DNA of 64,000 nt, from positions 186,001 to 250,000 of the forward strand of contig NZ_MWQK01000003.1 in assembly GCF_002210425.1 (NCBI RefSeq), given 5' to 3'. Both the position numbers and the translations under genes were made by a program. The notes below the pieces were generated by a model that worked only from the letters and a program-made list of their open reading frames with translations, made no database searches and was not told the origin of the DNA. This document shows positions 1-64,000 of this stretch, in pieces. This DNA comes from Fibrobacter sp. UWB2 (lineage in GTDB: Bacteria > Fibrobacterota > Fibrobacteria > Fibrobacterales > Fibrobacteraceae). The stretch's first letter is position 1. Each line of letters opens with the position of its first letter.

Positions 1-279
1 ATCTACGCCCCGATTTACTCATTTGCAGACAAACTCGCAATCTGTAAGGAACAGTCCCGTTTGCTCGAAGACTTCAAACTTTCGAAGCGCTGGGATAGCG
101 GCCTCTTGAAACTCAAAGTCTTCCGCAAAGACGGCTACGTCGCCATCCAAACCGATGAACAACTTTGCTGGATTTTCGATAAACTCTCGACCATGCACAA
201 AATCGAAGACGAAGAATTCGAAGTTTTCATGAAGAACTACTTCACCGCTCCGAAAAAGAGCACTGCGAAGAAGAAGTAG
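1..279 (+). CDS. C-terminal end of an unidentified protein (5' truncated by window)
   Basis: The frame is open from the first base and ends at TAG 277-279, so only the last 92 residues are present and the start lies outside the window. The tail is rich in lysine and ends in a KKSTAKKK stretch, as cytosolic Fibrobacter proteins often do. I recognise no family from the visible part. A possible terminator follows at 338-367, consistent with a gene end here. Confidence 0.6.
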   Translation: MYAPIYSFADKLAICKEQSRLLEDFKLSKRWDSGLLKLKVFRKDGYVAIQTDEQLCWIFDKLSTMHKIEDEEFEVFMKNYFTAPKKSTAKKK

Positions 280-287
280 TAATAGAA

Positions 288-313
288 TGTCACCCCGGAT
301 TTATTCCGGGGCC
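288..313. repeat. ATGACA/TGTCA-ended dispersed palindrome
   Basis: TGTCA precedes a stem of CCCCGGA (293-299) and TCCGGGG (305-311). It belongs to the dispersed palindrome family seen throughout the window, here placed just downstream of a stop codon. Confidence 0.6.
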
Positions 314-337
314 GCCATACACAAATGTTTACAGCGC

Positions 338-367
338 ATCGCCCGCAATTACGCGGGCGATTTTTTT
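338..367 (+). terminator. Rho-independent terminator
   Basis: A nine-base stem ATCGCCCGC (338-346) / GCGGGCGAT (353-361) is followed directly by seven T residues. It would end transcription of the truncated gene at 1-279. Confidence 0.8.
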
Positions 368-437
368 ATTTTCGTCGCAAACAAAAAAGCACTACCCAAA
401 CCTACCCAGTCCTATCCAATATAGCGAAAAAGAGCTT

Positions 438-620
438 TTGATTCTCCAAGTCCTCAAAAGCAATCCCTCTATGACGCAAGGAGAAATGGCTCAATCATTG
501 GGAATGGATTCAAACCAAATAAAGTATTACCTTAACAAGCTTAAGAACGGTCCTAATCCGGCAATCCGCCATATCGGTACAACGCGTAACGGATATTGGG
601 AAGTGTTGGTAGAAATCTAG
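438..620 (+). pseudogene. Winged-helix DNA-binding fragment (C-terminal remnant, AlbA_2/RecG-like type)
   Basis: This 60-residue ORF starts at TTG and resembles the C-terminal winged-helix part of larger AlbA-like transcriptional regulators. It has a helix-turn-helix (EMAQSLGMDSNQIKYYLNKL) and a wing ending in GYWEVL. The frame stays open upstream to about 378 with no better start, and no N-terminal AlbA domain is present. It is therefore probably a decayed remnant. It could instead be a free-standing small regulator; the lack of a clear ribosome-binding site argues against that. A strong GGGAGG site follows at 623-628 but drives only ATG GCT GCG TAA. Confidence 0.4.
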
Positions 621-724
621 TAGGGAGGAAAAGATGGCTGCGTAAATTCGCAGGAAGTAGTAGGTTATGTAAAATTTTCTTGCCCCTCTTGCCAGTTTTT
701 TGGATATTAGGTACATTACATCTC

Positions 725-760
725 AGCGCGTCATTCCGTAAAAAGGAATGATGCGCTTTT
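725..760 (+). terminator. Hairpin terminator upstream of dinD
   Basis: AGCGCGTCATTCC (725-737) pairs with GGAATGATGCGCT (745-757) with one mismatch and is followed by a T-rich stretch. It separates the fragment at 438-620 from dinD. Confidence 0.6.
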
Positions 761-825
761 GCTTTATTCGGCTTTGCCATATTGCAAGGGCGCTCCCAGT
801 AAAAACAATAAACACAGGAGACCCT

Positions 826-1665
826 ATGACTAAAAAAGAAGTTACCACTTATTCTCAACAGACGTTTGAAAACATCAAGCACTTTGATGAAAACGGGAAT
901 GAATTTTGGTATGCAAGAGAACTGCAAACGGCTTTGGAATATACAGAATGGAGAAATTTCGAAAAAAGCATAAAACGAGCAAAGGAAGCATGCGCATCAA
1001 GCGGTTTTGTTGAGACAGACCATTTTGTTGGCGTCAACAAAATGGTTACTCTTGGTTCTGGTTCACAGCGTGAAATTACCGATATCAAGCTTTCCCGTTA
1101 CGCTTGTTACCTGATTGTAATGAACGGGGACCCCCGTAAAGAAGTAATTGCTCTTGGACAAACATATTTTGCAGTAAAGACTCGTCAAAAAGAAATTTCG
1201 GATACAATGTCGCAACTTTCGGAAGATGAAAAACGATTGGCTATTCGCGATGAGGTTACGATTCGCAACAAATTCCTAGCCAGTTCTGCGAAAGCAGCTG
1301 GTGTTGAAACGCCCGTGGATTATGCGGTGTTCCAAAATCGCGGATATCAGGGGCTTTACAACGGCTTGGGAATGAAAGACATTCACAAGCGTAAAGGTCT
1401 CAAGAAAAACGAGCAAATACTGGACCACATGGGAGCTACAGAGCTTGCTGCAAATCTTTTCCGCATTACACAAACAGATGACAAACTCCGTCGTGAAAAC
1501 ATCAAGGGAAAAGAATTGGCAAATGAAACTCATTTTGCCGTAGGCAAGAAAGTTCGCCAAACAATCGCCGAACTTGGTGGAACAATGCCAGAAAACCTCC
1601 CCACGCCCAAAATCAGTGCTAAAAAGTTGAAACAGGAACGCAAGAAAACCATCGCGAAGAAATAA
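826..1665 (+). CDS. dinD: DNA-damage-inducible protein D (DinD)
   Basis: This 279-residue protein matches the length and layout of the DinD family: an N-terminal BRO-N-like domain (about residues 8-120) and a basic C-terminal helical part. In Escherichia coli DinD is a LexA-regulated SOS protein that inhibits RecA filament functions; that role is family knowledge, not visible here. The start is ATG 826 because a clear AGGAG lies at 817-821, while the longer frame from 748 runs through the upstream terminator. I do not see an obvious LexA box in the 60 bases upstream. It stands alone between two terminated regions, and DinD genes are often acquired laterally. Confidence 0.85.
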   Translation: MTKKEVTTYSQQTFENIKHFDENGNEFWYARELQTALEYTEWRNFEKSIKRAKEACASSGFVETDHFVGVNKMVTLGSGSQREITDIKLSRYACYLIVMNGDPRKEVIALGQTYFAVKTRQKEISDTMSQLSEDEKRLAIRDEVTIRNKFLASSAKAAGVETPVDYAVFQNRGYQGLYNGLGMKDIHKRKGLKKNEQILDHMGATELAANLFRITQTDDKLRRENIKGKELANETHFAVGKKVRQTIAELGGTMPENLPTPKISAKKLKQERKKTIAKK

Positions 1666-1928
1666 CAAATCTCGCCAAAACATCCCCATTTCATTTTGAC
1701 GCACCGATTGTTTCACTGGCGAAACACCGACCGTCACTTTCTGAAATACCCGCCTCGTCTGCGACCTTCCAATCGCATTTTTCAGCCACCCGCGCACACA
1801 TTTTTGCACTTTTTTCGCCGTTTCACCCATCAAAAATTGCGTTTTTTCATCAAATTTCGCCATTTTTGCAATTTTCGCCATCACCTCACAAAAAAATTTT
1901 TCTGCACAAGCCTCAAAAAAGAAAAAGT

Positions 1929-1945
1929 TGGCACGGCTTTAGCTT
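1929..1945 (+). promoter_or_regulatory. Sigma-54 (-24/-12) promoter of the small heat-shock gene
   Basis: TGGCAC (1929-1934) and GC at 1942-1943 have the exact GG-N10-GC spacing of sigma-54 promoters. Transcription would start near 1955, leaving a 58-base leader with an AGAGG site at about 2000. The rpoN gene itself lies in this window. The region 1666-1928 upstream is non-coding and A/T-rich, and I see no defined activator site in it. Confidence 0.65.
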
Positions 1946-2012
1946 AAGGTAGGGTGTAAAACAAAAGGGCCAACGGTAAACGCCGAGCCCGCAACAAAAA
2001 GAGGTTAAAATT

Positions 2013-2390
2013 ATGATGAACACACAGATCCTTCCGAACGCTTTCTATGGTATCCAGAACTTCATTGACAGCTTGAACGCCGCAAACGCAAAGTGCGAAG
2101 GCACCTACACGCCAAAGGCCGACTACTACGAAACCGAAGGCGGCTTTGCTCTTGAAGTCGAACTTCCGGGCGTCAAGAAAGAAGACATGGACATCCAGGT
2201 CGAAAAGAATATCTTGACCGTCAAGGCGACCCGCGCACGCAAGGACGAAAAGTTCACTTACGAACGTAGCTTCCGCTTGGCAGACGATATCGATACCGAA
2301 AACATTAAAGTCTCCTTGGAAAACGGTATCCTGAAATTCGACCTTACCAAGAAAGCTCAGGCTGCAGCCCGCAAAATTACCATTGCCTAA
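2013..2390 (+). CDS. Small heat-shock protein (Hsp20/alpha-crystallin family)
   Basis: An ATP-independent chaperone that holds unfolding proteins in large oligomers. The alpha-crystallin domain covers about residues 32-125: it begins with PKADYYETEGGFALEVELPG and contains the conserved ELPGVKKEDMDI strand and the GILKFDL strand. The protein is 125 residues, at the short end of the family. The C-terminal I-x-I motif appears as ITI just before the end. Transcription is probably sigma-54 dependent from the promoter at 1929-1945, which is unusual for this family. A terminator follows at 2469-2499, so the gene is monocistronic. Confidence 0.95.
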   Translation: MMNTQILPNAFYGIQNFIDSLNAANAKCEGTYTPKADYYETEGGFALEVELPGVKKEDMDIQVEKNILTVKATRARKDEKFTYERSFRLADDIDTENIKVSLENGILKFDLTKKAQAAARKITIA

Positions 2391-2468
2391 CGGCAATCGG
2401 GCTAGCGCCTCGTGCTGAAAAGCACATTAACCAAGCAATTTTTCATACAACTCCTCCTTAGAACAAAG

Positions 2469-2499
2469 AAATTCCCGGCAGCGATGTCGGGAATTTTTT
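2469..2499 (+). terminator. Rho-independent terminator of the hsp20 gene
   Basis: AAATTCCCG (2469-2477) pairs with CGGGAATTT (2488-2496), followed by T residues. Confidence 0.8.
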
Positions 2500-2500
2500 A

Positions 2501-2529
2501 TTGCCAAAATTTCTTTTTTGTACTATATT
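2501..2529 (+). promoter_or_regulatory. Sigma-70-type promoter of the zinc-uptake operon
   Basis: TTGCCA (2501-2506) and TATATT (2524-2529) are 17 bases apart. Transcription would start near 2536, inside the palindromic operator that follows. Confidence 0.55.
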
Positions 2530-2531
2530 TG

Positions 2532-2554
2532 AATTTGCGAATGATTCTCAAATT
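2532..2554. promoter_or_regulatory. Fur/Zur-type operator
   Basis: Two 11-base arms, AATTTGCGAAT and ATTCTCAAATT, flank a single G and match as an inverted repeat at 10 of 11 positions. The core fits the 7-1-7 layout of Fur-family boxes (TGATAAT-N-ATTATCA). Because the genes downstream look like zinc importers, Zur is the likeliest regulator. The site covers the predicted transcription start, so binding would repress. Confidence 0.7.
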
Positions 2555-2579
2555 GAATTTACACGTACTTGACAGGTTG

Positions 2580-2822
2580 ATGGTCGCGCTGGCGCTCTTT
2601 TACACGGAGCACCACGTTGAACATCATTGTCACGGCGAGCATTGCCACGTCTGCCATCACCTCCATCACTGTCTGGACTTGATTTCGGAATTCTGCTTTG
2701 AACTCGTTGAAGCACCGATTGAAATCATTTGCCGCTGTTTTCTTTTTAAGTTAGTGAAATTTGCAGTCCTTGTACTGCGCCCGACAACGCTAGTTTCACA
2801 AAAGATTTTACTGCTAAATTAA
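2580..2822 (+). CDS. Small His/Cys-rich protein, first ORF of the zinc operon (hypothetical)
   Basis: An 80-residue reading frame sits between the Zur-type operator and znuA. Its residues 10-27 (TEHHVEHHCHGEHCHVCH) contain eight histidines and three cysteines, and HLHHC follows, which strongly suggests zinc binding. The rest is hydrophobic (FELVEAPIEII, KLVKFAVLVL), so it may be membrane-associated. I chose ATG 2580, with ACAGG just upstream. ATG 2541 in the same frame would put the start inside the operator and give a 93-residue, near-leaderless product. No known family is recognised. It could be a metal buffer, a zinc-sensing leader peptide, or a chance frame, although chance is unlikely to give such a cluster. 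The 134 bases to znuA show no further signal. Confidence 0.45.
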   Translation: MVALALFYTEHHVEHHCHGEHCHVCHHLHHCLDLISEFCFELVEAPIEIICRCFLFKLVKFAVLVLRPTTLVSQKILLLN

Positions 2823-2956
2823 CTTTCCAGCAGTACAACTAAATTCTTTTTCAATAGAATCTTGCCATGAACGCCCCAGGACTCGTCTGGGATAACATCA
2901 GGCATATTCTTTCTATTGCCCTAAAAAATTATTCAACATTCATAAAAGGTTAAAAA

Positions 2957-3946
2957 ATGAAAAAGCTTTCATTTTGTTCTTTGGCGTGCGCCATTTTTGT
3001 CGCAGCGCTCTTCTCCCTCGTAGCCTGCAACAGCGTTTCCGAAAACAAAAAGCAGGAATCACACGAGCTCTCCATCATCACCACCATTTATCCAGAATAC
3101 GCGTGGACAAAAGAAATCCTCGGAACACGCACCGATTCCGTCAATCTCACGTTGCTCATCAAGAACGGTATCGATTTGCACAGTTACAAGCCCACAGCCC
3201 ACGATGTCGCAAAAATTGCAAGTGCCGACATGGTAATTTACGTCGGTGGCGAATCTGACGAATGGATTAAAGACGCGCTCACAGCATCCCCGAAAAAGGG
3301 CCGCGTTGAAATCAATTTGATGGAAGCTCTTGGCGACCGCGTAAAGGCAGAAGAAATCGTCGAAGGCATGCAGGCCGAAGAAGAACACCATCACGACGAA
3401 GAAGTTGAAAACGATGAACACGTTTGGCTCTCGCTGAAGAATGCCGAAATTCTCGTGAAGAAAATTGCCGAAGAACTTTCCAAAATCGATGTCACCCACG
3501 CATCCGCCTACAAACAAAATGCCGAAGCCTACATTGCCCAAATCCAGTCACTTGACGCAGAATACCGCACCGCAGTAGAAAGCGCCGCCCGCAAGACAGT
3601 TCTTTTCGGCGATCGATTTCCTTTTCGCTATCTGGTGGACGATTATGGTATTAAGTATTATGCCGCGTTTGTTGGCTGTTCCGCCGAAAGCGAGGCTAGC
3701 TTTGAAACTATCGCATTCCTCGCAGGAAAAATGGACAGCGAATCCCTCCCGTCAATTTTCATTATCGAAAACGGCAATGACAAAATCGCAAAGGCAGTGC
3801 TTGCCGCAAGTAAAAAATCCCAGAACGCACAAATTCTCACCATCAATTCAATGCAGTCTATCACAGAAGAGCAAATAAACAACGGCATCAATTACTTATC
3901 GCTAATGAAAGCTAACTTGGAAAACTTGAAAAAGGCTTTGAACTGA
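2957..3946 (+). CDS. znuA: Zinc ABC transporter, periplasmic substrate-binding lipoprotein
   Basis: A cluster A-I metal-binding protein that captures zinc in the periplasm and hands it to the ZnuBC importer. The signal peptide ends in a lipobox (LVAC, Cys24), so the mature protein is lipid-anchored. It has the typical two-lobed fold linked by a long helix, a first-lobe histidine ligand in IDLHSYKPTAHD, and a His/Glu-rich loop around residue 140 (EEEHHHDEEVENDEH) that marks zinc rather than manganese transporters. It lacks the usual HxW spacing of some homologues but has DEHVWLS. At 329 residues it is of normal length. The stop codon is one base before the ATPase gene. Confidence 0.93.
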   Translation: MKKLSFCSLACAIFVAALFSLVACNSVSENKKQESHELSIITTIYPEYAWTKEILGTRTDSVNLTLLIKNGIDLHSYKPTAHDVAKIASADMVIYVGGESDEWIKDALTASPKKGRVEINLMEALGDRVKAEEIVEGMQAEEEHHHDEEVENDEHVWLSLKNAEILVKKIAEELSKIDVTHASAYKQNAEAYIAQIQSLDAEYRTAVESAARKTVLFGDRFPFRYLVDDYGIKYYAAFVGCSAESEASFETIAFLAGKMDSESLPSIFIIENGNDKIAKAVLAASKKSQNAQILTINSMQSITEEQINNGINYLSLMKANLENLKKALN

Positions 3947-3947
3947 T

Positions 3948-4586
3948 ATGTTTCTGCTCAAGTGCAACAAATTAACACTGGGATACAACAACAAAGACAT
4001 TCTTCACAGTTTTGATTACGGGATTCATTCCGGCGAATACCTCTGCATCATAGGCAGAAACGGCTGCGGAAAGACGACGTTCTTGCGCGGCCTCGCCGGA
4101 GTTTTACGCCCAAAATCTGGGAAGATCGAACTTTGCGACAATCTCAGGCGAAACCAAATCGGCTACTTGCCTCAAATCACGATAGCGCAAAAAGATTTCC
4201 CGGCATCTGTCGAAGAAATCGTCCTTTCGGCATTTCAAGGGAAAAGCCTGTTGTTGCCATTTTATGGGAAAGCCCTCCGCAAACGCGCAAACGAGTGCTT
4301 GGAACTCACGCGGACAGAGAATCTGCGGAAAGAAAGTTTCCGCGAACTTTCTGGCGGTCAAAAGCAGCGCGTTCTTTTGGCGAGGGCATTGTGCGCTGCC
4401 GAGCGCTTGTTGCTTTTGGACGAGCCCGTCACAGGACTTGATCCCGAATCATCGCAGAACATGTACAACATTATCAAGGACCTTCACGAAAATAAGAACA
4501 TGACTATCGTGATGGTCACACACGACGTTGAGGCCGCACGCAACAATGCCACTAGGATACTGAACTTTAACGAATTAGTGCATTAA
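3948..4586 (+). CDS. znuC: Zinc ABC transporter, ATP-binding protein
   Basis: The ATPase that powers zinc import by ZnuB. Walker A is GRNGCGKTT (residues 36-44), the ABC signature LSGGQKQR is at about 132-139, and Walker B with its catalytic glutamate is LLLLDEPVTGLD. The switch histidine is in VTHDVE. The 212-residue length is that of a minimal importer ATPase. It starts one base after znuA, implying translational coupling, and is followed by znuB after a dispersed palindrome. Confidence 0.94.
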   Translation: MFLLKCNKLTLGYNNKDILHSFDYGIHSGEYLCIIGRNGCGKTTFLRGLAGVLRPKSGKIELCDNLRRNQIGYLPQITIAQKDFPASVEEIVLSAFQGKSLLLPFYGKALRKRANECLELTRTENLRKESFRELSGGQKQRVLLARALCAAERLLLLDEPVTGLDPESSQNMYNIIKDLHENKNMTIVMVTHDVEAARNNATRILNFNELVH

Positions 4587-4587
4587 C

Positions 4588-4616
4588 GGAGATGCCCGCA
4601 CAGAGGCGGGCATGAC
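4588..4616. repeat. ATGACA-ended dispersed palindrome inside the znu operon
   Basis: GGAGATGCCCGC and GCGGGCATGACA flank a short loop. It lies in the 40 bases between znuC and znuB, and its ATG (4612) is in frame with znuB, which can mislead start-site calling. Confidence 0.75.
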
Positions 4617-4626
4617 AATTTATCCC

Positions 4627-5481
4627 ATGCTTGACAAACTATTCTTCTACCTAGACTTCCCTTTTGTACGCTACGCGATTATTGTCGGAACGCTCATCTC
4701 GCTATGTTCCTCGCTTTTGGGCGTCACGCTCGTTCTCAAGCGGTACTCCTACATAGGCGATGGACTTTCGCACGTCGCATTCGGAGCGCTCGCGATTGCT
4801 GCAGTTCTTAAAGTCACGAACAACATGCTCATCATTTTGCCCGTGACCGTAGCTGTTGCAATTTTACTCCTTTGCGGTAGCAGAGACTCGCGTTCGGGCA
4901 TACAAATCAAGGGTGATGCCGCCATCGCCATGGTTTCGGCTGGGGCCCTTGCCATAGGCTATTTGCTGGTGAACATATTCTCGTCATCGGCAAATGTCGC
5001 GGGCGATGTCTGCACAACGCTATTCGGCTCCATGTCCATTCTCACGCTCAAGCCGACAGACGTTTACCTTTGCGTAATCCTTTCTGCAATCGTCCTCGTA
5101 ACATTCGTCCTCTTTTACCACAAGATTTTTGCCATCACGTTTGACGAAAATTTTGCACGTGCAACAGGCGTAAATGTCAACGCATTCAACCTCCTTATCG
5201 CCATCATCATCGCAGCGATTATAGTCCTTGCCATGAATCTCGTTGGCGCGTTACTCGTTTCGGCACTCGTCGTATTCCCCGCACTTTCCGCCATGCGAGT
5301 TTTCAAAAGCTTTTTCACAGTAACCGTTGCCGCAGCTGTAATTTCCGTCGTCTGTTCCCTCACCGGTATCATCATTGCCATCCTCGCTGGAACTCCTGTC
5401 GGTTCAACGATTGTCGCTGCCGATATTGTCGCATTCCTCATCTGTTACACAACAAGTTTCATCCGCTGCAGGAGAGCTTAA
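4627..5481 (+). CDS. znuB: Zinc ABC transporter, membrane permease
   Basis: An ABC-3 family permease with about eight membrane segments that forms the zinc channel with ZnuC. It carries the family hallmarks SYIGDGLSHVAFGALAIA near residue 45 and LVVFPALSAMR late in the protein. At 284 residues from ATG 4627 it has normal length. I prefer this start to ATG 4612, because the earlier ATG belongs to the inserted palindrome. Neither has a good ribosome-binding site, so expression may depend on coupling to znuC. Confidence 0.93.
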   Translation: MLDKLFFYLDFPFVRYAIIVGTLISLCSSLLGVTLVLKRYSYIGDGLSHVAFGALAIAAVLKVTNNMLIILPVTVAVAILLLCGSRDSRSGIQIKGDAAIAMVSAGALAIGYLLVNIFSSSANVAGDVCTTLFGSMSILTLKPTDVYLCVILSAIVLVTFVLFYHKIFAITFDENFARATGVNVNAFNLLIAIIIAAIIVLAMNLVGALLVSALVVFPALSAMRVFKSFFTVTVAAAVISVVCSLTGIIIAILAGTPVGSTIVAADIVAFLICYTTSFIRCRRA

Positions 5482-5532
5482 CGTCATCCTGAGTCCCGAA
5501 ACGGAGTCCGGGATAAACTCCGCGAAGGATCC
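5482..5532. repeat. GGATCC/CGTCAT-ended dispersed palindrome
   Basis: The outer ends CGTCATCCTGAG and GCGAAGGATCC enclose two nested palindromic parts (GTCCCG / CGGAGTCC). It is an imperfect member of the same intergenic family, placed between znuB and the next gene. Confidence 0.5.
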
Positions 5533-5553
5533 ATATTTTTTGGAGATTAAATC

Positions 5554-5973
5554 TTGCATAAATTATTTTCAATTTCTCTTCTACTCCTCTTCACAACCTC
5601 AACATTTGCCAAAGAAAATTCCAGCAATGCCGACATCGACCTCACGCGAATGAGCAGTACCATGGTCTACTCGATGGTCTACCAAATGGTCACCGACCCT
5701 CAAAAATACGTCGGCAAGCGCATCAAAATGAAAGGAGCCTTTTCGAGCTATTTCGATGAAGAAGCAAACCAACGTTTTTTCGGTTGTGTTATCAAGGACG
5801 CCCTCGCCTGTTGTTCACAAGGTCTCGCATTTGAGCTAGCCAAGCCACGCAAGTTTCCAAGCGAATACCCATCCGAAGGTACATTCATCACCATCATCGG
5901 CACATTTGAATTTGAAAAAGTAGAAGACGGCATCGGTTTCCCAATAATCAAAGACGCCAAAATGTTCAGATAA
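5554..5973 (+). CDS. Exported protein of the zinc operon (DUF1980/YcgQ-C-like)
   Basis: A 139-residue protein with a cleavable signal peptide (LFSISLLLLFTTSTFA), so it should be periplasmic. The mature part resembles the C-terminal domain of DUF1980/YcgQ-type proteins: a KYVGKRIKMKG strand, a CVIKDALACCSQGLAFEL segment with three cysteines, and a final small beta barrel. Such proteins are found in zinc-limitation regulons, and I infer a role in periplasmic zinc handling. The start is TTG 5554, with TGGAG 8 bases upstream and the signal peptide directly following. It lies in the same direction as znuABC with only a palindrome between. Confidence 0.7.
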   Translation: MHKLFSISLLLLFTTSTFAKENSSNADIDLTRMSSTMVYSMVYQMVTDPQKYVGKRIKMKGAFSSYFDEEANQRFFGCVIKDALACCSQGLAFELAKPRKFPSEYPSEGTFITIIGTFEFEKVEDGIGFPIIKDAKMFR

Positions 5974-5998
5974 GATTTCACCCATACAAAGGATAAAA

Positions 5999-6499
5999 AT
6001 GAAAATCAAACATCTCTCTATTGCCGCGCTCTGCGCGTTCTTTGCCGCATGTAGCGACAGCAATTCCACCTCCACCGATCAGCACGAGCACTTCGAAGCC
6101 GAAGGTTGGAACCTCTACTGGCCCGACTGGAAACTTGCCTACAGTGTTTACCAGGGCAAAGAAGACAAGAGCCTTGAAACGCTCCGTGTCAATGCAAATT
6201 GCCTTAGCGAACATTTGACCGTCAAGTTTCTCGATGACGAAAAGAAAGAAGTTTCCGCTCCCAAGGACGACGAGCACACACTCGGCTGGAGCATTGGCGA
6301 CGAATCCATCCTCGACATCGAAGCATGTGGCAGCTGGGGATTCCACCTGAAAGGCGTCAAGGAAGGCGAAACAACGCTGACTCTCAAAGTCAAGCACCAC
6401 GACCATGCCGACGCACGTACGCCGGAAATCCGCATTATTGTTGATAAAGCCTTGAAGGCAGAAGATTGCCCGTTCCAGGACGATGACGATGATGAATAA
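5999..6499 (+). CDS. His/Asp-rich lipoprotein of the zinc operon
   Basis: A 166-residue lipoprotein with lipobox FAAC (Cys18). Just after the anchor is DQHEHFEAEGW, a possible metal ligand set, and further His/Asp groups occur at DDEHTLGW, KHHDHADA and the acidic tail (DDDDDE). The middle resembles an immunoglobulin-like strand pattern ending in GETTLTLKV. I do not recognise a named family. Its position between the exported zinc protein and the TonB receptor suggests it passes or buffers zinc at the outer membrane. Its last 17 bases overlap the receptor gene. Confidence 0.75.
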   Translation: MKIKHLSIAALCAFFAACSDSNSTSTDQHEHFEAEGWNLYWPDWKLAYSVYQGKEDKSLETLRVNANCLSEHLTVKFLDDEKKEVSAPKDDEHTLGWSIGDESILDIEACGSWGFHLKGVKEGETTLTLKVKHHDHADARTPEIRIIVDKALKAEDCPFQDDDDDE

Positions 6500-8462
6500 C
6501 ACCCTTATTAGGGCTGTCATGGGGAGCCTCCTTTGCGGAGGCTTCCTTCATTTTTCTCTTGCCCAAGAATTTATCCAAGATTTAGGCAATTCAACAGTTG
6601 TCGCCGAACAATCTAGCGAAACAATTTTAAACGGACTCCGCGAAGACGAAGTTTTAAAAGACGAAAAACTCGATCGCAAAATTTCTACAACTATTGCAGA
6701 GACTATAAAAAACGAGCCCGACATCGCCATTCGTTCAATGGGCCCTGCCGCCGCACGCCCTGTCATCAAGGGGCTTTCAGGCAGTCACGTCACGCTTATC
6801 GAAGACGGTTCCTTTTGCGGAGACATGAGCGCCACCTCGCCCGACCATGCCGTTGCATCCGAAGTGCTGACCGCACACAAATTGCGCATCACGCGCGGAC
6901 CGCAAATTCTCGCACAATCTTTCGCCACCGCAGGCGGCGTCATTCAAGTAAATCACCAAGACATTCCCTACGATGATTCGCTTTTCCACGGCTACATCGC
7001 GAACTACGCCGAAACAGGCCAACCGGGATTCGCAACCGTTATCAGCGCAAATGCCAACGTTCACGGCGTTTCGCTCAAAGGCGAAGTTTCTGCACGTAAC
7101 ATGGGCGACATGCAAACGCCCAATGGCACGCTCAAAAACACGGATATCGAAAACAGGAGCATCGCCATCGGTGCCGCCTACAGCCTTGACCGTTTCAAGT
7201 TTGGAGCCTCATTCCGTTCTTTCAATTCCGATTACGGCATCCCCGGCGGATTCATCGGTGGTCACCCCAACGGCGTCGACATTGAACTATCCAAACGCGA
7301 TTTTACTTTGCAAGGACTGTACATTCCCGCAGCACGCCCCGACACACTCAACGTCATCTTCCGTTACAACCAATACCACCACAAGGAATTTGAGACAAAG
7401 AAATACGTTGGCGCAGAATTCGCGGTCAATCAAGCAAACTTGCGCATTGAAAAATTCATCGCCAATAGCGGTCCATTTTTCGGCATTCGCCTCGGCACAG
7501 AACTCGACAGCCGCTCTGTCGAAATGGGCGGTTACGTCTTTACGCCTCCCACCAATTCTTACGCCGCATCGCTATTTTCCATCGCCAGTTTAAATGGATG
7601 GGATGGTTTAGAAATCACCTTATCCGCACGACTTGGCGGAGCATTCTTCAGACCTCGCGAAAGCGTCGTTGCAGACAAAGACGCTATTGAAGACCGCAAT
7701 TTTGCACTATGGGCTTTCGCTGCCGAATTTTCACAAATCGTCGCCCCCGGGAAATTTCTGACACTTGATGTATTCCGCACCACGCGCGCCCCGACCATCG
7801 AAGAACTCTACAACCAAGGTCCACATCTCGCCGCCTACACCTACGAACGCGGCTATCACAAACTCGATGATGAAAGCGGTTACGGAGCAGAACTCGAATT
7901 TCGAGATTACGGCGAGCACTTCAACTGGCGAGCCTCAACACACATCACCTGGTTCCTGAATCACTTGGCGCCACGCGCCACTGGTGACACTAACTGGTCC
8001 CAGCTTTTGCCGATCTACCAGGTCAGTGGAGATGACGCACTCCTCATGGGCGCAAGCGCATCCATCGAGACTTCTGCAGAGCAGGGATTTTACGCCCAAG
8101 CGGGTGCGAGTTACGTTTGCGGATTTTACCAGAACGAAAACTGGAGCGATATGCCACAAATTCCGCCGTTCCATTTTCACGCCGAAATGGCCTACATTTG
8201 GTCACACGTCCACGCAGGAGTCAACACGGAATTTGCACTCGCGCAAAACCGCCTAGACCGCTACGAACAACGCACACCCGGCTACGTCACGTTCGGTGCG
8301 CTACTGGAATTCCATTGGGCGCTCACACTCGCTAATTACAGCATCATCCTTCGTGGCGATAACTTGTTCAATGCCGATGTCCGCAACCATCTTTCTCGAC
8401 TCAAATCCGTCATGCCCGAGAAAGGACGTAATATAAGCATCCTCGTAAAAGTCGAGATTTAG
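6483..8462 (+). CDS. TonB-dependent outer-membrane receptor, ZnuD-like
   Basis: A 659-residue outer-membrane receptor that would import zinc or a zinc complex using TonB energy. The signal peptide ends near FSLAQ. The plug domain (about residues 55-170) contains PAAARPVIKGLSG and DMSATSPDHAV, typical of the ZnuD subgroup. The rest is a 22-strand barrel pattern. Three in-frame ATGs lie at 6483, 6489 and 6492, and the choice does not affect the signal peptide. Overlap with the preceding lipoprotein gene indicates coupling. It completes an outer-membrane-to-cytoplasm zinc route within one operon. Confidence 0.9.
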   Translation: MTMMNNTLIRAVMGSLLCGGFLHFSLAQEFIQDLGNSTVVAEQSSETILNGLREDEVLKDEKLDRKISTTIAETIKNEPDIAIRSMGPAAARPVIKGLSGSHVTLIEDGSFCGDMSATSPDHAVASEVLTAHKLRITRGPQILAQSFATAGGVIQVNHQDIPYDDSLFHGYIANYAETGQPGFATVISANANVHGVSLKGEVSARNMGDMQTPNGTLKNTDIENRSIAIGAAYSLDRFKFGASFRSFNSDYGIPGGFIGGHPNGVDIELSKRDFTLQGLYIPAARPDTLNVIFRYNQYHHKEFETKKYVGAEFAVNQANLRIEKFIANSGPFFGIRLGTELDSRSVEMGGYVFTPPTNSYAASLFSIASLNGWDGLEITLSARLGGAFFRPRESVVADKDAIEDRNFALWAFAAEFSQIVAPGKFLTLDVFRTTRAPTIEELYNQGPHLAAYTYERGYHKLDDESGYGAELEFRDYGEHFNWRASTHITWFLNHLAPRATGDTNWSQLLPIYQVSGDDALLMGASASIETSAEQGFYAQAGASYVCGFYQNENWSDMPQIPPFHFHAEMAYIWSHVHAGVNTEFALAQNRLDRYEQRTPGYVTFGALLEFHWALTLANYSIILRGDNLFNADVRNHLSRLKSVMPEKGRNISILVKVEI

Positions 8463-8537
8463 CGGCAAAGCGGTGGCGATTATGGTCTTTCTCGCGCGAT
8501 ATTTGTATATTCTTTAGCGTAAAAAAGAAGAATTACG

Positions 8538-9443
8538 ATGGCCGATAAAGAATTGCTTGATAAAGAAGTTTTAAAGACCGTTAGCCGCATTGAACTTTCT
8601 GTGCGCGGCACGCTCGACACCGTGATGACCGGAGCTTACCACAGTTCCTTCAAAGGGAACGGTATGGAATTCAGCGAAGTCCGCGAATATATGCCCGGTG
8701 ATGACGTGCGCACCATCGACTGGAACGTGACCGCCCGAACCGGCACACCTTACGTCAAAAAATTTATCGAAGAACGCGAAATGACCATGCTCCTCATGGT
8801 CGATGCTTCAAGCAGCTCCGAATTCGGTTCTGGCAAGCAAATGAAAGGTGAAGTCATGGCAACGCTCACGGCTCTCCTCGCCTTTGCGGCCATTAAGAAT
8901 AACGACAAGGTCGGTCTCCTCATTTACACCGACCAAGTCGAACTTTTCATTCCGCCTGAGAAAGGCCGCAAGCACGTGCTTCGCCTCATCCGCGAAATTC
9001 TTTACTTCAAGCCGCAACACCACGGCACCAATACGCAAGTAGCATTGGAATATGCCGGCAAGATTTTGAACCGCAAAGCTGTCGTTGTCGTAATGAGTGA
9101 CTTTTTGGATGAAGGTTTCGAAAACGCATTCAAGATTTTGCGCAAGCGCCATGACGTTCTCGCCGTGTCCGTTGTGGACCCGCGCGAAATGGAACTTCCG
9201 CCCGCAGGCCTCGTAGAACTCGAAGACCCCGAAACCGGTGAAACGCTTTTGATAGACACCGGCGATGCCGCCTTCCGCGAAGCATTCGCCCGCGAAGCCA
9301 AACGTCAAGGCAAGGCAACCAAGGAACTCTTCCAGCGCATGTCCATTGACTTTGTCCGCATCGAGACTCACGACGACTTCAAGGAAACAGTCGCCCCGCT
9401 CATCGAGCACTTCCGCCGCCGCGCCCGTGCTGCCAGCCGATAA
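8538..9443 (+). CDS. DUF58 domain protein (von Willebrand A-like)
   Basis: A 301-residue cytosolic protein of the DUF58 family, which usually works with a MoxR ATPase. The diagnostic segment is EYMPGDDVRTIDWNVTARTGTPYVKKF (written here only as its position, residues 51-77), with a vWA-type fold and a metal site MLLMVDASSSS at about 87-97. No membrane segments are seen. The MoxR gene (21752-22735) and a BatD-like gene (28448-29527) are elsewhere in the window, so the usual cluster is split. A TATATT box at 8502-8507 and a leader with GAAG precede the start. Confidence 0.88.
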   Translation: MADKELLDKEVLKTVSRIELSVRGTLDTVMTGAYHSSFKGNGMEFSEVREYMPGDDVRTIDWNVTARTGTPYVKKFIEEREMTMLLMVDASSSSEFGSGKQMKGEVMATLTALLAFAAIKNNDKVGLLIYTDQVELFIPPEKGRKHVLRLIREILYFKPQHHGTNTQVALEYAGKILNRKAVVVVMSDFLDEGFENAFKILRKRHDVLAVSVVDPREMELPPAGLVELEDPETGETLLIDTGDAAFREAFAREAKRQGKATKELFQRMSIDFVRIETHDDFKETVAPLIEHFRRRARAASR

Positions 9444-9478
9444 CTAACATTCAACATTTTGGCCGACTCAGTTGAACT

Positions 9479-9508
9479 TGTCATTCCGGCCTCCGAGCCG
9501 GAATCTCC
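9479..9508. repeat. TGTCAT-ended dispersed palindrome
   Basis: TGTCATTCCGGC and GCCGGAATCTCC flank a short loop. It lies between two convergent genes, where it could also act as a bidirectional terminator. Confidence 0.75.
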
Positions 9509-9526
9509 TTTTATTAGCAAAGCTTT

Positions 9527-11509
9527 CTAAACCGTTGCCGGCCTATACCCGAGCAATTTCATGCTATAAAGCGCAGTCCCCTTGCTGATGCTACGAACGC
9601 CCGTAGCGTATCCGAAAATTTTTCGAAGCGGCACATCCGCTTTCAAAAAGTGCGTTTTGCCATCGCCTTCGATTTCTTTCACTTTGCCGTCACGCGCCTG
9701 AATATCGCCCGTCACAAGCCCTGCAAAATTCACCGGGCATTCAAGCGAAAGTTCCATCACAGGTTCGTACAACTGCACATCCGCAGGTTTCACAAGTTTT
9801 GCCACCGCATCAGCACAGCACTTCTTGATCATCGGCGGGAGCGCCCCTTCTGTCCATTCAAAGCGATGGACTTCAAAACGCACGCCTACAAGCGGACCCT
9901 TGCCGAGCACGCCAACTTCGGTCGATTCCAAAAGCGCCGAGCGCACGCCTGCCAAAATTTCAAGCGGAGCCTTTTCCATAAATTCCGCAGACAAGCGAAT
10001 ATCATGAGCATCACCCTCTAGCGGAGATGCCGAAATGCTGATGGACATTTTGTGCGGACCAATCTGGAATGTGTTTTCGGCAGGGCCAACTTCACGGCAC
10101 AAGCGTTCTTGCCAGCGCACTTCAGGACTCCCTGCACGCACTTCGCAACCAAATTCACGTTTCAATCGAGCAAGCAAAACATCGAGCTGCACCTCGCCCA
10201 CGGTATGCAAATACCAGAATCCGCCATCGTCCTTTTGCACGCGGAAACTCGGATCCATTCGCGCAAGCACTGAGAGGCTGCGCTCCACGTGGGCATAATC
10301 TTCCGTGCGCACACATTCCACACGAGTCTGCAAAAGTGGCAAATAATTTTCGCTGATCGACGGCGCGGCATTTTCAACAACATTCCCCGCCGCATCTCGC
10401 TCCGCACTCTCGCTGCACATTCCACAACCATCTAACCAAATCACCTGCCCGAGTTCCGTTTCAAACGGCGAAACCATCGCATAAATGTCGCCCGAACGGA
10501 TTTCATCCACTGGCAAAAGCATATTCGCCTTGAGCCGTGAAAATTCAAAACCCGCCGGCCAATCGCGACGCAACAAATCCACATGACTGCGGAACAGCGA
10601 AATCTCGCCCACGCCACGGAAATGCCTCAGGCGCACAACTTGCCCAAGCTCATTTACACCAAACGTCGGGACTTCCGGTAAAAAGAACGAAAGCGCCGTC
10701 ACAAGGCTGCGAATTCCAAAGCCTTCCAACGCAGAACCCGCATAGCAAATCACATATTCATCGCTTGCAGCAAGAGCCTTGAGCCCGCGCAAAAGCATCT
10801 TTGGCGGCACCGGCTTATTTTCAAGCGCAAGCGACAAAATTTCATCGTCAAAATTGCTTGCAAATTCCACCGCTTCATCGTAGTACTTTTTCAAAAGCGC
10901 ACGTTCTTCCGCCGCACCCGCATCCGATTCCCAGCCGTCATCGAGAACTTCCGCACCCGACTCCGAATGCACCAAGCGACTCTGGCTCAGCACATCGAGC
11001 ATCGCGCACATCTTGCCTTTTTTAAACTGTGGCACAGACATGAGCACCGGGCGCACGCCAAGCGTTTCTTCAATGTTAATGAGCGTCTCGTCCAGCGAAT
11101 AATCGGGATTATCGAGCTTGTTTACAAACAAAATCGTACGCACGCGGGATTCGCGCAACTTGCGGAACGACGCAAGCGTCTGCGTTTCGACGCCACTTGC
11201 GGCACTCACCACAAGCACAGCGCCTTCCACAGCCGTAAGCGCCATATCGACTTCGGCACCAAAGTCGACATGCCCCGGCGTATCAATAAAATTGAACCAT
11301 GTATTTTTCCATTCGAAATGCGCCACGCCACTTTCAATCGTGATGCCGCGTTCCTTTTCTTCGGGCATGTAGTCCATCGTGGCTAAGCCATCTTCCACGC
11401 GCCCCGGGCGGTGAATCTCGCCCGCCGCGAAAAGGATTCTCTCAGAAAGTGTCGTCTTGCCCGCATCAACGTGGGCGAGAATGGCAATATTTCGAATCGG
11501 CTGTTTCAT
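9527..11509 (-). CDS. EF-G-family translational GTPase (EF-G paralogue, TetM-like subgroup)
   Basis: A 660-residue ribosome-binding GTPase, shorter than housekeeping EF-G (about 690-710) and close to the tetracycline-protection proteins. G1 is AHVDAGKTT (residues 12-20), switch I has RGITIES, G3 is DTPGHVD (76-82) and G4 is NKLD. Domain V has FGYATGVRSISKG. LPLLQT and ITIESGVAHFEWKN resemble TetM, while the C terminus resembles EF-G. A role in ribosome protection, recycling or stress translation is possible; the sequence cannot decide. It has no clear ribosome-binding site: a TATCTT box lies 7 bases from the ATG, predicting a leaderless mRNA. Confidence 0.85.
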   Translation of the reverse strand: MKQPIRNIAILAHVDAGKTTLSERILFAAGEIHRPGRVEDGLATMDYMPEEKERGITIESGVAHFEWKNTWFNFIDTPGHVDFGAEVDMALTAVEGAVLVVSAASGVETQTLASFRKLRESRVRTILFVNKLDNPDYSLDETLINIEETLGVRPVLMSVPQFKKGKMCAMLDVLSQSRLVHSESGAEVLDDGWESDAGAAEERALLKKYYDEAVEFASNFDDEILSLALENKPVPPKMLLRGLKALAASDEYVICYAGSALEGFGIRSLVTALSFFLPEVPTFGVNELGQVVRLRHFRGVGEISLFRSHVDLLRRDWPAGFEFSRLKANMLLPVDEIRSGDIYAMVSPFETELGQVIWLDGCGMCSESAERDAAGNVVENAAPSISENYLPLLQTRVECVRTEDYAHVERSLSVLARMDPSFRVQKDDGGFWYLHTVGEVQLDVLLARLKREFGCEVRAGSPEVRWQERLCREVGPAENTFQIGPHKMSISISASPLEGDAHDIRLSAEFMEKAPLEILAGVRSALLESTEVGVLGKGPLVGVRFEVHRFEWTEGALPPMIKKCCADAVAKLVKPADVQLYEPVMELSLECPVNFAGLVTGDIQARDGKVKEIEGDGKTHFLKADVPLRKIFGYATGVRSISKGTALYSMKLLGYRPATV

Positions 11510-11516
11510 AAGCCCA

Positions 11517-11524
11517 AAGATACA
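11517..11524 (-). promoter_or_regulatory. -10 element for a leaderless transcript of the EF-G paralogue
   Basis: On the minus strand TGTATCTT is followed by 7 bases and then ATG (11509), so the transcript would begin at or next to the start codon. Confidence 0.45.
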
Positions 11525-11527
11525 TTT

Positions 11528-12637
11528 TTACCGGTTCATGAACGAGAGTTTCAGCGCATTCTTGTAGAGTCGATTTGCCCAAGCTTCGTGGCTTGCAGAT
11601 TCACCATAAAGGTCATCCAGAATCGTCCGGATTCCCGCTACGCCGCCACCCTTTTTCAAGATGTATACCACGAGCAGGCTAATCACGCCAAGCGACGAGT
11701 TGATAATATCCAAGTCCGTATTCGCGAGCTGGAATGCAGCCAAATGGTACGCATCATCGGAATCCTCCTTGATGAGTTTATCTACATCTGCAAGCGTTTC
11801 AAAGCGTAAGAACTTCAGCGCCTTCAAAAAAGGCATCATCGACGACTCGTGAATTTCCGCCTGGTTGATTGCCGCAATACGCTGGTTCAACTTGTCAAAC
11901 GGTCGCAACTTCAGATAATTCGTAAACGAGTCGCCGTTCAGCGCCACTTCATCAAAGCGCCCCGAATGCACAAGCGACTGCACATGATATCTGTAATTGT
12001 TGATTTCCGTTCGAATTTTGCAGAACTGTTCATCGACAAGTTCCAACATACCCGCCAAGCGGTTCAAATTGCGTAAGTATTCATGCGGAATTTCAAAGCC
12101 CGACTTGTAACCCGTATCGTGATCCAGCGTAGCCCACACATGTTGCAAAGCCGTACGCATCTGGATTTCAAATCGAATTTCATTGAGCTCAGGGCACTCC
12201 GGATCTTCGAACAAAGCTTTCGGAATGGTACATATAAAGTGTAACGAGTTATAGCCAAAACTGTCGAGCTCGTGCATTTTGCGTTTGTCAACGCTATTTT
12301 TCCAGTCAATTTCAAACAAGCTCTCGACAAGCGCTGCAATTTTATCCACATCGTCGTTATAGAACGCAATCACGCGGGCACCCAAAATGTCCGTCAAATC
12401 AGTCAGAGACTTATACTTGCCATTTTTACGCTCAAGCTTTTCGGCAAGGCTTGCTTCAGCCTTGATTCTAGCTTCAACGGCAGTCACATAGATATTGTTC
12501 TCTGCCACTTTTTTCTTGAGCAAATCACAGACAAAATCCCTCATTTTTTCAAAAACAGGCATCTTTTCACGATAATCTTCAAGAATCATCGTTTCAGCAG
12601 GACTCAATCCATATTTTTCAACAGAATCTTCGTTCAT
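11528..12637 (-). CDS. (p)ppGpp synthetase domain protein (RelA/SpoT fold, stand-alone)
   Basis: A 369-residue protein with a RelA/SpoT synthetase domain at about residues 40-215, predicted to make (p)ppGpp or a related nucleotide from ATP. The conserved residues are intact: LTDILGARVI (Arg88), GYNSLH (129-134), EIQMRT (157-162) and HVWATLDHD (166-174). The remaining 150 residues are helical with no HD, TGS or ACT domain. The start codon overlaps the stop of the upstream hydrolase gene by one base (TAATG), so the two are translationally coupled. It may be a housekeeping alarmone enzyme or a toxic small alarmone synthetase held in check by its partner. Confidence 0.88.
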   Translation of the reverse strand: MNEDSVEKYGLSPAETMILEDYREKMPVFEKMRDFVCDLLKKKVAENNIYVTAVEARIKAEASLAEKLERKNGKYKSLTDLTDILGARVIAFYNDDVDKIAALVESLFEIDWKNSVDKRKMHELDSFGYNSLHFICTIPKALFEDPECPELNEIRFEIQMRTALQHVWATLDHDTGYKSGFEIPHEYLRNLNRLAGMLELVDEQFCKIRTEINNYRYHVQSLVHSGRFDEVALNGDSFTNYLKLRPFDKLNQRIAAINQAEIHESSMMPFLKALKFLRFETLADVDKLIKEDSDDAYHLAAFQLANTDLDIINSSLGVISLLVVYILKKGGGVAGIRTILDDLYGESASHEAWANRLYKNALKLSFMNR

Positions 12638-13206
12638 TACTTTCTACCGCCAAATATCTTTTCAATCAAATCCGTAAATTCTGCATACGCAAAAGTACCT
12701 TCGAGTTCTTTCAACGATGCAGCCAAACCGCGATAATGCCATTCGTGTTCCTTAATATCGGTCACGTGGAAAATTTTCCAGAGTTCATCGCCTTTTTGGA
12801 CAAAATCACGATAAATGATTCTTGCATTGCTGAGCTTATCGCCCATCGCCACAATCTTTGCATCGCGACTGGCCCCTGCCAAGCGGTCAATTGCCGCCTG
12901 CTTGCGAGAATGCCAAGAATCCGATTCGCTCACGCCTTCCATGAACACGTCCGATTCTTCTTCCACAAGTTTCGCCACGCGTGGTCCAAACTCGCGACTG
13001 ATATCATCCAAAGTAACAGACGTATCTTCAACGGTATCGTGCAAAGCGGCAGCCGCCATCAATTCCTGGTCATCCGTCATGGTCGCTACAATTTCCACAG
13101 CTTCCATCGGGTGGACAATGTAGGGGAAGCCTTTTCCGCGGCGGCCCGTACCGGCATGAGCCTTGACCGCAAAAACAATAGCCTTGTCGAGAACAGAAGT
13201 ATCCAT
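12637..13206 (-). CDS. HD-domain (p)ppGpp hydrolase-like protein
   Basis: A 189-residue single-domain HD hydrolase related to the SpoT N-terminal domain and the small alarmone hydrolases. Metal ligands are in HP (His32), LHDTVED (His56, Asp57, Asp61) and DKLSNAR. It should cleave pyrophosphate from (p)ppGpp in the cytosol. It lies 2 bases downstream of the SIMPL gene and overlaps the synthetase gene by one base. It therefore precedes the enzyme whose product it would destroy, and its translation would be needed to start that of the synthetase. Confidence 0.87.
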   Translation of the reverse strand: MDTSVLDKAIVFAVKAHAGTGRRGKGFPYIVHPMEAVEIVATMTDDQELMAAAALHDTVEDTSVTLDDISREFGPRVAKLVEEESDVFMEGVSESDSWHSRKQAAIDRLAGASRDAKIVAMGDKLSNARIIYRDFVQKGDELWKIFHVTDIKEHEWHYRGLAASLKELEGTFAYAEFTDLIEKIFGGRK

Positions 13207-13208
13207 TT

Positions 13209-13907
13209 TTAGTCCTCCAGGAAGTACTGAACATTGGTCACTACGCGCACGTTCTTGATAAACGGCGTATTTTCATCACGGTCGCTAATGGAGAACTGTC
13301 CCTGCGTTGCTGTTTTGATTTTACCGAGCTTGCTTTCGGAATCCGTTGCAAACTTTTCAGCAGCGGCACGGGCGTTCTTGTTCGCCTCGTCAATCATCGT
13401 GGGCTTGATTTCGTTCAGGCCATTAAAGCTGTAAATTTTGCGGTAGCGGTAATCATCGCCACTGAATGCAATTCCCTGTTTCAAAAGTTCGCCCTGCTTA
13501 CCCATGATTTCACGGACGCGATCTACATTCTTCGATGCAACCGTCGTCACCACAGTTGCAATGTAGCGGAACGGACGGCGGTTATCGCCATAGCGTTCGC
13601 CTTGGGCATCTTCAATTTCCGGAGCAGACCAACTGATTTCAGCCGCATCCACGCCGTTATCGCGCAAGAACTTTGCAAGCGTTGCATTTTTCGTCTGCAC
13701 GGCATCGTGAATCAATGAAAGGTCATTCCCGACTTCTTTGTACACAATAGGCCAAATCACAAAATCGGCCTTGACCTCGCGTTCCGAGAGTCCCCGGACC
13801 GACACAACACGGTCCCTATCTTTCGTGTGGATCATAGCGCAATAGAGGAATGCGCCAAGCCCGAGAATACCAATAGCCAACAATAAAGCTTCTTTAACTC
13901 TAGACAT
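13209..13907 (-). CDS. SIMPL domain (DUF541) protein, membrane-anchored
   Basis: A 232-residue protein with one N-terminal membrane anchor (residues 7-26) and a SIMPL domain facing the periplasm. The family signature begins at VVSVRGLSEREVKADFVIW and ends with the C-terminal strand VRVVTNVQYFL. The function of SIMPL proteins is poorly defined; some affect oxidative stress tolerance. It has a good AAGGAG site before ATG 13907 and is the first gene of an operon with the (p)ppGpp hydrolase and synthetase. Confidence 0.88.
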   Translation of the reverse strand: MSRVKEALLLAIGILGLGAFLYCAMIHTKDRDRVVSVRGLSEREVKADFVIWPIVYKEVGNDLSLIHDAVQTKNATLAKFLRDNGVDAAEISWSAPEIEDAQGERYGDNRRPFRYIATVVTTVASKNVDRVREIMGKQGELLKQGIAFSGDDYRYRKIYSFNGLNEIKPTMIDEANKNARAAAEKFATDSESKLGKIKTATQGQFSISDRDENTPFIKNVRVVTNVQYFLED

Positions 13908-13964
13908 ATATTTCTCCTTCGCCGCGAAACACCCACGGCTATAAGTTTAATATACAATCTTTAA

Positions 13965-14048
13965 GAGCTGCGGCTCTCGCCTATTGACGCCTTTGGCGTC
14001 CGTAGCGGCGGCTCGCATATGCAAAAGCAAGCTTTTGCGCATGAACTC
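13965..14048. repeat. String of short palindromes upstream of pgi
   Basis: Three inverted repeats lie side by side: GAGC-TGCG-GCTC, GACGCC-TTT-GGCGTC, and GCAAAAGC-AA-GCTTTTGC. They are flanked by related TCTCGCC and ACTCGCC ends. This 80-base stretch is non-coding and unlike the ATGACA family. It may be another mobile palindrome or a folded leader of a divergent transcript. Confidence 0.4.
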
Positions 14049-14112
14049 GCCTTGCACACTTTTTCTATATTTGCATCGAAACAAAAACCCGCGTGTGCGG
14101 AAAGGATAATCT

Positions 14113-15777
14113 ATGTCTAAACTGACTGATTCTAAGGAATGGAAGGCCCTCGAGGCCCATGCCGAAGTCGCCAAGACTTGGCAGATGAAGGAACTCTTCG
14201 CGAAGGACCCGACTCGCGCCGACAAGTTCAGCGCCGAAGCCTGCGGACTCTTCCTCGACTACTCCAAGAACATCATCACCGACGAAACCATGGCCAAGCT
14301 CCAGGACCTCCTGAAGTCCGCCAATTTCGAAGACATGCGCGCCAAGTACTTTGCTGGCGAAAAGATTAACACCACCGAAAAGCGCGCCGTGCTCCACACT
14401 GCACTCCGCTACAAGGGCAACGATCCGATCTGCGTCGATGGCAAGGATGTCATGCCTGAAGTTCGCGCCGTGCTCAAGCACATGGAAGACTTCACCCACC
14501 TCGTCCGTAGCGGCAAGTGGAAAGGCCAGAGCGGCAAGTCCATCAAGTACGTTGTCAACATCGGTATCGGCGGTTCCGACCTCGGTCCGGTGATGGTCAC
14601 CGAAGCCCTCAAGCCGTATGCAGAAAAGCCGATCGCAGGCGAAACTTCTCCGGAAGTCTACTTTGTTTCTAACATCGACGGCACCCACATGGCCGAAACC
14701 CTCAAGAAGGTGAACATCGAAGAAACGCTCTTCATCGTTGCTTCCAAGACGTTCACGACTCTTGAAACCATGACGAACGCCGAAACCGCTAAGGCAGCCG
14801 TTCTCAAGGCATTCAACGGTGACAAGTCCGCTATCGCAAAGCACTTCGTCGCTCTCTCCACCAACACCGAAGCCGTTACCGAATTCGGTATCGACCCGGC
14901 AAACATGTTCGAATTCTGGAACTGGGTTGGCGGCCGCTATTCTCTGTGGTCTGCAATCGGTCTTTCCATCAGCCTCCGCATCGGCTTCGAAAACTACATG
15001 AAGCTCCACCAGGGCGCTTACGAAATGGATCAGCATTTCAAGACCGCTCCGGTCGACAAGAACCTCCCGGTCATCCTCGCCCTCATCGGCGTTTGGTACA
15101 ACAACTTCTTTGGCGCATCCAGCTACGCCATGCTCCCGTACGACCAGTACCTCCACCGCCTCGCCGCCTACTTCCAGCAGGCCGACATGGAATCCAACGG
15201 CAAGACCGTTGACCGCGATTCCAAGCGCGTGAACTACCAGACGGGTCCGATCCTCTGGGGCGAACCGGGTACGAACGGCCAGCACGCCTTCTACCAGCTC
15301 ATCCACCAGGGCACCAAGATGATTCCGTGCGACTTCATCGCCCCGGCAAACAGCCACAACAAGATTGGCGATCACCACCAGAAGTTGCTCTCCAACTTCT
15401 TCGCTCAGCCGGAAGCTTTGATGAACGGCAAGACTCTCGCCCAGGCTCAGGAAGAACTCCGCGCCGCCGGCAAGTCCGAAGAAGAAATCGCATTCCTCGC
15501 TCCGCACAAGGTATTCGAAGGCAACAAGCCGACGAACTCCATCATGATGGACTACGTGAGCCCGGAACGCCTTGGCGCTCTCATCGCCATGTACGAACAC
15601 AAGATCTTCACGCAGGGCGTTATCTGGAACATCAACAGCTACGACCAGTGGGGTGTTGAACTCGGTAAGCAGCTCGCCAAGAAGATCCTCCCGGAACTCG
15701 CAAAGGCCGATGCCGAACTCCACCACGACAGTTCCACCAACGGGCTGATCAAGTGGTTCAAGGCTCACCAGGCTTAG
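14113..15777 (+). CDS. pgi: Glucose-6-phosphate isomerase
   Basis: Interconverts glucose 6-phosphate and fructose 6-phosphate in the cytosol. The 554-residue length and the pgi signatures fit the long bacterial/eukaryotic form: [13 protein letters not shown] (substrate phosphate), [13 protein letters not shown], the [12 protein letters not shown] segment with the catalytic arginine, and the C-terminal signature [11 protein letters not shown]. The gene has very regular, C-rich codon use, as expected for high expression, with AAAGGA before ATG 14113. It is monocistronic, ended by a palindrome and a strong terminator. In a cellulose degrader it links glucose to glycolysis and to pentose synthesis. 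Confidence 0.97.
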
Positions 15778-15782
15778 TCGCT

Positions 15783-15811
15783 TGTCATTCCCGCCTTGAG
15801 CGGGAATCTCC
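15783..15811. repeat. TGTCAT-ended dispersed palindrome after pgi
   Basis: TGTCATTCCCGC and GCGGGAATCTCC flank a short loop, six bases after the pgi stop codon. Confidence 0.8.
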
Positions 15812-15820
15812 TTTTATAGA

Positions 15821-15853
15821 AAAAGCCGCAGCACTCCGCTGCGGCTTTTTTTT
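15821..15853. terminator. Rho-independent terminator, pgi and convergent gene
   Basis: AAAAGCCGCAGC pairs with GCTGCGGCTTTT around ACTCC and ends in eight T residues. A-residues on the other side let it work for the convergent EAL gene as well. Confidence 0.85.
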
Positions 15854-15872
15854 GTACTCAATCTTACGCGTC

Positions 15873-17813
15873 CTAAACTTCCACGCCTTTTTCCTTGAGC
15901 ACCGCCATTACCTCGTCATACGGGAGCGGTTTCGAGAAATAATAGCCCTGCACGCGGTCGCATCCGATTTCCTTCAAAAAGTCTAGATGTTCCTTTATCT
16001 CCACACCTTCCGAAAGCGTGCCAATATGCAATAGCTTAGCCATTTCCACAATGGCGCGGATAATCACCTTGGACTTTTCCGAGAAGTTCCGCAAGAACAT
16101 CATGTCGATTTTCAAAAAGTCGAAATCGTAATCTTTCAGCACGTTCAACGACGAGAATCCCGAACCAAAGTCATCCATCCAGACTTCAAATCCGTCATTT
16201 TGGAAACGCGTCACCTGTTCACGGATATAGCCATCCTCGTCACCGTCCAGCACGGATTCCGTAATCTCGATATGGATCATCTCATGCGGCACGTTATATT
16301 CTTTAGTCAACCGCGTGAGTTCCTTATAAATGTCACTCAACTTAAAGTCCAGACGTGAAAGGTTGAACGAAATCGGAACGCACTTGTTCCCCAAATTCGT
16401 TTCCACACGGTATTTTTCGCAAATTTTCTTGAGCACGAACAAGTCCAATTTCTGGATCAAATGAGCGTCTTCTAAAACGCCGACAAAATCAAGCGGCGGC
16501 AAAAAGCCGTGCTCCGGGTCATCCCAACGGGCAAGCGCTTCAAAGCCACAAAGCTTGTTCGTATTGATATCCACGACGGGCTGATAAAAGACCTTGATGT
16601 ATTCCTTTTCTACAGCCTCATCAATGTGTGCAATCAAGTACATTTTCAAGCGTTCACGGGCGCCCATTTCATCGGCATAAACGGCGACATATTCATCGTA
16701 AACGCCCTTGGTCGTCGCTTCGGCAAGGCGAGCCCGCATAAAGCAACGTTCTACGTTTTCATTTTCAACACGCTGCACATACACGCCCGCCTTGAGCTCT
16801 AGCACACCTTGAGTCGAGAAGCTACGAATCTTGTCATGCGCTTCCTTGATTTTTGCCTTCATCCCGGCGGCATCACCTACAACGCGGAACGTATCGCACG
16901 ACACATGTGTCACATAGCGCTCGCCAAACAGCGTCTTAAACGTATCCGCCATGAACTTCAGCGCACCGTCACCTTCTTCAAAGCCAAACCTCTCGTTAAA
17001 GGCCTTGAAATTCTCCAAATCAAAGGCGACAAACGCATAGCGTTTCCTCGGGTTCCTAAAGAGCAAGTCCTGCACGTAGTTCGAGAACAGAAGCGCATTC
17101 GGGAGCCCCGTCAGCTTGTCATGGTTACGCGCAATTTCAGCCTGTTGCGTCAGTCGCACCGTTCTAAAGATAAGTTTCACGGCAATGGTAAGCGTAAGCC
17201 AGAAGAACCACGATACAAAGACAAGGTAATTCAAAAATTCAGGAGTTACCTCGATCATGCGCACGCACACATACATGGCGAGGTTCACTAGCATACTAAA
17301 TAACGTGACAAAGCCCAAGAACCCAAAGCGCGCAAAGATTTGCGTGTTACGGACAAATAAAAGTTCATTCCAAAGGAGTTTCCACCAAATGAAAATTGCA
17401 ACCAAGTTTACTAGGGCTGCACCAACCTGCGTCTTGCCCACCACCATGCCGAGGTAACCCACACCGACAGATGCCGAAAGCATGAACAGCGATGGAGACC
17501 AGTGGATCGAGAGTGTCCTTCCAAAAATAAAAATTGCCACAGGAATCAGAATGACGCGGCTCATGTAGTCCACAATCACATCGAGCAGTAACGGGACCTC
17601 GCCCATCATGCACCCAAGCAAGTGCATCATCCCGTGATAAATCAAGTCCGAATAGATCATGTAAGGGGTCAACGAAAAAACGGCACCCCAAAAAAGTACT
17701 TTCTTCAGGTTCTGTTTTTCACTAAGCGCAGCCAGCGTAAAAAGCAAAAAACCGCTCGCCAACAGCGACGGAAAAAAGAACACATGATTTGCGTAATCCA
17801 GAAAATTTATCAT
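15873..17813 (-). CDS. Membrane-bound c-di-GMP phosphodiesterase (degenerate GGDEF plus EAL)
   Basis: A 646-residue inner-membrane protein. About seven membrane segments fill residues 1-210, a GGDEF-fold domain follows (about 235-390), then an EAL domain (about 395-640). The EAL catalytic set is intact: FEALARW, ISFNLSRLDF, IHIEITES, MDDFGSG, KID, LSEGVE and QGYYFSKP. The GGDEF active-site loop reads SCDTF, so cyclase activity is not expected and this half may bind GTP or only signal. It should lower c-di-GMP, which affects adhesion and surface movement. It is monocistronic and convergent with pgi. Confidence 0.92.
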   Translation of the reverse strand: MINFLDYANHVFFFPSLLASGFLLFTLAALSEKQNLKKVLFWGAVFSLTPYMIYSDLIYHGMMHLLGCMMGEVPLLLDVIVDYMSRVILIPVAIFIFGRTLSIHWSPSLFMLSASVGVGYLGMVVGKTQVGAALVNLVAIFIWWKLLWNELLFVRNTQIFARFGFLGFVTLFSMLVNLAMYVCVRMIEVTPEFLNYLVFVSWFFWLTLTIAVKLIFRTVRLTQQAEIARNHDKLTGLPNALLFSNYVQDLLFRNPRKRYAFVAFDLENFKAFNERFGFEEGDGALKFMADTFKTLFGERYVTHVSCDTFRVVGDAAGMKAKIKEAHDKIRSFSTQGVLELKAGVYVQRVENENVERCFMRARLAEATTKGVYDEYVAVYADEMGARERLKMYLIAHIDEAVEKEYIKVFYQPVVDINTNKLCGFEALARWDDPEHGFLPPLDFVGVLEDAHLIQKLDLFVLKKICEKYRVETNLGNKCVPISFNLSRLDFKLSDIYKELTRLTKEYNVPHEMIHIEITESVLDGDEDGYIREQVTRFQNDGFEVWMDDFGSGFSSLNVLKDYDFDFLKIDMMFLRNFSEKSKVIIRAIVEMAKLLHIGTLSEGVEIKEHLDFLKEIGCDRVQGYYFSKPLPYDEVMAVLKEKGVEV

Positions 17814-17919
17814 TGCTATACCCTAGTATCATAAATATAATGTATAACCCCATCCCGTGCACGCAGATGGTGAAAAAACGCACATTTTAGGCGCTATACA
17901 TTGGAATAAATACTAGGAT

Positions 17920-18189
17920 TTACTTCACTTTACTAAAGTCAAGCTTGTCATCAACCGGAATCGGTTCATTCTGGTTTTGAACATTGACGTCCACCGGCTC
18001 GGGCGTACCAAGCTCCGTCGGAGGCGCAGGCATTTTCGCCATTTGAGCGGACTGGTCATCGCGGCCATCCTTCCTCAGCTGCATTTCATCTGAATTATTG
18101 CCAACGCCGATTACAGCAGGGCAGCCCCTCGGATTATCGCACGCACAACCTAAAACAAACAAAGCAAAAGCAATTAAAACAAATTTCAT
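17920..18189 (-). CDS. Small lipoprotein of unknown function
   Basis: An 89-residue lipoprotein starting at ATG 18189: signal peptide MKFVLIAFALFVLGC with the lipid-carrying Cys15, then CACDNPRGCP with further cysteines, then a Pro/Asp-rich unstructured tail. No family is recognised. The longer frame to 18204 adds five residues before the true start. A TATATT box ends 6 bases upstream of the ATG, with no ribosome-binding site, predicting a leaderless mRNA. Confidence 0.7.
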   Translation of the reverse strand: MKFVLIAFALFVLGCACDNPRGCPAVIGVGNNSDEMQLRKDGRDDQSAQMAKMPAPPTELGTPEPVDVNVQNQNEPIPVDDKLDFSKVK

Positions 18190-18195
18190 GATTTT

Positions 18196-18203
18196 AATAT
18201 ACA
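18196..18203 (-). promoter_or_regulatory. -10 element for a leaderless transcript of the small lipoprotein gene
   Basis: TGTATATT on the minus strand lies 6 bases before ATG 18189. Confidence 0.5.
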
Positions 18204-18311
18204 AAAGAAGTCATAAACGGACAAATAGTCAATGAAAATCGAGCATAACGAGCTCGGCAGTAAGGACAAAATTTTTAAATTTGGCGCGAAAATCTTATTT
18301 GGGAGCAATGT

Positions 18312-21300
18312 ATGAAATCCAAATTACTCTTAACAACATCTATCTTCACACTTTCCATGCTTTACGGCTGCCTCGACGAGGTGAGTGAAGCAAGCGCCCC
18401 GGACTTGTCCGAACTCGCCTGCAAAACAGAACCGCTAGACGACGATAGTGGTCTCAAGGTTATCTGCGGCGGGGATTCCGTAGGTGTCGTTTTAAACGGC
18501 AAAGACGGAAAAGATGGAGCCGATGGTAAAGATGGCGAAGATGGCAAGGAAGGCAAATCTGGAGCCGACGGCAAAGACGGATCATCCTGCTACGTCACCG
18601 AAAACGCAGAAATCAACGGCTACGACGTGTTCTGCGGCGATGAAAAAATCGGTTCTATCGTAAATGGCAAGGATGGTGCCGACGGTAAAAATGGTGAAAA
18701 CGGCGCCAACGGTAAGGATGGCGACAAGGGTGACGATGGCAAGGACGGTAAAGACGGAAAAGATGGAACTTCTTGCAAAGTCGAAGTGAACAAGGAAATC
18801 GATGGTTACGACGTTATATGCGGCGACAAGAAAGTTGGTCAGCTCCTTAATGGAAAGGATGGCGAAAACGGCAAGGATGGTAAAGATGGCAACGACGGTT
18901 CCTCTTGCTCGGTCGAAGTAAACGATGATATCGATGGTTACGACGTCATCTGCGGTAACAAGAAAGTCGGAGAAATTCACAACGGTAAAAACGGCCAGGA
19001 TGGAAAGAACGGCATTGACGGTAAAGACGGAACGTCCTGCTCTGTCGTAAAGAACGAAAAAATCAATGGATACGAAGTCTACTGCGGTACCGAATTCCTC
19101 GGATTCCTCACTAACGGCAAGGACGGCCAAGACGGAAAGAATGGTACCGATGGTAAGGACGGCAACGATGGCACTTCTTGCCGTGTCGAAGTGAACAAGG
19201 AAATCAACGGTTACGACGTCGTTTGCGCAGGCAAGAAGGTCGGTGAACTCTATAACGGAAAGGATGGCGCTGATGGCAAGAACGGTACCAACGGTAAGGA
19301 CGGAACTTCCTGCAGCGTTGTAGAAAATAAGGATATTAACGGTTTCGACGTCATCTGTGGCGACAAGAAGGTCGGCGAGCTCCTCAACGGAAAGGATGGC
19401 GCTGACGGAAAGAACGGTACTGATGGTAAAGACGGAACTTCTTGCAGCGTTGAAGAGAACAAGGAAATCGATGGTTACGACGTTATATGCGGCGACAAGA
19501 AAGTGGGTCAGCTCCTTAATGGAAAGGATGGCGAAAACGGCAAGGACGGAAAGAATGGCACCGATGGTAAAGATGGAACGTCCTGCTCTGTCGTAAAGAA
19601 CGAAAAGGTCAATGGATACGAAGTCTACTGCGGTACCGAATTCCTCGGATTCCTCACTAACGGAAAGGATGGCGCTGATGGCAAGAACGGTACCAACGGT
19701 AAGGACGGAACTTCCTGCAGCGTTGTAGAAAATAAGGATATTAACGGTTTCGACGTTATCTGTGGCGACAAGAAGGTCGGTGAACTTCGCAACGGTAAGG
19801 ACGGCCAAGATGGTAAGAATGGTACTGATGGTAAAGACGGAACTTCTTGCCGTGTCGAAGTGAACAAGGAAATCAATGGTTACGATGTTATCTGCGGCGA
19901 CAAGAAAGTTGGTCAGCTCCTTAATGGAAAGGATGGCGAAAACGGCAAGGATGGTAAAGATGGCAACGACGGTTCTTCCTGCACGGTCGAAGTAAACGAT
20001 GACATCAATGGTTTCGACGTCGTTTGCGCAGGCAAGAAGGTCGGTGAGCTCCGCAACGGTAAGGACGGCCAAGACGGAAAGAACGGCACTGATGGTAAGG
20101 ATGGAACGTCCTGCTCTGTCGTAAAGAACGAAAAAGTCAATGGATACGAAGTCTACTGCGGTACCGAATTCCTCGGATTCCTCACTAACGGCAAGGATGG
20201 CGCGGATGGCAAGAACGGTATCGACGGTAAGGACGGAACTTCTTGCACTGTTGAAGAGAACAAGGAAATCGACGGATACGATGTCATCTGCGGTGACAAG
20301 AAGGTCGGTGAACTCCGCAACGGTAAGGACGCAGTCCTTCCTTCCTCCAGCAGCATCGCTTCTTCAAGCAGTGCAGCACCTTCTAGCAGCAGCAAGGTTT
20401 CCTCTAGCAGTGTCACACCGTCTAGCAGCAGCGTAGCATCCTCTAGTAGCGTAACGCCCTCCAGTAGCAGCGTCGTTTCCTCTAGCAGCGAAACCCCGTC
20501 TAGCTCCAGCGTTGAACAGCTCAGCGAAAAGTGCAAAACGCTCCGTGCCACAACAGACGTATTCAATTCCCTCTACGACGTTCTCGGCTGCACCCGCTCT
20601 GACGAAAAAGTCGCCATCATCTTGCGCCACGCCCAACGCGACATCAACAAATACGGCGACGACGACGGCCTCATTGACGTCGGTAGAGCACAGGCAAAGC
20701 AAGTCGGCGAAAAACTCAAAAAGCTCAACCTCGACGACTTCTATTACATGTACACCAACGTCAAGCGCACCGCAGAAACCGCACAAATCATCGCCGTGAA
20801 CAAAGGCGAAAACGTTTCGTCAAACATCAACGACTGGCACAAGCATAGCATCGAAAACCTTACTGAAATCAACCAGAACCTGAAGGAATCCTGGTATGTC
20901 AAACCCAATCAAAGTGCAAACAACTGCAAGGGTAACGCCAGCTGGGGCTGGAGTTCTTATTCCAAAATTGCCTACCAGGAATACGACAACGATAACAACC
21001 GTCAAAACTGCGAAAACGCATTCTACCCCATCGACACAAGAATCGAAGCATTCATCGAAAACTACTTCACATACGAACAAATGCACAAGTACACCTTGGC
21101 CATTTCGCATGACCAGTACCTTGTGCCGTTTGTCGTTACAATCAGCAACAAACAAATCCACGACGACGTTAAAAATTCCAAATACGATCTCCGCTTCCAC
21201 AAGCATGATCGCGACATCAATTGGAATCCGGATTTTAACTATTGGATTAACTACCTCACCGGTGTAGTCCTCATCGTTGATTCCGAAAACAACGTTATAA

Positions 21301-21356
21301 AGCTCCCCGTCAAAGCACTAGACGACGGATTCCTGCGTGAATACAAAAATCCATAA
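18312..21356 (+). CDS. Giant lipoprotein: collagen-like cassettes, Ser-rich linker, histidine phosphatase
   Basis: A 1014-residue exported lipoprotein (lipobox LYGC, Cys20). Residues 37-675 hold 14 tandem cassettes. Each has a small globular part with two cysteines (pattern SC-V--N--I-GYDV-CG-KKVG-L) and a collagen-like Gly-X-Y run of NGKDG-type triplets. The first cassette is degenerate. A Ser-rich linker (about 677-735) follows, then a histidine phosphatase domain (about 760-1010) with LRHAQRD, VKRTAETA and a second catalytic histidine in ISHDQ. The active-site set looks complete, although the usual RHG is RHA. The protein probably displays a phosphatase on a stiff stalk outside the cell; the substrate is unknown. 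The gene stands alone with its own terminator. Confidence 0.85.
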   Translation: MKSKLLLTTSIFTLSMLYGCLDEVSEASAPDLSELACKTEPLDDDSGLKVICGGDSVGVVLNGKDGKDGADGKDGEDGKEGKSGADGKDGSSCYVTENAEINGYDVFCGDEKIGSIVNGKDGADGKNGENGANGKDGDKGDDGKDGKDGKDGTSCKVEVNKEIDGYDVICGDKKVGQLLNGKDGENGKDGKDGNDGSSCSVEVNDDIDGYDVICGNKKVGEIHNGKNGQDGKNGIDGKDGTSCSVVKNEKINGYEVYCGTEFLGFLTNGKDGQDGKNGTDGKDGNDGTSCRVEVNKEINGYDVVCAGKKVGELYNGKDGADGKNGTNGKDGTSCSVVENKDINGFDVICGDKKVGELLNGKDGADGKNGTDGKDGTSCSVEENKEIDGYDVICGDKKVGQLLNGKDGENGKDGKNGTDGKDGTSCSVVKNEKVNGYEVYCGTEFLGFLTNGKDGADGKNGTNGKDGTSCSVVENKDINGFDVICGDKKVGELRNGKDGQDGKNGTDGKDGTSCRVEVNKEINGYDVICGDKKVGQLLNGKDGENGKDGKDGNDGSSCTVEVNDDINGFDVVCAGKKVGELRNGKDGQDGKNGTDGKDGTSCSVVKNEKVNGYEVYCGTEFLGFLTNGKDGADGKNGIDGKDGTSCTVEENKEIDGYDVICGDKKVGELRNGKDAVLPSSSSIASSSSAAPSSSSKVSSSSVTPSSSSVASSSSVTPSSSSVVSSSSETPSSSSVEQLSEKCKTLRATTDVFNSLYDVLGCTRSDEKVAIILRHAQRDINKYGDDDGLIDVGRAQAKQVGEKLKKLNLDDFYYMYTNVKRTAETAQIIAVNKGENVSSNINDWHKHSIENLTEINQNLKESWYVKPNQSANNCKGNASWGWSSYSKIAYQEYDNDNNRQNCENAFYPIDTRIEAFIENYFTYEQMHKYTLAISHDQYLVPFVVTISNKQIHDDVKNSKYDLRFHKHDRDINWNPDFNYWINYLTGVVLIVDSENNVIKLPVKALDDGFLREYKNP
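18497..20335 (+). repeat. Tandem coding repeat (collagen-like cassettes, about 130-160 bp units)
   Basis: Units share near-identical DNA over long stretches. For example the segment near 18780-18960 is almost repeated at 19858-20010, and the EFLGFLT-type unit recurs near 19080, 19620 and 20155. This indicates recent segmental duplication and likely length variation between strains. Confidence 0.85.
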
Positions 21357-21368
21357 CAAACAAGCTTC

Positions 21369-21393
21369 AAAGCCCCCGCCTGGGGGCTTTTTT
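21369..21393 (+). terminator. Rho-independent terminator of the collagen-like gene
   Basis: AAAGCCCCC pairs with GGGGGCTTT, followed by T residues. It directly abuts the -10 element of the next gene. Confidence 0.85.
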
Positions 21394-21401
21394 CGTATAT
21401 T
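21394..21401 (+). promoter_or_regulatory. -10 element for a leaderless transcript
   Basis: CGTATATT is followed by 7 bases and ATG 21409; it sits immediately after the terminator T-run. Confidence 0.5.
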
Positions 21402-21408
21402 AAGCATC

Positions 21409-21690
21409 ATGCCAAACGAGAACATAGCAGATCTTGAATCGGCCATCTGCGTAGCCATCTACTTCCTATTGGGAATCGTCCTACTAGGCCTTTGGGGATA
21501 TATGTACGACAAAGTAGACGCCTCAAAACTCAAGAACATTCCTAAAATTGACCTTTTCCATTATCTCTATGTTCCCATTAAATACCTACAGCAAAACTGG
21601 AAATCAGAGAAACGCAAAACAATTATTCTCTTTTTATTCTTCTTGATAATATTCGTCGGCGCCATAATTATTGAACTTCACGCCCATTAA
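21409..21690 (+). CDS. Small two-helix membrane protein, unknown
   Basis: A 93-residue protein with two membrane segments (about residues 13-33 and 70-89) and a basic, tyrosine-rich middle. No family is recognised. The start is ATG 21409; the longer frame from 21337 runs back through the terminator and the previous gene. With a TATATT box 7 bases upstream and no ribosome-binding site, a leaderless mRNA is likely. Confidence 0.6.
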   Translation: MPNENIADLESAICVAIYFLLGIVLLGLWGYMYDKVDASKLKNIPKIDLFHYLYVPIKYLQQNWKSEKRKTIILFLFFLIIFVGAIIIELHAH

Positions 21691-21718
21691 AAAAGCACCC
21701 CCATCGGGGTGCATTTTT
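21691..21718. terminator. Bidirectional terminator between convergent genes
   Basis: GCACCCC (21695-21701) pairs with GGGGTGC (21706-21712), flanked by A residues on the left and T residues on the right, so it can serve both the gene at 21409 and the moxR gene. Confidence 0.8.
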
Positions 21719-21751
21719 AACAAAGTCCACGACTCTCGCGAATACAGAAAA

Positions 21752-22735
21752 TTACGGCACCTCAACAGAATCCAAAATCTTCTGCACGACGGTTTCGGCA
21801 GTGACTTCTTCCGCTTCAGCTTCGTAGCTCAGGATTACGCGGTGGCGGAGCACTTCCATCGCGACAGCCTTCACATCTTCCGGCGTCACGTAAGCGCGAC
21901 CCTGGATAAACGCATGAGCCTTCGAAGCCTGGGCAAGACCGATAGAAGCACGCGGAGAAGCGCCCACTTCCACAAAGCCCACCAAGTCACTACGCTTGAT
22001 GCTACCCGGATCACGCGTTGCCAAGACCAAGTTCACGATGTATTCGCGCACGCGTTCGTCCACATAAACCTGCTTCACGAGCTCGCGAGCCTTCAAGATA
22101 TCTTCCTTCGTTGCAACAGCCTTCGGCTGGCGGAGTCCTGCACCCGAGACAGCATCGAGAATTTTCATTTCGTCGGCCTTGTTCGGGTAGCTCACCTTTA
22201 CCTTCAACAGGAAACGGTCCACCTGAGCTTCCGGCAGCGGATACGTACCTTCCTGCTCAATCGGGTTCTGCGTGGCAAGCACCAAGAACGGTTCGTCCAG
22301 CTTGAACGTTTCATCGCCAATCGTGATGTGGCGTTCCTGCATAGCTTCGAGCAAAGCGCTCTGCACCTTTGACGGAGCACGGTTAATTTCATCAGCAAGC
22401 ACAAGGTTCGTAAAGAGCGGCCCCTTGCGCGTTTCGAACTTTGCTTCGCGGGCGTTATAAATCGTCGTACCGAGCAAGTCTGCCGGCAGCAAATCAGGAG
22501 TAAACTGGATGCGCTTGAAGTCGAGCGAAACAGCATCGGCAAAAGCCTTCACCGCAGTCGTCTTGGCCAAGCCCGGAAGGCCTTCCAAAAGCACGTGGCC
22601 ATCTGCCAAAATACCCGTCAGAATGCTTTCGACCATTGCCTTCTGACCAATCACCGTATCTTCAACTTCACGCAGCAAGTTCATGCAAAAAGAACTCTGC
22701 TGCTTCACCTTTTCCGAAAGTTCCTGAATATCCAT
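21752..22735 (-). CDS. MoxR-family AAA+ ATPase
   Basis: A 327-residue AAA+ chaperone-like ATPase that typically activates a partner vWA or DUF58 protein. Walker A is GLPGLAKTT (residues 52-60), Walker B LVLADEINRAP, sensor 1 LATQNP, and sensor 2 lies in the C-terminal lid (GASPRASIGL). The partner is probably the DUF58 protein at 8538-9443, since no vWA gene is adjacent. An AGAGG site precedes the ATG. Confidence 0.93.
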   Translation of the reverse strand: MDIQELSEKVKQQSSFCMNLLREVEDTVIGQKAMVESILTGILADGHVLLEGLPGLAKTTAVKAFADAVSLDFKRIQFTPDLLPADLLGTTIYNAREAKFETRKGPLFTNLVLADEINRAPSKVQSALLEAMQERHITIGDETFKLDEPFLVLATQNPIEQEGTYPLPEAQVDRFLLKVKVSYPNKADEMKILDAVSGAGLRQPKAVATKEDILKARELVKQVYVDERVREYIVNLVLATRDPGSIKRSDLVGFVEVGASPRASIGLAQASKAHAFIQGRAYVTPEDVKAVAMEVLRHRVILSYEAEAEEVTAETVVQKILDSVEVP

Positions 22736-22829
22736 TTATTTTACCTCTAAGATTTTACGCCCATTAAAATACAAATTTCGTCCCGAAAAAAGCAAACCCA
22801 TCTTTTGTATATTACATTTATTGCGAAAT

Positions 22830-23564
22830 ATGGCTCAATTTACCGAAGAAGAACTCCAAATTTACAAGGCAAAAATCCGCAGGATGCCTCTGCCCAAGCT
22901 TCGTGACGAACTGCTTGATGTCATCAACGACCCCACGCCAGATCGTCCGAACATCGTCAAGACTCGCATCAGGATTCTCGAGAACCGAGAAAAAAGATAC
23001 AACAACGTAAAGCGAAAAATCGCAGCCAAGCAGAAACAGCCCTTGCCCGACAAGGACGGATTCAAGCATTTTCTTTTTATCATTGCAGCCACATTCGCAT
23101 ACATCCTAATCGAAATACTCTTCTCTAGAGACGGATTTTCGCTTATCACAAAATTCAATCTCGGGCGATTCTTTGGCACAGTAAAATATTTCCCTACAAT
23201 CGGCATTTTCGGATGGTATACCTATTACATTCCCTTTTTCAGAAGAAATGTATGGGACGAGAAAAAGCAATTTTTCAAGGACATTCCCGAATTTTGGCTC
23301 AGGAACTTTAAAATCGCCCTAAGCTTTGCGTCCTTCCTTTTCTTCTTCTCTCTAGAAATCTTTTCCACCAAGACATACAACGGCGTATTCTACTCCGGCA
23401 ACGGACTCCCCGCATACATCATCGCCACCGGCTACCTCATTTCATCTACTTTGTACATCATCAACGTATTTTTCCCGATTATCAAAAAATTCCGCCCCAA
23501 TTACGGAATAACATTAATCGCTTTCGCAGCCGCCCTCGAGCAAATCATCAGCAAGATTTTTTAA
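22830..23564 (+). CDS. Multi-pass membrane protein, unknown
   Basis: A protein of 244 residues from ATG 22830, or 247 from TTG 22821. The first 75 residues are charged and helical; then four to five membrane segments follow (about 80-100, 120-140, 160-180, 195-215, 225-245). I recognise no family. A TATATT box (22808-22813) lies 7 bases before the TTG, as in other leaderless genes of the window, while the ATG would have a 9-base leader with no ribosome-binding site. It overlaps nothing but ends one base before the convergent gene. Confidence 0.65.
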   Translation: MAQFTEEELQIYKAKIRRMPLPKLRDELLDVINDPTPDRPNIVKTRIRILENREKRYNNVKRKIAAKQKQPLPDKDGFKHFLFIIAATFAYILIEILFSRDGFSLITKFNLGRFFGTVKYFPTIGIFGWYTYYIPFFRRNVWDEKKQFFKDIPEFWLRNFKIALSFASFLFFFSLEIFSTKTYNGVFYSGNGLPAYIIATGYLISSTLYIINVFFPIIKKFRPNYGITLIAFAAALEQIISKIF

Positions 23565-24413
23565 CTAGTTTTCATTTTTTTGCAGTTCTTCGTACTCTTC
23601 CAAAGACTGCAGTTCTCTCGCCTTCCGTCTTTCTTCTGCCTCATTCCTTTCTTTTTCCATTCTTATCAGGAGCTCTTCTTCTTGTTTTTTCTCATTCGCA
23701 CTTTTTTTACCCTTCATACCAACAGCGCTCAAAGTTACAGCAAACCGATTCTGTTTATTATCTAAATCTCTACCATAACGAAATTCCAAAGCAAGCATGA
23801 CCCCTTCTAATTGATACGAAGCAAAGAATCCACCTCCTACCTCATAATAAAAAAGCGGATGCGGTTCAGGGAAAGAAAGCGCCATGAATCCCTCTTTTGA
23901 TTCAGACAGATATCGTTCAACTCCATTTCTAGAAAAATGCTCCGTTAAGCCAATTTTCACCCTGGTTCCAAAAGGAATTTGTTGAATCAACATTGTTCCA
24001 AATGAAACGTCCTTCCAAAAATCATCCTTCACATAGTTACCCATATTAAAAGGAGAATAAATAGAGCTCCATGCAGAAAGACCAAAATATGGTGAAACAA
24101 ATCCCAATTGCGCAAATGGCGTTACCGATTGAGCGCCCAAACCAATCGAAAAGATTTCTTTATTCCAAACAATAATTTCCGAAAAATCAAGTACCCACTC
24201 TGAATGGCTTTCGCTCATATCTTTGTGGTGATTGTAATGCTTATCATTATTATCTAAATCGCCGCCATACAGCGCAAGGCTCATATTTACAACAGCAGCA
24301 TCTTTTTCGTAACTGTTCATGAATGCCGCAGCAGATGGCGGACGCATTATAGAACTGCCCCCCGCAAGCATCACCGTCACAAGCAAAACAAGTAAATGAG
24401 CCAACCGATTCAT
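23565..24413 (-). CDS. Predicted outer-membrane beta-barrel protein with charged C-terminal helix
   Basis: A 282-residue protein from ATG 24413, chosen because it gives a clean signal peptide (RLAHLLVLLVTVMLAGG). The middle shows alternating hydrophobic strands ending in aromatic residues (FAQLGFVSPYFGLSAWSSIY, LFYYEVGGGFFASYQL), as in porin-like proteins. The last 45 residues are a Glu/Lys/Arg helix that should lie in the periplasm. No named family is recognised. Confidence 0.6.
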   Translation of the reverse strand: MNRLAHLLVLLVTVMLAGGSSIMRPPSAAAFMNSYEKDAAVVNMSLALYGGDLDNNDKHYNHHKDMSESHSEWVLDFSEIIVWNKEIFSIGLGAQSVTPFAQLGFVSPYFGLSAWSSIYSPFNMGNYVKDDFWKDVSFGTMLIQQIPFGTRVKIGLTEHFSRNGVERYLSESKEGFMALSFPEPHPLFYYEVGGGFFASYQLEGVMLALEFRYGRDLDNKQNRFAVTLSAVGMKGKKSANEKKQEEELLIRMEKERNEAEERRKARELQSLEEYEELQKNEN

Positions 24414-24498
24414 CACGTATAAAATAGCTTTAATTAAAAAAAATTCAACGTCGTCCATCGGCAAATTTCAGCTATTCATCAGACGTTTCATACAAGAA

Positions 24499-24564
24499 GG
24501 AGATCCCCGAACAAGTCGGGGAAGACAAGACGGAAAGAACCATTTTCCCAACGCCGGGAAAATG
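24499..24564. repeat. Palindrome pair downstream of the TfoX-N gene
   Basis: A degenerate member of the dispersed family (GGAGATCCCCGA / TCGGGGAAGACA, 24499-24527) is followed by a perfect hairpin, CATTTTCCC / GGGAAAATG (24541-24564). The second may help end transcription of the minus-strand gene although it lacks a T-run. Confidence 0.5.
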
Positions 24565-24567
24565 ATA

Positions 24568-24903
24568 TTACTTTTTCTTTTTCACAGCGGGCAATTCCGG
24601 GAGCATGGCGTCGAGCAAGCGCACAAGCAAGCCGTTGTCTGCAATTTGCTCTGCGGTGACACGAAGCATCGGCTTTGCACCATCGTAGGGCAACTGCAAT
24701 TTTGCATTTGGGAGCATCGCTTTTGCGGCGGCCACAGGCTTCACCAACAAGCGGTCATCGTAAATTCCGCCGAAGATTTTTCCGTCGGCGTAAAGGATAT
24801 ACTCGCCCATCATCTTGCGGGTGGTCACGCGGAAACCTCCTTCAAGCAGCTTCCCATTGAACTGCTCCAAAACGTGGTCACGATACTTCTCTGAACTCGG
24901 CAT
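24568..24903 (-). CDS. TfoX N-terminal domain protein
   Basis: A 111-residue protein consisting only of the TfoX-N domain: VTTRKMMGEYILYADGKIFGGIYDDRLLVKPV is the core (residues 26-57). Full TfoX/Sxy proteins regulate competence; single-domain forms like this one have no known role. It ends in a lysine tail. AGAGGA precedes ATG 24903. It is divergent from the SMR gene. Confidence 0.88.
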   Translation of the reverse strand: MPSSEKYRDHVLEQFNGKLLEGGFRVTTRKMMGEYILYADGKIFGGIYDDRLLVKPVAAAKAMLPNAKLQLPYDGAKPMLRVTAEQIADNGLLVRLLDAMLPELPAVKKKK

Positions 24904-24942
24904 GGATTCCTCTCATTTTTTTCACAATATAAAAATTTAATT

Positions 24943-24950
24943 TGTATATT
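24943..24950 (+). promoter_or_regulatory. -10 element for a leaderless transcript of the SMR gene
   Basis: TGTATATT ends 6 bases before ATG 24957. Confidence 0.5.
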
Positions 24951-24956
24951 ACTCCT

Positions 24957-25289
24957 ATGCTCAACTACGTATTCCTTATCCTCGCCATTTTTGCAGAAGC
25001 CGCCGGCACCACGTTCCTCAAGATGTCGGAACAATTCACCAAACTTATTCCTTCCATAGCCTCGCTTATCTGCTATGTCGCCTCGCTTTACCTGCTGAGT
25101 CTATGCCTGCGCACTATCCCCATCGGCATCGCGTACGCCACCTGGTCGGCACTGGGCATCGCCCTAATTACAATAAGCGGCATTTTCTTTTTCAAGCAGA
25201 TGCCGGATTTGGGCGCCATTATCGGGCTCGTCCTGATTATTTCAGGCGTCGCCGTGTTGAATCTTTTCTCGAAAATGGACATCCACTAG
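24957..25289 (+). CDS. Small multidrug resistance (SMR) family transporter
   Basis: A 110-residue inner-membrane protein with four membrane helices that acts as an antiparallel dimer, exchanging cationic drugs for protons. The essential glutamate is in helix 1 (AIFAEAAGTTFLK, Glu14 as in EmrE) and the helix 3 motif is AYATWSALGIALI. These favour the drug-exporting branch over guanidinium exporters. The start is ATG 24957, with the -10 box only 6 bases away. A terminator follows at 25318-25344. Confidence 0.92.
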   Translation: MLNYVFLILAIFAEAAGTTFLKMSEQFTKLIPSIASLICYVASLYLLSLCLRTIPIGIAYATWSALGIALITISGIFFFKQMPDLGAIIGLVLIISGVAVLNLFSKMDIH

Positions 25290-25317
25290 CGATCAAGGCT
25301 TTTTTGCAAAAAAATGC

Positions 25318-25344
25318 ACGGCAATCCTCTTTGCCGTTTTTTTT
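25318..25344 (+). terminator. Rho-independent terminator of the SMR gene
   Basis: ACGGCAA (25318-25324) pairs with TTGCCGT (25331-25337), followed by a run of T residues. Confidence 0.85.
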
Positions 25345-25385
25345 ATTAGATTTCTTTTTAAGAAAGAGAAAATAACGGTAATAAT

Positions 25386-27326
25386 ATGGAAAAACAAAGC
25401 ATCTGGGGAGCACTCGCCAACAACGGTTTTACATGCTGGGATTATGGAGTTTTCGCACTCTATATCATCATCCTTGTTATCATGGGCATTTTACTTTCGC
25501 GCGGTAAAAAGGAGACTTCCAAAGACTACTTCTTGGCGGGCGGATCGCTTACCTGGTGGGCCGTAGGCGCATCTCTCATTGCAGCAAACATCTCTGCCGA
25601 GCATTTTATCGGCATGTCAGGTACTGCATACAAGTCTGGAATCGCAATGGCCGCTTACGAGTTGATGGCAGCCGTAACACTGGTGGTATTGGCCAAGTTC
25701 ATTTTGCCACTCATGATCCAAGACAAAGTTTTTACCATTCCGCAATTCTTGAGAAACCGCTACAACAAGGGCACTGGCCTCGCTTTCTCTATTTTCTGGC
25801 TGTTTCTCTACATATTTATCCAGATGACCTCCGTTTCGTGGCTTGGCGCATTGGCGACCAAGCAAATATTAGGGCTTCCCTCCCTCGAAGGTTCTATCCT
25901 CGGAATGAGCGTAGACTACACACTACTTGGAATCATATTTTTCTTGTTTTTGATTGCGGCCATCTACTCTATTTATAGAGGCCTCACATCTGTAGCATGG
26001 ACTGATGTCATACAAGTTGTTTTCCTCATTGGCGGAGGTCTTATTACCACCTTCGCGGTGCTTTCGATTATCGCCGAAACCATTCCGGGTGTTGACGGAG
26101 CACTTTCTGCGCTTGGGCATATCAAGGATTACCTTGCCCAAGACGTCGCAGACAGGCACTTTAACCTTGTCGTATCGCGCAATCCCGAAGCCTTCCCTTC
26201 TATTTTAAACGACCCCTATTTCGACATTCCGGGCATTGTCGTGATTGTAGGGGGACTCTGGCTCACAAACCTTGGTTACTGGGGTTTCAACCAGTTCATT
26301 ATCCAAAAGGGACTTGCCGCCAAATCCATTTCCGAAGCCAAGAAAGGCCTGGTTTTTGCGGCGTTTCTGAAAATTCTTATCCCGTTCATCGTATGTATCC
26401 CAGGCGTTTGCGCCTATTACGTCATGAACGCTCCCGAATGCGAAGCTCTCCGTGCAACTCTCGTAGGATCCATTACGCGTTCCGATGACGCATATCCGTT
26501 CCTGATTCGAAACTTCACTCCCATCATCATTAAGGGACTTTCTTTCGCTGCACTTTCTGCGGCCGTCATTTCCTCGCTTGCCTCCATGATAAACTCGACA
26601 TCCACCATCTTTACAATGGACATTTACAGGCAATACATCAACAAGAACGCAAGCGAAAAAAAACTTGTTCACGTTGGCCGTCTAACAGCAGTTTGCGCAA
26701 TGATTGCAGCCTTGGTAGCGGTGTACCCGATTGTAGGTAGCGCCGACCAGGCATTTTTAGTGATACAAGAATACTGTGGATTTGTTTACCCTGGAATCGT
26801 AGTCATTTTCAGCCTGGGACTTTTGTGGAAACGCGCTTCGGGGCGTGCCGCTGTGGTGACGGCTATCGCCACGTTCGTGTTGTCGACTATATTCAAGTTC
26901 ACCTTGCCCGAGGTGCCATTCCTGTTACGTATGGGTTACGTATTTATGTGCTTAGCGGTTCTGTTCATCAGCATTTCGCTCACCGACAAAAACACCCGAG
27001 CAGCCGCTCCTCAGACAGAATCTCAAATAAGGGCACAAATGAAATGGAGCAAAATTCTCCTTGCAGCATCTTTGACCTGCTACATAACAGGCTGCGCATC
27101 CATGTTCTCTGAATACTGCCGCAATTATGGATTCGAGGCGATATTCTTCTTTGCAACCATGCTTCTCGTATCTTCGATTTACCTGAGATCAAACGCAAAA
27201 GACAAAGTCGAGGACATCAAATCTATGGGCATCGATCTAGCTGCGTTCCGTACAGACAAGTACTTCAATTACGGAGCATTGTGTATTATGGTAATCATTA
27301 CCATTTTATACGCCTGTTTTTGGTAA
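25386..27326 (+). CDS. Sodium/solute symporter (SSS family, SGLT-like)
   Basis: A 646-residue inner-membrane protein with about 14 helices and the LeuT-like fold, coupling sodium entry to solute uptake. Features include GGSLTWWAVGASLIAANISAEH (helix 1, sodium and substrate site), IPQFLRNRYN, and SLASMINSTSTIFTMDIYR in the region of the second sodium site. The C-terminal helices and overall length match sugar transporters of the vSGLT type, so glucose or galactose is a plausible substrate in a cellulose degrader, but myo-inositol or other solutes are possible. It is monocistronic. Confidence 0.9.
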   Translation: MEKQSIWGALANNGFTCWDYGVFALYIIILVIMGILLSRGKKETSKDYFLAGGSLTWWAVGASLIAANISAEHFIGMSGTAYKSGIAMAAYELMAAVTLVVLAKFILPLMIQDKVFTIPQFLRNRYNKGTGLAFSIFWLFLYIFIQMTSVSWLGALATKQILGLPSLEGSILGMSVDYTLLGIIFFLFLIAAIYSIYRGLTSVAWTDVIQVVFLIGGGLITTFAVLSIIAETIPGVDGALSALGHIKDYLAQDVADRHFNLVVSRNPEAFPSILNDPYFDIPGIVVIVGGLWLTNLGYWGFNQFIIQKGLAAKSISEAKKGLVFAAFLKILIPFIVCIPGVCAYYVMNAPECEALRATLVGSITRSDDAYPFLIRNFTPIIIKGLSFAALSAAVISSLASMINSTSTIFTMDIYRQYINKNASEKKLVHVGRLTAVCAMIAALVAVYPIVGSADQAFLVIQEYCGFVYPGIVVIFSLGLLWKRASGRAAVVTAIATFVLSTIFKFTLPEVPFLLRMGYVFMCLAVLFISISLTDKNTRAAAPQTESQIRAQMKWSKILLAASLTCYITGCASMFSEYCRNYGFEAIFFFATMLLVSSIYLRSNAKDKVEDIKSMGIDLAAFRTDKYFNYGALCIMVIITILYACFW

Positions 27327-27362
27327 AAACAAGCATAACAAATCAACAAAAGAAACCTTGAA

Positions 27363-27383
27363 ACGGCTCTCCGGTAGAGCCGT
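27363..27383. terminator. Hairpin between convergent genes
   Basis: ACGGCTCT pairs with AGAGCCGT around CCGGT, lying between the symporter and acyltransferase genes. On the minus strand it is followed by a T-rich segment. Confidence 0.6.
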
Positions 27384-27386
27384 ACT

Positions 27387-28448
27387 TTACAATTTCTTTT
27401 TCAGCACCTTCGCACAGGGCTTTTCTACAAGTTCATATAACGCAATTGCCATAACCGCGCATAGCGCAACCGACACCGCAATTTGCAATACGTTGTTTTG
27501 AATATCGCAAGTAGCAAACAACCAATTTTCAATTTCGGTATTAAAAGTCTGCGCCAAGAAAAACGCATAACTCGCTGCACTTGCGTAGCGGAGCACTTTC
27601 GAATTCTGCAGCCGTGGCGACTTGAGGCTTGCCAGCGTCAAAATCATGCAAGCAAACAGCGGAATCACAATCCAGTCGTAAAGCATGTAATTGCCCACGA
27701 AAATATTCAATCGCACGGCAATTGAAACGCCCGCCACCAAAAGCAAAACTTCAACAAGCAAAGCTTTCCAAGTCGCAAGGATTTTCGCAATGCCATCGCG
27801 GATTGGCAACGAGCACAAAAGCACGCCAATGAAAAATTCCAGCCCACGGAAAAACGGGTTCGAATAAATCGAGTCCGTCTTGAACGTATGCACAACAAGT
27901 GGCGACCAGAACAAAATCGCCGAGCATATTGCAAGCGACATCCACTTCGTGCGAGTCGTCATCTGCTTTACGACTTCTTGCATCAGCGGGAACGCCAAGT
28001 ACGCAAACAGCAGGCAAGAAATAAACCAAGTCCCGCCATTATGGCTCACCGGGAACAGCGTCGAAAACACACTTTGCAATCCCAAGATTTCAATCGGCAA
28101 CAGCACTAGATTCTGGAACACCGATTTCTCTCCCAAGATCACGACGTACAACACCGCCACAACCAAGTACAAAGGAAATATCCCGAAAATGCGTTTCAGA
28201 TAAAAGTTTTTGAGCGCAGGCGCCTGCACAAGCGATTTATCCTTGTACGTCAAGAACAGCACATAGCCCGAGAGCATAAAGAATGCCGTCATGAACACGG
28301 CGCCCATCGAGACAAATCCCGTCAACGGTCCAAAATTGCTTTCGTGATGGATATTGCAATGGAACAGCAATACCATCACAGCAGCTACAACGCGAAAGAG
28401 GTCCAGCCCCACCGCACGGTGTTGCATTTTGGACTTGTCGATAATCAC
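27387..28448 (-). CDS. Membrane acyltransferase, family 3 (OafA/YrhL type)
   Basis: A 353-residue protein with about ten membrane helices that transfers acyl groups to carbohydrates such as surface polysaccharides. The N-terminal GLDLFRVVAAVMVLLFHCNI carries the family's conserved Arg and His. The start is GTG 28448, whose G is the last base of the upstream TAG stop; an in-frame ATG at 28427 is an alternative. The overlap suggests coupling to the BatD-like gene. Confidence 0.88.
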   Translation of the reverse strand: MIIDKSKMQHRAVGLDLFRVVAAVMVLLFHCNIHHESNFGPLTGFVSMGAVFMTAFFMLSGYVLFLTYKDKSLVQAPALKNFYLKRIFGIFPLYLVVAVLYVVILGEKSVFQNLVLLPIEILGLQSVFSTLFPVSHNGGTWFISCLLFAYLAFPLMQEVVKQMTTRTKWMSLAICSAILFWSPLVVHTFKTDSIYSNPFFRGLEFFIGVLLCSLPIRDGIAKILATWKALLVEVLLLVAGVSIAVRLNIFVGNYMLYDWIVIPLFACMILTLASLKSPRLQNSKVLRYASAASYAFFLAQTFNTEIENWLFATCDIQNNVLQIAVSVALCAVMAIALYELVEKPCAKVLKKKL

Positions 28449-29527
28449 TAATCTTCTTCCTTGATGCCCATGAGCGTCATGGCAAGTTTCCAGGTTTCCT
28501 TGTTCTCGAAGCTGTCACGCTTGCCGCCGCCGTAGCGGGCGTGCGCAAATTCCTCGAGCAGAGGTTTCCAGCCGTCCAGTTTGCCATCGGCCACAAGAGC
28601 ATCTAGATTCACCGCGGAGGCGGCGGGCATTTTATCAGCGGGCATTCCCGCATCACTAGCATTCGCCGCAATTCCGCAAACACTCGCGCCAAATTGGTGC
28701 AGAGCATATTCCTTGCAGATTCCTTCAAGTTCCAAGAGCCATTCGCGGCTATCGGCAACCATCACGCGCTGCTTCAAGACGACCATCTTCTCGCGTAACG
28801 CATTCTCAAACGCATTCTTCGCGGCAGTCGCTGCACGCAAATGAGCACGCTTGCGCATGCGCCACAACGCCGCAAGCAGCACACAAACGCCAACGGCACC
28901 ACCTGCAATAAACGGCATCACATTAAACGGCGCATCGACACGTATAGGCACGCTATCGCTACGCAAATCAAGCGACTGCCCCATCGGCGTCGGAATTTCA
29001 AAACGCATCGCGGGGATGTTCAAGTTGCCCGTATCCTGCATAACGAGCTTGTAGTTGAACGTAATCTGCGCCATTTCCTTGCCGTCTTTTACCGATCGGC
29101 TAGATTCCTGCGACACGCCCAGCTGCAAAATGCCCTTCGCATTTGCAGAACTTGTCGGCACCACGAGAATCGCACTCCCGTTTACACTCCACGAGACCGT
29201 CACCGGGAAGTGGATCGTATCGCCTACAGTCGCCGAAAGCGGCGCACTCGTTGCACTCCCTACGTTTCCAGCTGTAATCGTAATCCCGAGCTGTTCTGCC
29301 GTCGGGAGCGCAGGCATCCCCGCATCATTTTCCACGGAATCACCGTCAACAGCACCTGCATCCAAATCGCCCGGAGCATTCAAACTATCCGGTTCTATCG
29401 CAAGGACATTCGTCGAATCTTTTTTTGTTGCAACAAGCAACGAATCAGCATTTTTTTCTTGATTTTCAGCCTTGGCTTTTTTCGCCTTGACAGGCTTCGC
29501 GGCCTTAGTATTTGCGTTCTTTTTCAT
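28448..29527 (-). CDS. BatD-like membrane protein
   Basis: A 359-residue protein from ATG 29527. It begins with a Lys/Ala-rich stretch, followed by beta-sandwich domains typical of BatD (HFPVTVSWSVNG, QLGVSQESSRSVKDGKE), a single membrane helix (about residues 235-255), and a cytosolic helical tail. BatD proteins accompany MoxR and vWA proteins in cell-envelope stress systems; here MoxR is 6 kb away. The frame reaches 29575, but the first 16 codons lie upstream of the -10 box, so the later ATG is preferred. Confidence 0.7.
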   Translation of the reverse strand: MKKNANTKAAKPVKAKKAKAENQEKNADSLLVATKKDSTNVLAIEPDSLNAPGDLDAGAVDGDSVENDAGMPALPTAEQLGITITAGNVGSATSAPLSATVGDTIHFPVTVSWSVNGSAILVVPTSSANAKGILQLGVSQESSRSVKDGKEMAQITFNYKLVMQDTGNLNIPAMRFEIPTPMGQSLDLRSDSVPIRVDAPFNVMPFIAGGAVGVCVLLAALWRMRKRAHLRAATAAKNAFENALREKMVVLKQRVMVADSREWLLELEGICKEYALHQFGASVCGIAANASDAGMPADKMPAASAVNLDALVADGKLDGWKPLLEEFAHARYGGGKRDSFENKETWKLAMTLMGIKEED

Positions 29528-29534
29528 ATTGAAG

Positions 29535-29542
29535 AATATACA
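29535..29542 (-). promoter_or_regulatory. -10 element for a leaderless transcript of the BatD-like gene
   Basis: TGTATATT on the minus strand ends 7 bases before ATG 29527. Confidence 0.5.
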
Positions 29543-29550
29543 AATTCCAA

Positions 29551-29585
29551 TAAAAAAAAGTCGACCCCGCAACAACGTGCGGGGC
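29551..29585 (-). terminator. Rho-independent terminator of the GH8 gene
   Basis: CCCCGC (29565-29570) and GCGGGG (29579-29584) form the stem; on the minus strand eight T residues follow. Confidence 0.75.
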
Positions 29586-29618
29586 GACAGATAAAGAGCG
29601 ATTTAAGCTACGTCTTGA

Positions 29619-31064
29619 TTATACACCAGCCGGGCGAACGAACAAGCCATTCAGCAAGGCGGAATACATCGTGAGCAAGATATCCGAGAAGTAGCTCTGC
29701 GTCGTAAGCGAAGGCACCTTTGCGTTCAAGCCCGTCGTGCAGGTAGAGAGCCATGTTGCATTGCCAGCAATGCCCGTAGCGCACCAAGCGCCATACCACT
29801 GCGACGGAACAACCGTATTGCTCGTGTAGTCGGCACCGACAGCCAAGTTCCAGGAGTAGTTGACGGCAAGGGCCATGTCATTCGGGTTGCCGCTAGCCTT
29901 CTTCGAAATGAAGGAGTTCAAAGTAGAAAGTACTGCGAGAGCGCGTGTATCCTGGTACCAGTAGTAGTCCCAAGCGATACGCCACGGGATACGCACAGAT
30001 TCCTTGTTGAACTGCCAGTAGGTCGTATTTGCAGAACCGTTAGCAGGCTTGATTGCATTGCCAGCACCATCGCTCCAGTCCGGGAACACGCCCGTACCAG
30101 CGTTCTGGACCTGCTGCATGTAAGCATACATTGCATTCAAGACGCCAGTCCAGTTATGAGCAACGTCCACGATTGCAAAGAGACGGAGTGCCACCGGAGA
30201 GAAGTAGCTCAGGTTGTAAACCGGATTTGCGCCCTTCCACATATCTTCGTCACCAGAGTAGATGAGCAAGTTCGTCGGGTTCACTTCGGCATCCCAAATG
30301 GCATTGATCAAGCTCATAGCGTCTTGCAAGTACAAGGCGTTACCCGACTTGAAATACATAAGGATCAAAGCCGTCGCGATATCTTCATCGGCGTCTGTAG
30401 CACTGGAGTTATCGACTTCGGTCCAGTGGAACGACTGGGTGATCCACGGCATAAGCTTTCTGTTGGAATATTCCCTAAAAGCTCTGCTGTAATTCCACAA
30501 GCGGAGGAACGTGTCATCATCACCATTGAAGTAAGCCAAAAGCATACCGTAACCGATACCTTCCGACACCGTGCAAGCACGGGTCTTCATGTTCGGGACC
30601 GTAGTGGTGTTATCAGAGCAGTAGCTCTTGTAATAACCCGTCTGGCTAGACCAAACGACACGGCCCGCCGGCATATACACGGCCGGGAACACAACGTTAA
30701 ATTCCGTTGCGAGGGTCGGGTACGTGATCATTTCCTGTTCTTCGGTCGTGAAGTGGAAGCTCTTCCACAATGCATAATGGTTCACTGCATATGCAGGATT
30801 TGCAGTCGTGGCGAGCGGAGCATAAGTTCCAGCCGGGGTCGGAGTCGGCGTTGCAGAACTTGCCGGAGCCGGTGCAGAAGAAGTCGGAGCCGGAGTAGAG
30901 CTCGTCGGGAGCGGAGTATAAACAGAAGAGGAGCTCAACGTCGGGTAGATAACCGCAGAGCTCGGGGTCGTATTCGGAGCGCTCGGTGCGGCATCGTCAC
31001 CGCAGGCGCCAAAGAAAAATGCTGAGCCCACCAAAACAGGCAACAGGATTTTTTTGCAAACCAT
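29619..31064 (-). CDS. Glycoside hydrolase family 8 lipoprotein (endoglucanase/xylanase)
   Basis: A 481-residue exported enzyme. The signal peptide ends in a lipobox FGAC (Cys21), and a Ser/Thr/Pro/Ala-rich linker (about 27-80) holds the catalytic domain away from the membrane. The GH8 domain covers about 90-475. The general-acid glutamate is in TVSEGIGYGM (Glu168) and the conserved Asp pair is in SATDADEDIATAL (221-233). GH8 enzymes cleave beta-1,4 linkages in cellulose, xylan or mixed-linkage glucan with inversion; the exact substrate is not visible. No binding module is attached. It is monocistronic with its own terminator. Confidence 0.92.
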   Translation of the reverse strand: MVCKKILLPVLVGSAFFFGACGDDAAPSAPNTTPSSAVIYPTLSSSSVYTPLPTSSTPAPTSSAPAPASSATPTPTPAGTYAPLATTANPAYAVNHYALWKSFHFTTEEQEMITYPTLATEFNVVFPAVYMPAGRVVWSSQTGYYKSYCSDNTTTVPNMKTRACTVSEGIGYGMLLAYFNGDDDTFLRLWNYSRAFREYSNRKLMPWITQSFHWTEVDNSSATDADEDIATALILMYFKSGNALYLQDAMSLINAIWDAEVNPTNLLIYSGDEDMWKGANPVYNLSYFSPVALRLFAIVDVAHNWTGVLNAMYAYMQQVQNAGTGVFPDWSDGAGNAIKPANGSANTTYWQFNKESVRIPWRIAWDYYWYQDTRALAVLSTLNSFISKKASGNPNDMALAVNYSWNLAVGADYTSNTVVPSQWYGAWCATGIAGNATWLSTCTTGLNAKVPSLTTQSYFSDILLTMYSALLNGLFVRPAGV

Positions 31065-31206
31065 AAAAGCCTCTCATTAAATATCCCCAAAGCGGGGCTG
31101 GTAAATGCCAAAGTAATATATATAAATATAGCTTTTAAGGAAAGGCTGCAAGCAAAAATCAAGTTTACTTGTGAGCACAAACACGAACGAATTTTCTATT
31201 CAGAAA

Positions 31207-31235
31207 AAGGGTCGCTTGCGCGACCCTTATTAAAA
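31207..31235 (-). terminator. Terminator of the beta-sandwich paralogue pair
   Basis: AAGGGTCGC (31207-31215) pairs with GCGACCCTT (31220-31228); on the minus strand T residues follow. The same hairpin with one change recurs at 33393-33416. Confidence 0.8.
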
Positions 31236-31253
31236 GATTTTTTGAATTTTAAA

Positions 31254-32216
31254 TCACCTCAACACGATTTTATCTACGAAGTTGGCGGACTTGCCGGTCA
31301 CATGGACCATGTACACGCCCACATTGAGAGAAGAAAGGTCTAACGTAGAGCCTTTGTCAATGGCCCCCTTGGCAACCACTTGCCCCTGGATGTTCCTGAC
31401 CTCGACCATAGCAGCCGAATTTACGCCGGAAATACCGAGATTACGCCCCAAGAGGGTCGCCTTGGCATTGGATGGTCCTCGAACGGAATTAATCGCATCA
31501 GGAAAAATAGGACCGCAACAGTCACAGGTGCTCGGGCAAGTTCCATCGTACGGGCCGATAGCGCAGATATTGAAGGCATAGTTACCAGAAGCAGCCTGAA
31601 TCTTAAACTTCACCGAAACAAGCTGTTTTGCCGCTTCTTCACCTGTAATTTTCGTAGTCCCCTTGTACCAGGAGGGCTGTGTAAAGCTAGACCAAGGAAT
31701 AACCTTATTTGCATGAGCACTAGCAGCCTTCGCAAGAGAAAACGACGGATTTGCATAACCAATTGTGGCATCAAAGTCTCCGAGACCGAGTTCAAGAGAC
31801 GGAGCAGCAGCGGAAGTATAAGTAATGCAGAGGCCGCCCCAAGCAGAAGCATCACCTGGAACCGGATTACCAGAAGCGTCTTCACCAACGACGTTGAAAC
31901 CAATACCGACGAACGGATTATAGGTCAAAATGCCTTTATCGAGGACCGCAGAACCACAGATACCACCGCAGTGTTCAATAACGGGGTCCATCGAACCGTC
32001 ATAAGCATTATAGGAGTCGGACTCAACTGGCCATACAATCTTCGAAGTACCACCATCGTCATTGTCATTATAACTGTACCAATACCCATGAGTATTGGTT
32101 TCGTTACCGAGACCCGTTTGAATCTGCGGAGCATCGCCCAACCAAGTTTCAAACCCACCTGCGAATGCGGCAGAAATAGCAAGCAATGCCGAAGCGGCAA
32201 AAACCTTCTTGTTCAT
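31254..32216 (-). CDS. Secreted beta-sandwich protein with sorting tail, paralogue 1
   Basis: A 320-residue exported protein from ATG 32216 (the GTG two codons earlier is less likely). Signal peptide, then a jelly-roll domain that resembles CBM11-like carbohydrate-binding modules (about residues 20-225: ETWLGDAPQIQTGLGNET, AWGGLCITYTS, VIPWSSFTQPSWYKG). A short Cys-rich loop (CPSTCDCCGP) follows, then a C-terminal domain of about 80 residues ending in VDKIVLR, like type IX secretion sorting tails. No catalytic motif is seen. It lies 7 bases after paralogue 2 and probably shares its mRNA. Confidence 0.75.
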   Translation of the reverse strand: MNKKVFAASALLAISAAFAGGFETWLGDAPQIQTGLGNETNTHGYWYSYNDNDDGGTSKIVWPVESDSYNAYDGSMDPVIEHCGGICGSAVLDKGILTYNPFVGIGFNVVGEDASGNPVPGDASAWGGLCITYTSAAAPSLELGLGDFDATIGYANPSFSLAKAASAHANKVIPWSSFTQPSWYKGTTKITGEEAAKQLVSVKFKIQAASGNYAFNICAIGPYDGTCPSTCDCCGPIFPDAINSVRGPSNAKATLLGRNLGISGVNSAAMVEVRNIQGQVVAKGAIDKGSTLDLSSLNVGVYMVHVTGKSANFVDKIVLR

Positions 32217-32223
32217 AATCACC

Positions 32224-33171
32224 CTACCTCAGCACGATTTTATCTACGAAATTGACAGACTTGCCGGTCACATGGACCATGTACACTCCCACATTGAGAG
32301 AAGAAAGGTCTAGCGTAGAGCCATTGTCAATGGAGCCCTTAACGACTACTTGACCTTGGATGTTCTTGACCTCGACCGTAGCAGCCGAATTTACGCCAAA
32401 AATACCGAGATTACGCCCCAAAAGGGTAGCCTTGGCCTTGGACGGCCTACGAACCGAGCTAATCTTATTACCGCTCGGGCAACGGCCTCCATCATACGGA
32501 CCGATAGATTGAATATTAAAGTCATAGTTACCAGACGCAGCCTGAATCTTGAACTTTACCGAAACAAGCTTTTTAGCGGCTTCTTCACCTGAAATTTTAG
32601 TAGTTCCCTTGTACCAAGACGGCTGCGTAAAGCCAGACCATGGAATAACCTTATTTGCCTGAGCACTAGCAGCCCTCGGAAGAGAAAACGACGGATTTGC
32701 ATAACCGATTGTGGCGTCAAAGTCGCCAAGGCCGAGTTCAAGAGACGGAGACGCAGCAGCAGTATAAGTAATGCAAAGACCGCCCCATGCAGAAGCATCA
32801 CCAGCAACCGGAGTATCGTCCGCTAAAGAGGTTTCTCCAACCACGTTGAAACCGACACCGGCAAACGGATTATAGGTCAAAGCGCCTTTAGAAAGAGCTG
32901 CCGTACCACAGATACCGCCACAGTGTTCAATAACGGGGTCCAAGGCATCAGCAAATTGACTATTACCTATTTCGATCGACCCCGGCCATATAATCTTAGA
33001 TTCTCCCCCATCCTCATGGTCGTCGTAACTGAACCAGTAACCTTGAGTTTTGGTTTCGTTTTCAAGGCCAGTCTGAATCTGATAATCATCGCCATACCAG
33101 GTTTTAAACTCACCTGCAAACGCGGCAGAGACCGACAAAAGCGCCGTAGCAGCCACAAAACTCTTATTCAT
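32224..33171 (-). CDS. Secreted beta-sandwich protein with sorting tail, paralogue 2
   Basis: A 315-residue protein with the same layout as its neighbours, closest to paralogue 1. The N-terminal Cys loop EHCGGICG is shared, and the second Cys cluster is reduced to CPSGNK. I chose ATG 33171, preceded by AGGAGAG, over the frame start at 33189. Adhesion to plant polysaccharides is a plausible role, inferred from fold resemblance and from the GH5 and GH8 neighbours. It is the first gene of the two-gene unit. Confidence 0.75.
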   Translation of the reverse strand: MNKSFVAATALLSVSAAFAGEFKTWYGDDYQIQTGLENETKTQGYWFSYDDHEDGGESKIIWPGSIEIGNSQFADALDPVIEHCGGICGTAALSKGALTYNPFAGVGFNVVGETSLADDTPVAGDASAWGGLCITYTAAASPSLELGLGDFDATIGYANPSFSLPRAASAQANKVIPWSGFTQPSWYKGTTKISGEEAAKKLVSVKFKIQAASGNYDFNIQSIGPYDGGRCPSGNKISSVRRPSKAKATLLGRNLGIFGVNSAATVEVKNIQGQVVVKGSIDNGSTLDLSSLNVGVYMVHVTGKSVNFVDKIVLR

Positions 33172-33230
33172 AGAACACTCTCTCCTCACTCTATTGAATA
33201 TAACATTTTATCAAACAAAAGAATAAGAAA

Positions 33231-33366
33231 ATATGGATCCTATCGCCTTCGGCTCCAGGATGACAGGGGCGAAAATGGATCCTATCGCCAAATGCGATTC
33301 AAGAAATAATGGTTTCTATCGGCACTCCGTGCCTCCAGAATGACAGGCTCCAGGATGACAGGGGCG
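33231..33366. repeat. Compound array of GGATCC/ATGACA palindromes
   Basis: Two partial copies begin AATGGATCCTATCGCC (at about 33231 and 33276), and AGGATGACAGGGGCGAAAAT occurs twice (near 33257 and 33351). A CGGCACTCCGTGCC palindrome with an AGAATGACAGG end lies between. It looks like repeated insertion of the dispersed family into itself. Confidence 0.7.
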
Positions 33367-33392
33367 AAAATAGCAGTGCTTAAAATACAGAA

Positions 33393-33416
33393 AAGGGCCG
33401 CTTGCGCGACCCTTCT
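33393..33416 (-). terminator. Terminator of paralogue 3 (duplicate of 31207-31228)
   Basis: AAGGGCCGC and GCGACCCTT form a stem with one mismatch; the flanking GAAAAGGG and the downstream AGATT resemble those after paralogue 1. Confidence 0.7.
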
Positions 33417-33440
33417 CTAAAGATTCTTAGGAATCCGAAA

Positions 33441-34373
33441 TTACTTCAACACGATCTTGTTGGAGAAGTTGACGGACTTGCCAGCAACGCGAACCATGTA
33501 GACGCCTGCATCGAGAGCAGCGAGGTTCATGGAGGAGGAAGCGTCGCCCTTAGCAACAACCTGACCCTGGAGGTTCATGACTTCTGCAGTAGCGTTGGAC
33601 TTAACACCAGAGAAGCTGAGGGTACGGCCAGAGAGGGTAGCCTTAGCAGAGGAAGCTGCACGGACAGAGTGAATAGCACCAGTGGGGCAAGTAGCCGGGC
33701 AGGTGCCACCAGCGTACGGACCGATAGCGCAGATGTTGAAGTCATAGTTACCAGCAGCAGCCTGGATCTTGAACTTAACAGCAACGAGCTGTGCAGCAGC
33801 GTCAGTACCGCTCATCTTTGTGGCACCCTTGTACCAAGACGGCTGAGCAAAGCCAGACCACGGAATGGACTTCGTTGCAGCAGCAGAAGCAGCCTTAGCG
33901 AGGGAAGCAGCCGGGTTTGCGTAACCGATGGTTGCGTCAACGTCGCCGAGACCGAGTTCAAGAGTCGGAGCAGCAGCGGAAGTATAAGTAATGCAGAGGC
34001 CACCCCAAGCAGAAGCGTCACCCGGCACCGGATCACCAGAAGCGCCTTCGCCGACGACGTTGAAGCCGATACCGACGAACGGGTTATAAGTCAAGGAACC
34101 CTTGGCAAGAGCTGCAGTACCGCAGATACCGTGGCAATGTTCAACAACCGGGTCCATAGCGGTAGCAGAGTATTCGTTACCGAGTTCAACCGGCCAAACA
34201 ACCTTAGATTCACCACCGTCACCGTCGTCGCCGTAGCTGAACCAGTAACCGTAGGTGTTCGTGTCGTTACCAATGCCAGTTTCAACCTGCGGAGCATCGC
34301 CCAGCCAGGTGTCAAATGCAAAAGCAGCAGAGGCAGCGAGAATTGCCGAAGCAATTGTGAGTTTCTTATTCAT
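33441..34373 (-). CDS. Secreted beta-sandwich protein with sorting tail, paralogue 3
   Basis: A 310-residue exported protein with the same jelly-roll domain (FDTWLGDAPQVETGIGNDT, AWGGLCITYTS, IPWSGFAQPSWYKG) and sorting tail (SVNFSNKIVLK) as paralogues 1 and 2, but with a slightly more regular, Ala-rich codon and residue composition. This suggests higher expression. The second Cys loop is CPATCPTG. It is transcribed away from the GH5 gene across a 485-base shared intergenic region, with a TATATT box near 34427-34432 and a leader of about 50 bases. Confidence 0.75.
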   Translation of the reverse strand: MNKKLTIASAILAASAAFAFDTWLGDAPQVETGIGNDTNTYGYWFSYGDDGDGGESKVVWPVELGNEYSATAMDPVVEHCHGICGTAALAKGSLTYNPFVGIGFNVVGEGASGDPVPGDASAWGGLCITYTSAAAPTLELGLGDVDATIGYANPAASLAKAASAAATKSIPWSGFAQPSWYKGATKMSGTDAAAQLVAVKFKIQAAAGNYDFNICAIGPYAGGTCPATCPTGAIHSVRAASSAKATLSGRTLSFSGVKSNATAEVMNLQGQVVAKGDASSSMNLAALDAGVYMVRVAGKSVNFSNKIVLK

Positions 34374-34858
34374 AATTCTCTCTCTTTTTTTAACTGTTTA
34401 CCCAAATTGGGTGATTTGGACAACAATATATTTTTTTTTCTTTCAAAATGCCATACCTACAGCCGTTTGAAAAAAAAATTTACATTACTGTTTACAAACC
34501 GCCCTTTCCTAGACAATATACAACTTTGGCGGCATCCAAAGTACATACAAATTTCTTTACAATTTACTTCTGTGTCGTTCATCACACGAAAACACAACGC
34601 AATTTTTTTATTACGATAGAAATCCTTGACTCCTGCGAGCAGAAAGCTACATTATATATAAATATACTTGCCATCTCGACCAAGGCCTTGCGCAAAGCGG
34701 GATCCCACGTCGCAAGGGTGGCAAAAAACGGGGTAAAGGTGTACAACAGACACAAAGCGAACAGCCTTGTGTTCAATAGTAAACAAAAAATTAGCCTAAA
34801 TTGTTTACTATCTTCGATTTAATTAGATAATTTTTGTCAAAACAAAAGGAAAACACTC
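34374..34858. promoter_or_regulatory. Divergent regulatory region of the GH5 and paralogue 3 genes
   Basis: This non-coding stretch holds a perfect ACCCAA-A-TTGGGT palindrome (34400-34412) in the leader of paralogue 3, several TGTTTAC motifs (near 34395, 34488 and 34802, and reversed near 34779), and the inverted repeat at 34776-34811. A TATATA tract at 34656-34666 may be part of a promoter. I see no gene in it. Confidence 0.5.
34776..34811. promoter_or_regulatory. Operator-like inverted repeat upstream of the GH5 gene
   Basis: ATAGTAAACAA (34776-34786) and TTGTTTACTAT (34801-34811) are perfect 11-base inverted arms 14 bases apart, centred about 65 bases before the ATG. The arms are on opposite strands with a 25-base centre-to-centre distance, so they suit a dimeric regulator with extended contact or two dimers. 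Confidence 0.6.
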
Positions 34859-37096
34859 ATGAAATTGACAAAGCTTCTGACAAGCATCTTGGCAGGCGCG
34901 GCAATATCCGCCTTTGCAGCCGATGCATCGACAGCAACCCCCAAGAAAGTTGGGCCGGTGTCTTATTATGGCGCACTCCACACTAGCGGCAGTAAGATCA
35001 TTGGCGCCAAGAACAACCAGCAGGTCATGCTCCGCGGTGTGAGCCTTTTCTGGTCCGACGCAACGGGTCTTTCTTACTATAACCCGACCGTCATTTCATG
35101 GGTTGTAGACAATCTCAAGATTGACGTGTTCCGTTACGCCATGGGTATCGAATACTATGACTCCAATGGCGGCACCAAGAACAAGCTGGACGATCAGGTT
35201 TCTTATACGAAGTCCCCGGAAGGCCAGCTCTCCACCATCGACAGAATGATCCAGGCTGCTATCGAAAACGACGTCTATATCGTCATCGACTGGCATAGCC
35301 ACAGAGCTCACCTCGAAACACCCATCGCCAAGGATTTCTTCGCCAAGATTTCCCAGAAATACAAAGATGTCCCGAACATCATCTACGAAATCTACAACGA
35401 ACCGGTCAGCGGTAGCGGTGGCGACTGGGGTGCCATCAAGAACTACGCCAACTCCGTTGTCCCAGCCATCCGTACCAACACGCAGAACTTGATCATCGTC
35501 GGTACGCCGAACTGGTCCCAGCATCCGGAACAGGGCGCAAGAGACCCGATCCAATCCACGAACATTGCTTACGTTTTGCACTTCTACGCCTCCAGCCACT
35601 CCAAGGGTAGCTACGGCGGTTACGTCTCTAGCGCACTCAGCGCCGGTTATCCGGTGTTCATCTCTGAATGGGGTACCACGAACGCTGACGGTGACGGCGA
35701 ACCGAACTCCAGCGCCACGAACGAATGGACTCAGTTCATGGACCAGAACATGATTCCGAACTGCAACTGGAGCTTGCGTCAGCAGACTTCCGATGTGGAC
35801 CAGAAGAGTGAAAAGTCCGCCATCTTCGCTGGCGACAAGTCCCTCATCACGGCCGCAGCCCTCGATGCAGCAACTTTCACCTCCTCGGGTAATATCATCA
35901 AGAGCTACCTCACCAAGAACGCACGTTCCTGGGCAGACTCCCTCGTCAAGGGCAAGAGCGGCAGCTGCTCCTTCAAGGCTACAACAGCCAAGCAGACTGA
36001 CGGCAAGATTTCTGGAGTCCTCAAGTCCGGTTGTACTTACACCTCCAGCAACGAAAAGGTTGCTTCCGCTTCTGGCAGCGACATCGTCGTGGGCGACTAT
36101 GGTTTCGCCATCCTCACTGGTAATGACGGTTCTCAGTCTATCGTGACGGTCAAGCAAGTTGCAGGCCAGACCATCACGAACCTCTCTGATATCACTTGCA
36201 ATTTCTCCGGTAGCTGCACGGCCGCCTCCAAGAACGGCATGTCTCGCGACTTTGACGGTGACGGTACCAAGGACTACCTCCTCACCATGGACGACAAGAC
36301 CAATGAAGGCTCCAAGTTCACCCTCACGTCTCTCGACCCGACAACCGTTTCTGTAAGCAAGAACAAGTGCACTAACGCCAACTGCTCCAACTCTCAGAAG
36401 AATCAGCAAGTTTGGATGTTGCACTTCCACAAGTACGGCACAGCTAAGGTCGTTGCATCTGCTCCGGCAATTACAGGCTTCCGCGCCATGCAGGACACCT
36501 TCGAAATCACTTACAAGAAGGGTTCCTACAACATGAACAACAAGTTCAAGGATCAGACCATCGCTCTTGGCGGAACCACTACTGAAGGATTCCCGGATGC
36601 ATTGCTCGGCAACGCCGTTACTTACACGTTCAACGGCCTGCCCACCACGCCTTACTTGACCAAGGTCGGCAACGCCTTCGTCGGTGGCGCCCAGAACGCA
36701 ATCTTCGCTATTACGGCCCACATTGCTGAAACTGCCGACTACGAAGAATTCGAAAGAACTGTAACGGTTATCGTTGGCGACGCAGGCACGGCAGTCAACT
36801 TGGCCGATTGGATCGCATACACCAACAAGGCCACCGACGCCATCAAGCCGGCTAACAAGATTGTAAACAGCTTCAACGCCCGCATGAACGGTTCGATGCT
36901 CCAGTTCACGACCAAGAACACTGGTCTCGTGAAGGTGGACATCTATGACGCTCTCGGCGCAAGCGTGAAGCAGATGTCCGAAGTCTACGGCAAGGGCAGC
37001 CACGCTATCGACCTCAAGGGTCTCCCGAACGGCTCCTACACGCTCGTTGTCCGCCAGGGCAGCAGCAAGGCTTCCATCCGCTGGGTGAACAAGTAA
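34859..37096 (+). CDS. Secreted GH5 endoglucanase with C-terminal sorting domain
   Basis: A 745-residue exported cellulase. After a signal peptide (ending AISAFA), the GH5 barrel spans about residues 30-330. The acid/base glutamate is in IYNEP (Glu181) and the nucleophile in FISEWG (Glu270); the N-terminal QVMLRGVSLFW and the VYIVIDWHSH strand point to a GH5_2-like endo-beta-1,4-glucanase. Two or three Ig-like or Ca-binding segments follow (DFDGDGTKDYL near 465), then a tail of about 80 residues ending in RQGSSKASIRWVNK that resembles type IX sorting domains. AAAAGGA precedes ATG 34859. It is probably controlled by the inverted repeat upstream. Confidence 0.92.
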   Translation: MKLTKLLTSILAGAAISAFAADASTATPKKVGPVSYYGALHTSGSKIIGAKNNQQVMLRGVSLFWSDATGLSYYNPTVISWVVDNLKIDVFRYAMGIEYYDSNGGTKNKLDDQVSYTKSPEGQLSTIDRMIQAAIENDVYIVIDWHSHRAHLETPIAKDFFAKISQKYKDVPNIIYEIYNEPVSGSGGDWGAIKNYANSVVPAIRTNTQNLIIVGTPNWSQHPEQGARDPIQSTNIAYVLHFYASSHSKGSYGGYVSSALSAGYPVFISEWGTTNADGDGEPNSSATNEWTQFMDQNMIPNCNWSLRQQTSDVDQKSEKSAIFAGDKSLITAAALDAATFTSSGNIIKSYLTKNARSWADSLVKGKSGSCSFKATTAKQTDGKISGVLKSGCTYTSSNEKVASASGSDIVVGDYGFAILTGNDGSQSIVTVKQVAGQTITNLSDITCNFSGSCTAASKNGMSRDFDGDGTKDYLLTMDDKTNEGSKFTLTSLDPTTVSVSKNKCTNANCSNSQKNQQVWMLHFHKYGTAKVVASAPAITGFRAMQDTFEITYKKGSYNMNNKFKDQTIALGGTTTEGFPDALLGNAVTYTFNGLPTTPYLTKVGNAFVGGAQNAIFAITAHIAETADYEEFERTVTVIVGDAGTAVNLADWIAYTNKATDAIKPANKIVNSFNARMNGSMLQFTTKNTGLVKVDIYDALGASVKQMSEVYGKGSHAIDLKGLPNGSYTLVVRQGSSKASIRWVNK

Positions 37097-37134
37097 TTAA
37101 ATAAAGGCGGGCTCCGCCCGCAAACAGATATTAA

Positions 37135-37160
37135 AACTCCAGCCAACGGCTGGAGTTTTT
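37135..37160 (+). terminator. Rho-independent terminator of the GH5 gene
   Basis: AACTCCAGCC pairs with GGCTGGAGTT around AAC, followed by T residues. A smaller GGCGGGC/GCCCGC hairpin lies just upstream (37107-37121). Confidence 0.85.
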
Positions 37161-37181
37161 TTCGTGCAAAGATTTTGAAAA

Positions 37182-37235
37182 GGAGATGCCCGCTTACTTC
37201 GACTTCGCTCAGTACAGGCTCCAGCGGGCATGACA
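37182..37235. repeat. Nested dispersed palindrome
   Basis: The outer element GGAGATGCCCGC / GCGGGCATGACA carries in its loop a CTTCGACTTCGCTCAG segment, which is the core of the GGATCC-type element. One family member appears to have been inserted into, or recombined with, another. Confidence 0.7.
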
Positions 37236-37261
37236 ATGCTGTTTTGCGAAGAACCATGTTA

Positions 37262-38968
37262 CTACTGTTTCGAGCCGTTTGGCTTGTATGAGCGTTCTCC
37301 GTTACGGATAATCACGTGATTACGTGTACGCAGAACGTAGGGCGTTTCGGTCTTTTGCACAGAGCTGCGACGAATGCGCGGCGCAATGGACTGAACATTC
37401 TCATTAAAATAGAACTTGCCTAAATAAGCGGCAGGCTGTTCCTGGCCACAAGTTCCCTTTCCACTAGGCTTATCATTGGCAAACTGAATGTCGCCTACCT
37501 TCAAATACACCTGATAATTACGATAACGAAGTTTGCCTAGTTTAACGGAAACCTCAATTTCGTTGTTTCCGTCAAATGTCATTACGGTATCTCCGCCTGC
37601 GACCGAGATGGTGCGGCTATGGACATCTCTAAAATCAACATCGGGCAAGTCCACATAATCCATGTCAGGGCACATATCCAAATCGCTTCCTTCCAGGTCT
37701 TCCAAAATGGCAAGTTTTACCGGAGCCATCCAAGTGAGGTTGCCAAAGCCCACATTCTGCACGCGGAATTTTGCATGGAGCATATGGTCAGAGCCCACCG
37801 TATCGCTTAACCACGATTCTCGCAGCACAAAGCGGTAGCCCAAGTGGTCATTGATGTACTTGAAGCCCGTCAGCGAATCGACATGCGCCGGATCATAATC
37901 AAAATCTTTCTGCTTGAACAGCGTCTTTTTCCAGCTATTAATCAGGTTGTTGTTCCACTGGATATTCAAATAGCTCGTGTGCGTGCGGAAGCCCTCGTAC
38001 GCGAGGAATTCCGGCGTATTGATGACCTGGTAGCCGTTCGCCGTCGTGAGAGCTTCGCCGCCGTAAGGCGTGTTGATGCCGTACTTTTCGAGCCAGGCAA
38101 CGCCTTCTTCACGGCAAATGGACGTTTTGCAATCCGCACCCCAAGTGCCGTAATCGTATTGCGTTCCCAAGTAGCCGTCATTGAACATTCCCACGCGGTA
38201 CATCGTATCGCCCTTGGCCTTTGCGATTTCTGCAAACTTTTCACCGTCGATATGGAAGTCCACTCCCCAATTGTCAAACCCGAGCACTTTCGCTGAATAA
38301 TTTCCCGTTCGCGTTAAAATCTTGAGTTCGGGAGGTGTGCTGCGAAGCATCAAGTTCGTCGCTTCGGCAACGCGGTCATACGTGATGCTCGTGTCGGAAT
38401 GCATTTCGCCATAGGCGCCGTGCATGCCCATTTCAAGTGCGACAATCACATCGGTATTCTTTGAAAGCACAGGGGCGAGCTGCTCCACATGGCGTAACAC
38501 CCACTTGTGTTCCGGAGTCACATTGCTGCGGCCATTGTACCACGGGTCATAACAAATGCGCACAATTACAAAGCCCTTGTTCGCGCGGATATTGTCAAAT
38601 GTCTGCTGCAACACGTTCAGCGCGTCTTCGGTCAAATCTTGGCTCTTTCCCCAAGTCGTATCCTTCTTGCCACCCGTCGTATCAATTCCGAGCCAGGCAC
38701 GGCTACTGAATTCCGAAATTTCGGCACGCAAGTGCAAGAGCTGGCTGTACGGCTTTTCAATCGGCTTACCTCCCGAGGGCTTTATATGCAACACCTGAGG
38801 CGTATAAAAACCGCGGTCGTAATTTGCAAGAGTAATCATGTAGTCGGTGGAGTCTATACCCTGTTTCACAAGCCCCGATGCAAAAGCAGGAGATTGCAAA
38901 AAAGCAAGCGACAAAGTCGCCAACGTAAAGCCCCATCCAAAAGAAAAACGTGAAAAAAATGTTGTCAT
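37262..38968 (-). CDS. Secreted DUF4874/DUF4832 protein (putative glycoside hydrolase-like)
   Basis: A 568-residue exported protein from ATG 38968 (the 590-residue frame adds a non-signal N terminus). After a signal peptide ending SPAFA, a DUF4874-like barrel (about residues 40-240, with NYDRGFYTP, VIVRICYDPW, ALEMGMHGAYGEMH) is followed by DUF4832 (about 240-545). Such proteins have TIM-barrel features and are suspected carbohydrate-active enzymes; no activity is established to my knowledge. Its neighbours are the GH5 and an oligosaccharide-type ABC importer, which fits a polysaccharide role. Confidence 0.8.
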   Translation of the reverse strand: MTTFFSRFSFGWGFTLATLSLAFLQSPAFASGLVKQGIDSTDYMITLANYDRGFYTPQVLHIKPSGGKPIEKPYSQLLHLRAEISEFSSRAWLGIDTTGGKKDTTWGKSQDLTEDALNVLQQTFDNIRANKGFVIVRICYDPWYNGRSNVTPEHKWVLRHVEQLAPVLSKNTDVIVALEMGMHGAYGEMHSDTSITYDRVAEATNLMLRSTPPELKILTRTGNYSAKVLGFDNWGVDFHIDGEKFAEIAKAKGDTMYRVGMFNDGYLGTQYDYGTWGADCKTSICREEGVAWLEKYGINTPYGGEALTTANGYQVINTPEFLAYEGFRTHTSYLNIQWNNNLINSWKKTLFKQKDFDYDPAHVDSLTGFKYINDHLGYRFVLRESWLSDTVGSDHMLHAKFRVQNVGFGNLTWMAPVKLAILEDLEGSDLDMCPDMDYVDLPDVDFRDVHSRTISVAGGDTVMTFDGNNEIEVSVKLGKLRYRNYQVYLKVGDIQFANDKPSGKGTCGQEQPAAYLGKFYFNENVQSIAPRIRRSSVQKTETPYVLRTRNHVIIRNGERSYKPNGSKQ

Positions 38969-39099
38969 AGAAGTAATATATATTTTTAATTGCAAAAATC
39001 TTCGACTTCGCCAAAAGACGGCATCAACGCCCAAATTCTAACTCATCATGGTCTAACAAACTAAAAATTTCAACTTTATCTCACCAAAGGAGATAAATC

Positions 39100-39123
39100 A
39101 TGAATAATGAAAGCCTGACGTAA
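39100..39123 (+). other. Seven-residue ORF with strong ribosome-binding site, joined to a terminator
   Basis: AAAGGAG (39085-39091) is placed ideally before ATG 39100, and the ORF reads MNNESLT then TAA. Its last codons form the left arm of the terminator at 39111-39141. No gene follows on this strand. It could be the end of a small RNA or a leader peptide left without its operon. Confidence 0.3.
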
Positions 39124-39141
39124 AAAACGTCAGGCTTTTTT
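39111..39141 (+). terminator. Rho-independent terminator
   Basis: AAGCCTGACGT (39111-39121) pairs perfectly with ACGTCAGGCTT (39127-39137), followed by T residues. It implies a short plus-strand transcript starting between 38970 and 39100. Confidence 0.8.
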
Positions 39142-39150
39142 ATATAAAAG

Positions 39151-39178
39151 AAAAACCGCAGCGGTTGCTGCGGCTTTT
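39151..39178. terminator. Bidirectional terminator after the ABC importer operon
   Basis: CCGCAGC (39156-39162) and GCTGCGG (39167-39173) with A residues on the left and T residues on the right; it can end the minus-strand operon. Confidence 0.7.
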
Positions 39179-39190
39179 CGAATTGCACTA

Positions 39191-39233
39191 GATCCTTCGA
39201 CTACGAGGCTACGCCTCTTCGCTCAGGATGACA
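39191..39233. repeat. GATCC/ATGACA dispersed palindrome
   Basis: GATCCTTCGA at one end and CTCAGGATGACA at the other enclose an inner GAGGC-TAC-GCCTC hairpin. It follows the stop codon of the importer ATPase gene. Confidence 0.7.
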
Positions 39234-39241
39234 CGCGTCAA

Positions 39242-40051
39242 TTACTTTTTGCTGCGATGGCTATTCTTGATCCATTCAGTCTTGTGGACTTCCGGAATGT
39301 CATCGAGCAAGCGGAGCGTATGCGGTTCGTTCGTGTTGTCGAGCACTTCAGCAGGAGTACCCTGGTTCACGATCTTACCGTCGTGCATGATGAAGATACG
39401 GTCAGAAACGTAGTTTGCAAGACCGATATCGTGGGTCACGAACACCACGGTCATCTTCAGCTCGTCTTTCAACTTGCGGAGGTAATCGAGGATGTTTGCA
39501 CGCACACAGGCGTCCACCATGGAGGTAGCTTCGTCAGCAATGAGGACCTTCGGACGGAGCGCGAAGATACGGGCGAGAAGCATACGCTGCATCTGACCAC
39601 CGGAAAGTTCGAACGGATACTTGCCTTCGATATCTGCCGGAGCAACGTTCACAGCCTTGAGACCTTCGTCAACGCGGCGACGGACTTCTTCCTTGGAGGG
39701 CTTATCCTTCAAGATGTTGAGAGCGTCTTCGAGCTGGCTACGGATCGTAAAGAACTGGTTGAAGCAGCCGAACGGGTCCTGGAAAACGGACTGGACTTCG
39801 TTCCAGTGGTTCTTCAAGTTCTTGATCGGCTTGTCGCGATAGAGGAACTGACCGCGAGTCGGCTGGTAGAGACCGAGCATGATCTTTGCAAGCACGGACT
39901 TACCGCAACCGGAACCACCCACGATGGAGATGAATTCTTCGTCGTAGATGTCAAAGGAAACGTCCTTAACAGCAGTCTTCAAGCTCTTGCCGGCACCGAA
40001 ATCCTTGCTGATGCGCTTGGCAGAAAAAACAATGGGCTTATCACTTTGCAT
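39242..40051 (-). CDS. Dpp/Opp-type ABC importer ATPase, second subunit
   Basis: A 269-residue ATPase of the peptide/oligosaccharide importer class (DppF-like). Walker A is GGSGCGKS at about residues 42-49, signature LSGGQMQR, Walker B VLIADEATSMVD, and the H-loop VTHD. It works as a heterodimer with the upstream ATPase, whose gene it overlaps by 11 bases. It is the last gene of a five-gene operon running from the binding protein at 45142. Confidence 0.93.
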   Translation of the reverse strand: MQSDKPIVFSAKRISKDFGAGKSLKTAVKDVSFDIYDEEFISIVGGSGCGKSVLAKIMLGLYQPTRGQFLYRDKPIKNLKNHWNEVQSVFQDPFGCFNQFFTIRSQLEDALNILKDKPSKEEVRRRVDEGLKAVNVAPADIEGKYPFELSGGQMQRMLLARIFALRPKVLIADEATSMVDACVRANILDYLRKLKDELKMTVVFVTHDIGLANYVSDRIFIMHDGKIVNQGTPAEVLDNTNEPHTLRLLDDIPEVHKTEWIKNSHRSKK

Positions 40052-41039
40052 AATCGCACCTCACGTCACGATCGCCGACAATGCGGAGATTCTGGGTATT
40101 CTTCTTGCAGTCCGGGCATGCCTTGCTGCAACGCGGAGCGAAGCGGCAGCCCACAATCTTGTTCTTGAGGCTAGGAGGAGCACCTTCGATAGCCACCGGA
40201 TGGCGGCCACGCTGGCTTGCCTCGGTACTGAGCATAGCGCCCATCAAGGCCTGCGTATACGGATGACGCGGATCCTTGACGACCTGTTCTGCAGTACCCT
40301 TTTCCACGATTTCGCCTGCGTACATGATGGCGATGTTGTCAGCCACGTGGTAGAGGAGCGGAAGTTCGTGGGTAATGAAGATCATCGATTGGAAGATGCC
40401 CTTGTCGAGCAAGTCGAAGATCATCTTGATCACTTCCTTCTGCGTGGAAACGTCCAAAGCAGAAGTCGGTTCGTCAGCAATCACCATCTTCGGGAGAAGA
40501 ATCGTAGAGATTGCAATCACGCAACGCTGGCGTTCACCTGCAGTGAGGTTGATCGGGAAGGAGTTGAGCACGCGCTTGGTGTCCATGCCGATACGGTCGA
40601 AATGAGCATAGACGCGATCGTAGATCTGCTTAGCGTCCGGTCTTTCGCCCGGTCTTGCGTGAGCTCTGAGCACGTCGGCTGCGATATCCTTAATCTTGCG
40701 AACCGGGTTCAATGCGTTGAATGCACCCTGCGGAATCATGGAAACCTGCTGGGCGAGGACATTCGCACGAACATCTTCGACGCTGCGGTTCATGAGGGAT
40801 TCCATCTTGTCACCGTTCTTGACGCGAACGTCACCCGTTTCCGGGTAAAGCGGCGGAATGCACATGCCCATAAGGCCAGAAACGAGCGTAGACTTACCGC
40901 AACCAGATTCACCGGCGATACCGAGAATTTCCCCCTGCTTCATGGAGAAGGACACGTCTGTAACAGCGTGAGTCTTGTCTCCAAAACGGCCGAGGTAATA
41001 AAGACCCAAGTGGTCAACTTCAAAAACATTTTCAGACAT
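40041..41039 (-). CDS. Dpp/Opp-type ABC importer ATPase, first subunit
   Basis: A 332-residue DppD-like ATPase: Walker A GESGCGKS, Walker B VIADEPTSALD and a C-terminal oligopeptide-type domain with the Cys motif CRFAPRCSKACPDC, which in this class can bind an iron-sulfur cluster. The signature loop reads LTAGERQR instead of LSGGQRQR, a conservative change (Ser to Thr, and Gly to Ala). It partners with the ATPase at 39242. Confidence 0.93.
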   Translation of the reverse strand: MSENVFEVDHLGLYYLGRFGDKTHAVTDVSFSMKQGEILGIAGESGCGKSTLVSGLMGMCIPPLYPETGDVRVKNGDKMESLMNRSVEDVRANVLAQQVSMIPQGAFNALNPVRKIKDIAADVLRAHARPGERPDAKQIYDRVYAHFDRIGMDTKRVLNSFPINLTAGERQRCVIAISTILLPKMVIADEPTSALDVSTQKEVIKMIFDLLDKGIFQSMIFITHELPLLYHVADNIAIMYAGEIVEKGTAEQVVKDPRHPYTQALMGAMLSTEASQRGRHPVAIEGAPPSLKNKIVGCRFAPRCSKACPDCKKNTQNLRIVGDRDVRCDYAK

Positions 41040-41049
41040 TTTTTACCTC

Positions 41050-41895
41050 TTACTTGCGCAGACGCGGGTTGAAGACGCCTTCCATAGAAGTGTTAATCAA
41101 GTACAGAGCAAACACCGTGAGGGTAACGACGATCGTTGCCGGGATGAATGCAATCCAGATGGAGTCGGAGAGAGCACCGTTGTCCTTAGCCTGGTTCAAG
41201 ATGATACCGAGGCTGGTGGAATCTACAGGGCCAAGACCGATCATGGAGATGGAAGCTTCGGAAAGAATACCGGAAGACACCTGCATGATGAACACCATGA
41301 ACACGTACGAGAGCAAGTACGGAAGCACATGCTTGATCACAATCGTCAAAGTCGATGCACCGTTGAGGCGGGCAAGGGCGATGTGGTCGCGGCTACGGAG
41401 AGAAGATGCCTGGGCACGAACGGCACGGGCAGACCAGCTCCAAGCGGTAAGACCGATGATGAGACCAATCAAGGTGAGGGAACGGCCATCCTTAACAGCA
41501 GAGCTGATAAGAACGAGAATCACGAACTGCGGGATAACGATGAAGATGTTGGTGAGCATGTTCAATACTTCATCAACCCAGCCACCGCGGAAACCGCCGA
41601 ACAGACCGATAAGCACACCGATAGTCGTAGCAATGATACCAGCAACGAAGCCCACGTAGAGAGAGCTGCGGAGACCGGCAATCAAGAGAGACACGTAGTC
41701 ACGGCCGAGGTGGTCGGTGCCAAGCCAGTGGGCAGAGCTAGAGCCTGCATACGGGCCAGCGACGATGTCACGAGCGTGAGTGTCTACGTTGTAGAAAAGA
41801 GGTCCAAAGATGGCGATGAGGAGCGTGAGCACAAAGATGGACACGCCAATCACGAACATCGGGGACTTGAGAAGGTTTCTTAAAAGCTTACCCAT
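41050..41895 (-). CDS. Dpp/Opp-type ABC importer permease C
   Basis: A 281-residue inner-membrane permease with about six helices and the DppC layout: N-terminal helix, periplasmic loop with HWLGTDHLGRDYVSLLI (the family signature), and the coupling segment RAQASSLRSRDHIALARLNGAS. It pairs with the permease encoded just upstream. Confidence 0.93.
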   Translation of the reverse strand: MGKLLRNLLKSPMFVIGVSIFVLTLLIAIFGPLFYNVDTHARDIVAGPYAGSSSAHWLGTDHLGRDYVSLLIAGLRSSLYVGFVAGIIATTIGVLIGLFGGFRGGWVDEVLNMLTNIFIVIPQFVILVLISSAVKDGRSLTLIGLIIGLTAWSWSARAVRAQASSLRSRDHIALARLNGASTLTIVIKHVLPYLLSYVFMVFIMQVSSGILSEASISMIGLGPVDSTSLGIILNQAKDNGALSDSIWIAFIPATIVVTLTVFALYLINTSMEGVFNPRLRK

Positions 41896-41897
41896 GA

Positions 41898-43307
41898 TTA
41901 CTTACCTCCCATCTGGAGACCGGCCTTGACACGCGGGTCAAAGACAGCGATCAAAACGTCAACTGCAAAGTTTGCAACGAGAACGCAAGTCGAAATCATC
42001 AAGGTGCAACCCTGGATCGTTGCGTAGTCGTTCTTCTGAATGGCATTGAGCATTGCCATACCGAGACCCGGATAAGAGAAGATCATTTCGGTAATGAGAG
42101 CGCCACCCACCATGGCACCGAGGCTCTGGGCAAGACCAGTGAGCTGCGGGAGCATAGCGTTGCGGAACACATAGCTAATAATCTTGCCTTCGCGGAGGCC
42201 GAGCCACTTAGCATACTTCATGTAGTCTGTACCAAGTTCGTAAATGGACATGGAACGCATACCCGTTGCCTGACCAGAGAGAAGAATCGGGAACACAGAG
42301 AAGAACGGGAGCACGTAGTACCAGCTGACGCTCTTGATGCAGGACCAGCTGAACGTGAGTTCCGGAATGTCCGGGCTGTAAGCGCCCATAGCCGGGAACC
42401 AGCCGAGCGTGATGGAGAAGAGGGCCACCAAGAGCATACCGAACACGAAGAACGGCACACCGTTTAAGAACATGGCGCACGGGAAGAATACCTTGTCAAA
42501 AATGCCGCGCTTGTAAGCAGCGAAGGCACCAAGAAGGTTACCCACAATCCAGCCGAGAAGAATCGTCGGAGCCTGGATAGCGAGCGTCCACGGGAGGGAC
42601 TTCTTAATAACGTTCGTCACCGGTTCATTGTTTTGGTAAGAGAGACCGAGGTCGCCGTGGAACACCTTGCCAATGTAGCTAAAGAACTGAGAAACTGCAG
42701 AAGCAAGCTTCGGATCAGTCTTCATGACCGGCTGATCGACCATGACGGTATCGATGCGTTCGGCCTGAACAGTTTCCATGACCGGAACCTTTTCGACAGC
42801 CGGAGCAGCCTTGGCGGCCTTGCCCTTCTTGGCCTTGATTTTCTTAGCCTTCTTAGCTTTCTTGCCCTTCTTGCCTTTTTCTGCGGCAGGAGACTTTTCA
42901 ACAAAGACCGGATTGCCAGCTTCGTCGAGCTTCTGGCGTTCGACCATCACCGGATTGCCGGCTTCGTCAACGACCTTCACGACGTTCACGACCGGCTGGC
43001 CGTTTGCATCGAGCTTCGGAACCTTCTGCATGATAACGTTGCCGTTAGCATCAGTTTCAGGTTCATAAATAACGTTACCATTTTCGTCCACTTCGGCCAT
43101 ACCGAAGGAGACGAGGAGTTCTGCCTTTTTCTTCTGAGCTTCAGTCGGAGAAAGGCCCTTACCGGCTTGACCCATGATGATGTCAACCGGGTTGTTGTCG
43201 CCGAGACGCGGCAACGCGAAGTTGAGTGCCACTGCGCAGACGAAGGTCAGCAAGTACCAGAACGCCTTCTGCAGGACATAACGTAGCATAGGATATTGTT
43301 TAAGCAT
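41898..43307 (-). CDS. Dpp/Opp-type ABC importer permease B with large periplasmic insertion
   Basis: A 469-residue permease, about 140 residues longer than DppB. Helix 1 (about 15-32) and the loop GDNNPVDIIMG are normal; helices 2-6 resume after GDLGLSYQNNEPV. Between them (about residues 72-205) lies an extra segment. It has repeated DENGNV/DANGQPV/DEAGNPV units followed by a Lys/Ala-rich stretch (KGKKGKKAKKAKKIKAKKGK). By the topology of the family this loop faces the periplasm. The insertion keeps the reading frame and codon style, so it is not a sequencing artefact. Confidence 0.9.
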   Translation of the reverse strand: MLKQYPMLRYVLQKAFWYLLTFVCAVALNFALPRLGDNNPVDIIMGQAGKGLSPTEAQKKKAELLVSFGMAEVDENGNVIYEPETDANGNVIMQKVPKLDANGQPVVNVVKVVDEAGNPVMVERQKLDEAGNPVFVEKSPAAEKGKKGKKAKKAKKIKAKKGKAAKAAPAVEKVPVMETVQAERIDTVMVDQPVMKTDPKLASAVSQFFSYIGKVFHGDLGLSYQNNEPVTNVIKKSLPWTLAIQAPTILLGWIVGNLLGAFAAYKRGIFDKVFFPCAMFLNGVPFFVFGMLLVALFSITLGWFPAMGAYSPDIPELTFSWSCIKSVSWYYVLPFFSVFPILLSGQATGMRSMSIYELGTDYMKYAKWLGLREGKIISYVFRNAMLPQLTGLAQSLGAMVGGALITEMIFSYPGLGMAMLNAIQKNDYATIQGCTLMISTCVLVANFAVDVLIAVFDPRVKAGLQMGGK

Positions 43308-43324
43308 TGGTAGTCCTTTATCCT

Positions 43325-45142
43325 TTATTTAGCGAGCTTCAAATTCCAAAGGGTCTTGGTACCCGAGGCCACCCACGGAAGCTGAGCAGGAGCATACGGG
43401 TTTTCAGCAGTCGGCCAGTTCGTCCAGACGCGGTCGCTGAATTCATAGAACTGTTCCGGCAAGTAAACCAGCGGAATGGACGGCTGGTCTTCCATGAAGA
43501 TTCGGTTCAATTCGCGGTAAGCAGTTGCGATAGAATCAGCATTCTTCATAAGCGGGATAGCATTGAGGAGCTTGTCGACTTCCGGACGGAAACCTTCGGT
43601 CCCCGGCTGGTTGTAACGGCCAATGTTCACACCTGCCCAAGAGCCAAGCGGCTGCCAGTCGCGGCTTGCCATGATTTCGTTGAAGCGGCTCCACGGAAGA
43701 GACGGAGTCACGTCAGCAACAGGCTTGTGCATGATGAGGTCGAAGTTACCGAGACCCATGGCCGGCCAGTAAGAACCGCCATCCACGAAGCCTTCACGAA
43801 TATCGATACCAGCCTTGCGCATACCTTCGACAGCGATGGTCACCATAGCTTCCCAGTCGGTCCAGCCGTTCGGGCTCGTGATGTACATCGTCGGGATCTT
43901 TTCACCCTTGGCATTTTCCATGTGGTCAAGCGTACCGTCGTCATTCCAGACAGACTTGTAGCCAGCTTCGGAAAGCATCTGCTTCACCGTTTCGACGCGT
44001 TCCTTTTCATCGGTGATAGTGAGCTTGACACCATACTTAGCGAGGTCTTCGTCGCTGATATACTTGCCTTCAAGATGTGTCGGCATGATGAGGCCCGGCT
44101 TGATCTGGTCCGTGTAGTCGGACACAGCGAACTTGCGGAGAGCCATATAGTCGATAGCGGTTGCAAGAGCACGGCGGAAGCGCTTGTCGTTAAGCGGCTC
44201 CTTCATCGTGTTGATGATGAGCATCGGCATTGCACCCGGCAAGAAATACGGCGGTTCATTGAGCCATGTATGTACGCCAGCGCCAGCCTTGCGGTTGATA
44301 CGCGGGATGTAGCTCTGGGATGCGTCGAGGTTGCCGCTACGCATAGCGATGGTGTTGTGTTCGTTGTTCTTGTAAATCGGATGAACGATATACTTCGGAG
44401 CAGGGAGCTGACCATTGTGGAGAGCGGCATTGCCCCAGTAGTCGTCACGGCGTTCAAGAATAATCTTGTTCGGGTCGGCACTGCGGAGAGCATACGGGCC
44501 GGAAACAACCGGATTCTGGTCCATCGGGAGTTTCTTCACTTCGTCCTTGGAGCCAAGCTTTTCGATAAGCGGTTCAAACACGTGAGCAGGGACAATGCGG
44601 ATAGCCTGCAACAAGTCAAGAACAGAAAGCGGGTTGTTGCGCTGCTTCTTGTTGATGAGGAAAGCAACTCGTTCCACCTCACCTGCCGGTTCGGATTTAA
44701 CAGTATCGACGTGGATTGCGGAAATCTGTTCGCTAGTGTTGATGGAACCCATCGTGTAGATGAACTTCACGTCACGAGATGTGACCTTTTCACCATCGCT
44801 CCACTTTGCGGCCGGGTTCAAGTCAACGACGATAGAATCGTTGTTCCTGCTCACGAGAGAGCCGAGGAGGGATTCAATTTCACCCGTCAAAGAGTTGTAG
44901 GTGAGAAGCGGTTCGTACATCAAGTTGAAACGACCACTCACAGGCCAGGTTGTCATCCAGCTTTCTGCAAGGGGGTTGAACGTACCAGGAGCATCATTCT
45001 GCTGCCCAGACAAGTAGAGCGTTTCCTGACGCGGCAAGGAACCGCTGGCAAGCTCGTCTTGCGATGAGCTACCGCACCCAAAAAGTGCGCCAGTTGCCGA
45101 AAGCACCAAGGCCGTTCTAGCAATCGATTTCAATCCAATCAT
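43325..45142 (-). CDS. ABC importer substrate-binding lipoprotein (SBP family 5)
   Basis: A 605-residue lipoprotein (lipobox LFGC, Cys23) of the family that binds peptides or oligosaccharides. It is somewhat longer than DppA. Conserved parts include NLMYEPLLTYNSLTGEIESLLGS, WSDGEKVTSRDVKFIYTM and RFRRALATAIDY. In Thermotoga and other cellulose users, close relatives bind cello- or manno-oligosaccharides rather than peptides. The neighbouring GH5, GH8 and DUF4832 genes make an oligosaccharide ligand plausible. It is the first gene of its operon, after a 219-base non-coding region with only A/T-rich promoter-like sequence. Confidence 0.9.
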   Translation of the reverse strand: MIGLKSIARTALVLSATGALFGCGSSSQDELASGSLPRQETLYLSGQQNDAPGTFNPLAESWMTTWPVSGRFNLMYEPLLTYNSLTGEIESLLGSLVSRNNDSIVVDLNPAAKWSDGEKVTSRDVKFIYTMGSINTSEQISAIHVDTVKSEPAGEVERVAFLINKKQRNNPLSVLDLLQAIRIVPAHVFEPLIEKLGSKDEVKKLPMDQNPVVSGPYALRSADPNKIILERRDDYWGNAALHNGQLPAPKYIVHPIYKNNEHNTIAMRSGNLDASQSYIPRINRKAGAGVHTWLNEPPYFLPGAMPMLIINTMKEPLNDKRFRRALATAIDYMALRKFAVSDYTDQIKPGLIMPTHLEGKYISDEDLAKYGVKLTITDEKERVETVKQMLSEAGYKSVWNDDGTLDHMENAKGEKIPTMYITSPNGWTDWEAMVTIAVEGMRKAGIDIREGFVDGGSYWPAMGLGNFDLIMHKPVADVTPSLPWSRFNEIMASRDWQPLGSWAGVNIGRYNQPGTEGFRPEVDKLLNAIPLMKNADSIATAYRELNRIFMEDQPSIPLVYLPEQFYEFSDRVWTNWPTAENPYAPAQLPWVASGTKTLWNLKLAK

Positions 45143-45361
45143 TTGAGTCCTCTTAGAATAGGGCCTTTGCAGGGGCCCCTTTTAATTGAAAATTCAAATC
45201 TAATATAGATTATTCCAATTCAAAATTATTTTCGAAAGAAATAAAAAAGCCTTGATGATTTCTCAAAACGGATTAACAAAATTTTACATTTAGGAATGTT
45301 TACAAACTAGTTGTTGGTCAACAGTCATTGGCCATTAGTTATTGGATAACAGCTGGAAGAG

Positions 45362-47221
45362 CTACGATTCTTCAGCGCCGCCAGCGCAGTATTCAGCGAC
45401 TTGTTCGCGAAGTTTTGTGCCACGCACTTTGCCAAGCAAATCAATGATGTCTTCGAGCGGAGCGTCCATAAACGCTTCGGCACTCTTGTACTTGCTCAGA
45501 ATCTTGATGCGGGTTTCGTGCCCGACGCCAGGCATTTTGAGCCATTCGACTTCGAGGTCTTTTTTGCGCTTGCTACGCTGGTACGTAATAGCAAATCGGT
45601 GCGCCTCGTCGCGAGCGTTCTGCAAAAGCTTCAACGCGGGACTCGTGCGGTGTAACACGATACTTTTGCGGTCATCAGGGAACACGATTTCTTCAAGACG
45701 CTTTGCAAGCCCAATCAGCGGCAAGTCCTTATCGTGACCAAGTTCCTTTAAAATCTGCATCGTGGCATCGACCTGGCCTTTACCGCCATCGCACACCCAC
45801 AAGTCGGGCATCGGAATTCCTTCTTCTTCCAAACGGCGGATGCGGCGGGTCATCACTTCGCGCATGCTTGCAAAGTCATCGACACCCGTTACAGTCTTGA
45901 TGATAAACTTTCGATAATTGCTCTTGTCGGGGCGCCCGTTCTTAAACGCGACCAAGCTCGCCACGGTGTTCGTACCGGACAAATGCGAAATATCCACGCA
46001 TTCGATACGGAACGGAGTCTTCTTTAAGCCGAGAACTTTTTGCAGTTCGAAAACGCTGCTGTCGATTTCGCTGTACTTCTGCACTTCGGCGCGCATTTCC
46101 ACGAGAATCATGTCGGCATTCGCGGAGGCGAGTTTCAGGAACCCGAGCTTTTCACCGCGCTGCGGATTCGTGAGCACGACCTTGTGCGTCGTCTTGGACG
46201 CAAGCGCCTGTTCAATAGATTCTCGTTCCGCCATGTCCGTCGGGAGCGGCACATCCGTTGCAATTTCGCCCGGAATAAATTCCACGTCCATGTACCATTG
46301 CACCACCATCTGGCGGAAAATTTCCGTTTCGTCATCTTCGAGCTTGCATTCCAGGCGGTAGTGGCGGCGCCCGCAAAGCACGCCGTTGCGGTACTCGAAA
46401 ATCACGGCGGCAGCCATCGTGCCGTTACGCTTAAGCGAGAGCACGTCCACACAGAGGCTTGCATCGGACACATCCGTTTTCTGGTGCGCGCTCGTCGCCT
46501 TGAGCGCCTGAATCGCGTCGCGCTTTTTCGCCGCCGTCTCAAAATCCATGCGTTCGCTCGCCTCGAGCATTTCGCGTTCCCAAAGTTGAATCAAGTCATC
46601 GCGTTTGCCACCCAAGAGCATCTGCGTCTGCGCCACTTTTTTCTGGTATTCTTCACGCGTCACAAGCCCCGCACACGGAGCACCACAGCGCCCGATGTGG
46701 TAATTGAGGCAAGGGCGCACAGGCCGATTGAGTGGCAACTTCAGCTTGCATTCACGAATCTGGAACAGTCTCGCCGCAATATCCTGCAGCTGGCGGATCA
46801 TACGCGAGCTCATATAAGGCCCGTAATACAAGCAGCCATCCTTCTTGACCGAACGGCTCAAAAAGAGCCTCGGGAAAGGTTCATTCACAGAGAACGCGAG
46901 ATACGGAAAATGCTTATCGTCCTTGAGCAATACGTTGTACTTAGGCGTATGCTTTCGGATGAGGTTTGCTTCCAGGATGAGCGCTTCGGTTTCGCTCTCG
47001 GTGATAATCCACTCGATATCGCGGATATACGGGAGCATGAGCGTCGCCGCACGGTGGCCGGCATGGTCGCTGCCGTCAAAGTAGCTCGACACGCGGTTCT
47101 TCAGGACCTTCGCCTTCCCTATATATATAATCTTCCCCTGGGCGTTCTTCATGATGTACACCCCAGGTAGCAGAGGGAGTTCCGCCAGTCGCCGCTCAAT
47201 GTGTTCACTTACTGGAATCAT
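45362..47221 (-). CDS. uvrC: Excinuclease ABC subunit C
   Basis: The nuclease that makes the 3' and 5' incisions in nucleotide excision repair after UvrAB has marked the damage. The 619 residues include the GIY-YIG domain (about 16-95: GVYIMKNAQGKIIYIGKAK), a Cys-containing RPCLNYHIGRCGAPC segment (about 168-182), a UVR motif (about 208-242), the RNase H-like second nuclease (about 395-540, with DISH and CDGGKGQ), and helix-hairpin-helix motifs at the end (LKMPGVG, IIDLLGKV). It is monocistronic. Confidence 0.97.
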   Translation of the reverse strand: MIPVSEHIERRLAELPLLPGVYIMKNAQGKIIYIGKAKVLKNRVSSYFDGSDHAGHRAATLMLPYIRDIEWIITESETEALILEANLIRKHTPKYNVLLKDDKHFPYLAFSVNEPFPRLFLSRSVKKDGCLYYGPYMSSRMIRQLQDIAARLFQIRECKLKLPLNRPVRPCLNYHIGRCGAPCAGLVTREEYQKKVAQTQMLLGGKRDDLIQLWEREMLEASERMDFETAAKKRDAIQALKATSAHQKTDVSDASLCVDVLSLKRNGTMAAAVIFEYRNGVLCGRRHYRLECKLEDDETEIFRQMVVQWYMDVEFIPGEIATDVPLPTDMAERESIEQALASKTTHKVVLTNPQRGEKLGFLKLASANADMILVEMRAEVQKYSEIDSSVFELQKVLGLKKTPFRIECVDISHLSGTNTVASLVAFKNGRPDKSNYRKFIIKTVTGVDDFASMREVMTRRIRRLEEEGIPMPDLWVCDGGKGQVDATMQILKELGHDKDLPLIGLAKRLEEIVFPDDRKSIVLHRTSPALKLLQNARDEAHRFAITYQRSKRKKDLEVEWLKMPGVGHETRIKILSKYKSAEAFMDAPLEDIIDLLGKVRGTKLREQVAEYCAGGAEES

Positions 47222-47300
47222 GTAAATTCAAATCTATTTAATTTTTTATATTGTCGCGCCCCAATAAAATCAACCCCTTACCTTTTCTCATTTATGAAAT

Positions 47301-47329
47301 GGTGATCCCCGAATAAATCGGGGATGACA
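47301..47329. repeat. ATGACA-ended dispersed palindrome
   Basis: GGTGATCCCCGA and TCGGGGATGACA flank a short loop, in the 247-base region between uvrC and the coiled-coil gene. Confidence 0.8.
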
Positions 47330-47468
47330 GCATAAAAGACAGGAGATCGCAAAGCCTCAAAAAAACGAAAATACAAAGGTCATTTTACATTTTATCATAC
47401 TCTAGTTACAAGAAAATTTTATATATCTTACATAGTAAGTTTCGCACCCCGCCAAATATGGAGAAATA

Positions 47469-48326
47469 ATGAATTTCGAAAACATGAACTTGTTGTCGCA
47501 GAAGGTTGAAAGCGTCCTCGGAACAGTACGCGCCCTGCGTGAAGAAAACGCCAAACTCAAACAGCTTCTGGAAGGCAAAGACGCCCAGGCTGAAGACCAG
47601 AAAAACCTATTGGACTCTGCCAACGCAAAGATCGCCGACTACGAAGCCGCCCTCAATGCAAGAGCCAACCAGGCGGCCGCTCAGGACGAAGCCATCAACG
47701 AAAAGAATGGCATCATCGACAACTTGAACGCACAAATTAACGAAAAAAACGGCATCATCGATGCTCTCAATGGTCAAGTCGCCGAAAAAGACAACACCAT
47801 CAATTCTTTGAACGGACAAGTTAACGAAAAGAATGGCATTATCGACAGCCTCAACGGCCAGATCAACGAAAAGAACGGTATCATTGACGCCCTTAACGGC
47901 CAGGTCGCCGAAAAGAATGGCATCATCGATTCCCTCAACGGCCAGGTTGCCGAAAAGAACGGCATCATCGATTCCCTCAACGGCCAAGTCGCCGAAAAGA
48001 ATGGCATCATCGATTCTCTTAACGGCCAAATGGACGAAAAGAACAACATCATCGATTGCCTCAACGGTCAGGTCGCCGAAAAGAACGACATCATCGACAA
48101 CCTTAACAACCAAGTCCAGAACCAGGGCAACGAAATTTCCGAAGCCCAGAGCAAGTTCCAGCAGCTCCTTTCTACGATTGAAAGCGAACTCGGTACCGAA
48201 ATCAACATCAACAACGAGCCGGCAGCAGAACAAGCACCTGCTGAACAGGCAGAAAACAAACCTCAAGAAGAAAACCCTGACCTGTTCGCGAGCAATGGAG
48301 GCTCGCAACCCGGTTTTTTCGGCTAA
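47469..48326 (+). CDS. ZapB-like coiled-coil protein with ten 14-residue repeats
   Basis: A 285-residue cytosolic protein. Its N terminus (NLLSQKVESVLGTVRALREENAKL is within residues 7-30) resembles ZapB-type division coiled coils, and it stands directly before zapA. Residues 78-217 are ten tandem repeats with the consensus EKNGIIDSLNGQVA, two heptads each, giving a continuous coiled coil about 200 angstrom long by helix geometry (140 residues at 1.5 angstrom per residue). The end is acidic and finishes GGSQPGFFG, perhaps a short binding motif. I infer a role in scaffolding the division ring with ZapA; the repeat length may vary between strains. Confidence 0.7.
   Translation: MNFENMNLLSQKVESVLGTVRALREENAKLKQLLEGKDAQAEDQKNLLDSANAKIADYEAALNARANQAAAQDEAINEKNGIIDNLNAQINEKNGIIDALNGQVAEKDNTINSLNGQVNEKNGIIDSLNGQINEKNGIIDALNGQVAEKNGIIDSLNGQVAEKNGIIDSLNGQVAEKNGIIDSLNGQMDEKNNIIDCLNGQVAEKNDIIDNLNNQVQNQGNEISEAQSKFQQLLSTIESELGTEININNEPAAEQAPAEQAENKPQEENPDLFASNGGSQPGFFG
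47700..48119 (+). repeat. 42-bp coding minisatellite, ten copies
   Basis: Ten in-frame 42-base units encode the EKNGIIDSLNGQVA heptad pair. Copies 5 to 8 are the most alike, suggesting recent gain of units. Confidence 0.85.
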
Positions 48327-48371
48327 GGTGGTTGTTGGATAACGATCCATTCGGCGTAGGAATGAAATAAT

Positions 48372-48686
48372 ATGGCAAACGAGACACTTAGATCAGTCAG
48401 CATTAACGTCGCTCAAGAACGCATCCACATCCGCACAGACTTGCCCGATACGGACTTGAAGGAAATCGTCGATTTCATCGAAAGTCGTCTCGATAATTCC
48501 TCGAAATTTAAACTGGAACTGAAGAAGCAGCTGTGCCTACTGGCTGTGGAGCTCACTTCCGAGATTGTCGAGCTGCGCAAGCAATTGCGCAAGGCCAAAA
48601 CATACCACGACCTGATGGATAAGGACCTTAGGGAACTTTCGCTCCAATTGGACGAGGGCCTCCCTAAAGCCGACAACCAAGTTTAA
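48372..48686 (+). CDS. zapA: Cell-division protein ZapA
   Basis: A 104-residue FtsZ-ring-associated protein: N-terminal SVSINVAQERIHIRTDLP strand region, then long helices (IVDFIESRLDN, LCLLAVELTSEIVELRKQLRKAK) that form the tetramer. It bundles FtsZ filaments at midcell. It lies 45 bases after the ZapB-like gene, in the same direction. As in many bacteria, a 6S-like RNA follows. Confidence 0.8.
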   Translation: MANETLRSVSINVAQERIHIRTDLPDTDLKEIVDFIESRLDNSSKFKLELKKQLCLLAVELTSEIVELRKQLRKAKTYHDLMDKDLRELSLQLDEGLPKADNQV

Positions 48687-48716
48687 GCCAATCCGGATAC
48701 ATTTAATACACTTACG

Positions 48717-48748
48717 AAATCTCGGTATTTTTGCCGAGATTTTTTTTG
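48717..48748 (+). terminator. Rho-independent terminator of zapA
   Basis: AAATCTCGG (48717-48725) pairs with CCGAGATTT (48734-48742), followed by eight T residues. Confidence 0.9.
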
Positions 48749-48758
48749 TGATTTTCCC

Positions 48759-48787
48759 TTGTTTTTATCCATCAAGAAACATATATT
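48759..48787 (+). promoter_or_regulatory. Sigma-70 promoter of the 6S-like RNA
   Basis: TTGTTT (48759-48764) and TATATT (48782-48787) are 17 bases apart; transcription would start at about 48794. Confidence 0.6.
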
Positions 48788-48793
48788 ATACGT

Positions 48794-48958
48794 GGGCATC
48801 CCACGGATTTTACACCCGATCTAACAGGAATAAATCAGCTCGTTGCTCTTGTGGTTCAGTTTAGGCGCGCATCGACGCGAAAAACAAATCCCCGAGGCGC
48901 TGCTATCATTGTAAAATAGTAGTTTCGAGTGTTCGTACCGTAGGAGATGCCCTTTTTT
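48794..48958 (+). ncRNA. ssrS: 6S-like RNA candidate
   Basis: A stretch of about 165 bases has its own promoter and a closing stem formed by its two ends: GGGCATC (48795-48800 region) with GATGCCC (48946-48952), extended by CC/GG and CGG/CCG. Inside are a second stem, ACACCCGA (48812-48819) with TCGAGTGT (48925-48932), and a hairpin on the 3' side of the central loop, CTGCTAT (48900-48906) with ATAGTAG (48916-48922). The 3' stem strand ends in seven T residues. This long rod with a central bubble, and the position after zapA, match 6S RNA, which binds the housekeeping RNA polymerase. No protein frame is present. The primary sequence is not obviously like the E. coli RNA. Confidence 0.6.
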
Positions 48959-48986
48959 TATTGTGGCAAAATTTGCCGGGGCGAAA

Positions 48987-50030
48987 ATGGAGATCTCCGA
49001 AAAACTATCCGAACTTTTAGAGAAAGCAGAATCCGAAGATATTTTTGACAAGGCCGTCGTAGGTTATTTGCTCCCAGACGGCACGAGCCACACCGTTACG
49101 CTCAACACTCCCGAAGACACTGTTTTCGACATCGCGTCGCTCACGAAGGTCTGCCCCACCTCGACGCTTGCGCTCTCGTACATTCTCGAAGGCAAGCTCT
49201 CCATTGATGCCAAAGTCATCGACTTTATCCCGGAACTCAAGACAAACTACCGCGACCAGATTTGCGTTTCGCACCTGCTCACGCACAGCCTCGATTACCG
49301 AGTGCCGATGAAGACGCTCAGAACGCTCTCGCCCGAAGGAATCCTCAACGCCCTTTACACGTACCAGTTCGCCGCCGCTCCGGGAACCATCTTTAATTAC
49401 GGGAACCCCGCAAGTGTGCTACTTGGCATTTTGTTGCAGAGACTTACAGGCAAGAACTTGCAGGAACAAGGTAACGAACGATTCTTTACACCGCTCGGCA
49501 TGACGCGTTCAGGCTACAACCCGCTCACGCGAGTCCCGAAATCAGAAATTGCGGCAACCGAGCTTTGCGAGTTCCGCCATCGCGAAATTCAAGGCGAAGT
49601 CCACGACGAAAGCGCCTGGGTTCTGCAAAAGCTGTTCCCCGTCGGGAGTGCCGGCATGTTCAGTTGCGTCCCCGACCTCCTCAAGTTCGTGAAAATGATT
49701 CTGATGGACGGCAAGTTTGAGGACAAGCAAATTGCCCCTGCCGGAATTCTGGACATCGTGAGCCACAACGCCCTTGCCGATAGCGTCGGAGCAGAAACCG
49801 CCCTCGGCTGGGAGCTGAACGCAACCAAGTTCATGGGCACAAAGGTCTCACCACAAGCATTCGGCAAGACAGGATTCACGGGTGCAAGCATCGTCGCCGA
49901 CCCGGACAAGGGAGGCGCCATCATTCTCCTTAGCAACTTCACCTACCCGCACCGCGAACCGAACGCCGACAGGATTCACGCATTCCGCGCCACACTTGCA
50001 GACGCGTTCTTTGGCGCAATTTCGGAATAA
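48987..50030 (+). CDS. Serine beta-lactamase-fold hydrolase (class C-like/esterase)
   Basis: A 347-residue protein from ATG 48987 (355 from GTG 48963). The active-site set of the beta-lactamase/DD-peptidase fold is present: SLTK (the catalytic Ser and Lys), YGN in IFNYGNPAS and KTG in FGKTGFTG. No signal peptide is seen, so it probably acts in the cytosol as an esterase or peptidase rather than giving drug resistance. It directly follows the 6S-like RNA, as another gene does in Proteobacteria, but the product differs. Confidence 0.88.
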   Translation: MEISEKLSELLEKAESEDIFDKAVVGYLLPDGTSHTVTLNTPEDTVFDIASLTKVCPTSTLALSYILEGKLSIDAKVIDFIPELKTNYRDQICVSHLLTHSLDYRVPMKTLRTLSPEGILNALYTYQFAAAPGTIFNYGNPASVLLGILLQRLTGKNLQEQGNERFFTPLGMTRSGYNPLTRVPKSEIAATELCEFRHREIQGEVHDESAWVLQKLFPVGSAGMFSCVPDLLKFVKMILMDGKFEDKQIAPAGILDIVSHNALADSVGAETALGWELNATKFMGTKVSPQAFGKTGFTGASIVADPDKGGAIILLSNFTYPHREPNADRIHAFRATLADAFFGAISE

Positions 50031-50032
50031 AA

Positions 50033-50105
50033 GGAGAAGCCCGCTCGATGGCGGGCTTGACAAGTTCTACAATCGATAGATCCTTCGACTTCGCTCAGGA
50101 TGACA
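50033..50105. repeat. Two dispersed palindromes in tandem
   Basis: GGAGAAGCCCGC / GCGGGCTTGACA (50033-50062) is followed by GATCCTTCGA-CTTCGCTCAGGATGACA (50079-50105). In the first, both stem strands carry AAGCC/GGCTT rather than ATGCC/GGCAT, so the change is compensated. Confidence 0.8.
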
Positions 50106-50107
50106 CA

Positions 50108-50581
50108 TTAGCGGCCAGCGGCCTTGCGGAGCATTTCCTTGCGCTGAGCTTCAGCAAACATCTTTGCCATTTCCATGCGGTTGTCAAGGATTTCCTTTTT
50201 CTTGGTTTCTTCCTTGCAGTTCACGCACTTGGTAGCAGTCGGTACGGCCATAAGTCTCGCCTTCGGAATCAGCTGTCCACAAATCTTGCAAACGCCGAAA
50301 GTTCCATTCTTGATGCGCTTAAGAGCTTCTTCCAAATAAACGAGGTACTTGCCTTCGCGGGCTGCCAATGAAAGGTTGGTTTCGAGCGAGTTGATATCCG
50401 TTGCAGAATCTGCACCTTCGGAATCGCCACCGTCACCGGACTGATTCTTCTGGTCCAAAAACACGTTAGCCTTTTCAGAATCGCTCTGGGCGGTCACAAG
50501 CTCGCGTCTTTTTTCCAAAAGCATTTCTTCAAAAAACTTAAGATCAGCATCGCTCATCTTTACGGGTTTCTTCTCAGCCAT
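50108..50581 (-). CDS. DksA/TraR-type zinc-finger transcription factor
   Basis: A 157-residue regulator with an N-terminal coiled coil that enters the RNA polymerase secondary channel and a C4 zinc finger (CKICG and CVNCK). In many bacteria DksA works with (p)ppGpp to reset transcription under starvation, which would tie it to the alarmone enzymes at 11.5-13.2 kb. The C terminus carries extra basic residues. AAGGAG precedes ATG 50581. The 134 bases downstream to the MCE gene form a poly-A/T region. Confidence 0.88.
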   Translation of the reverse strand: MAEKKPVKMSDADLKFFEEMLLEKRRELVTAQSDSEKANVFLDQKNQSGDGGDSEGADSATDINSLETNLSLAAREGKYLVYLEEALKRIKNGTFGVCKICGQLIPKARLMAVPTATKCVNCKEETKKKEILDNRMEMAKMFAEAQRKEMLRKAAGR

Positions 50582-50715
50582 ATTAAACTCCTTCTTTGTG
50601 AGTTACACTGTAATAAGTACCGCTTTAAATTATCTTTTTTTTACAAAAAAGAACAATTAAAATAATATTTTTCAAAAAAAAATGTTGATAAGTCGGTAAA
50701 AAAGGAGTTGTCCGG

Positions 50716-51633
50716 CTAGAATATATCCACGTTGAGCTTGAGACCGTCTTTTTTGACACCACTGAGCAACGTGTCGAAGTCTTTTTTCAGGACATCAAAA
50801 TCCTTATTCAGCTTGGAAGACCCATCGAGGAACATCCTTGCCGAGCCTTCGCTTTCGTCAAACTTGGTGACAATGGCGAGCGCCTCGTTCTTAGAAACTT
50901 CAACACGGTCCAACAGTGCACGCACGCGGTCCATAGCTTCGTTTGCCTTTGTCGCAGTTTCGCCACCGCGATCCGAAAGTTCCTGCAACGAGCGTTCAAG
51001 ATTTTCACCTGCCGCCTGGTAACCGTCGAGAAGCTCATCCACCATGGATTTCCACTTGCGGATATCGGCATTGGTCACGCGCAAAAGCTTCTTGACCTTC
51101 TTGCCGACACGGTCCAAGCGCTTGCCCGTCTCGCCCACTGTTATCGAATCACAAAAATCGGTGATGGTCTGCTTGATATCGCCAATGTCCTTGAAAACTT
51201 CGGCAAGATTCTTCGAAATTCCGGAAGTACCTTCATCGTAAAGACCGCTTACGGTATCGCCATCTGCCACAAGTTTGCTCGAATTGCCGGTAATGATGCT
51301 CATTTCGCGTTCGCCCATGAGGCCCGCCGTCACAAGTCGGAATTCAGAGTTCACAGGAATCTTTGCTTCGGCAAGTACGCGTGCAGAGACATAGACCGCT
51401 TCGTCCGTAAGCTTCACATCGACAATCTCGCCCATCGCAATGCCACGGACGCGCACAAGGTTCCCTGGAGAAAGCGTACCGATAGTCTCGTATTTTACGA
51501 CAAACGTATAGCGCTTGTGGTACGGGCTAGACGGATGGTAATAATAAATCGCCAGCCCACACGAGACCACGATAATGAGAAAAATAAGACTTGCTACAAA
51601 ATTTTTTTTGATTTTAAACAGCAAACTATTCAT
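50716..51633 (-). CDS. MCE-domain (MlaD-like) lipid-transport protein
   Basis: A 305-residue protein anchored by one N-terminal helix (about residues 14-30), with an MCE domain in the periplasm (about 40-120: YETIGTLSPGNLVRVRGIAMGEIVDV) and a long helical C terminus. MCE proteins form hexameric rings that carry phospholipids between membranes; no MlaE or MlaF partner is adjacent. Its start overlaps the end of hprK by 8 bases. Confidence 0.9.
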   Translation of the reverse strand: MNSLLFKIKKNFVASLIFLIIVVSCGLAIYYYHPSSPYHKRYTFVVKYETIGTLSPGNLVRVRGIAMGEIVDVKLTDEAVYVSARVLAEAKIPVNSEFRLVTAGLMGEREMSIITGNSSKLVADGDTVSGLYDEGTSGISKNLAEVFKDIGDIKQTITDFCDSITVGETGKRLDRVGKKVKKLLRVTNADIRKWKSMVDELLDGYQAAGENLERSLQELSDRGGETATKANEAMDRVRALLDRVEVSKNEALAIVTKFDESEGSARMFLDGSSKLNKDFDVLKKDFDTLLSGVKKDGLKLNVDIF

Positions 51634-52654
51634 AGAAAGACCAGTTCTGCGGATTAAAATCTAGCAAATCATCGGTGAATTCGCCCTTCGCCTTCGCCTT
51701 AATCTTTTGCAATAACGACTCGTTGAAATCCTTTGCCACGTTCTGGCCGCTCATTTTCATGAGGGCATTCATCGCAATGACTTCGGAAATCACAGTCATG
51801 TTCTTGCCGGGCGCCACAGGGAGCACCACCTTCGGGATGTTCACGCCCATGACGTTTTCTTCCATCTCATTTAAGCCAGTGCGTTCGTACGAGACGTCTT
51901 GACGCCACTGCTGGAGCTCGACAATCATTTCAATTTTCTTGACTTTGCGAATCGCGTGGATACCGAACATCGAACGGATGTCCAAGATGCCCACACCGCG
52001 AATTTCCATGTGATGGCGGATCAACGGATCTGGACGGCCAATAATCGACTTGCCCACATGGCTGATGTGAACAACATCGTCTGCCACCATGCGGTGCCCA
52101 CTTTCGACAAGGTCGAGCACGCATTCGGACTTACCGACGTTACTGTCGCCCACGTAGAGCATGCCCACGCCATAAACGTCCACGAGGCTTCCGTGAATAA
52201 TGGCATGCGGCGCAAAGAACTCGTCGAGAATTCTCTGGCCCATCTTGAAAAATTCAAAAGTATGGAGCGTCGTCGAGAACAGCGGGATGTGCAAACGGTT
52301 GCACATATTCCTAAGTTCATCGTGCGGGGTCTGTGCATGCGTCACGACCCACATCGGGGCACGGAACACAGACAAGTTCTCGAAAATTTTCGCACGCGCT
52401 TCAGGGCCGACCGACTCGAGGTAATTCCATTCCGTGTGTCCAATGACCTGAATCTGCTGCGAACTATAAACTTTAGTATAACCCGCCATGGCAAGGCCAG
52501 GGCGGTGAATTCCGCTTTCTTCGATGCAGGATTCCATATCCTCATCGGGGCAATGTTGCACCATCTGCAAATCTTTGCCGTAGCGGATAAAAAAGTCCCG
52601 CACCGGGAAGCGTTCCCGATGCAGGATCTTGATGTCATTTAATCTATCAGCCAT
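51626..52654 (-). CDS. hprK: HPr kinase/phosphorylase
   Basis: A bifunctional enzyme that phosphorylates and dephosphorylates HPr or an HPr-like protein on serine. The 342 residues have an N-terminal domain (1-140) and a C-terminal kinase domain: P-loop GDSNVGKSE (Asn where Gly is usual), VADDVVHI, and the HprK signature MEIRGVGILDI. No HPr or other PTS gene is visible in this window. It overlaps the hpf gene by one base and the MCE gene by eight, so all are translated together. Confidence 0.92.
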   Translation of the reverse strand: MADRLNDIKILHRERFPVRDFFIRYGKDLQMVQHCPDEDMESCIEESGIHRPGLAMAGYTKVYSSQQIQVIGHTEWNYLESVGPEARAKIFENLSVFRAPMWVVTHAQTPHDELRNMCNRLHIPLFSTTLHTFEFFKMGQRILDEFFAPHAIIHGSLVDVYGVGMLYVGDSNVGKSECVLDLVESGHRMVADDVVHISHVGKSIIGRPDPLIRHHMEIRGVGILDIRSMFGIHAIRKVKKIEMIVELQQWRQDVSYERTGLNEMEENVMGVNIPKVVLPVAPGKNMTVISEVIAMNALMKMSGQNVAKDFNESLLQKIKAKAKGEFTDDLLDFNPQNWSFYE

Positions 52655-52971
52655 TAGGTGAGTTCAGAAACCGGCTGAGATCTGTGATCGTTCTGCTTGT
52701 CGTTGGCCTTCTTGAGCTGGACCTTGATACGTTCAAGCGTGACATCGACAGCCTTGCCCATGTTTTCTTCGTCGGCAGAAGCGACAATGACGGAACCTGT
52801 GATGTTGACAGAAATTTCGCAATGACGCTGGTGTTCAACTTCGTGGTCGAGAATTACAGAGGCGCTAGTGATATTCGGGTAAAATTTGGCCAACTTATCC
52901 ATTTCTTCCTGAATACGGTCCTGAAGACCTGCCGATGCGTTAAAATGACGAGCAGAAAACTGAATATCCAT
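52654..52971 (-). CDS. hpf: Ribosome hibernation-promoting factor (short form)
   Basis: A 105-residue protein of the HPF/YfiA family that binds the 30S decoding centre and stores inactive ribosomes. The beta-alpha fold starts MDIQFSARHFNASAGLQDRIQEEM, and ISVNITGSVIVAS and MGKAVDVTLERIKVQLKK are the conserved parts. Lacking the C-terminal dimer domain, it is a short HPF. It lies between rpoN and hprK, as in many Gram-negatives. Confidence 0.92.
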   Translation of the reverse strand: MDIQFSARHFNASAGLQDRIQEEMDKLAKFYPNITSASVILDHEVEHQRHCEISVNITGSVIVASADEENMGKAVDVTLERIKVQLKKANDKQNDHRSQPVSELT

Positions 52972-53155
52972 GATAAACCTCCGTATGTTAATGTTACGAT
53001 TTATTTACGTTTAAAAACACTTTGGAACTACCGTTCCGCAATTAAAGTATATACATCTTTTTTTTTCAAAAGTCCACAACTAAATTGGATTTTGCAAAAA
53101 AATTCGTTCCATCTTGGAATATTTGCTATAGCGAATTGCCGAAATTTCGCTTTTT

Positions 53156-54790
53156 TTAGCGTTTTCTTTGGTTCTTGGGCAAAATCTTGAGCTCTTTTTC
53201 GCGGTATTTGGCGACTGTACGGCGTGCCACCTTGATTCCCTGCTTCAAAAGCTCGTCGCTGATGTCCTGATCGGAGAGCGGAGAGGACTTGTCTTCTTCG
53301 TCAATGAGCGTCTTGATGGCATCGATAATCTGCGCAGAACCGACTTCTTCGGCATCCGGAGCTGTGCCCTGCTTCACACCCGATGTAAAGAATTGTTTAA
53401 GTTCGTAGATGCCGTAAGGCGTTTCCACGTACTTTTTGTCGGTCGCACGCTGCACCGTGCTCACAGCTAAATGAACATCGTCGGCCACATCCTGGAGGAT
53501 CATCGGCTTGAGGAATGCGGGGCCGTTTTCGAAGAATCCGCGCTGGCGTTTGACAATCGAGCGCATCACAAGCTCAATCGTCGAGAAGCGGTTATCGACC
53601 GCCTTGATGAGGTCCGTTGCCTTCGCTAGCTGCGCCTTCACATATTCCTTGTCCTGCTTCGATGCAGACGGGTCCGTAAGAATCGCCTTGTACGTCTGGT
53701 TGATGCGGAGCGACTTCTGCATCTTGGTCTTAAAGCAGACGACTTCGTAATTGCCCTTCTTTTCGACGACTTTCAAATCCGCATTGATAATGTGCGAATA
53801 CGAATGCGAAAGCTGGAAGCCCGGATGCGGACGCAAACGCGAGAGGCTTGCGACAGCCGTCTTGACTTCGTCGGCGGAAACGTTCAACGCCTTTGCAATT
53901 TTTGCATAGCGGAGCTGCAAGAGGTTCTCGTATTCTTCTTCGAGAATGCGGATGGCAAGGCTCGGGAAATTTGGAATCGCGTACGCCTGGATGAGGAAGC
54001 ATTCACGCTGGTCGCGGGCACCAATGCCGCTCGGCTTGAAGGACTGCAAAACGTGAACGGCTTCGCGCACCGGGAGGCTTGCGTCTTCGAGCTTGAGTTC
54101 CCCGCGGAGCATGCGTTCAATCTCGTCGATGTACTTGTCGTCCGACTGGACAACCATCGCTTCGGATTCATTGTCGCGGTTTGCATCGCAAAGGAATCCA
54201 TCGTCATTAATGGAGTTGATGAGGTACTGGACCAGCTTGCGAAAATGTTCTTCAGTCACGCCGTTTTCTTGCAACTGTTCCTGCAATTCACGGGTGCCGT
54301 TCCAAAGTCGGAGCTGGTCTTCGAGCTGTTCCTGCAAGCTCTTGCCCACGTCCTTGATCGGGCGGTCCCAATCTTCGTCCGGGTCCTTCCCGCCAGAATT
54401 CAAATCGTTAAAGGGAGCGTCATCGTACGATGTGCCATCGCCCAAATAGCTATCCCAGTTCACATCCGAAGATTCCCCATCGAGGTAACTGCTATCGACA
54501 TCGGCGGTATCGTCCAAAGAACCGCGAGCCTTGTCCTCGATATCATCGGGAATTTCATCGGAATCGTTTGCTCTCGGGTCGAGTTCTTCGGGGTCCTTGT
54601 CGACGGGAACTTCCTGATCGTCAAAGTCGCCATCGTCCACTTCCAAAAGCGGGTTGACTTCGACTTCTTCCTTGATGGCGGTTTCCAGTTCCTGCGAAGT
54701 TTTCTGAAGCATCTTCACAGACTGGAGAAGCGCAGGAGATAGAGTCTGCTCCTGCGTCTGTCCGATATTTGCCTGCATTCCAAGATTCAT
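53156..54790 (-). CDS. rpoN: RNA polymerase sigma-54 factor
   Basis: A 544-residue sigma-54. Region I is Gln/Leu-rich (QTQEQTLSPALLQSVKMLQKTSQELETAI), region II is a long acidic stretch (about 55-150), the core-binding and helix-turn-helix parts fill region III, and the RpoN box ARRTVAKYRE that contacts the -24 element is near the C terminus. It directs genes with GG-N10-GC promoters, such as the hsp20 gene at 2013. It follows lptB by 8 bases and is part of the lpt cluster. Confidence 0.95.
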   Translation of the reverse strand: MNLGMQANIGQTQEQTLSPALLQSVKMLQKTSQELETAIKEEVEVNPLLEVDDGDFDDQEVPVDKDPEELDPRANDSDEIPDDIEDKARGSLDDTADVDSSYLDGESSDVNWDSYLGDGTSYDDAPFNDLNSGGKDPDEDWDRPIKDVGKSLQEQLEDQLRLWNGTRELQEQLQENGVTEEHFRKLVQYLINSINDDGFLCDANRDNESEAMVVQSDDKYIDEIERMLRGELKLEDASLPVREAVHVLQSFKPSGIGARDQRECFLIQAYAIPNFPSLAIRILEEEYENLLQLRYAKIAKALNVSADEVKTAVASLSRLRPHPGFQLSHSYSHIINADLKVVEKKGNYEVVCFKTKMQKSLRINQTYKAILTDPSASKQDKEYVKAQLAKATDLIKAVDNRFSTIELVMRSIVKRQRGFFENGPAFLKPMILQDVADDVHLAVSTVQRATDKKYVETPYGIYELKQFFTSGVKQGTAPDAEEVGSAQIIDAIKTLIDEEDKSSPLSDQDISDELLKQGIKVARRTVAKYREKELKILPKNQRKR

Positions 54791-54798
54791 AAAAACTC

Positions 54799-55536
54799 CT
54801 AATCCAAGCGGAAAGAATCACCGAGATAAATGCGACGTGCTTCTGGGTCTTCGGCCAAGTGTTGCGAAGAACCTTCCGTGAGCACCTGGCTCTTGTACAT
54901 AATGTAGGCGCGGTCCGTAATCGAAAGCGTTTCGCGAACGTTGTGGTCCGTAATGAGCACGCCCATGCCGCGGTCCTTGAGTTCCGAAATAATGGACTGG
55001 ATGTCGGCAACGGCAATCGGGTCAATGCCTGCAAACGGTTCGTCGAGCAAGAGGAACGACGGATCGCTTGCCAGCGCTCGTGCAATTTCCAAGCGGCGGC
55101 GTTCGCCACCGGAGCAACTCATGGATTTCGTCTTGCGGATGTGCGTAATCTTGAATTCTTCGAGGAGCTGTTCCAACTTCTTTTTGCGCTCGGCACGCTT
55201 CATGTCTTGCGTTTCGAGGATCGCCATGATGTTGTCTTCAACGGAGAGCTTACGGAAGATGGAAGCTTCTTGCGGGAGGTAACCCACACCGAGACGGGCG
55301 CGCTTGTACATCGGCTTGTCCGTCATCTCGATATCGTCCAAAAAGATGTGACCTGCATCCGGGCGGACCATGCCCACAATCATGTAGAACGTGGTCGTCT
55401 TGCCGGCACCGTTCGGGCCGAGGAGCCCGACAATTTCGCCCTGCGAAACTTGAATGGAGACATCACTCACCACCTGGCGGTGGCCATAAATCTTGCGCAG
55501 CTTGTCGGTGCGTATCGTGCTAACCAAATTTTTCAC
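54799..55536 (-). CDS. lptB: LPS export ABC transporter ATPase
   Basis: A 245-residue ATPase that powers extraction of lipopolysaccharide from the inner membrane. Walker A is GPNGAGKTT, the signature CSGGERRR (LSGGE form with Cys first), Walker B FLLLDEPFAGID. The LptB-specific GVGYLPQEASIFRKL is present. It overlaps the LptA-like gene by 4 bases. LptF and LptG are not in this window. Confidence 0.96.
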   Translation of the reverse strand: MKNLVSTIRTDKLRKIYGHRQVVSDVSIQVSQGEIVGLLGPNGAGKTTTFYMIVGMVRPDAGHIFLDDIEMTDKPMYKRARLGVGYLPQEASIFRKLSVEDNIMAILETQDMKRAERKKKLEQLLEEFKITHIRKTKSMSCSGGERRRLEIARALASDPSFLLLDEPFAGIDPIAVADIQSIISELKDRGMGVLITDHNVRETLSITDRAYIMYKSQVLTEGSSQHLAEDPEARRIYLGDSFRLD

Positions 55537-56876
55537 TGTGCGTCCTCCGTTTTCGCAGTTTCGTCCGTCGACTTTGCCTTGTTTTTACGGCGGCCAAAAA
55601 TGTTTCTCATTTTACGGTCTTTAAAAACTTTATCAACTTTTGCCGAATCGGCTGCAGTCAAATTCTTTTTCACGCTCGGATCTTTTGCGGCAAGCGAATC
55701 AAGCCTTGCGAGCGAATCCTTCTTGGCATTTTCCGCAATGCGGTTCGCCTTTTCCAAGTCGATAAATCGCCCACTTGCGTTTGTCTTTCTGCCCATGAGC
55801 TTGAGCGACTTCACCGCGTTCTTTTGAGCATCGAACAAGATGTGAATCGTGTCGCCCGTCGCTTCGTTCTTGCCAGAGACCGTCCTATCCTTTTTCACAT
55901 AGAAGTAGGTGCTCTGAGCTTTGCCCGAAACAATCGCGCGGTCCATGCGGCCCTTTTTAAAATACAAATCGAGACGGTCGCCGTCCATCAAATTGCGGTA
56001 TTCTTTTAAATCCGTTTCGTAGAAAAATCCCTTGGCGTTCACGTTCACGTAAAGGCGTTCAATTTTTCCTTTTTTGAATTCGCAGTAAAGCGTATCGCCG
56101 AAGGCTTCGGTCACGTTGCCGGGATTGCCTCGTTTCGGGGCTTCGTTCTGGATGCCGTGTGCGTTGCGGATCACGAGTGCGGACTTGAGCATCTTGCCCG
56201 TCTCGTCGAGCACGAGGAATATGGAGTCGCCCGTGAGGTGGTAATTTTTCATATCGCAAGTCGGGTGGCCCTTCAGGCTGAGCCAATTATCTTTGCGATT
56301 AAAGTAACCCGTATCGCAAGTGACCACGAGATCTTTCTGCGTGAGCTTCACATCTTGATAGGCTTGCGCAAAACTGTTCTTCTTGTCGAAAATGAGGGAG
56401 CGCGAAGAAATCGTTACGGTATCAATCGTACCATTTTTCTGCTTTTCGTACTGATAAAGTCTCGGCGACATCGGAATTGTCACGATGTCTTCTTTGCGGT
56501 CGTACTTGAGGTACTGACCGGTCATGAGGTAGTTGCCTGCGGAATCGCCTGCGCTCACTTCGCCAGAGGCAATCGCAATTTCGCTCTTTCTTTGGTAAGA
56601 GCCGTTCCTTGCGCGCACAAATCCAGACGGATGCGTGAAGAGGAACCCGCCGCCACATTCAACTGTTTCGGTGTTACGGTTCCAGGAGGCGCGCTGCGTC
56701 TTGAACGCAACACTATCGTGAACAAAGTGGACATTGCCGGTCAAGAGGAGAGTTCCGCGCTTGCGGGACACGTCGAGGTTGTCGGCGTGGTACATGATGA
56801 GCGGCGAGGACTGCGCAAATGCGAAATTAGCCGCAAAAATCAATGCGACGATGGAAAGGAGTGCGCGGAAATTCAT
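55533..56876 (-). CDS. lptA: LptA/OstA-like LPS-transport protein, extended form
   Basis: A periplasmic beta-jellyroll protein that carries lipopolysaccharide across the periplasm. The signal peptide ends FAFAQ. Repeated OstA strands extend over about residues 28-370, so it is more than twice the length of E. coli LptA (about 185) and may span the periplasm with fewer copies. The final 70 residues are Lys/Ala-rich and charged (KNKAKSTDETAKTEDAQ). It overlaps lptB and lptC by 4 and 1 bases. Confidence 0.88.
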   Translation of the reverse strand: MNFRALLSIVALIFAANFAFAQSSPLIMYHADNLDVSRKRGTLLLTGNVHFVHDSVAFKTQRASWNRNTETVECGGGFLFTHPSGFVRARNGSYQRKSEIAIASGEVSAGDSAGNYLMTGQYLKYDRKEDIVTIPMSPRLYQYEKQKNGTIDTVTISSRSLIFDKKNSFAQAYQDVKLTQKDLVVTCDTGYFNRKDNWLSLKGHPTCDMKNYHLTGDSIFLVLDETGKMLKSALVIRNAHGIQNEAPKRGNPGNVTEAFGDTLYCEFKKGKIERLYVNVNAKGFFYETDLKEYRNLMDGDRLDLYFKKGRMDRAIVSGKAQSTYFYVKKDRTVSGKNEATGDTIHILFDAQKNAVKSLKLMGRKTNASGRFIDLEKANRIAENAKKDSLARLDSLAAKDPSVKKNLTAADSAKVDKVFKDRKMRNIFGRRKNKAKSTDETAKTEDAQ

Positions 56877-57685
56877 TACGGCATCCCTGCCTTTGGCCTA
56901 AACGGGAGACCGCGCGGCGGAGCCTTCCTGGACGGTGACGAGGCAGGCTTTGCAGCCTGCGATGACGAGGACGGCGGATTGCTTAAACGTTCCGCCTCAG
57001 CCTGTCGTTTGTCTTCATCCTTCATGCGCTTTGCCGCATCCTGGAAAATACCCGTCACGTTCGAAAGGATTTTCCAGTTGTCGAACTGCGCATCGCTTTC
57101 AAAACCGACACCTTGCAACACGTCGCCGTCTTCGGAGACAACGCGCACATAGCTTGCGGTTCTGACCAAATTATCCTTCTTATTCCAAAGGAGCGAATCG
57201 GCACGGACCGAGGCGCCCTTCGGAGTCAGCGCATAAACGTGGCCGTAAGCGTAAACGTACGTGAACGTCATGTCGAGACTGCCGGAGTCCGCACGCAAGA
57301 ACGCCACGCGCTCGCCGATGGAATCGTAAATGTCCACGAACACCGGACGCACCGTCACGATTTCCTTGTCGGCCCAGCGTTCCAGATAAGCGGTTTTCAA
57401 TCGCCAGTTGAGCACGCCCTTGTCGTAGCTGTCGAGAAGAGTCGTATCGGTAAAGAGCATCTGCGGGCGCTCGACACGAATCCAAGGCTTGGGTTCTTCG
57501 ATTTCTTCGCAACCGAGCAAAAATGGAGCAAGAATGGCACATGCGAAAACGCCCCACAAGCGAGATGCCTTGCGAGACACATTACGAGATGCACGGGATG
57601 CACAACAAGACGCCGCCGGGCGAGATGTCGGCGCAAACGCATTTTGGACATTCTGAATATTCTGCAAAAATTGTGCCACAAACAC
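56876..57685 (-). CDS. lptC: LptC-like LPS-transport protein
   Basis: A 269-residue protein with a beta-jellyroll LptC domain (about 75-215: LLDSYDKGVLNWRLKTAYLERW, VDIYDSIGERVAFLRADSG). The N terminus is odd: about 43 residues rich in Ala/Ser/Arg/Cys precede the hydrophobic segment LWGVFACAILAPFLLGC, which looks like a lipoprotein signal. The start at GTG 57685 may therefore be wrong, and a TTG at about codon 43 would give a normal LptC lipoprotein. A TATATT box lies 8 bases before GTG 57685, however, as in the leaderless genes. The C terminus is Pro/Ser-rich. Confidence 0.82.
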   Translation of the reverse strand: MFVAQFLQNIQNVQNAFAPTSRPAASCCASRASRNVSRKASRLWGVFACAILAPFLLGCEEIEEPKPWIRVERPQMLFTDTTLLDSYDKGVLNWRLKTAYLERWADKEIVTVRPVFVDIYDSIGERVAFLRADSGSLDMTFTYVYAYGHVYALTPKGASVRADSLLWNKKDNLVRTASYVRVVSEDGDVLQGVGFESDAQFDNWKILSNVTGIFQDAAKRMKDEDKRQAEAERLSNPPSSSSQAAKPASSPSRKAPPRGLPFRPKAGMP

Positions 57686-57707
57686 AAATTACAAATATAA
57701 AAGCACG

Positions 57708-57857
57708 TTATTTAGGGTTTTCTCGGAAATTTGAGGGAATTTGGGCGATTTTCCTCGTGACAAGCTCCATTTCAGCAGGACTCAATCCGAGATATTCGTC
57801 AACATCCCCTACTTTCCACCCTTTCTTTTCCAACTTTCGTTTCTTTAATTTGTCCAT
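57708..57857 (-). pseudogene. Truncated XRE-type antitoxin gene
   Basis: This 49-residue frame, starting at ATG 57857 with GAGGAAG upstream, reads KLEKKGWKVGDVDEYLGLSP and matches the start of XRE antitoxins that accompany RelE/HigB toxins. Such antitoxins have about 90-100 residues; here the helix-turn-helix stops after MELV and the tail differs. No toxin partner is adjacent on this strand. Confidence 0.55.
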
Positions 57858-57881
57858 AAGCTAAAATCTTCCTCATTTCAG

Positions 57882-58013
57882 TCATTTTTTCTTCTTTCGT
57901 TCCACATCCAACAGAATTTCCGACTGAAGAAATTCTGCGTATTCCTTTTCAAAAGCCATCTTCTGTTTCAGGTCAGACATAACCCTTTCAAAAGTTGATT
58001 TCATCTTTTTCAT
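57882..58013 (-). CDS. Small charged protein upstream of the truncated antitoxin
   Basis: A 43-residue frame with GAGGAG 12 bases before ATG 58013. It is helical and very charged (KKMKSTFERVMSDLKQK, EKEYAEFLQSEILLDVERKKKK). It ends 24 bases before the truncated antitoxin, in the same direction. No family is recognised; it may be another antitoxin piece. Confidence 0.4.
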   Translation of the reverse strand: MKKMKSTFERVMSDLKQKMAFEKEYAEFLQSEILLDVERKKKK

Positions 58014-58170
58014 GACAGACGCACTCCTCATACTAAAAGTATCATCCCTTTAATGTGGAGTCAAGGGAGCGATTTTCAAGAGATAACCAAAATATTCATT
58101 ACAGCTAATATCAAAAGTATTGATTTGTAATGACATTTATAGTATATTTAATAAAAAAAAGGAGTCGAAC

Positions 58171-58434
58171 ATGGCGACATTGCAATTAAGAGTAGATGAT
58201 GAATTGAAGAAAAAGTCAGACGACTTGTTCCAATCGCTTGGTTTGGACACATCCACCGCTATTCGCATTTTTTTGACATTCGCTATCGAAAAGAACGGCA
58301 TTCCATTCGATGTCCGCCACGCCCCTGAAGATTTATCTCTTGAAAAGGCGATTAGTGATACGCGGAAGCAAGAGAATCTACACGGTCCCTATTCATCTGC
58401 GCAAGAAGCAGTAGCCTCCATGCTGGAGGATTAA
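58171..58434 (+). CDS. RelB/DinJ-family antitoxin
   Basis: An 87-residue antitoxin: the N-terminal ribbon-helix-helix (MATLQLRVDDELKKKSDDLFQSLGLDTSTAIRIFL) binds its own promoter, and the C-terminal part wraps the toxin. AAAGGAG precedes ATG 58171. The toxin gene starts 3 bases after its stop. A promoter with TATATT or TATTTA boxes lies at about 58141-58150. Confidence 0.92.
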   Translation: MATLQLRVDDELKKKSDDLFQSLGLDTSTAIRIFLTFAIEKNGIPFDVRHAPEDLSLEKAISDTRKQENLHGPYSSAQEAVASMLED

Positions 58435-58436
58435 GT

Positions 58437-58715
58437 TTGTACCAAATCAAATATACCAACAGAATGAAGCACGACGTCAAGACCATGCAAAAACGAGGCA
58501 AAGATTTAAACAAGCTCGTTTCTGTTCTTGACAAACTATCAAAAAACATTCCTCTCCCTCCCAAGTGTCATGACCACCAACTTGTCGGCAGTTTGAAAGA
58601 CTTTAGAGAATGCCACATTGAACCCGATTGGCTTTTGATGTACCAAATAATCAACGACGAACTAATCCTTTCCGCTACCGCAACAGGAACACACGCTGAT
58701 TTATTCGGGAAATAA
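58437..58715 (+). CDS. YafQ-family mRNA-cleaving toxin
   Basis: A 92-residue RelE-fold endoribonuclease that cuts mRNA on the ribosome. The YafQ catalytic set is complete: HQLVG (His47), ECHIEPDW (His60, Asp64, Trp65) and THADLF (His86). The start is TTG 58437, 2 bases after the antitoxin stop, so translation is coupled. The system appears functional. A terminator follows at 58729-58755. Confidence 0.92.
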   Translation: MYQIKYTNRMKHDVKTMQKRGKDLNKLVSVLDKLSKNIPLPPKCHDHQLVGSLKDFRECHIEPDWLLMYQIINDELILSATATGTHADLFGK

Positions 58716-58728
58716 CACAATAAAGAAA

Positions 58729-58755
58729 AAAGGACTGCTCGGGGGCAGTCCTTTT
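58729..58755 (+). terminator. Rho-independent terminator of the toxin-antitoxin pair
   Basis: AAAGGACTGC (58729-58738) pairs with GCAGTCCTTT (58745-58754), followed by a T. Confidence 0.85.
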
Positions 58756-58767
58756 GAAATGTTACTG

Positions 58768-58894
58768 GATCCTTCACTTCGTTCAGGATGACGAGTGAAA
58801 GCGGCGTCAGGATGACGCTATAAAAAAGGCGACCCCAGCACAGTGGCCGGGGTGACATTGTAAAGGTGATCCCGCAACAAGTGCGGGAATGACA
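58768..58894. repeat. Cluster of three dispersed palindromes and a partial one
   Basis: GGATCCTTCACTTC-GTTCAGGATGACG is followed by a partial copy (GTCAGGATGACG), GCGACCCCAGC-GGCCGGGGTGACA, and GGTGATCCCGCA-TGCGGGAATGACA. The cluster separates the toxin gene from the convergent iorB. Confidence 0.8.
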
Positions 58895-58901
58895 ACGCTA
58901 A

Positions 58902-59375
58902 TTAGCCTTCTCGGCCGAGCATGAATGCCTTCTTGTTGCCTTCGTGGAACTTTTCGGCAAAGAGCTTGTTCAAAGCGACCATCCACTGATCGACGGTGAA
59001 GTCGAAGTGCTTGGAGAGCTTGCCGAGCATGGCGACGTTCAAAGCCTTCACGTTTTCGAGCTTCGAAACATCGATGTCCGCCGGCGTGAGGAGCACGCCG
59101 CCCTGCTTCATGTAGGCTTCGTTCACGACAACCTGCGTCTCGTCAAAGACGACGAGGTAGTCGGCTTCGCCGCACGGGATCATCGGGGACTGCACTTCTT
59201 CATCTTTTGCAAAACGCACGTCAGAAGCAATGGAACCGCCGCGCTGGCTCATGCCATGGACTTCGGCTTTCTTCACGTCGTAACCTTGTTCGAAAACAAG
59301 TTCGGCCATCACGTCACTAGCCTTGATAACACCTGTGCCACCGAGGCCTGCAAATTTAACGTTCATTACGCTCAT
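58902..59375 (-). CDS. iorB: Indolepyruvate oxidoreductase, gamma-domain (beta) subunit
   Basis: A 157-residue cytosolic subunit that supplies the gamma domain of the 2-oxoacid oxidoreductase, helping convert arylpyruvates to aryl-acyl-CoA. GLGGTGVIKASDVMAE and EVHGMSQRGGSIASDVRF are the family signatures. It is a little shorter than most IorB proteins (about 190). It follows iorA by 18 bases. Confidence 0.92.
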   Translation of the reverse strand: MSVMNVKFAGLGGTGVIKASDVMAELVFEQGYDVKKAEVHGMSQRGGSIASDVRFAKDEEVQSPMIPCGEADYLVVFDETQVVVNEAYMKQGGVLLTPADIDVSKLENVKALNVAMLGKLSKHFDFTVDQWMVALNKLFAEKFHEGNKKAFMLGREG

Positions 59376-59393
59376 AATTATTCAACCTCTCTA

Positions 59394-61061
59394 TTAAAAG
59401 TTATTGTTCTTCTTGGCAGCGGCTTCTGCTTCGGCAAGTGCCTTTTCGGCCTTTTCCTTGTTCGCCTTGTCCCAGGCAAGGATGCTCTTGAGGGCGAGAA
59501 TGCAGGGGCTCTTAGCAACGATAAGCGTGAGTTCGTCCTTTTCGAGGGATTCCTTCACGAGGCGCTTGAATTCTTCCGGTTCCTTGACCTGGTTCACTTC
59601 ATAGACGTTGTCGAAACCGGCGACCTTTGCGACTTCCTTGTAGTCAATCTTGTATGCCGGAGAGTGGTCGAGGTGACGGCCCGTACCCGGGTGTTCCTGC
59701 TGACCGGTCATAGCGGTAATGCTGTTGTCGAGAATGATGACGACATGGCCAGTTTCCGGGCGGTTGTAACCCGCTTCCACAAGGCCGGTGATGCCGCTGT
59801 GAACAAACGTAGAGTCGCCAATCACGGAGACAACGCGCTTTGCCTGTTCGCGCGGAAGCACGTTACGGAGACCGATACCCATACCGATTGCGGCACCCAT
59901 GTCAATCATGTAGTCCATGGCGCTGATCGGCGGGAGAGCGGCGAGCGTGTAGCAGCCGATGTCACCGGAAACGATGCAGTCGAGTTCCTTGAGAACTGCG
60001 AAGGAACTGCGGTGCGGGCAGCCCGGGCAAAGCATAGGCGGCTTACCCTTGACCGGAACCGGATCCGGGTTCTTGTCGCCTGCGATAATGCGGCGGACGC
60101 GGTTCACGTCGAGTTCACCAAAGCGGAAAATCGGGTCAAACTTGCTTTCGCACTGGATGCCAGCGGCCTTGATGTTTTCAGCAAGCCACGGGTCGTTTTC
60201 TTCGATGACCATGAGGCGCTTGCCTTCGAACTTCTTGGCGAAATCCTTGATGAGCTGCATCGGAAGCGGGTAGGTCATACCGAGCTTGAGGATGCTTGCT
60301 TCCGGGGCGGCTTCGCGGACGTGGTGGTAGCTGATGCCGCTCACGATGATACCGAAATCAGCGCTACGCATTTCGACCTTGTTCGGGCCTTCAGCAACGT
60401 TCCAGGCTTCCATTTCGTCCATCTTGGCGCGGAGGCGACGGCCAGCCGGCTTCGAGAAGCCAGGCACCATCACGTGCTGGGCGATGTTGCGTTCAAAGTT
60501 CGGCACCATTGCCGGGAGTTCTTCCTTCGGCACGACGATAGACTTGGAATGGTCCACACGGGTGGTCATGCGGAGGATGACAGGAATCTTGAACTTTTCG
60601 CTCGTCTGCATGGCGATACGGAAGAAATCATAGGCTTCCTGGGAGTTGGACGGTTCGAACATCGGGCAAACGGATGCCTTAGCGTGATTACGCGTATCCT
60701 GTTCGTTCTGGGAGCTGCCCTGACCCGGGTCATCGGCAACAATCCACACCATGCCGCCATCGACACCCGTGTAAGTTGCAGTATAGAGAACATCACTTGC
60801 CACATTCAAGCCAACCATCTTCATGGTGACAACACTGCGGGCGTGTCCAAAAGCGGCACCGAGAGCGACTTCGGCAGCGACCTTTTCGTTCGGAGCCCAC
60901 TGGGCATAGCCACCCAGTTCAGAGTAATCTTCCAAGATTTCGGTGGACGGAGTTCCCGGATAACCTGCGGCAAGCTGTACATTGCAATGACGCATGGAAA
61001 GGGAAATGGCTTCGTTGCCCGAAATCAGCATCTTTTTCGCATTTGGATCAAAAGCTGGCAT
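59394..61061 (-). CDS. iorA: Indolepyruvate oxidoreductase, alpha subunit without ferredoxin domain
   Basis: A 555-residue thiamine-diphosphate enzyme that decarboxylates indolepyruvate and related 2-oxoacids. Its N-terminal domain has NEKVAAEVALGAAFGHARS, and the C-terminal half has the cofactor-binding CPGCPHRSSF, GDIGCYTLA and VIILDNSITAMTGQQ. Most homologues end with a domain carrying two 4Fe-4S clusters (CxxCxxC motifs); here the protein stops after CILALKSIL with an Ala/Lys tail, so electrons must leave by another route or by an external ferredoxin. It may work in the reverse, acid-fixing direction, making aromatic amino acids from aryl acetates. Confidence 0.92.
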   Translation of the reverse strand: MPAFDPNAKKMLISGNEAISLSMRHCNVQLAAGYPGTPSTEILEDYSELGGYAQWAPNEKVAAEVALGAAFGHARSVVTMKMVGLNVASDVLYTATYTGVDGGMVWIVADDPGQGSSQNEQDTRNHAKASVCPMFEPSNSQEAYDFFRIAMQTSEKFKIPVILRMTTRVDHSKSIVVPKEELPAMVPNFERNIAQHVMVPGFSKPAGRRLRAKMDEMEAWNVAEGPNKVEMRSADFGIIVSGISYHHVREAAPEASILKLGMTYPLPMQLIKDFAKKFEGKRLMVIEENDPWLAENIKAAGIQCESKFDPIFRFGELDVNRVRRIIAGDKNPDPVPVKGKPPMLCPGCPHRSSFAVLKELDCIVSGDIGCYTLAALPPISAMDYMIDMGAAIGMGIGLRNVLPREQAKRVVSVIGDSTFVHSGITGLVEAGYNRPETGHVVIILDNSITAMTGQQEHPGTGRHLDHSPAYKIDYKEVAKVAGFDNVYEVNQVKEPEEFKRLVKESLEKDELTLIVAKSPCILALKSILAWDKANKEKAEKALAEAEAAAKKNNNF

Positions 61062-61121
61062 GATATTCCTTTTTTGTTTTAATCGTTTTTAAACGAACTG
61101 CAATATAGAAAAAAACTATTT

Positions 61122-61129
61122 TGTATATT
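61122..61129 (+). promoter_or_regulatory. -10 element for a leaderless transcript
   Basis: TGTATATT ends 6 bases before ATG 61136. Confidence 0.5.
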
Positions 61130-61135
61130 CAGGCC

Positions 61136-61564
61136 ATGGCACTAAACAGGCTCTTCATCGCTATCCTGACATTTTCATCCTTGTTGCTCACGGGCTGCTT
61201 TACAATGCTCATGATGCAAGATAACAAGAACACGCAGACTATTTCCATTAAATCGGGAGACGGTGAAAAATACGATTTTTACATCGAAGGGAAACTCCTT
61301 TGCAAAAACACAGATGTTTGCAATTACATCCACGATGCGGACACCCCTTGCCGGGTTTCAATCCTGATGAAACGGGGCGATGTCACCTACAGGCACATGC
61401 TTTACGGCTATTGGGGCGAAGGGGACAAGGTATACAGCCAAAACATGAACTATTGTCCTGGAAACAGCCTTACCATTGAACCCGACTCGGTCATCAAAAA
61501 ACAAGAAGAAGCTAAACGAAAGAAGGCCGCAGAAGACGTTTGGGTCAATGGCCCAGCAAATTAA
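61136..61564 (+). CDS. Small lipoprotein, unknown
   Basis: A 142-residue lipoprotein (lipobox LLTGC, Cys20) from ATG 61136. The mature part contains four more cysteines (LLCKNTDVCNYIHDADTPC and NYCPGN), likely two disulfides, and a basic C terminus. No family is recognised. The -10 element lies 6 bases before the ATG and no ribosome-binding site is seen. Confidence 0.65.
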   Translation: MALNRLFIAILTFSSLLLTGCFTMLMMQDNKNTQTISIKSGDGEKYDFYIEGKLLCKNTDVCNYIHDADTPCRVSILMKRGDVTYRHMLYGYWGEGDKVYSQNMNYCPGNSLTIEPDSVIKKQEEAKRKKAAEDVWVNGPAN

Positions 61565-61588
61565 ATTTCAAAAAGTTATTTTTTGTTA

Positions 61589-61594
61589 TATATT
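61589..61594 (+). promoter_or_regulatory. Promoter -10 of the flavodiiron gene
   Basis: TATATT lies 80 bases before ATG 61675; the palindrome at 61616-61645 would be part of the leader. Confidence 0.4.
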
Positions 61595-61615
61595 GTCAAG
61601 GTTTTAAACAAAGAA

Positions 61616-61645
61616 GGAGATGCCCGCTCGGAGGCGGGCATGACA
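61616..61645. repeat. ATGACA-ended dispersed palindrome in the leader of the flavodiiron gene
   Basis: GGAGATGCCCGC and GCGGGCATGACA flank a short loop, 30 bases before the start codon. Confidence 0.8.
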
Positions 61646-61674
61646 AGTTTAGGATTAAAATAAGAGGTAGAAAA

Positions 61675-62853
61675 ATGATTGTTTCAGATTTTAGCGAAAG
61701 CATTAAGTTCGTGGGTGTGGATGACCGCGAGATTGATTTATTTGAAGGGCAGTACAAAGTTCCTGACGGAGTTTCGTACAATTCCTATGTAATTTTTGAC
61801 GAGAAGATTGCGGTCACGGATTCCGTAGACGCACACAAAGTAAGTGAATGGTTGACAAATGTTGAAAATGCATTGCAAGGCAAAACGCCCGACTACCTGA
61901 TTGTCCATCATTTGGAACCCGACCACGCCGGCGGCTTTTTCGAATTTATCAAGAAGTACCCGGACGCAACCATCGCCGCATCTGCAAAGGCACTTGCGTT
62001 CATTCCGCAGTTCGTCAAGCTCCCCGAGGGCACAAAGACGCTCACGCTCAAGGATGGCGACACGCTTTCGCTCGGCAAGCACACGCTAAAGTTTATCGCG
62101 GCCCCGATGGTCCATTGGCCTGAAGTCTTGCTCAGCTATGACGAATCCGAAAAGATTCTGTTCTCCGCCGATGCGTTCGGCACATTCGGACTTTCTGGAA
62201 AACTCGGCGATGACTGGGTGAGCGAAGCAAGACGTTACTACATCAACATCGTCGGGAAATACGGTATGCAGGTGCAGAGCGTTTTGAAGAAGCTCGCCGG
62301 TATCGAAGTCAAAACGATTTGCCCGTTGCATGGTCCGGTTCTTACAGACAATTTAAGTTTCTACATTGACAAGTACAACACCTGGAGCAGCTATGCGCCT
62401 GAAACACAAGGCGTATTTGTCGCTTACGCAGGCGTTTACGGCCACACGGCAGAAGCCGCAAAGAAGCTCGCGGAATCGCTCCGCGAAAAAGGCGTTGATG
62501 TAACGATTATGGATTTGGCCCGCACGTATTCTTCGGAGACGGTCGCACAGGCTTTCCGCTATAGTCATCTCGCCGTATGCGCAACAACGCTTGATGCCGG
62601 GCTCTTCCCCGCTGCCGAAAAGTTCCTCACGCACCTCAAGGCGAAAAACTACGGCAACCGCAAAGTCGGCATTGTCGAAAACGGCACATGGGCTCCGATG
62701 GCAGCCAAGAAAATGCACGAGATTCTTGACACGCTCAAGAACGTGACATTCTGCGAAACGACGGTCACGCTCAAGTCCGCACTCGACGAGACTTCTGCAG
62801 CAAAGCTCGAAGAACTTGCCGTAGAATTCGCGAAGGATCTCGGGAAAGCGTAG
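61675..62853 (+). CDS. Flavodiiron protein (A-type flavoprotein)
   Basis: A 392-residue cytosolic enzyme that reduces oxygen or nitric oxide to water or nitrous oxide, protecting an anaerobe. The N-terminal metallo-beta-lactamase-like domain has the diiron ligands HHLEPDHAG (His, Glu, Asp, His), FSADAFG and LHGP; the C-terminal flavodoxin domain binds FMN (YAGVYGHTAEAAK). No rubredoxin domain is fused. The start is ATG 61675, with AGAGG at 61663-61667; the longer frame from 61540 is not credible because it crosses the repeat. Confidence 0.93.
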   Translation: MIVSDFSESIKFVGVDDREIDLFEGQYKVPDGVSYNSYVIFDEKIAVTDSVDAHKVSEWLTNVENALQGKTPDYLIVHHLEPDHAGGFFEFIKKYPDATIAASAKALAFIPQFVKLPEGTKTLTLKDGDTLSLGKHTLKFIAAPMVHWPEVLLSYDESEKILFSADAFGTFGLSGKLGDDWVSEARRYYINIVGKYGMQVQSVLKKLAGIEVKTICPLHGPVLTDNLSFYIDKYNTWSSYAPETQGVFVAYAGVYGHTAEAAKKLAESLREKGVDVTIMDLARTYSSETVAQAFRYSHLAVCATTLDAGLFPAAEKFLTHLKAKNYGNRKVGIVENGTWAPMAAKKMHEILDTLKNVTFCETTVTLKSALDETSAAKLEELAVEFAKDLGKA

Positions 62854-62863
62854 TAGACGATAA

Positions 62864-62894
62864 AGGAGATGCCCTGTCGGAGCAGGGCATGACA
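62864..62894. repeat. ATGACA-ended dispersed palindrome
   Basis: GGAGATGCCCTG and CAGGGCATGACA; the stem base pair changed from C-G to T-A/G-C relative to other copies, with both strands altered together. Confidence 0.8.
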
Positions 62895-62909
62895 GAATCC
62901 ATGCAAAAA

Positions 62910-62934
62910 AAAGTCGGCCTCCGCCGACTTTTTC
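62910..62934 (+). terminator. Rho-independent terminator of the flavodiiron gene
   Basis: AAAGTCGGC (62910-62918) pairs with GCCGACTTT (62923-62931), followed by T residues. Confidence 0.85.
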
Positions 62935-62951
62935 GTTTAAATAATGAGACT

Positions 62952-63020
62952 GGATCCTTCAACCCTTACGGGTTTCAGGATGACAAGTATGGAAGTTCCG
63001 GCTCGGGGGCCAGAATGACA
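62952..63020. repeat. Pair of ATGACA-ended palindromes
   Basis: GGATCCTTCAACCC-GGGTTTCAGGATGACA (62952-62983) is followed by TTCCGGCTC-GGGGGCCAGAATGACA (62995-63020), between two convergent genes. Confidence 0.75.
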
Positions 63021-63024
63021 TAAA

Positions 63025-63372
63025 TTACTTTTTGCTGGCGAGTTCGTCTTCGAGTTTCTTGTTGCGGCTGTCCTGCATTTCGCAGATGTTCTTGAGGTTG
63101 TTGATTTCTGCGTTCTGCTTGGCCACCTGGTCCTTGAGGTCTTCGCACTTGGCGGCGTAGGTCTGTTCGGATTCGATGCGGCTGTTCAGCTCCTTGCGGA
63201 GGCTGTCCACAGAATTGCGGAGCTTTTCGACGGCATCGTCGGCATCCTTGATGACCGGGTTGTCGCAGGCTTCGTTTTCGTTGCAAGAGCAGCACTTAAA
63301 AAATTTCTTCGTCACGGCAACAGTCGCTGCGGCACCGAGAATGGCGCCGAATAAAAAGCTATTCGTCTTCAT
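63025..63372 (-). CDS. Membrane-anchored coiled-coil protein, unknown
   Basis: A 115-residue protein from ATG 63372, with AAGGAG upstream. An N-terminal membrane helix (FLFGAILGAAATVAVTKKFF) is followed by a cysteine group (CCSCNENEACD) and a coiled coil for the rest (DAVEKLRNSVDSLRKELNS, CEDLKDQVAKQNAEI). The cysteines could bind a metal or join chains. No family is recognised. Confidence 0.7.
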   Translation of the reverse strand: MKTNSFLFGAILGAAATVAVTKKFFKCCSCNENEACDNPVIKDADDAVEKLRNSVDSLRKELNSRIESEQTYAAKCEDLKDQVAKQNAEINNLKNICEMQDSRNKKLEDELASKK

Positions 63373-63465
63373 GGTCAAACTCCTTGTAATTAAATCCACC
63401 TAATAATATCCATTCTAAGAACGTAAAAGTCAAGAATTTTTTAGAAAAATGCCTTTTTTACGAGA

Positions 63466-63583
63466 AATTATGGATTCCCTCCCGTTGGTCGAGAATGACA
63501 AAAGCGCATAAGTCGGGATGATAAATGCATATGCCGACCCCGGCACGGAGGCCGGGGTGACAAGTGTAAAAGGCCGGGGTGAC
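63466..63583. repeat. Degenerate and intact dispersed palindromes
   Basis: GGATTCCCTCCCG-GAGAATGACA (63470-63500) is followed by GACCCCGGC-GCCGGGGTGACA (63535-63561) and a further half copy (GGCCGGGGTGACA). The stretch 63400-63640 contains no gene. Confidence 0.7.
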
Positions 63584-63647
63584 AAAGGTTAAAACTTGCA
63601 AAAACGGTACAAAAATCTTATATTGCATTACAGTAATCAAGGTGTAT

Positions 63648-64000
63648 ATGGCAGATTCTCTTTACTCTGTATTATCGTTCACTTGCGCGCTCGTGTTGCT
63701 GATTTTCATGAATCAGTTCAGGTCCGTGCTGGATAAAAGCGAAAAAACGGACAAGGACTTCCTTTTCCTGTCTAGCTGGGTGACCATTTTCTGCCTCCAA
63801 GACGGCATCTGGGGCGTTCTTGCGAGCGGCGCCGTCCCCAACAATACGCTGTTTTTCATTTCGTCCTCGGTTTTCCATGCCGCGGCAGCATTTTCGGCCT
63901 ACATCTGGCTGAGCTACATCCTGAACTTCATCAGTATCGAACGCGAAAAGGCAATACCAGCCAAGATGCTCTCGATCGCCCTTGTGATTTTCCAACTCGT
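63648..64000 (+). CDS. N terminus of a membrane protein, possibly a GGDEF/sensor protein (3' truncated)
   Basis: The frame opens at ATG 63648 with AAGG 10 bases upstream and continues to the window edge: 117 residues with four probable membrane helices (about 5-20, 42-60, 72-98, 107-117). The spacing, with short charged loops (RSVLDKSEKTDKD), resembles the membrane part of the EAL protein at 15873-17813 and other bacterial signalling proteins. The output domain lies outside the window, so the function is open. Confidence 0.6.
   Translation, partial: MADSLYSVLSFTCALVLLIFMNQFRSVLDKSEKTDKDFLFLSSWVTIFCLQDGIWGVLASGAVPNNTLFFISSSVFHAAAAFSAYIWLSYILNFISIEREKAIPAKMLSIALVIFQL

Follow-up and report, generated by a model that had tools for sequence, protein, structure and literature searches.

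In the window analysed here, a stretch of 64,000 nucleotides from Fibrobacter sp. UWB2, we identified a 1014-aa open reading frame whose product we read, with a probability of about 0.6, as an outer-envelope lipoprotein with an active histidine phosphatase displayed at the tip of a long arm of variable length. Each of its parts is of a known kind, but their order and the beaded arm appear to be undescribed. In keeping with the first-pass annotation, our literature search, which was incomplete, returned no paper with this order, and it found nothing on a fusion of collagen with histidine phosphatase or on any histidine phosphatase of Fibrobacter; the main texts of the proteomic and genome papers on strain S85 mention neither collagen nor phosphatase. 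Fibrobacter is a major degrader of fibre in the rumen, and in this protein a conserved phosphatase is linked with a collagen-like arm for display.

Architecture of the gene

The features of the locus, in window positions, are the following.

18312-21356, + strand: whole gene of the 1014-aa collagen-armed histidine-phosphatase lipoprotein, an open frame whose orthologs share the domain order
18312-18371, + strand: putative lipoprotein signal peptide with the lipobox LYG-C20 at its end, read from the translation; close orthologs have a lipobox-like start
18420-18497, + strand: degenerate first two-Cys unit, aa 37-62; orthologs have an equivalent N-terminal unit
18498-20324, + strand: 13 Gly-X-Y runs alternating with 13 two-Cys mini-domains, aa 63-671, in units of 132 or 141 bp
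20342-20507, + strand: Ser-rich linker, aa ~677-732, with 39-bp repeats
20508-21353, + strand: predicted histidine phosphatase head, aa 733-1014 (PF00300, E=1.1e-8; AlphaFold2; conserved columns)
20625-20639, + strand: RHAQR motif with R772, H773 (predicted phosphohistidine nucleophile) and R776; these three residues are the same in all 49 domains
20766-20768, + strand: R819, second Arg of the phosphate pocket, invariant in 49 domains
21105-21113, + strand: SHD motif with S932, H933 (second pocket His) and D934 (candidate proton donor); the latter two residues never vary in the 49 domains
21369-21390, + strand: intrinsic-terminator-like stem-loop with a T run, directly 3′ of the stop codon
17920-18204, − strand: divergent 94-aa small lipoprotein-like ORF (tblastn, 45-87% identity at 8 orthologous loci)

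Both hallmarks of a bacterial lipoprotein, a signal peptide (MKSKLLLTTSIFTLSMLYG-C20) and a lipobox cysteine, can be read from the translation, as had been proposed on the first reading: the lipobox ends in ...MLYGC, its Cys20 is the first cysteine of the protein, and by this motif Cys20 would be lipidated. The stop codon is followed by a hairpin that resembles a terminator, which makes a monocistronic gene probable. An antisense ORF at 18582-20072 was set aside as a by-product of the repeat.

Between the signal peptide and the linker lies a tandem array with a unit of 132 bp and a higher-order period of 264 bp, which translates into cassettes of 44 or 47 aa. The first-pass annotation had counted fourteen cassettes, and this number stands for the two-Cys units: there are 14 of the form C-x(14)-C, from aa 37-53 through 645-661, the first of them degenerate (CKTEPLDDDSGLKVIC). 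The collagen-like runs number 13 instead, the last two-Cys unit having no Gly-X-Y run after it. These runs comprise 5-11 triplets each and 77 triplets in total, mostly GKD, GKN and GAD with GKD dominant, and just two prolines occur in aa 24-670. The 1014-aa protein matches the Pfam Collagen profile at E=2e-29, and the Ser-rich linker precedes the phosphatase as described. Matches of the repeats to the CBM53 and Laterosporulin profiles lay below the cut-off and were rejected. Since orthologs in more than 20 genomes share the domain order, it is, judged from these sequences, not a product of chance.

The phosphatase head

The head matches His_Phos_1 (PF00300) at E=1.3e-7 within the whole protein and at E=1.1e-8 when the C-terminal part is searched alone. 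Its catalytic set is complete, as had been claimed: the N-terminal RH(x)xR motif of the histidine phosphatase superfamily (R772-H773-xx-R776), the second Arg (R819) and the second His of the phosphate pocket with its neighbour (H933-D934) are all present, and the corresponding positions R40, H41, R44, R87, H201 and D202 of the domain are invariant in 49/49 domains. The AlphaFold2 model has the alpha/beta fold of the superfamily (pLDDT 95.4, pTM 0.93) and 127 PDB matches at E<=0.001, with PGAM5 and RosC at the top. Foldseek and profile searches both led to branch-1 enzymes (PGAM5, RosC, PhoE-type and phosphoserine phosphatase), at low identity. In comparisons with close orthologs, dN/dS of the head is 0.09-0.13, and the head is under purifying selection.

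By its modelled fold and profile matches, the head is a branch-1 histidine phosphatase (PF00300; PGAM5, RosC, PhoE/YhfR, PspA, PmrG), with which it has the RH..R motif, the second Arg, the second His and the fold in common. It departs from this branch in its SHD motif, since the usual branch-1 motif is of the SHG or SHA type, in additional segments that precede the core or lie within it, and in four clade-specific cysteines (C741, C760, C872 and C900) that are conserved in its clade. The protein as a whole differs from branch-1 enzymes in being, by its lipobox, an extracytoplasmic lipoprotein, and its identity to solved structures is ~15%. None of the NCBIfam equivalog cut-offs was reached by the head. 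Its single likeness to the histidine acid phytases of branch 2 is the C-terminal HD, of which both residues are invariant; the branch-2 profile PF00328 gave no match in the Pfam scan, and the motif reads RHAQRDI as against RHGxRxP in branch 2. In branch-2 phytases, the Asp of the HD motif is the proton donor (PMC3669009), and by analogy D934 may play this part here.

Distribution and kinship

What had been taken for an exceptional protein belongs to a family of the Fibrobacteraceae. In a phylum sample of 151 genomes, with five candidates scored per genome, so that genome counts are lower bounds, the order of arm and phosphatase was found in at least 23 of the 67 sampled Fibrobacter genomes (UWB2 included) and in one other genus of the Fibrobacteraceae. 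Armed members carry 4-14 two-Cys units. When 84,980 species genomes were scanned for the head family of this phosphatase, 35 loci came up, 34 of them in Fibrobacterota. The remaining one (L105:4908-5681), in a MAG from the rumen that is filed as Bacteroidales, encodes a short lipoprotein with a phosphatase domain of this family; this copy would stem from horizontal transfer or deep kinship, or from an error in binning. The phosphatase profile found no relative among viral contigs, and the whole protein had no match among plasmids. By the names of the collections, the closest relatives come from Fibrobacter succinogenes-type rumen MAGs.

The tree of the heads comprises two main clades, one holding all collagen-armed domains and the other never collagen-armed. 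Some members of the armed clade have Ser linkers in place of arms; arms have therefore been lost or swapped. Around close orthologs, the flanks are identical in kind, with a GGDEF-EAL gene and a MoxR ATPase gene, and the 94-aa ORF on the minus strand, which has no Pfam match, stays beside the gene.

The UWB2 genome encodes six more lipoproteins with the phosphatase domain, on stalks that are Ser-rich or consist of other N-terminal regions; the genes of two such lipoproteins (L006 and L008) adjoin each other. An eighth, divergent copy of the domain was detected by profile search (L133, G000:C9:8870-9553, − strand, E=4e-28). Elsewhere, yak, rumen and other Fibrobacter MAGs contain tandem sets of 3-5 phosphatase-headed lipoprotein genes (L098:1134-8889, L099:1122-10468, L100:1098-8829 and L101:171-5666). 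That UWB2 has eight copies of the domain, and that other genomes have up to five such lipoprotein genes in tandem, points to an unrecognised phosphate chemistry on the Fibrobacter surface.

Structure of the arm and function of the head

AlphaFold2 models a pair of cassettes with moderate confidence (pLDDT 75, pTM 0.36); in this model, the mini-domain is a three-stranded meander with strands at residues 7-12, 17-22 and 25-31, and Cys7 faces Cys22 across one hairpin, a pairing read from the strand limits of the model. Both cysteines are kept in 260 of the 262 units scored with Cys masked during the search, these units coming from targets picked for having two-Cys units or collagen runs. Because the two cysteines stand cross-strand in one hairpin and nearly all units retain both, one intrachain disulfide per bead is more likely than interchain bonds, and the earlier proposal that cysteines between collagen segments lock the chains together is disfavoured. 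Covariation of the cysteines is uninformative, both being almost always there. A PDB search with the cassette profile gave nothing significant.

Across the family, the length of the Gly-X-Y segments, taken from the conserved NG up to the following Cys, varies between 9 and 78 residues and is a multiple of three in 205 of 215 of them, which, together with the 13 runs and the Pfam score reported above, upholds the view of the arm as collagen-like. Such a kept triplet phase is what an in-register triple helix would demand, though 9-bp slippage without selection could yield the same. A doubtful but sensible alternative, which we rank clearly behind the trimeric stalk, is that the arm is a monomeric, flexible string of disulfide-closed beads with disordered Gly-rich linkers and no triple helix, so that the head would be a tethered, single-copy phosphatase. 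It would explain why the monomer model scores a pLDDT <50 over its Gly-X-Y part and why plain Ser-rich linkers replace the arm in some family members, and most runs here, with 5-6 triplets and almost no proline, may be too weak to hold a triple helix together at the temperature of the rumen. Yet the conserved phase and the strong collagen scores exceed what a flexible linker needs, and the Gly-X-Y segments of other members are longer. With the collagen geometry of ~0.29 nm per residue, 77 fully helical triplets would span ~66 nm, to which 14 beads would be added, a length beyond the width of the periplasm. If the arm is trimeric, it would be a natural design of use in protein engineering, with triple helices that are short, have almost no proline and carry disulfide mini-domains as caps.

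The first-pass annotation had joined interchain disulfides, locking three chains, to a phytase-like head that frees phosphate from plant phytate. The many cysteines beside the collagen runs invite this idea, as does the SHD motif in recalling the branch-2 HD; we consider it highly improbable, given the cross-strand position of both cysteines, the branch-1 family and fold of the head, and a separate branch-2 histidine phosphatase in 13 of 13 sampled Fibrobacter genomes, the last two of which leave phytate as the substrate unsupported. Rather unlikely, but far less so, is an action on the envelope polymers of the cell itself, such as phosphorylated lipopolysaccharide or slime polysaccharide, in the manner of the periplasmic heptose-phosphate phosphatase PmrG/Ais. 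Short-anchored paralogs would fit such a role, and the PmrG profile matches the head at E=9.5e-7, which is far below its curated cut-off and no better than the scores of several other branch-1 families; moreover, the own membrane of the cell could be reached without a stalk of tens of nanometres. On the best reading, the displayed phosphatase would have its substrates among envelope polymers or among phosphate esters found outside the cell.

The displayed, stalked phosphatase that we favour would work as follows, with lipidation, surface position, trimerization, catalysis and substrate each inferred. Lipidated Cys20 would anchor the protein, and its 14 three-stranded beta mini-domains would each probably be closed by their own intrachain disulfide. 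The Gly-X-Y runs of three chains would most likely come together as short collagen triple helices. The resulting trimeric stalk would be beaded and, in very rough terms, 70-100 nm long, and at its end the Ser-rich linker would set the C-terminal head free. The head would cleave phosphomonoesters by the phosphohistidine mechanism of the superfamily, as its invariant residues suggest, with H773 as the nucleophile, R772, R776, R819 and H933 as the phosphate pocket and D934 as the likely proton donor. The job of the arm would be to carry the head through the glycocalyx towards a solid substrate or neighbours, and the head would most likely be used on extracellular phosphate that is organic or bound to polymers.

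Other heads on the arm and known collagen-like systems

Further proteins with the mini-domain, for which the first reading had suggested a search, occur in the same genome: two lipoproteins (L002 and L004) combine a lipoprotein start and a two-Cys/collagen arm with C-terminal Fib_succ_major (PF09603) domains, and a third protein (L010) bears another head on a related arm. Fibrobacter succinogenes major domain lipoproteins (PF09603/TIGR02145) thus share the arm and the lipoprotein start with the protein studied here and differ from it in their non-enzymatic head. Because Fib_succ_major heads ride on equal arms, the arm is, to judge from these genes, a general Fibrobacter display module, and the same arm type bears different heads. 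Tentatively, we go one step further and suggest that interchangeable beaded collagen arms, their length varied by recombination, may be a Fibrobacter means of surface display, in which one lineage would consist of three-headed ecto-phosphatases held tens of nm out.

Legionella Lcl, which forms lollipop-shaped trimers, is a precedent for a trimeric head borne on a collagen stalk at a Gram-negative surface (PMC11162425). The Fibrobacter protein resembles Lcl (PF07603 head; PMC11162425) in its collagen-like stalk, its C-terminal head and its Gram-negative cell, and heads related to that of Lcl (Fib_succ_major/Lcl_C) ride on two-Cys/collagen arms in the same genome. In Lcl, by contrast, the head binds carbohydrate and an amphipathic helix serves as the anchor; the Fibrobacter protein has a phosphatase head, a putative lipid anchor and two-Cys mini-domains that interrupt the collagen. 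The streptococcal Scl/SclB adhesins (NF038329, profile E=1e-23) are similar in their Lys/Asp-rich, Pro-poor triplets of the GKD type and differ in having an LPXTG anchor and another head; the Fibrobacter protein has no LPXTG, contains mini-domain insertions and, at 84 bits against a curated cut-off of 325, falls outside this family.

Some arms vary further in composition. Those of three armed orthologs (L083, L085 and L086) and of L010 contain KSAYEIAKDNGFTGTEKEWLESLKG-type inserts between the collagen runs, which we take to resemble inserts of phage tail-fibre proteins; a PDB search with such an insert from other family members (SAYEAA...GTEEEW) gave nothing. A further locus (L071) holds three genes in which the two-Cys/collagen arm is combined with Fib_succ_major and other heads, and one arm protein with a Fib_succ_major head has, in addition, a weak match to the Lcl_C domain of Legionella.
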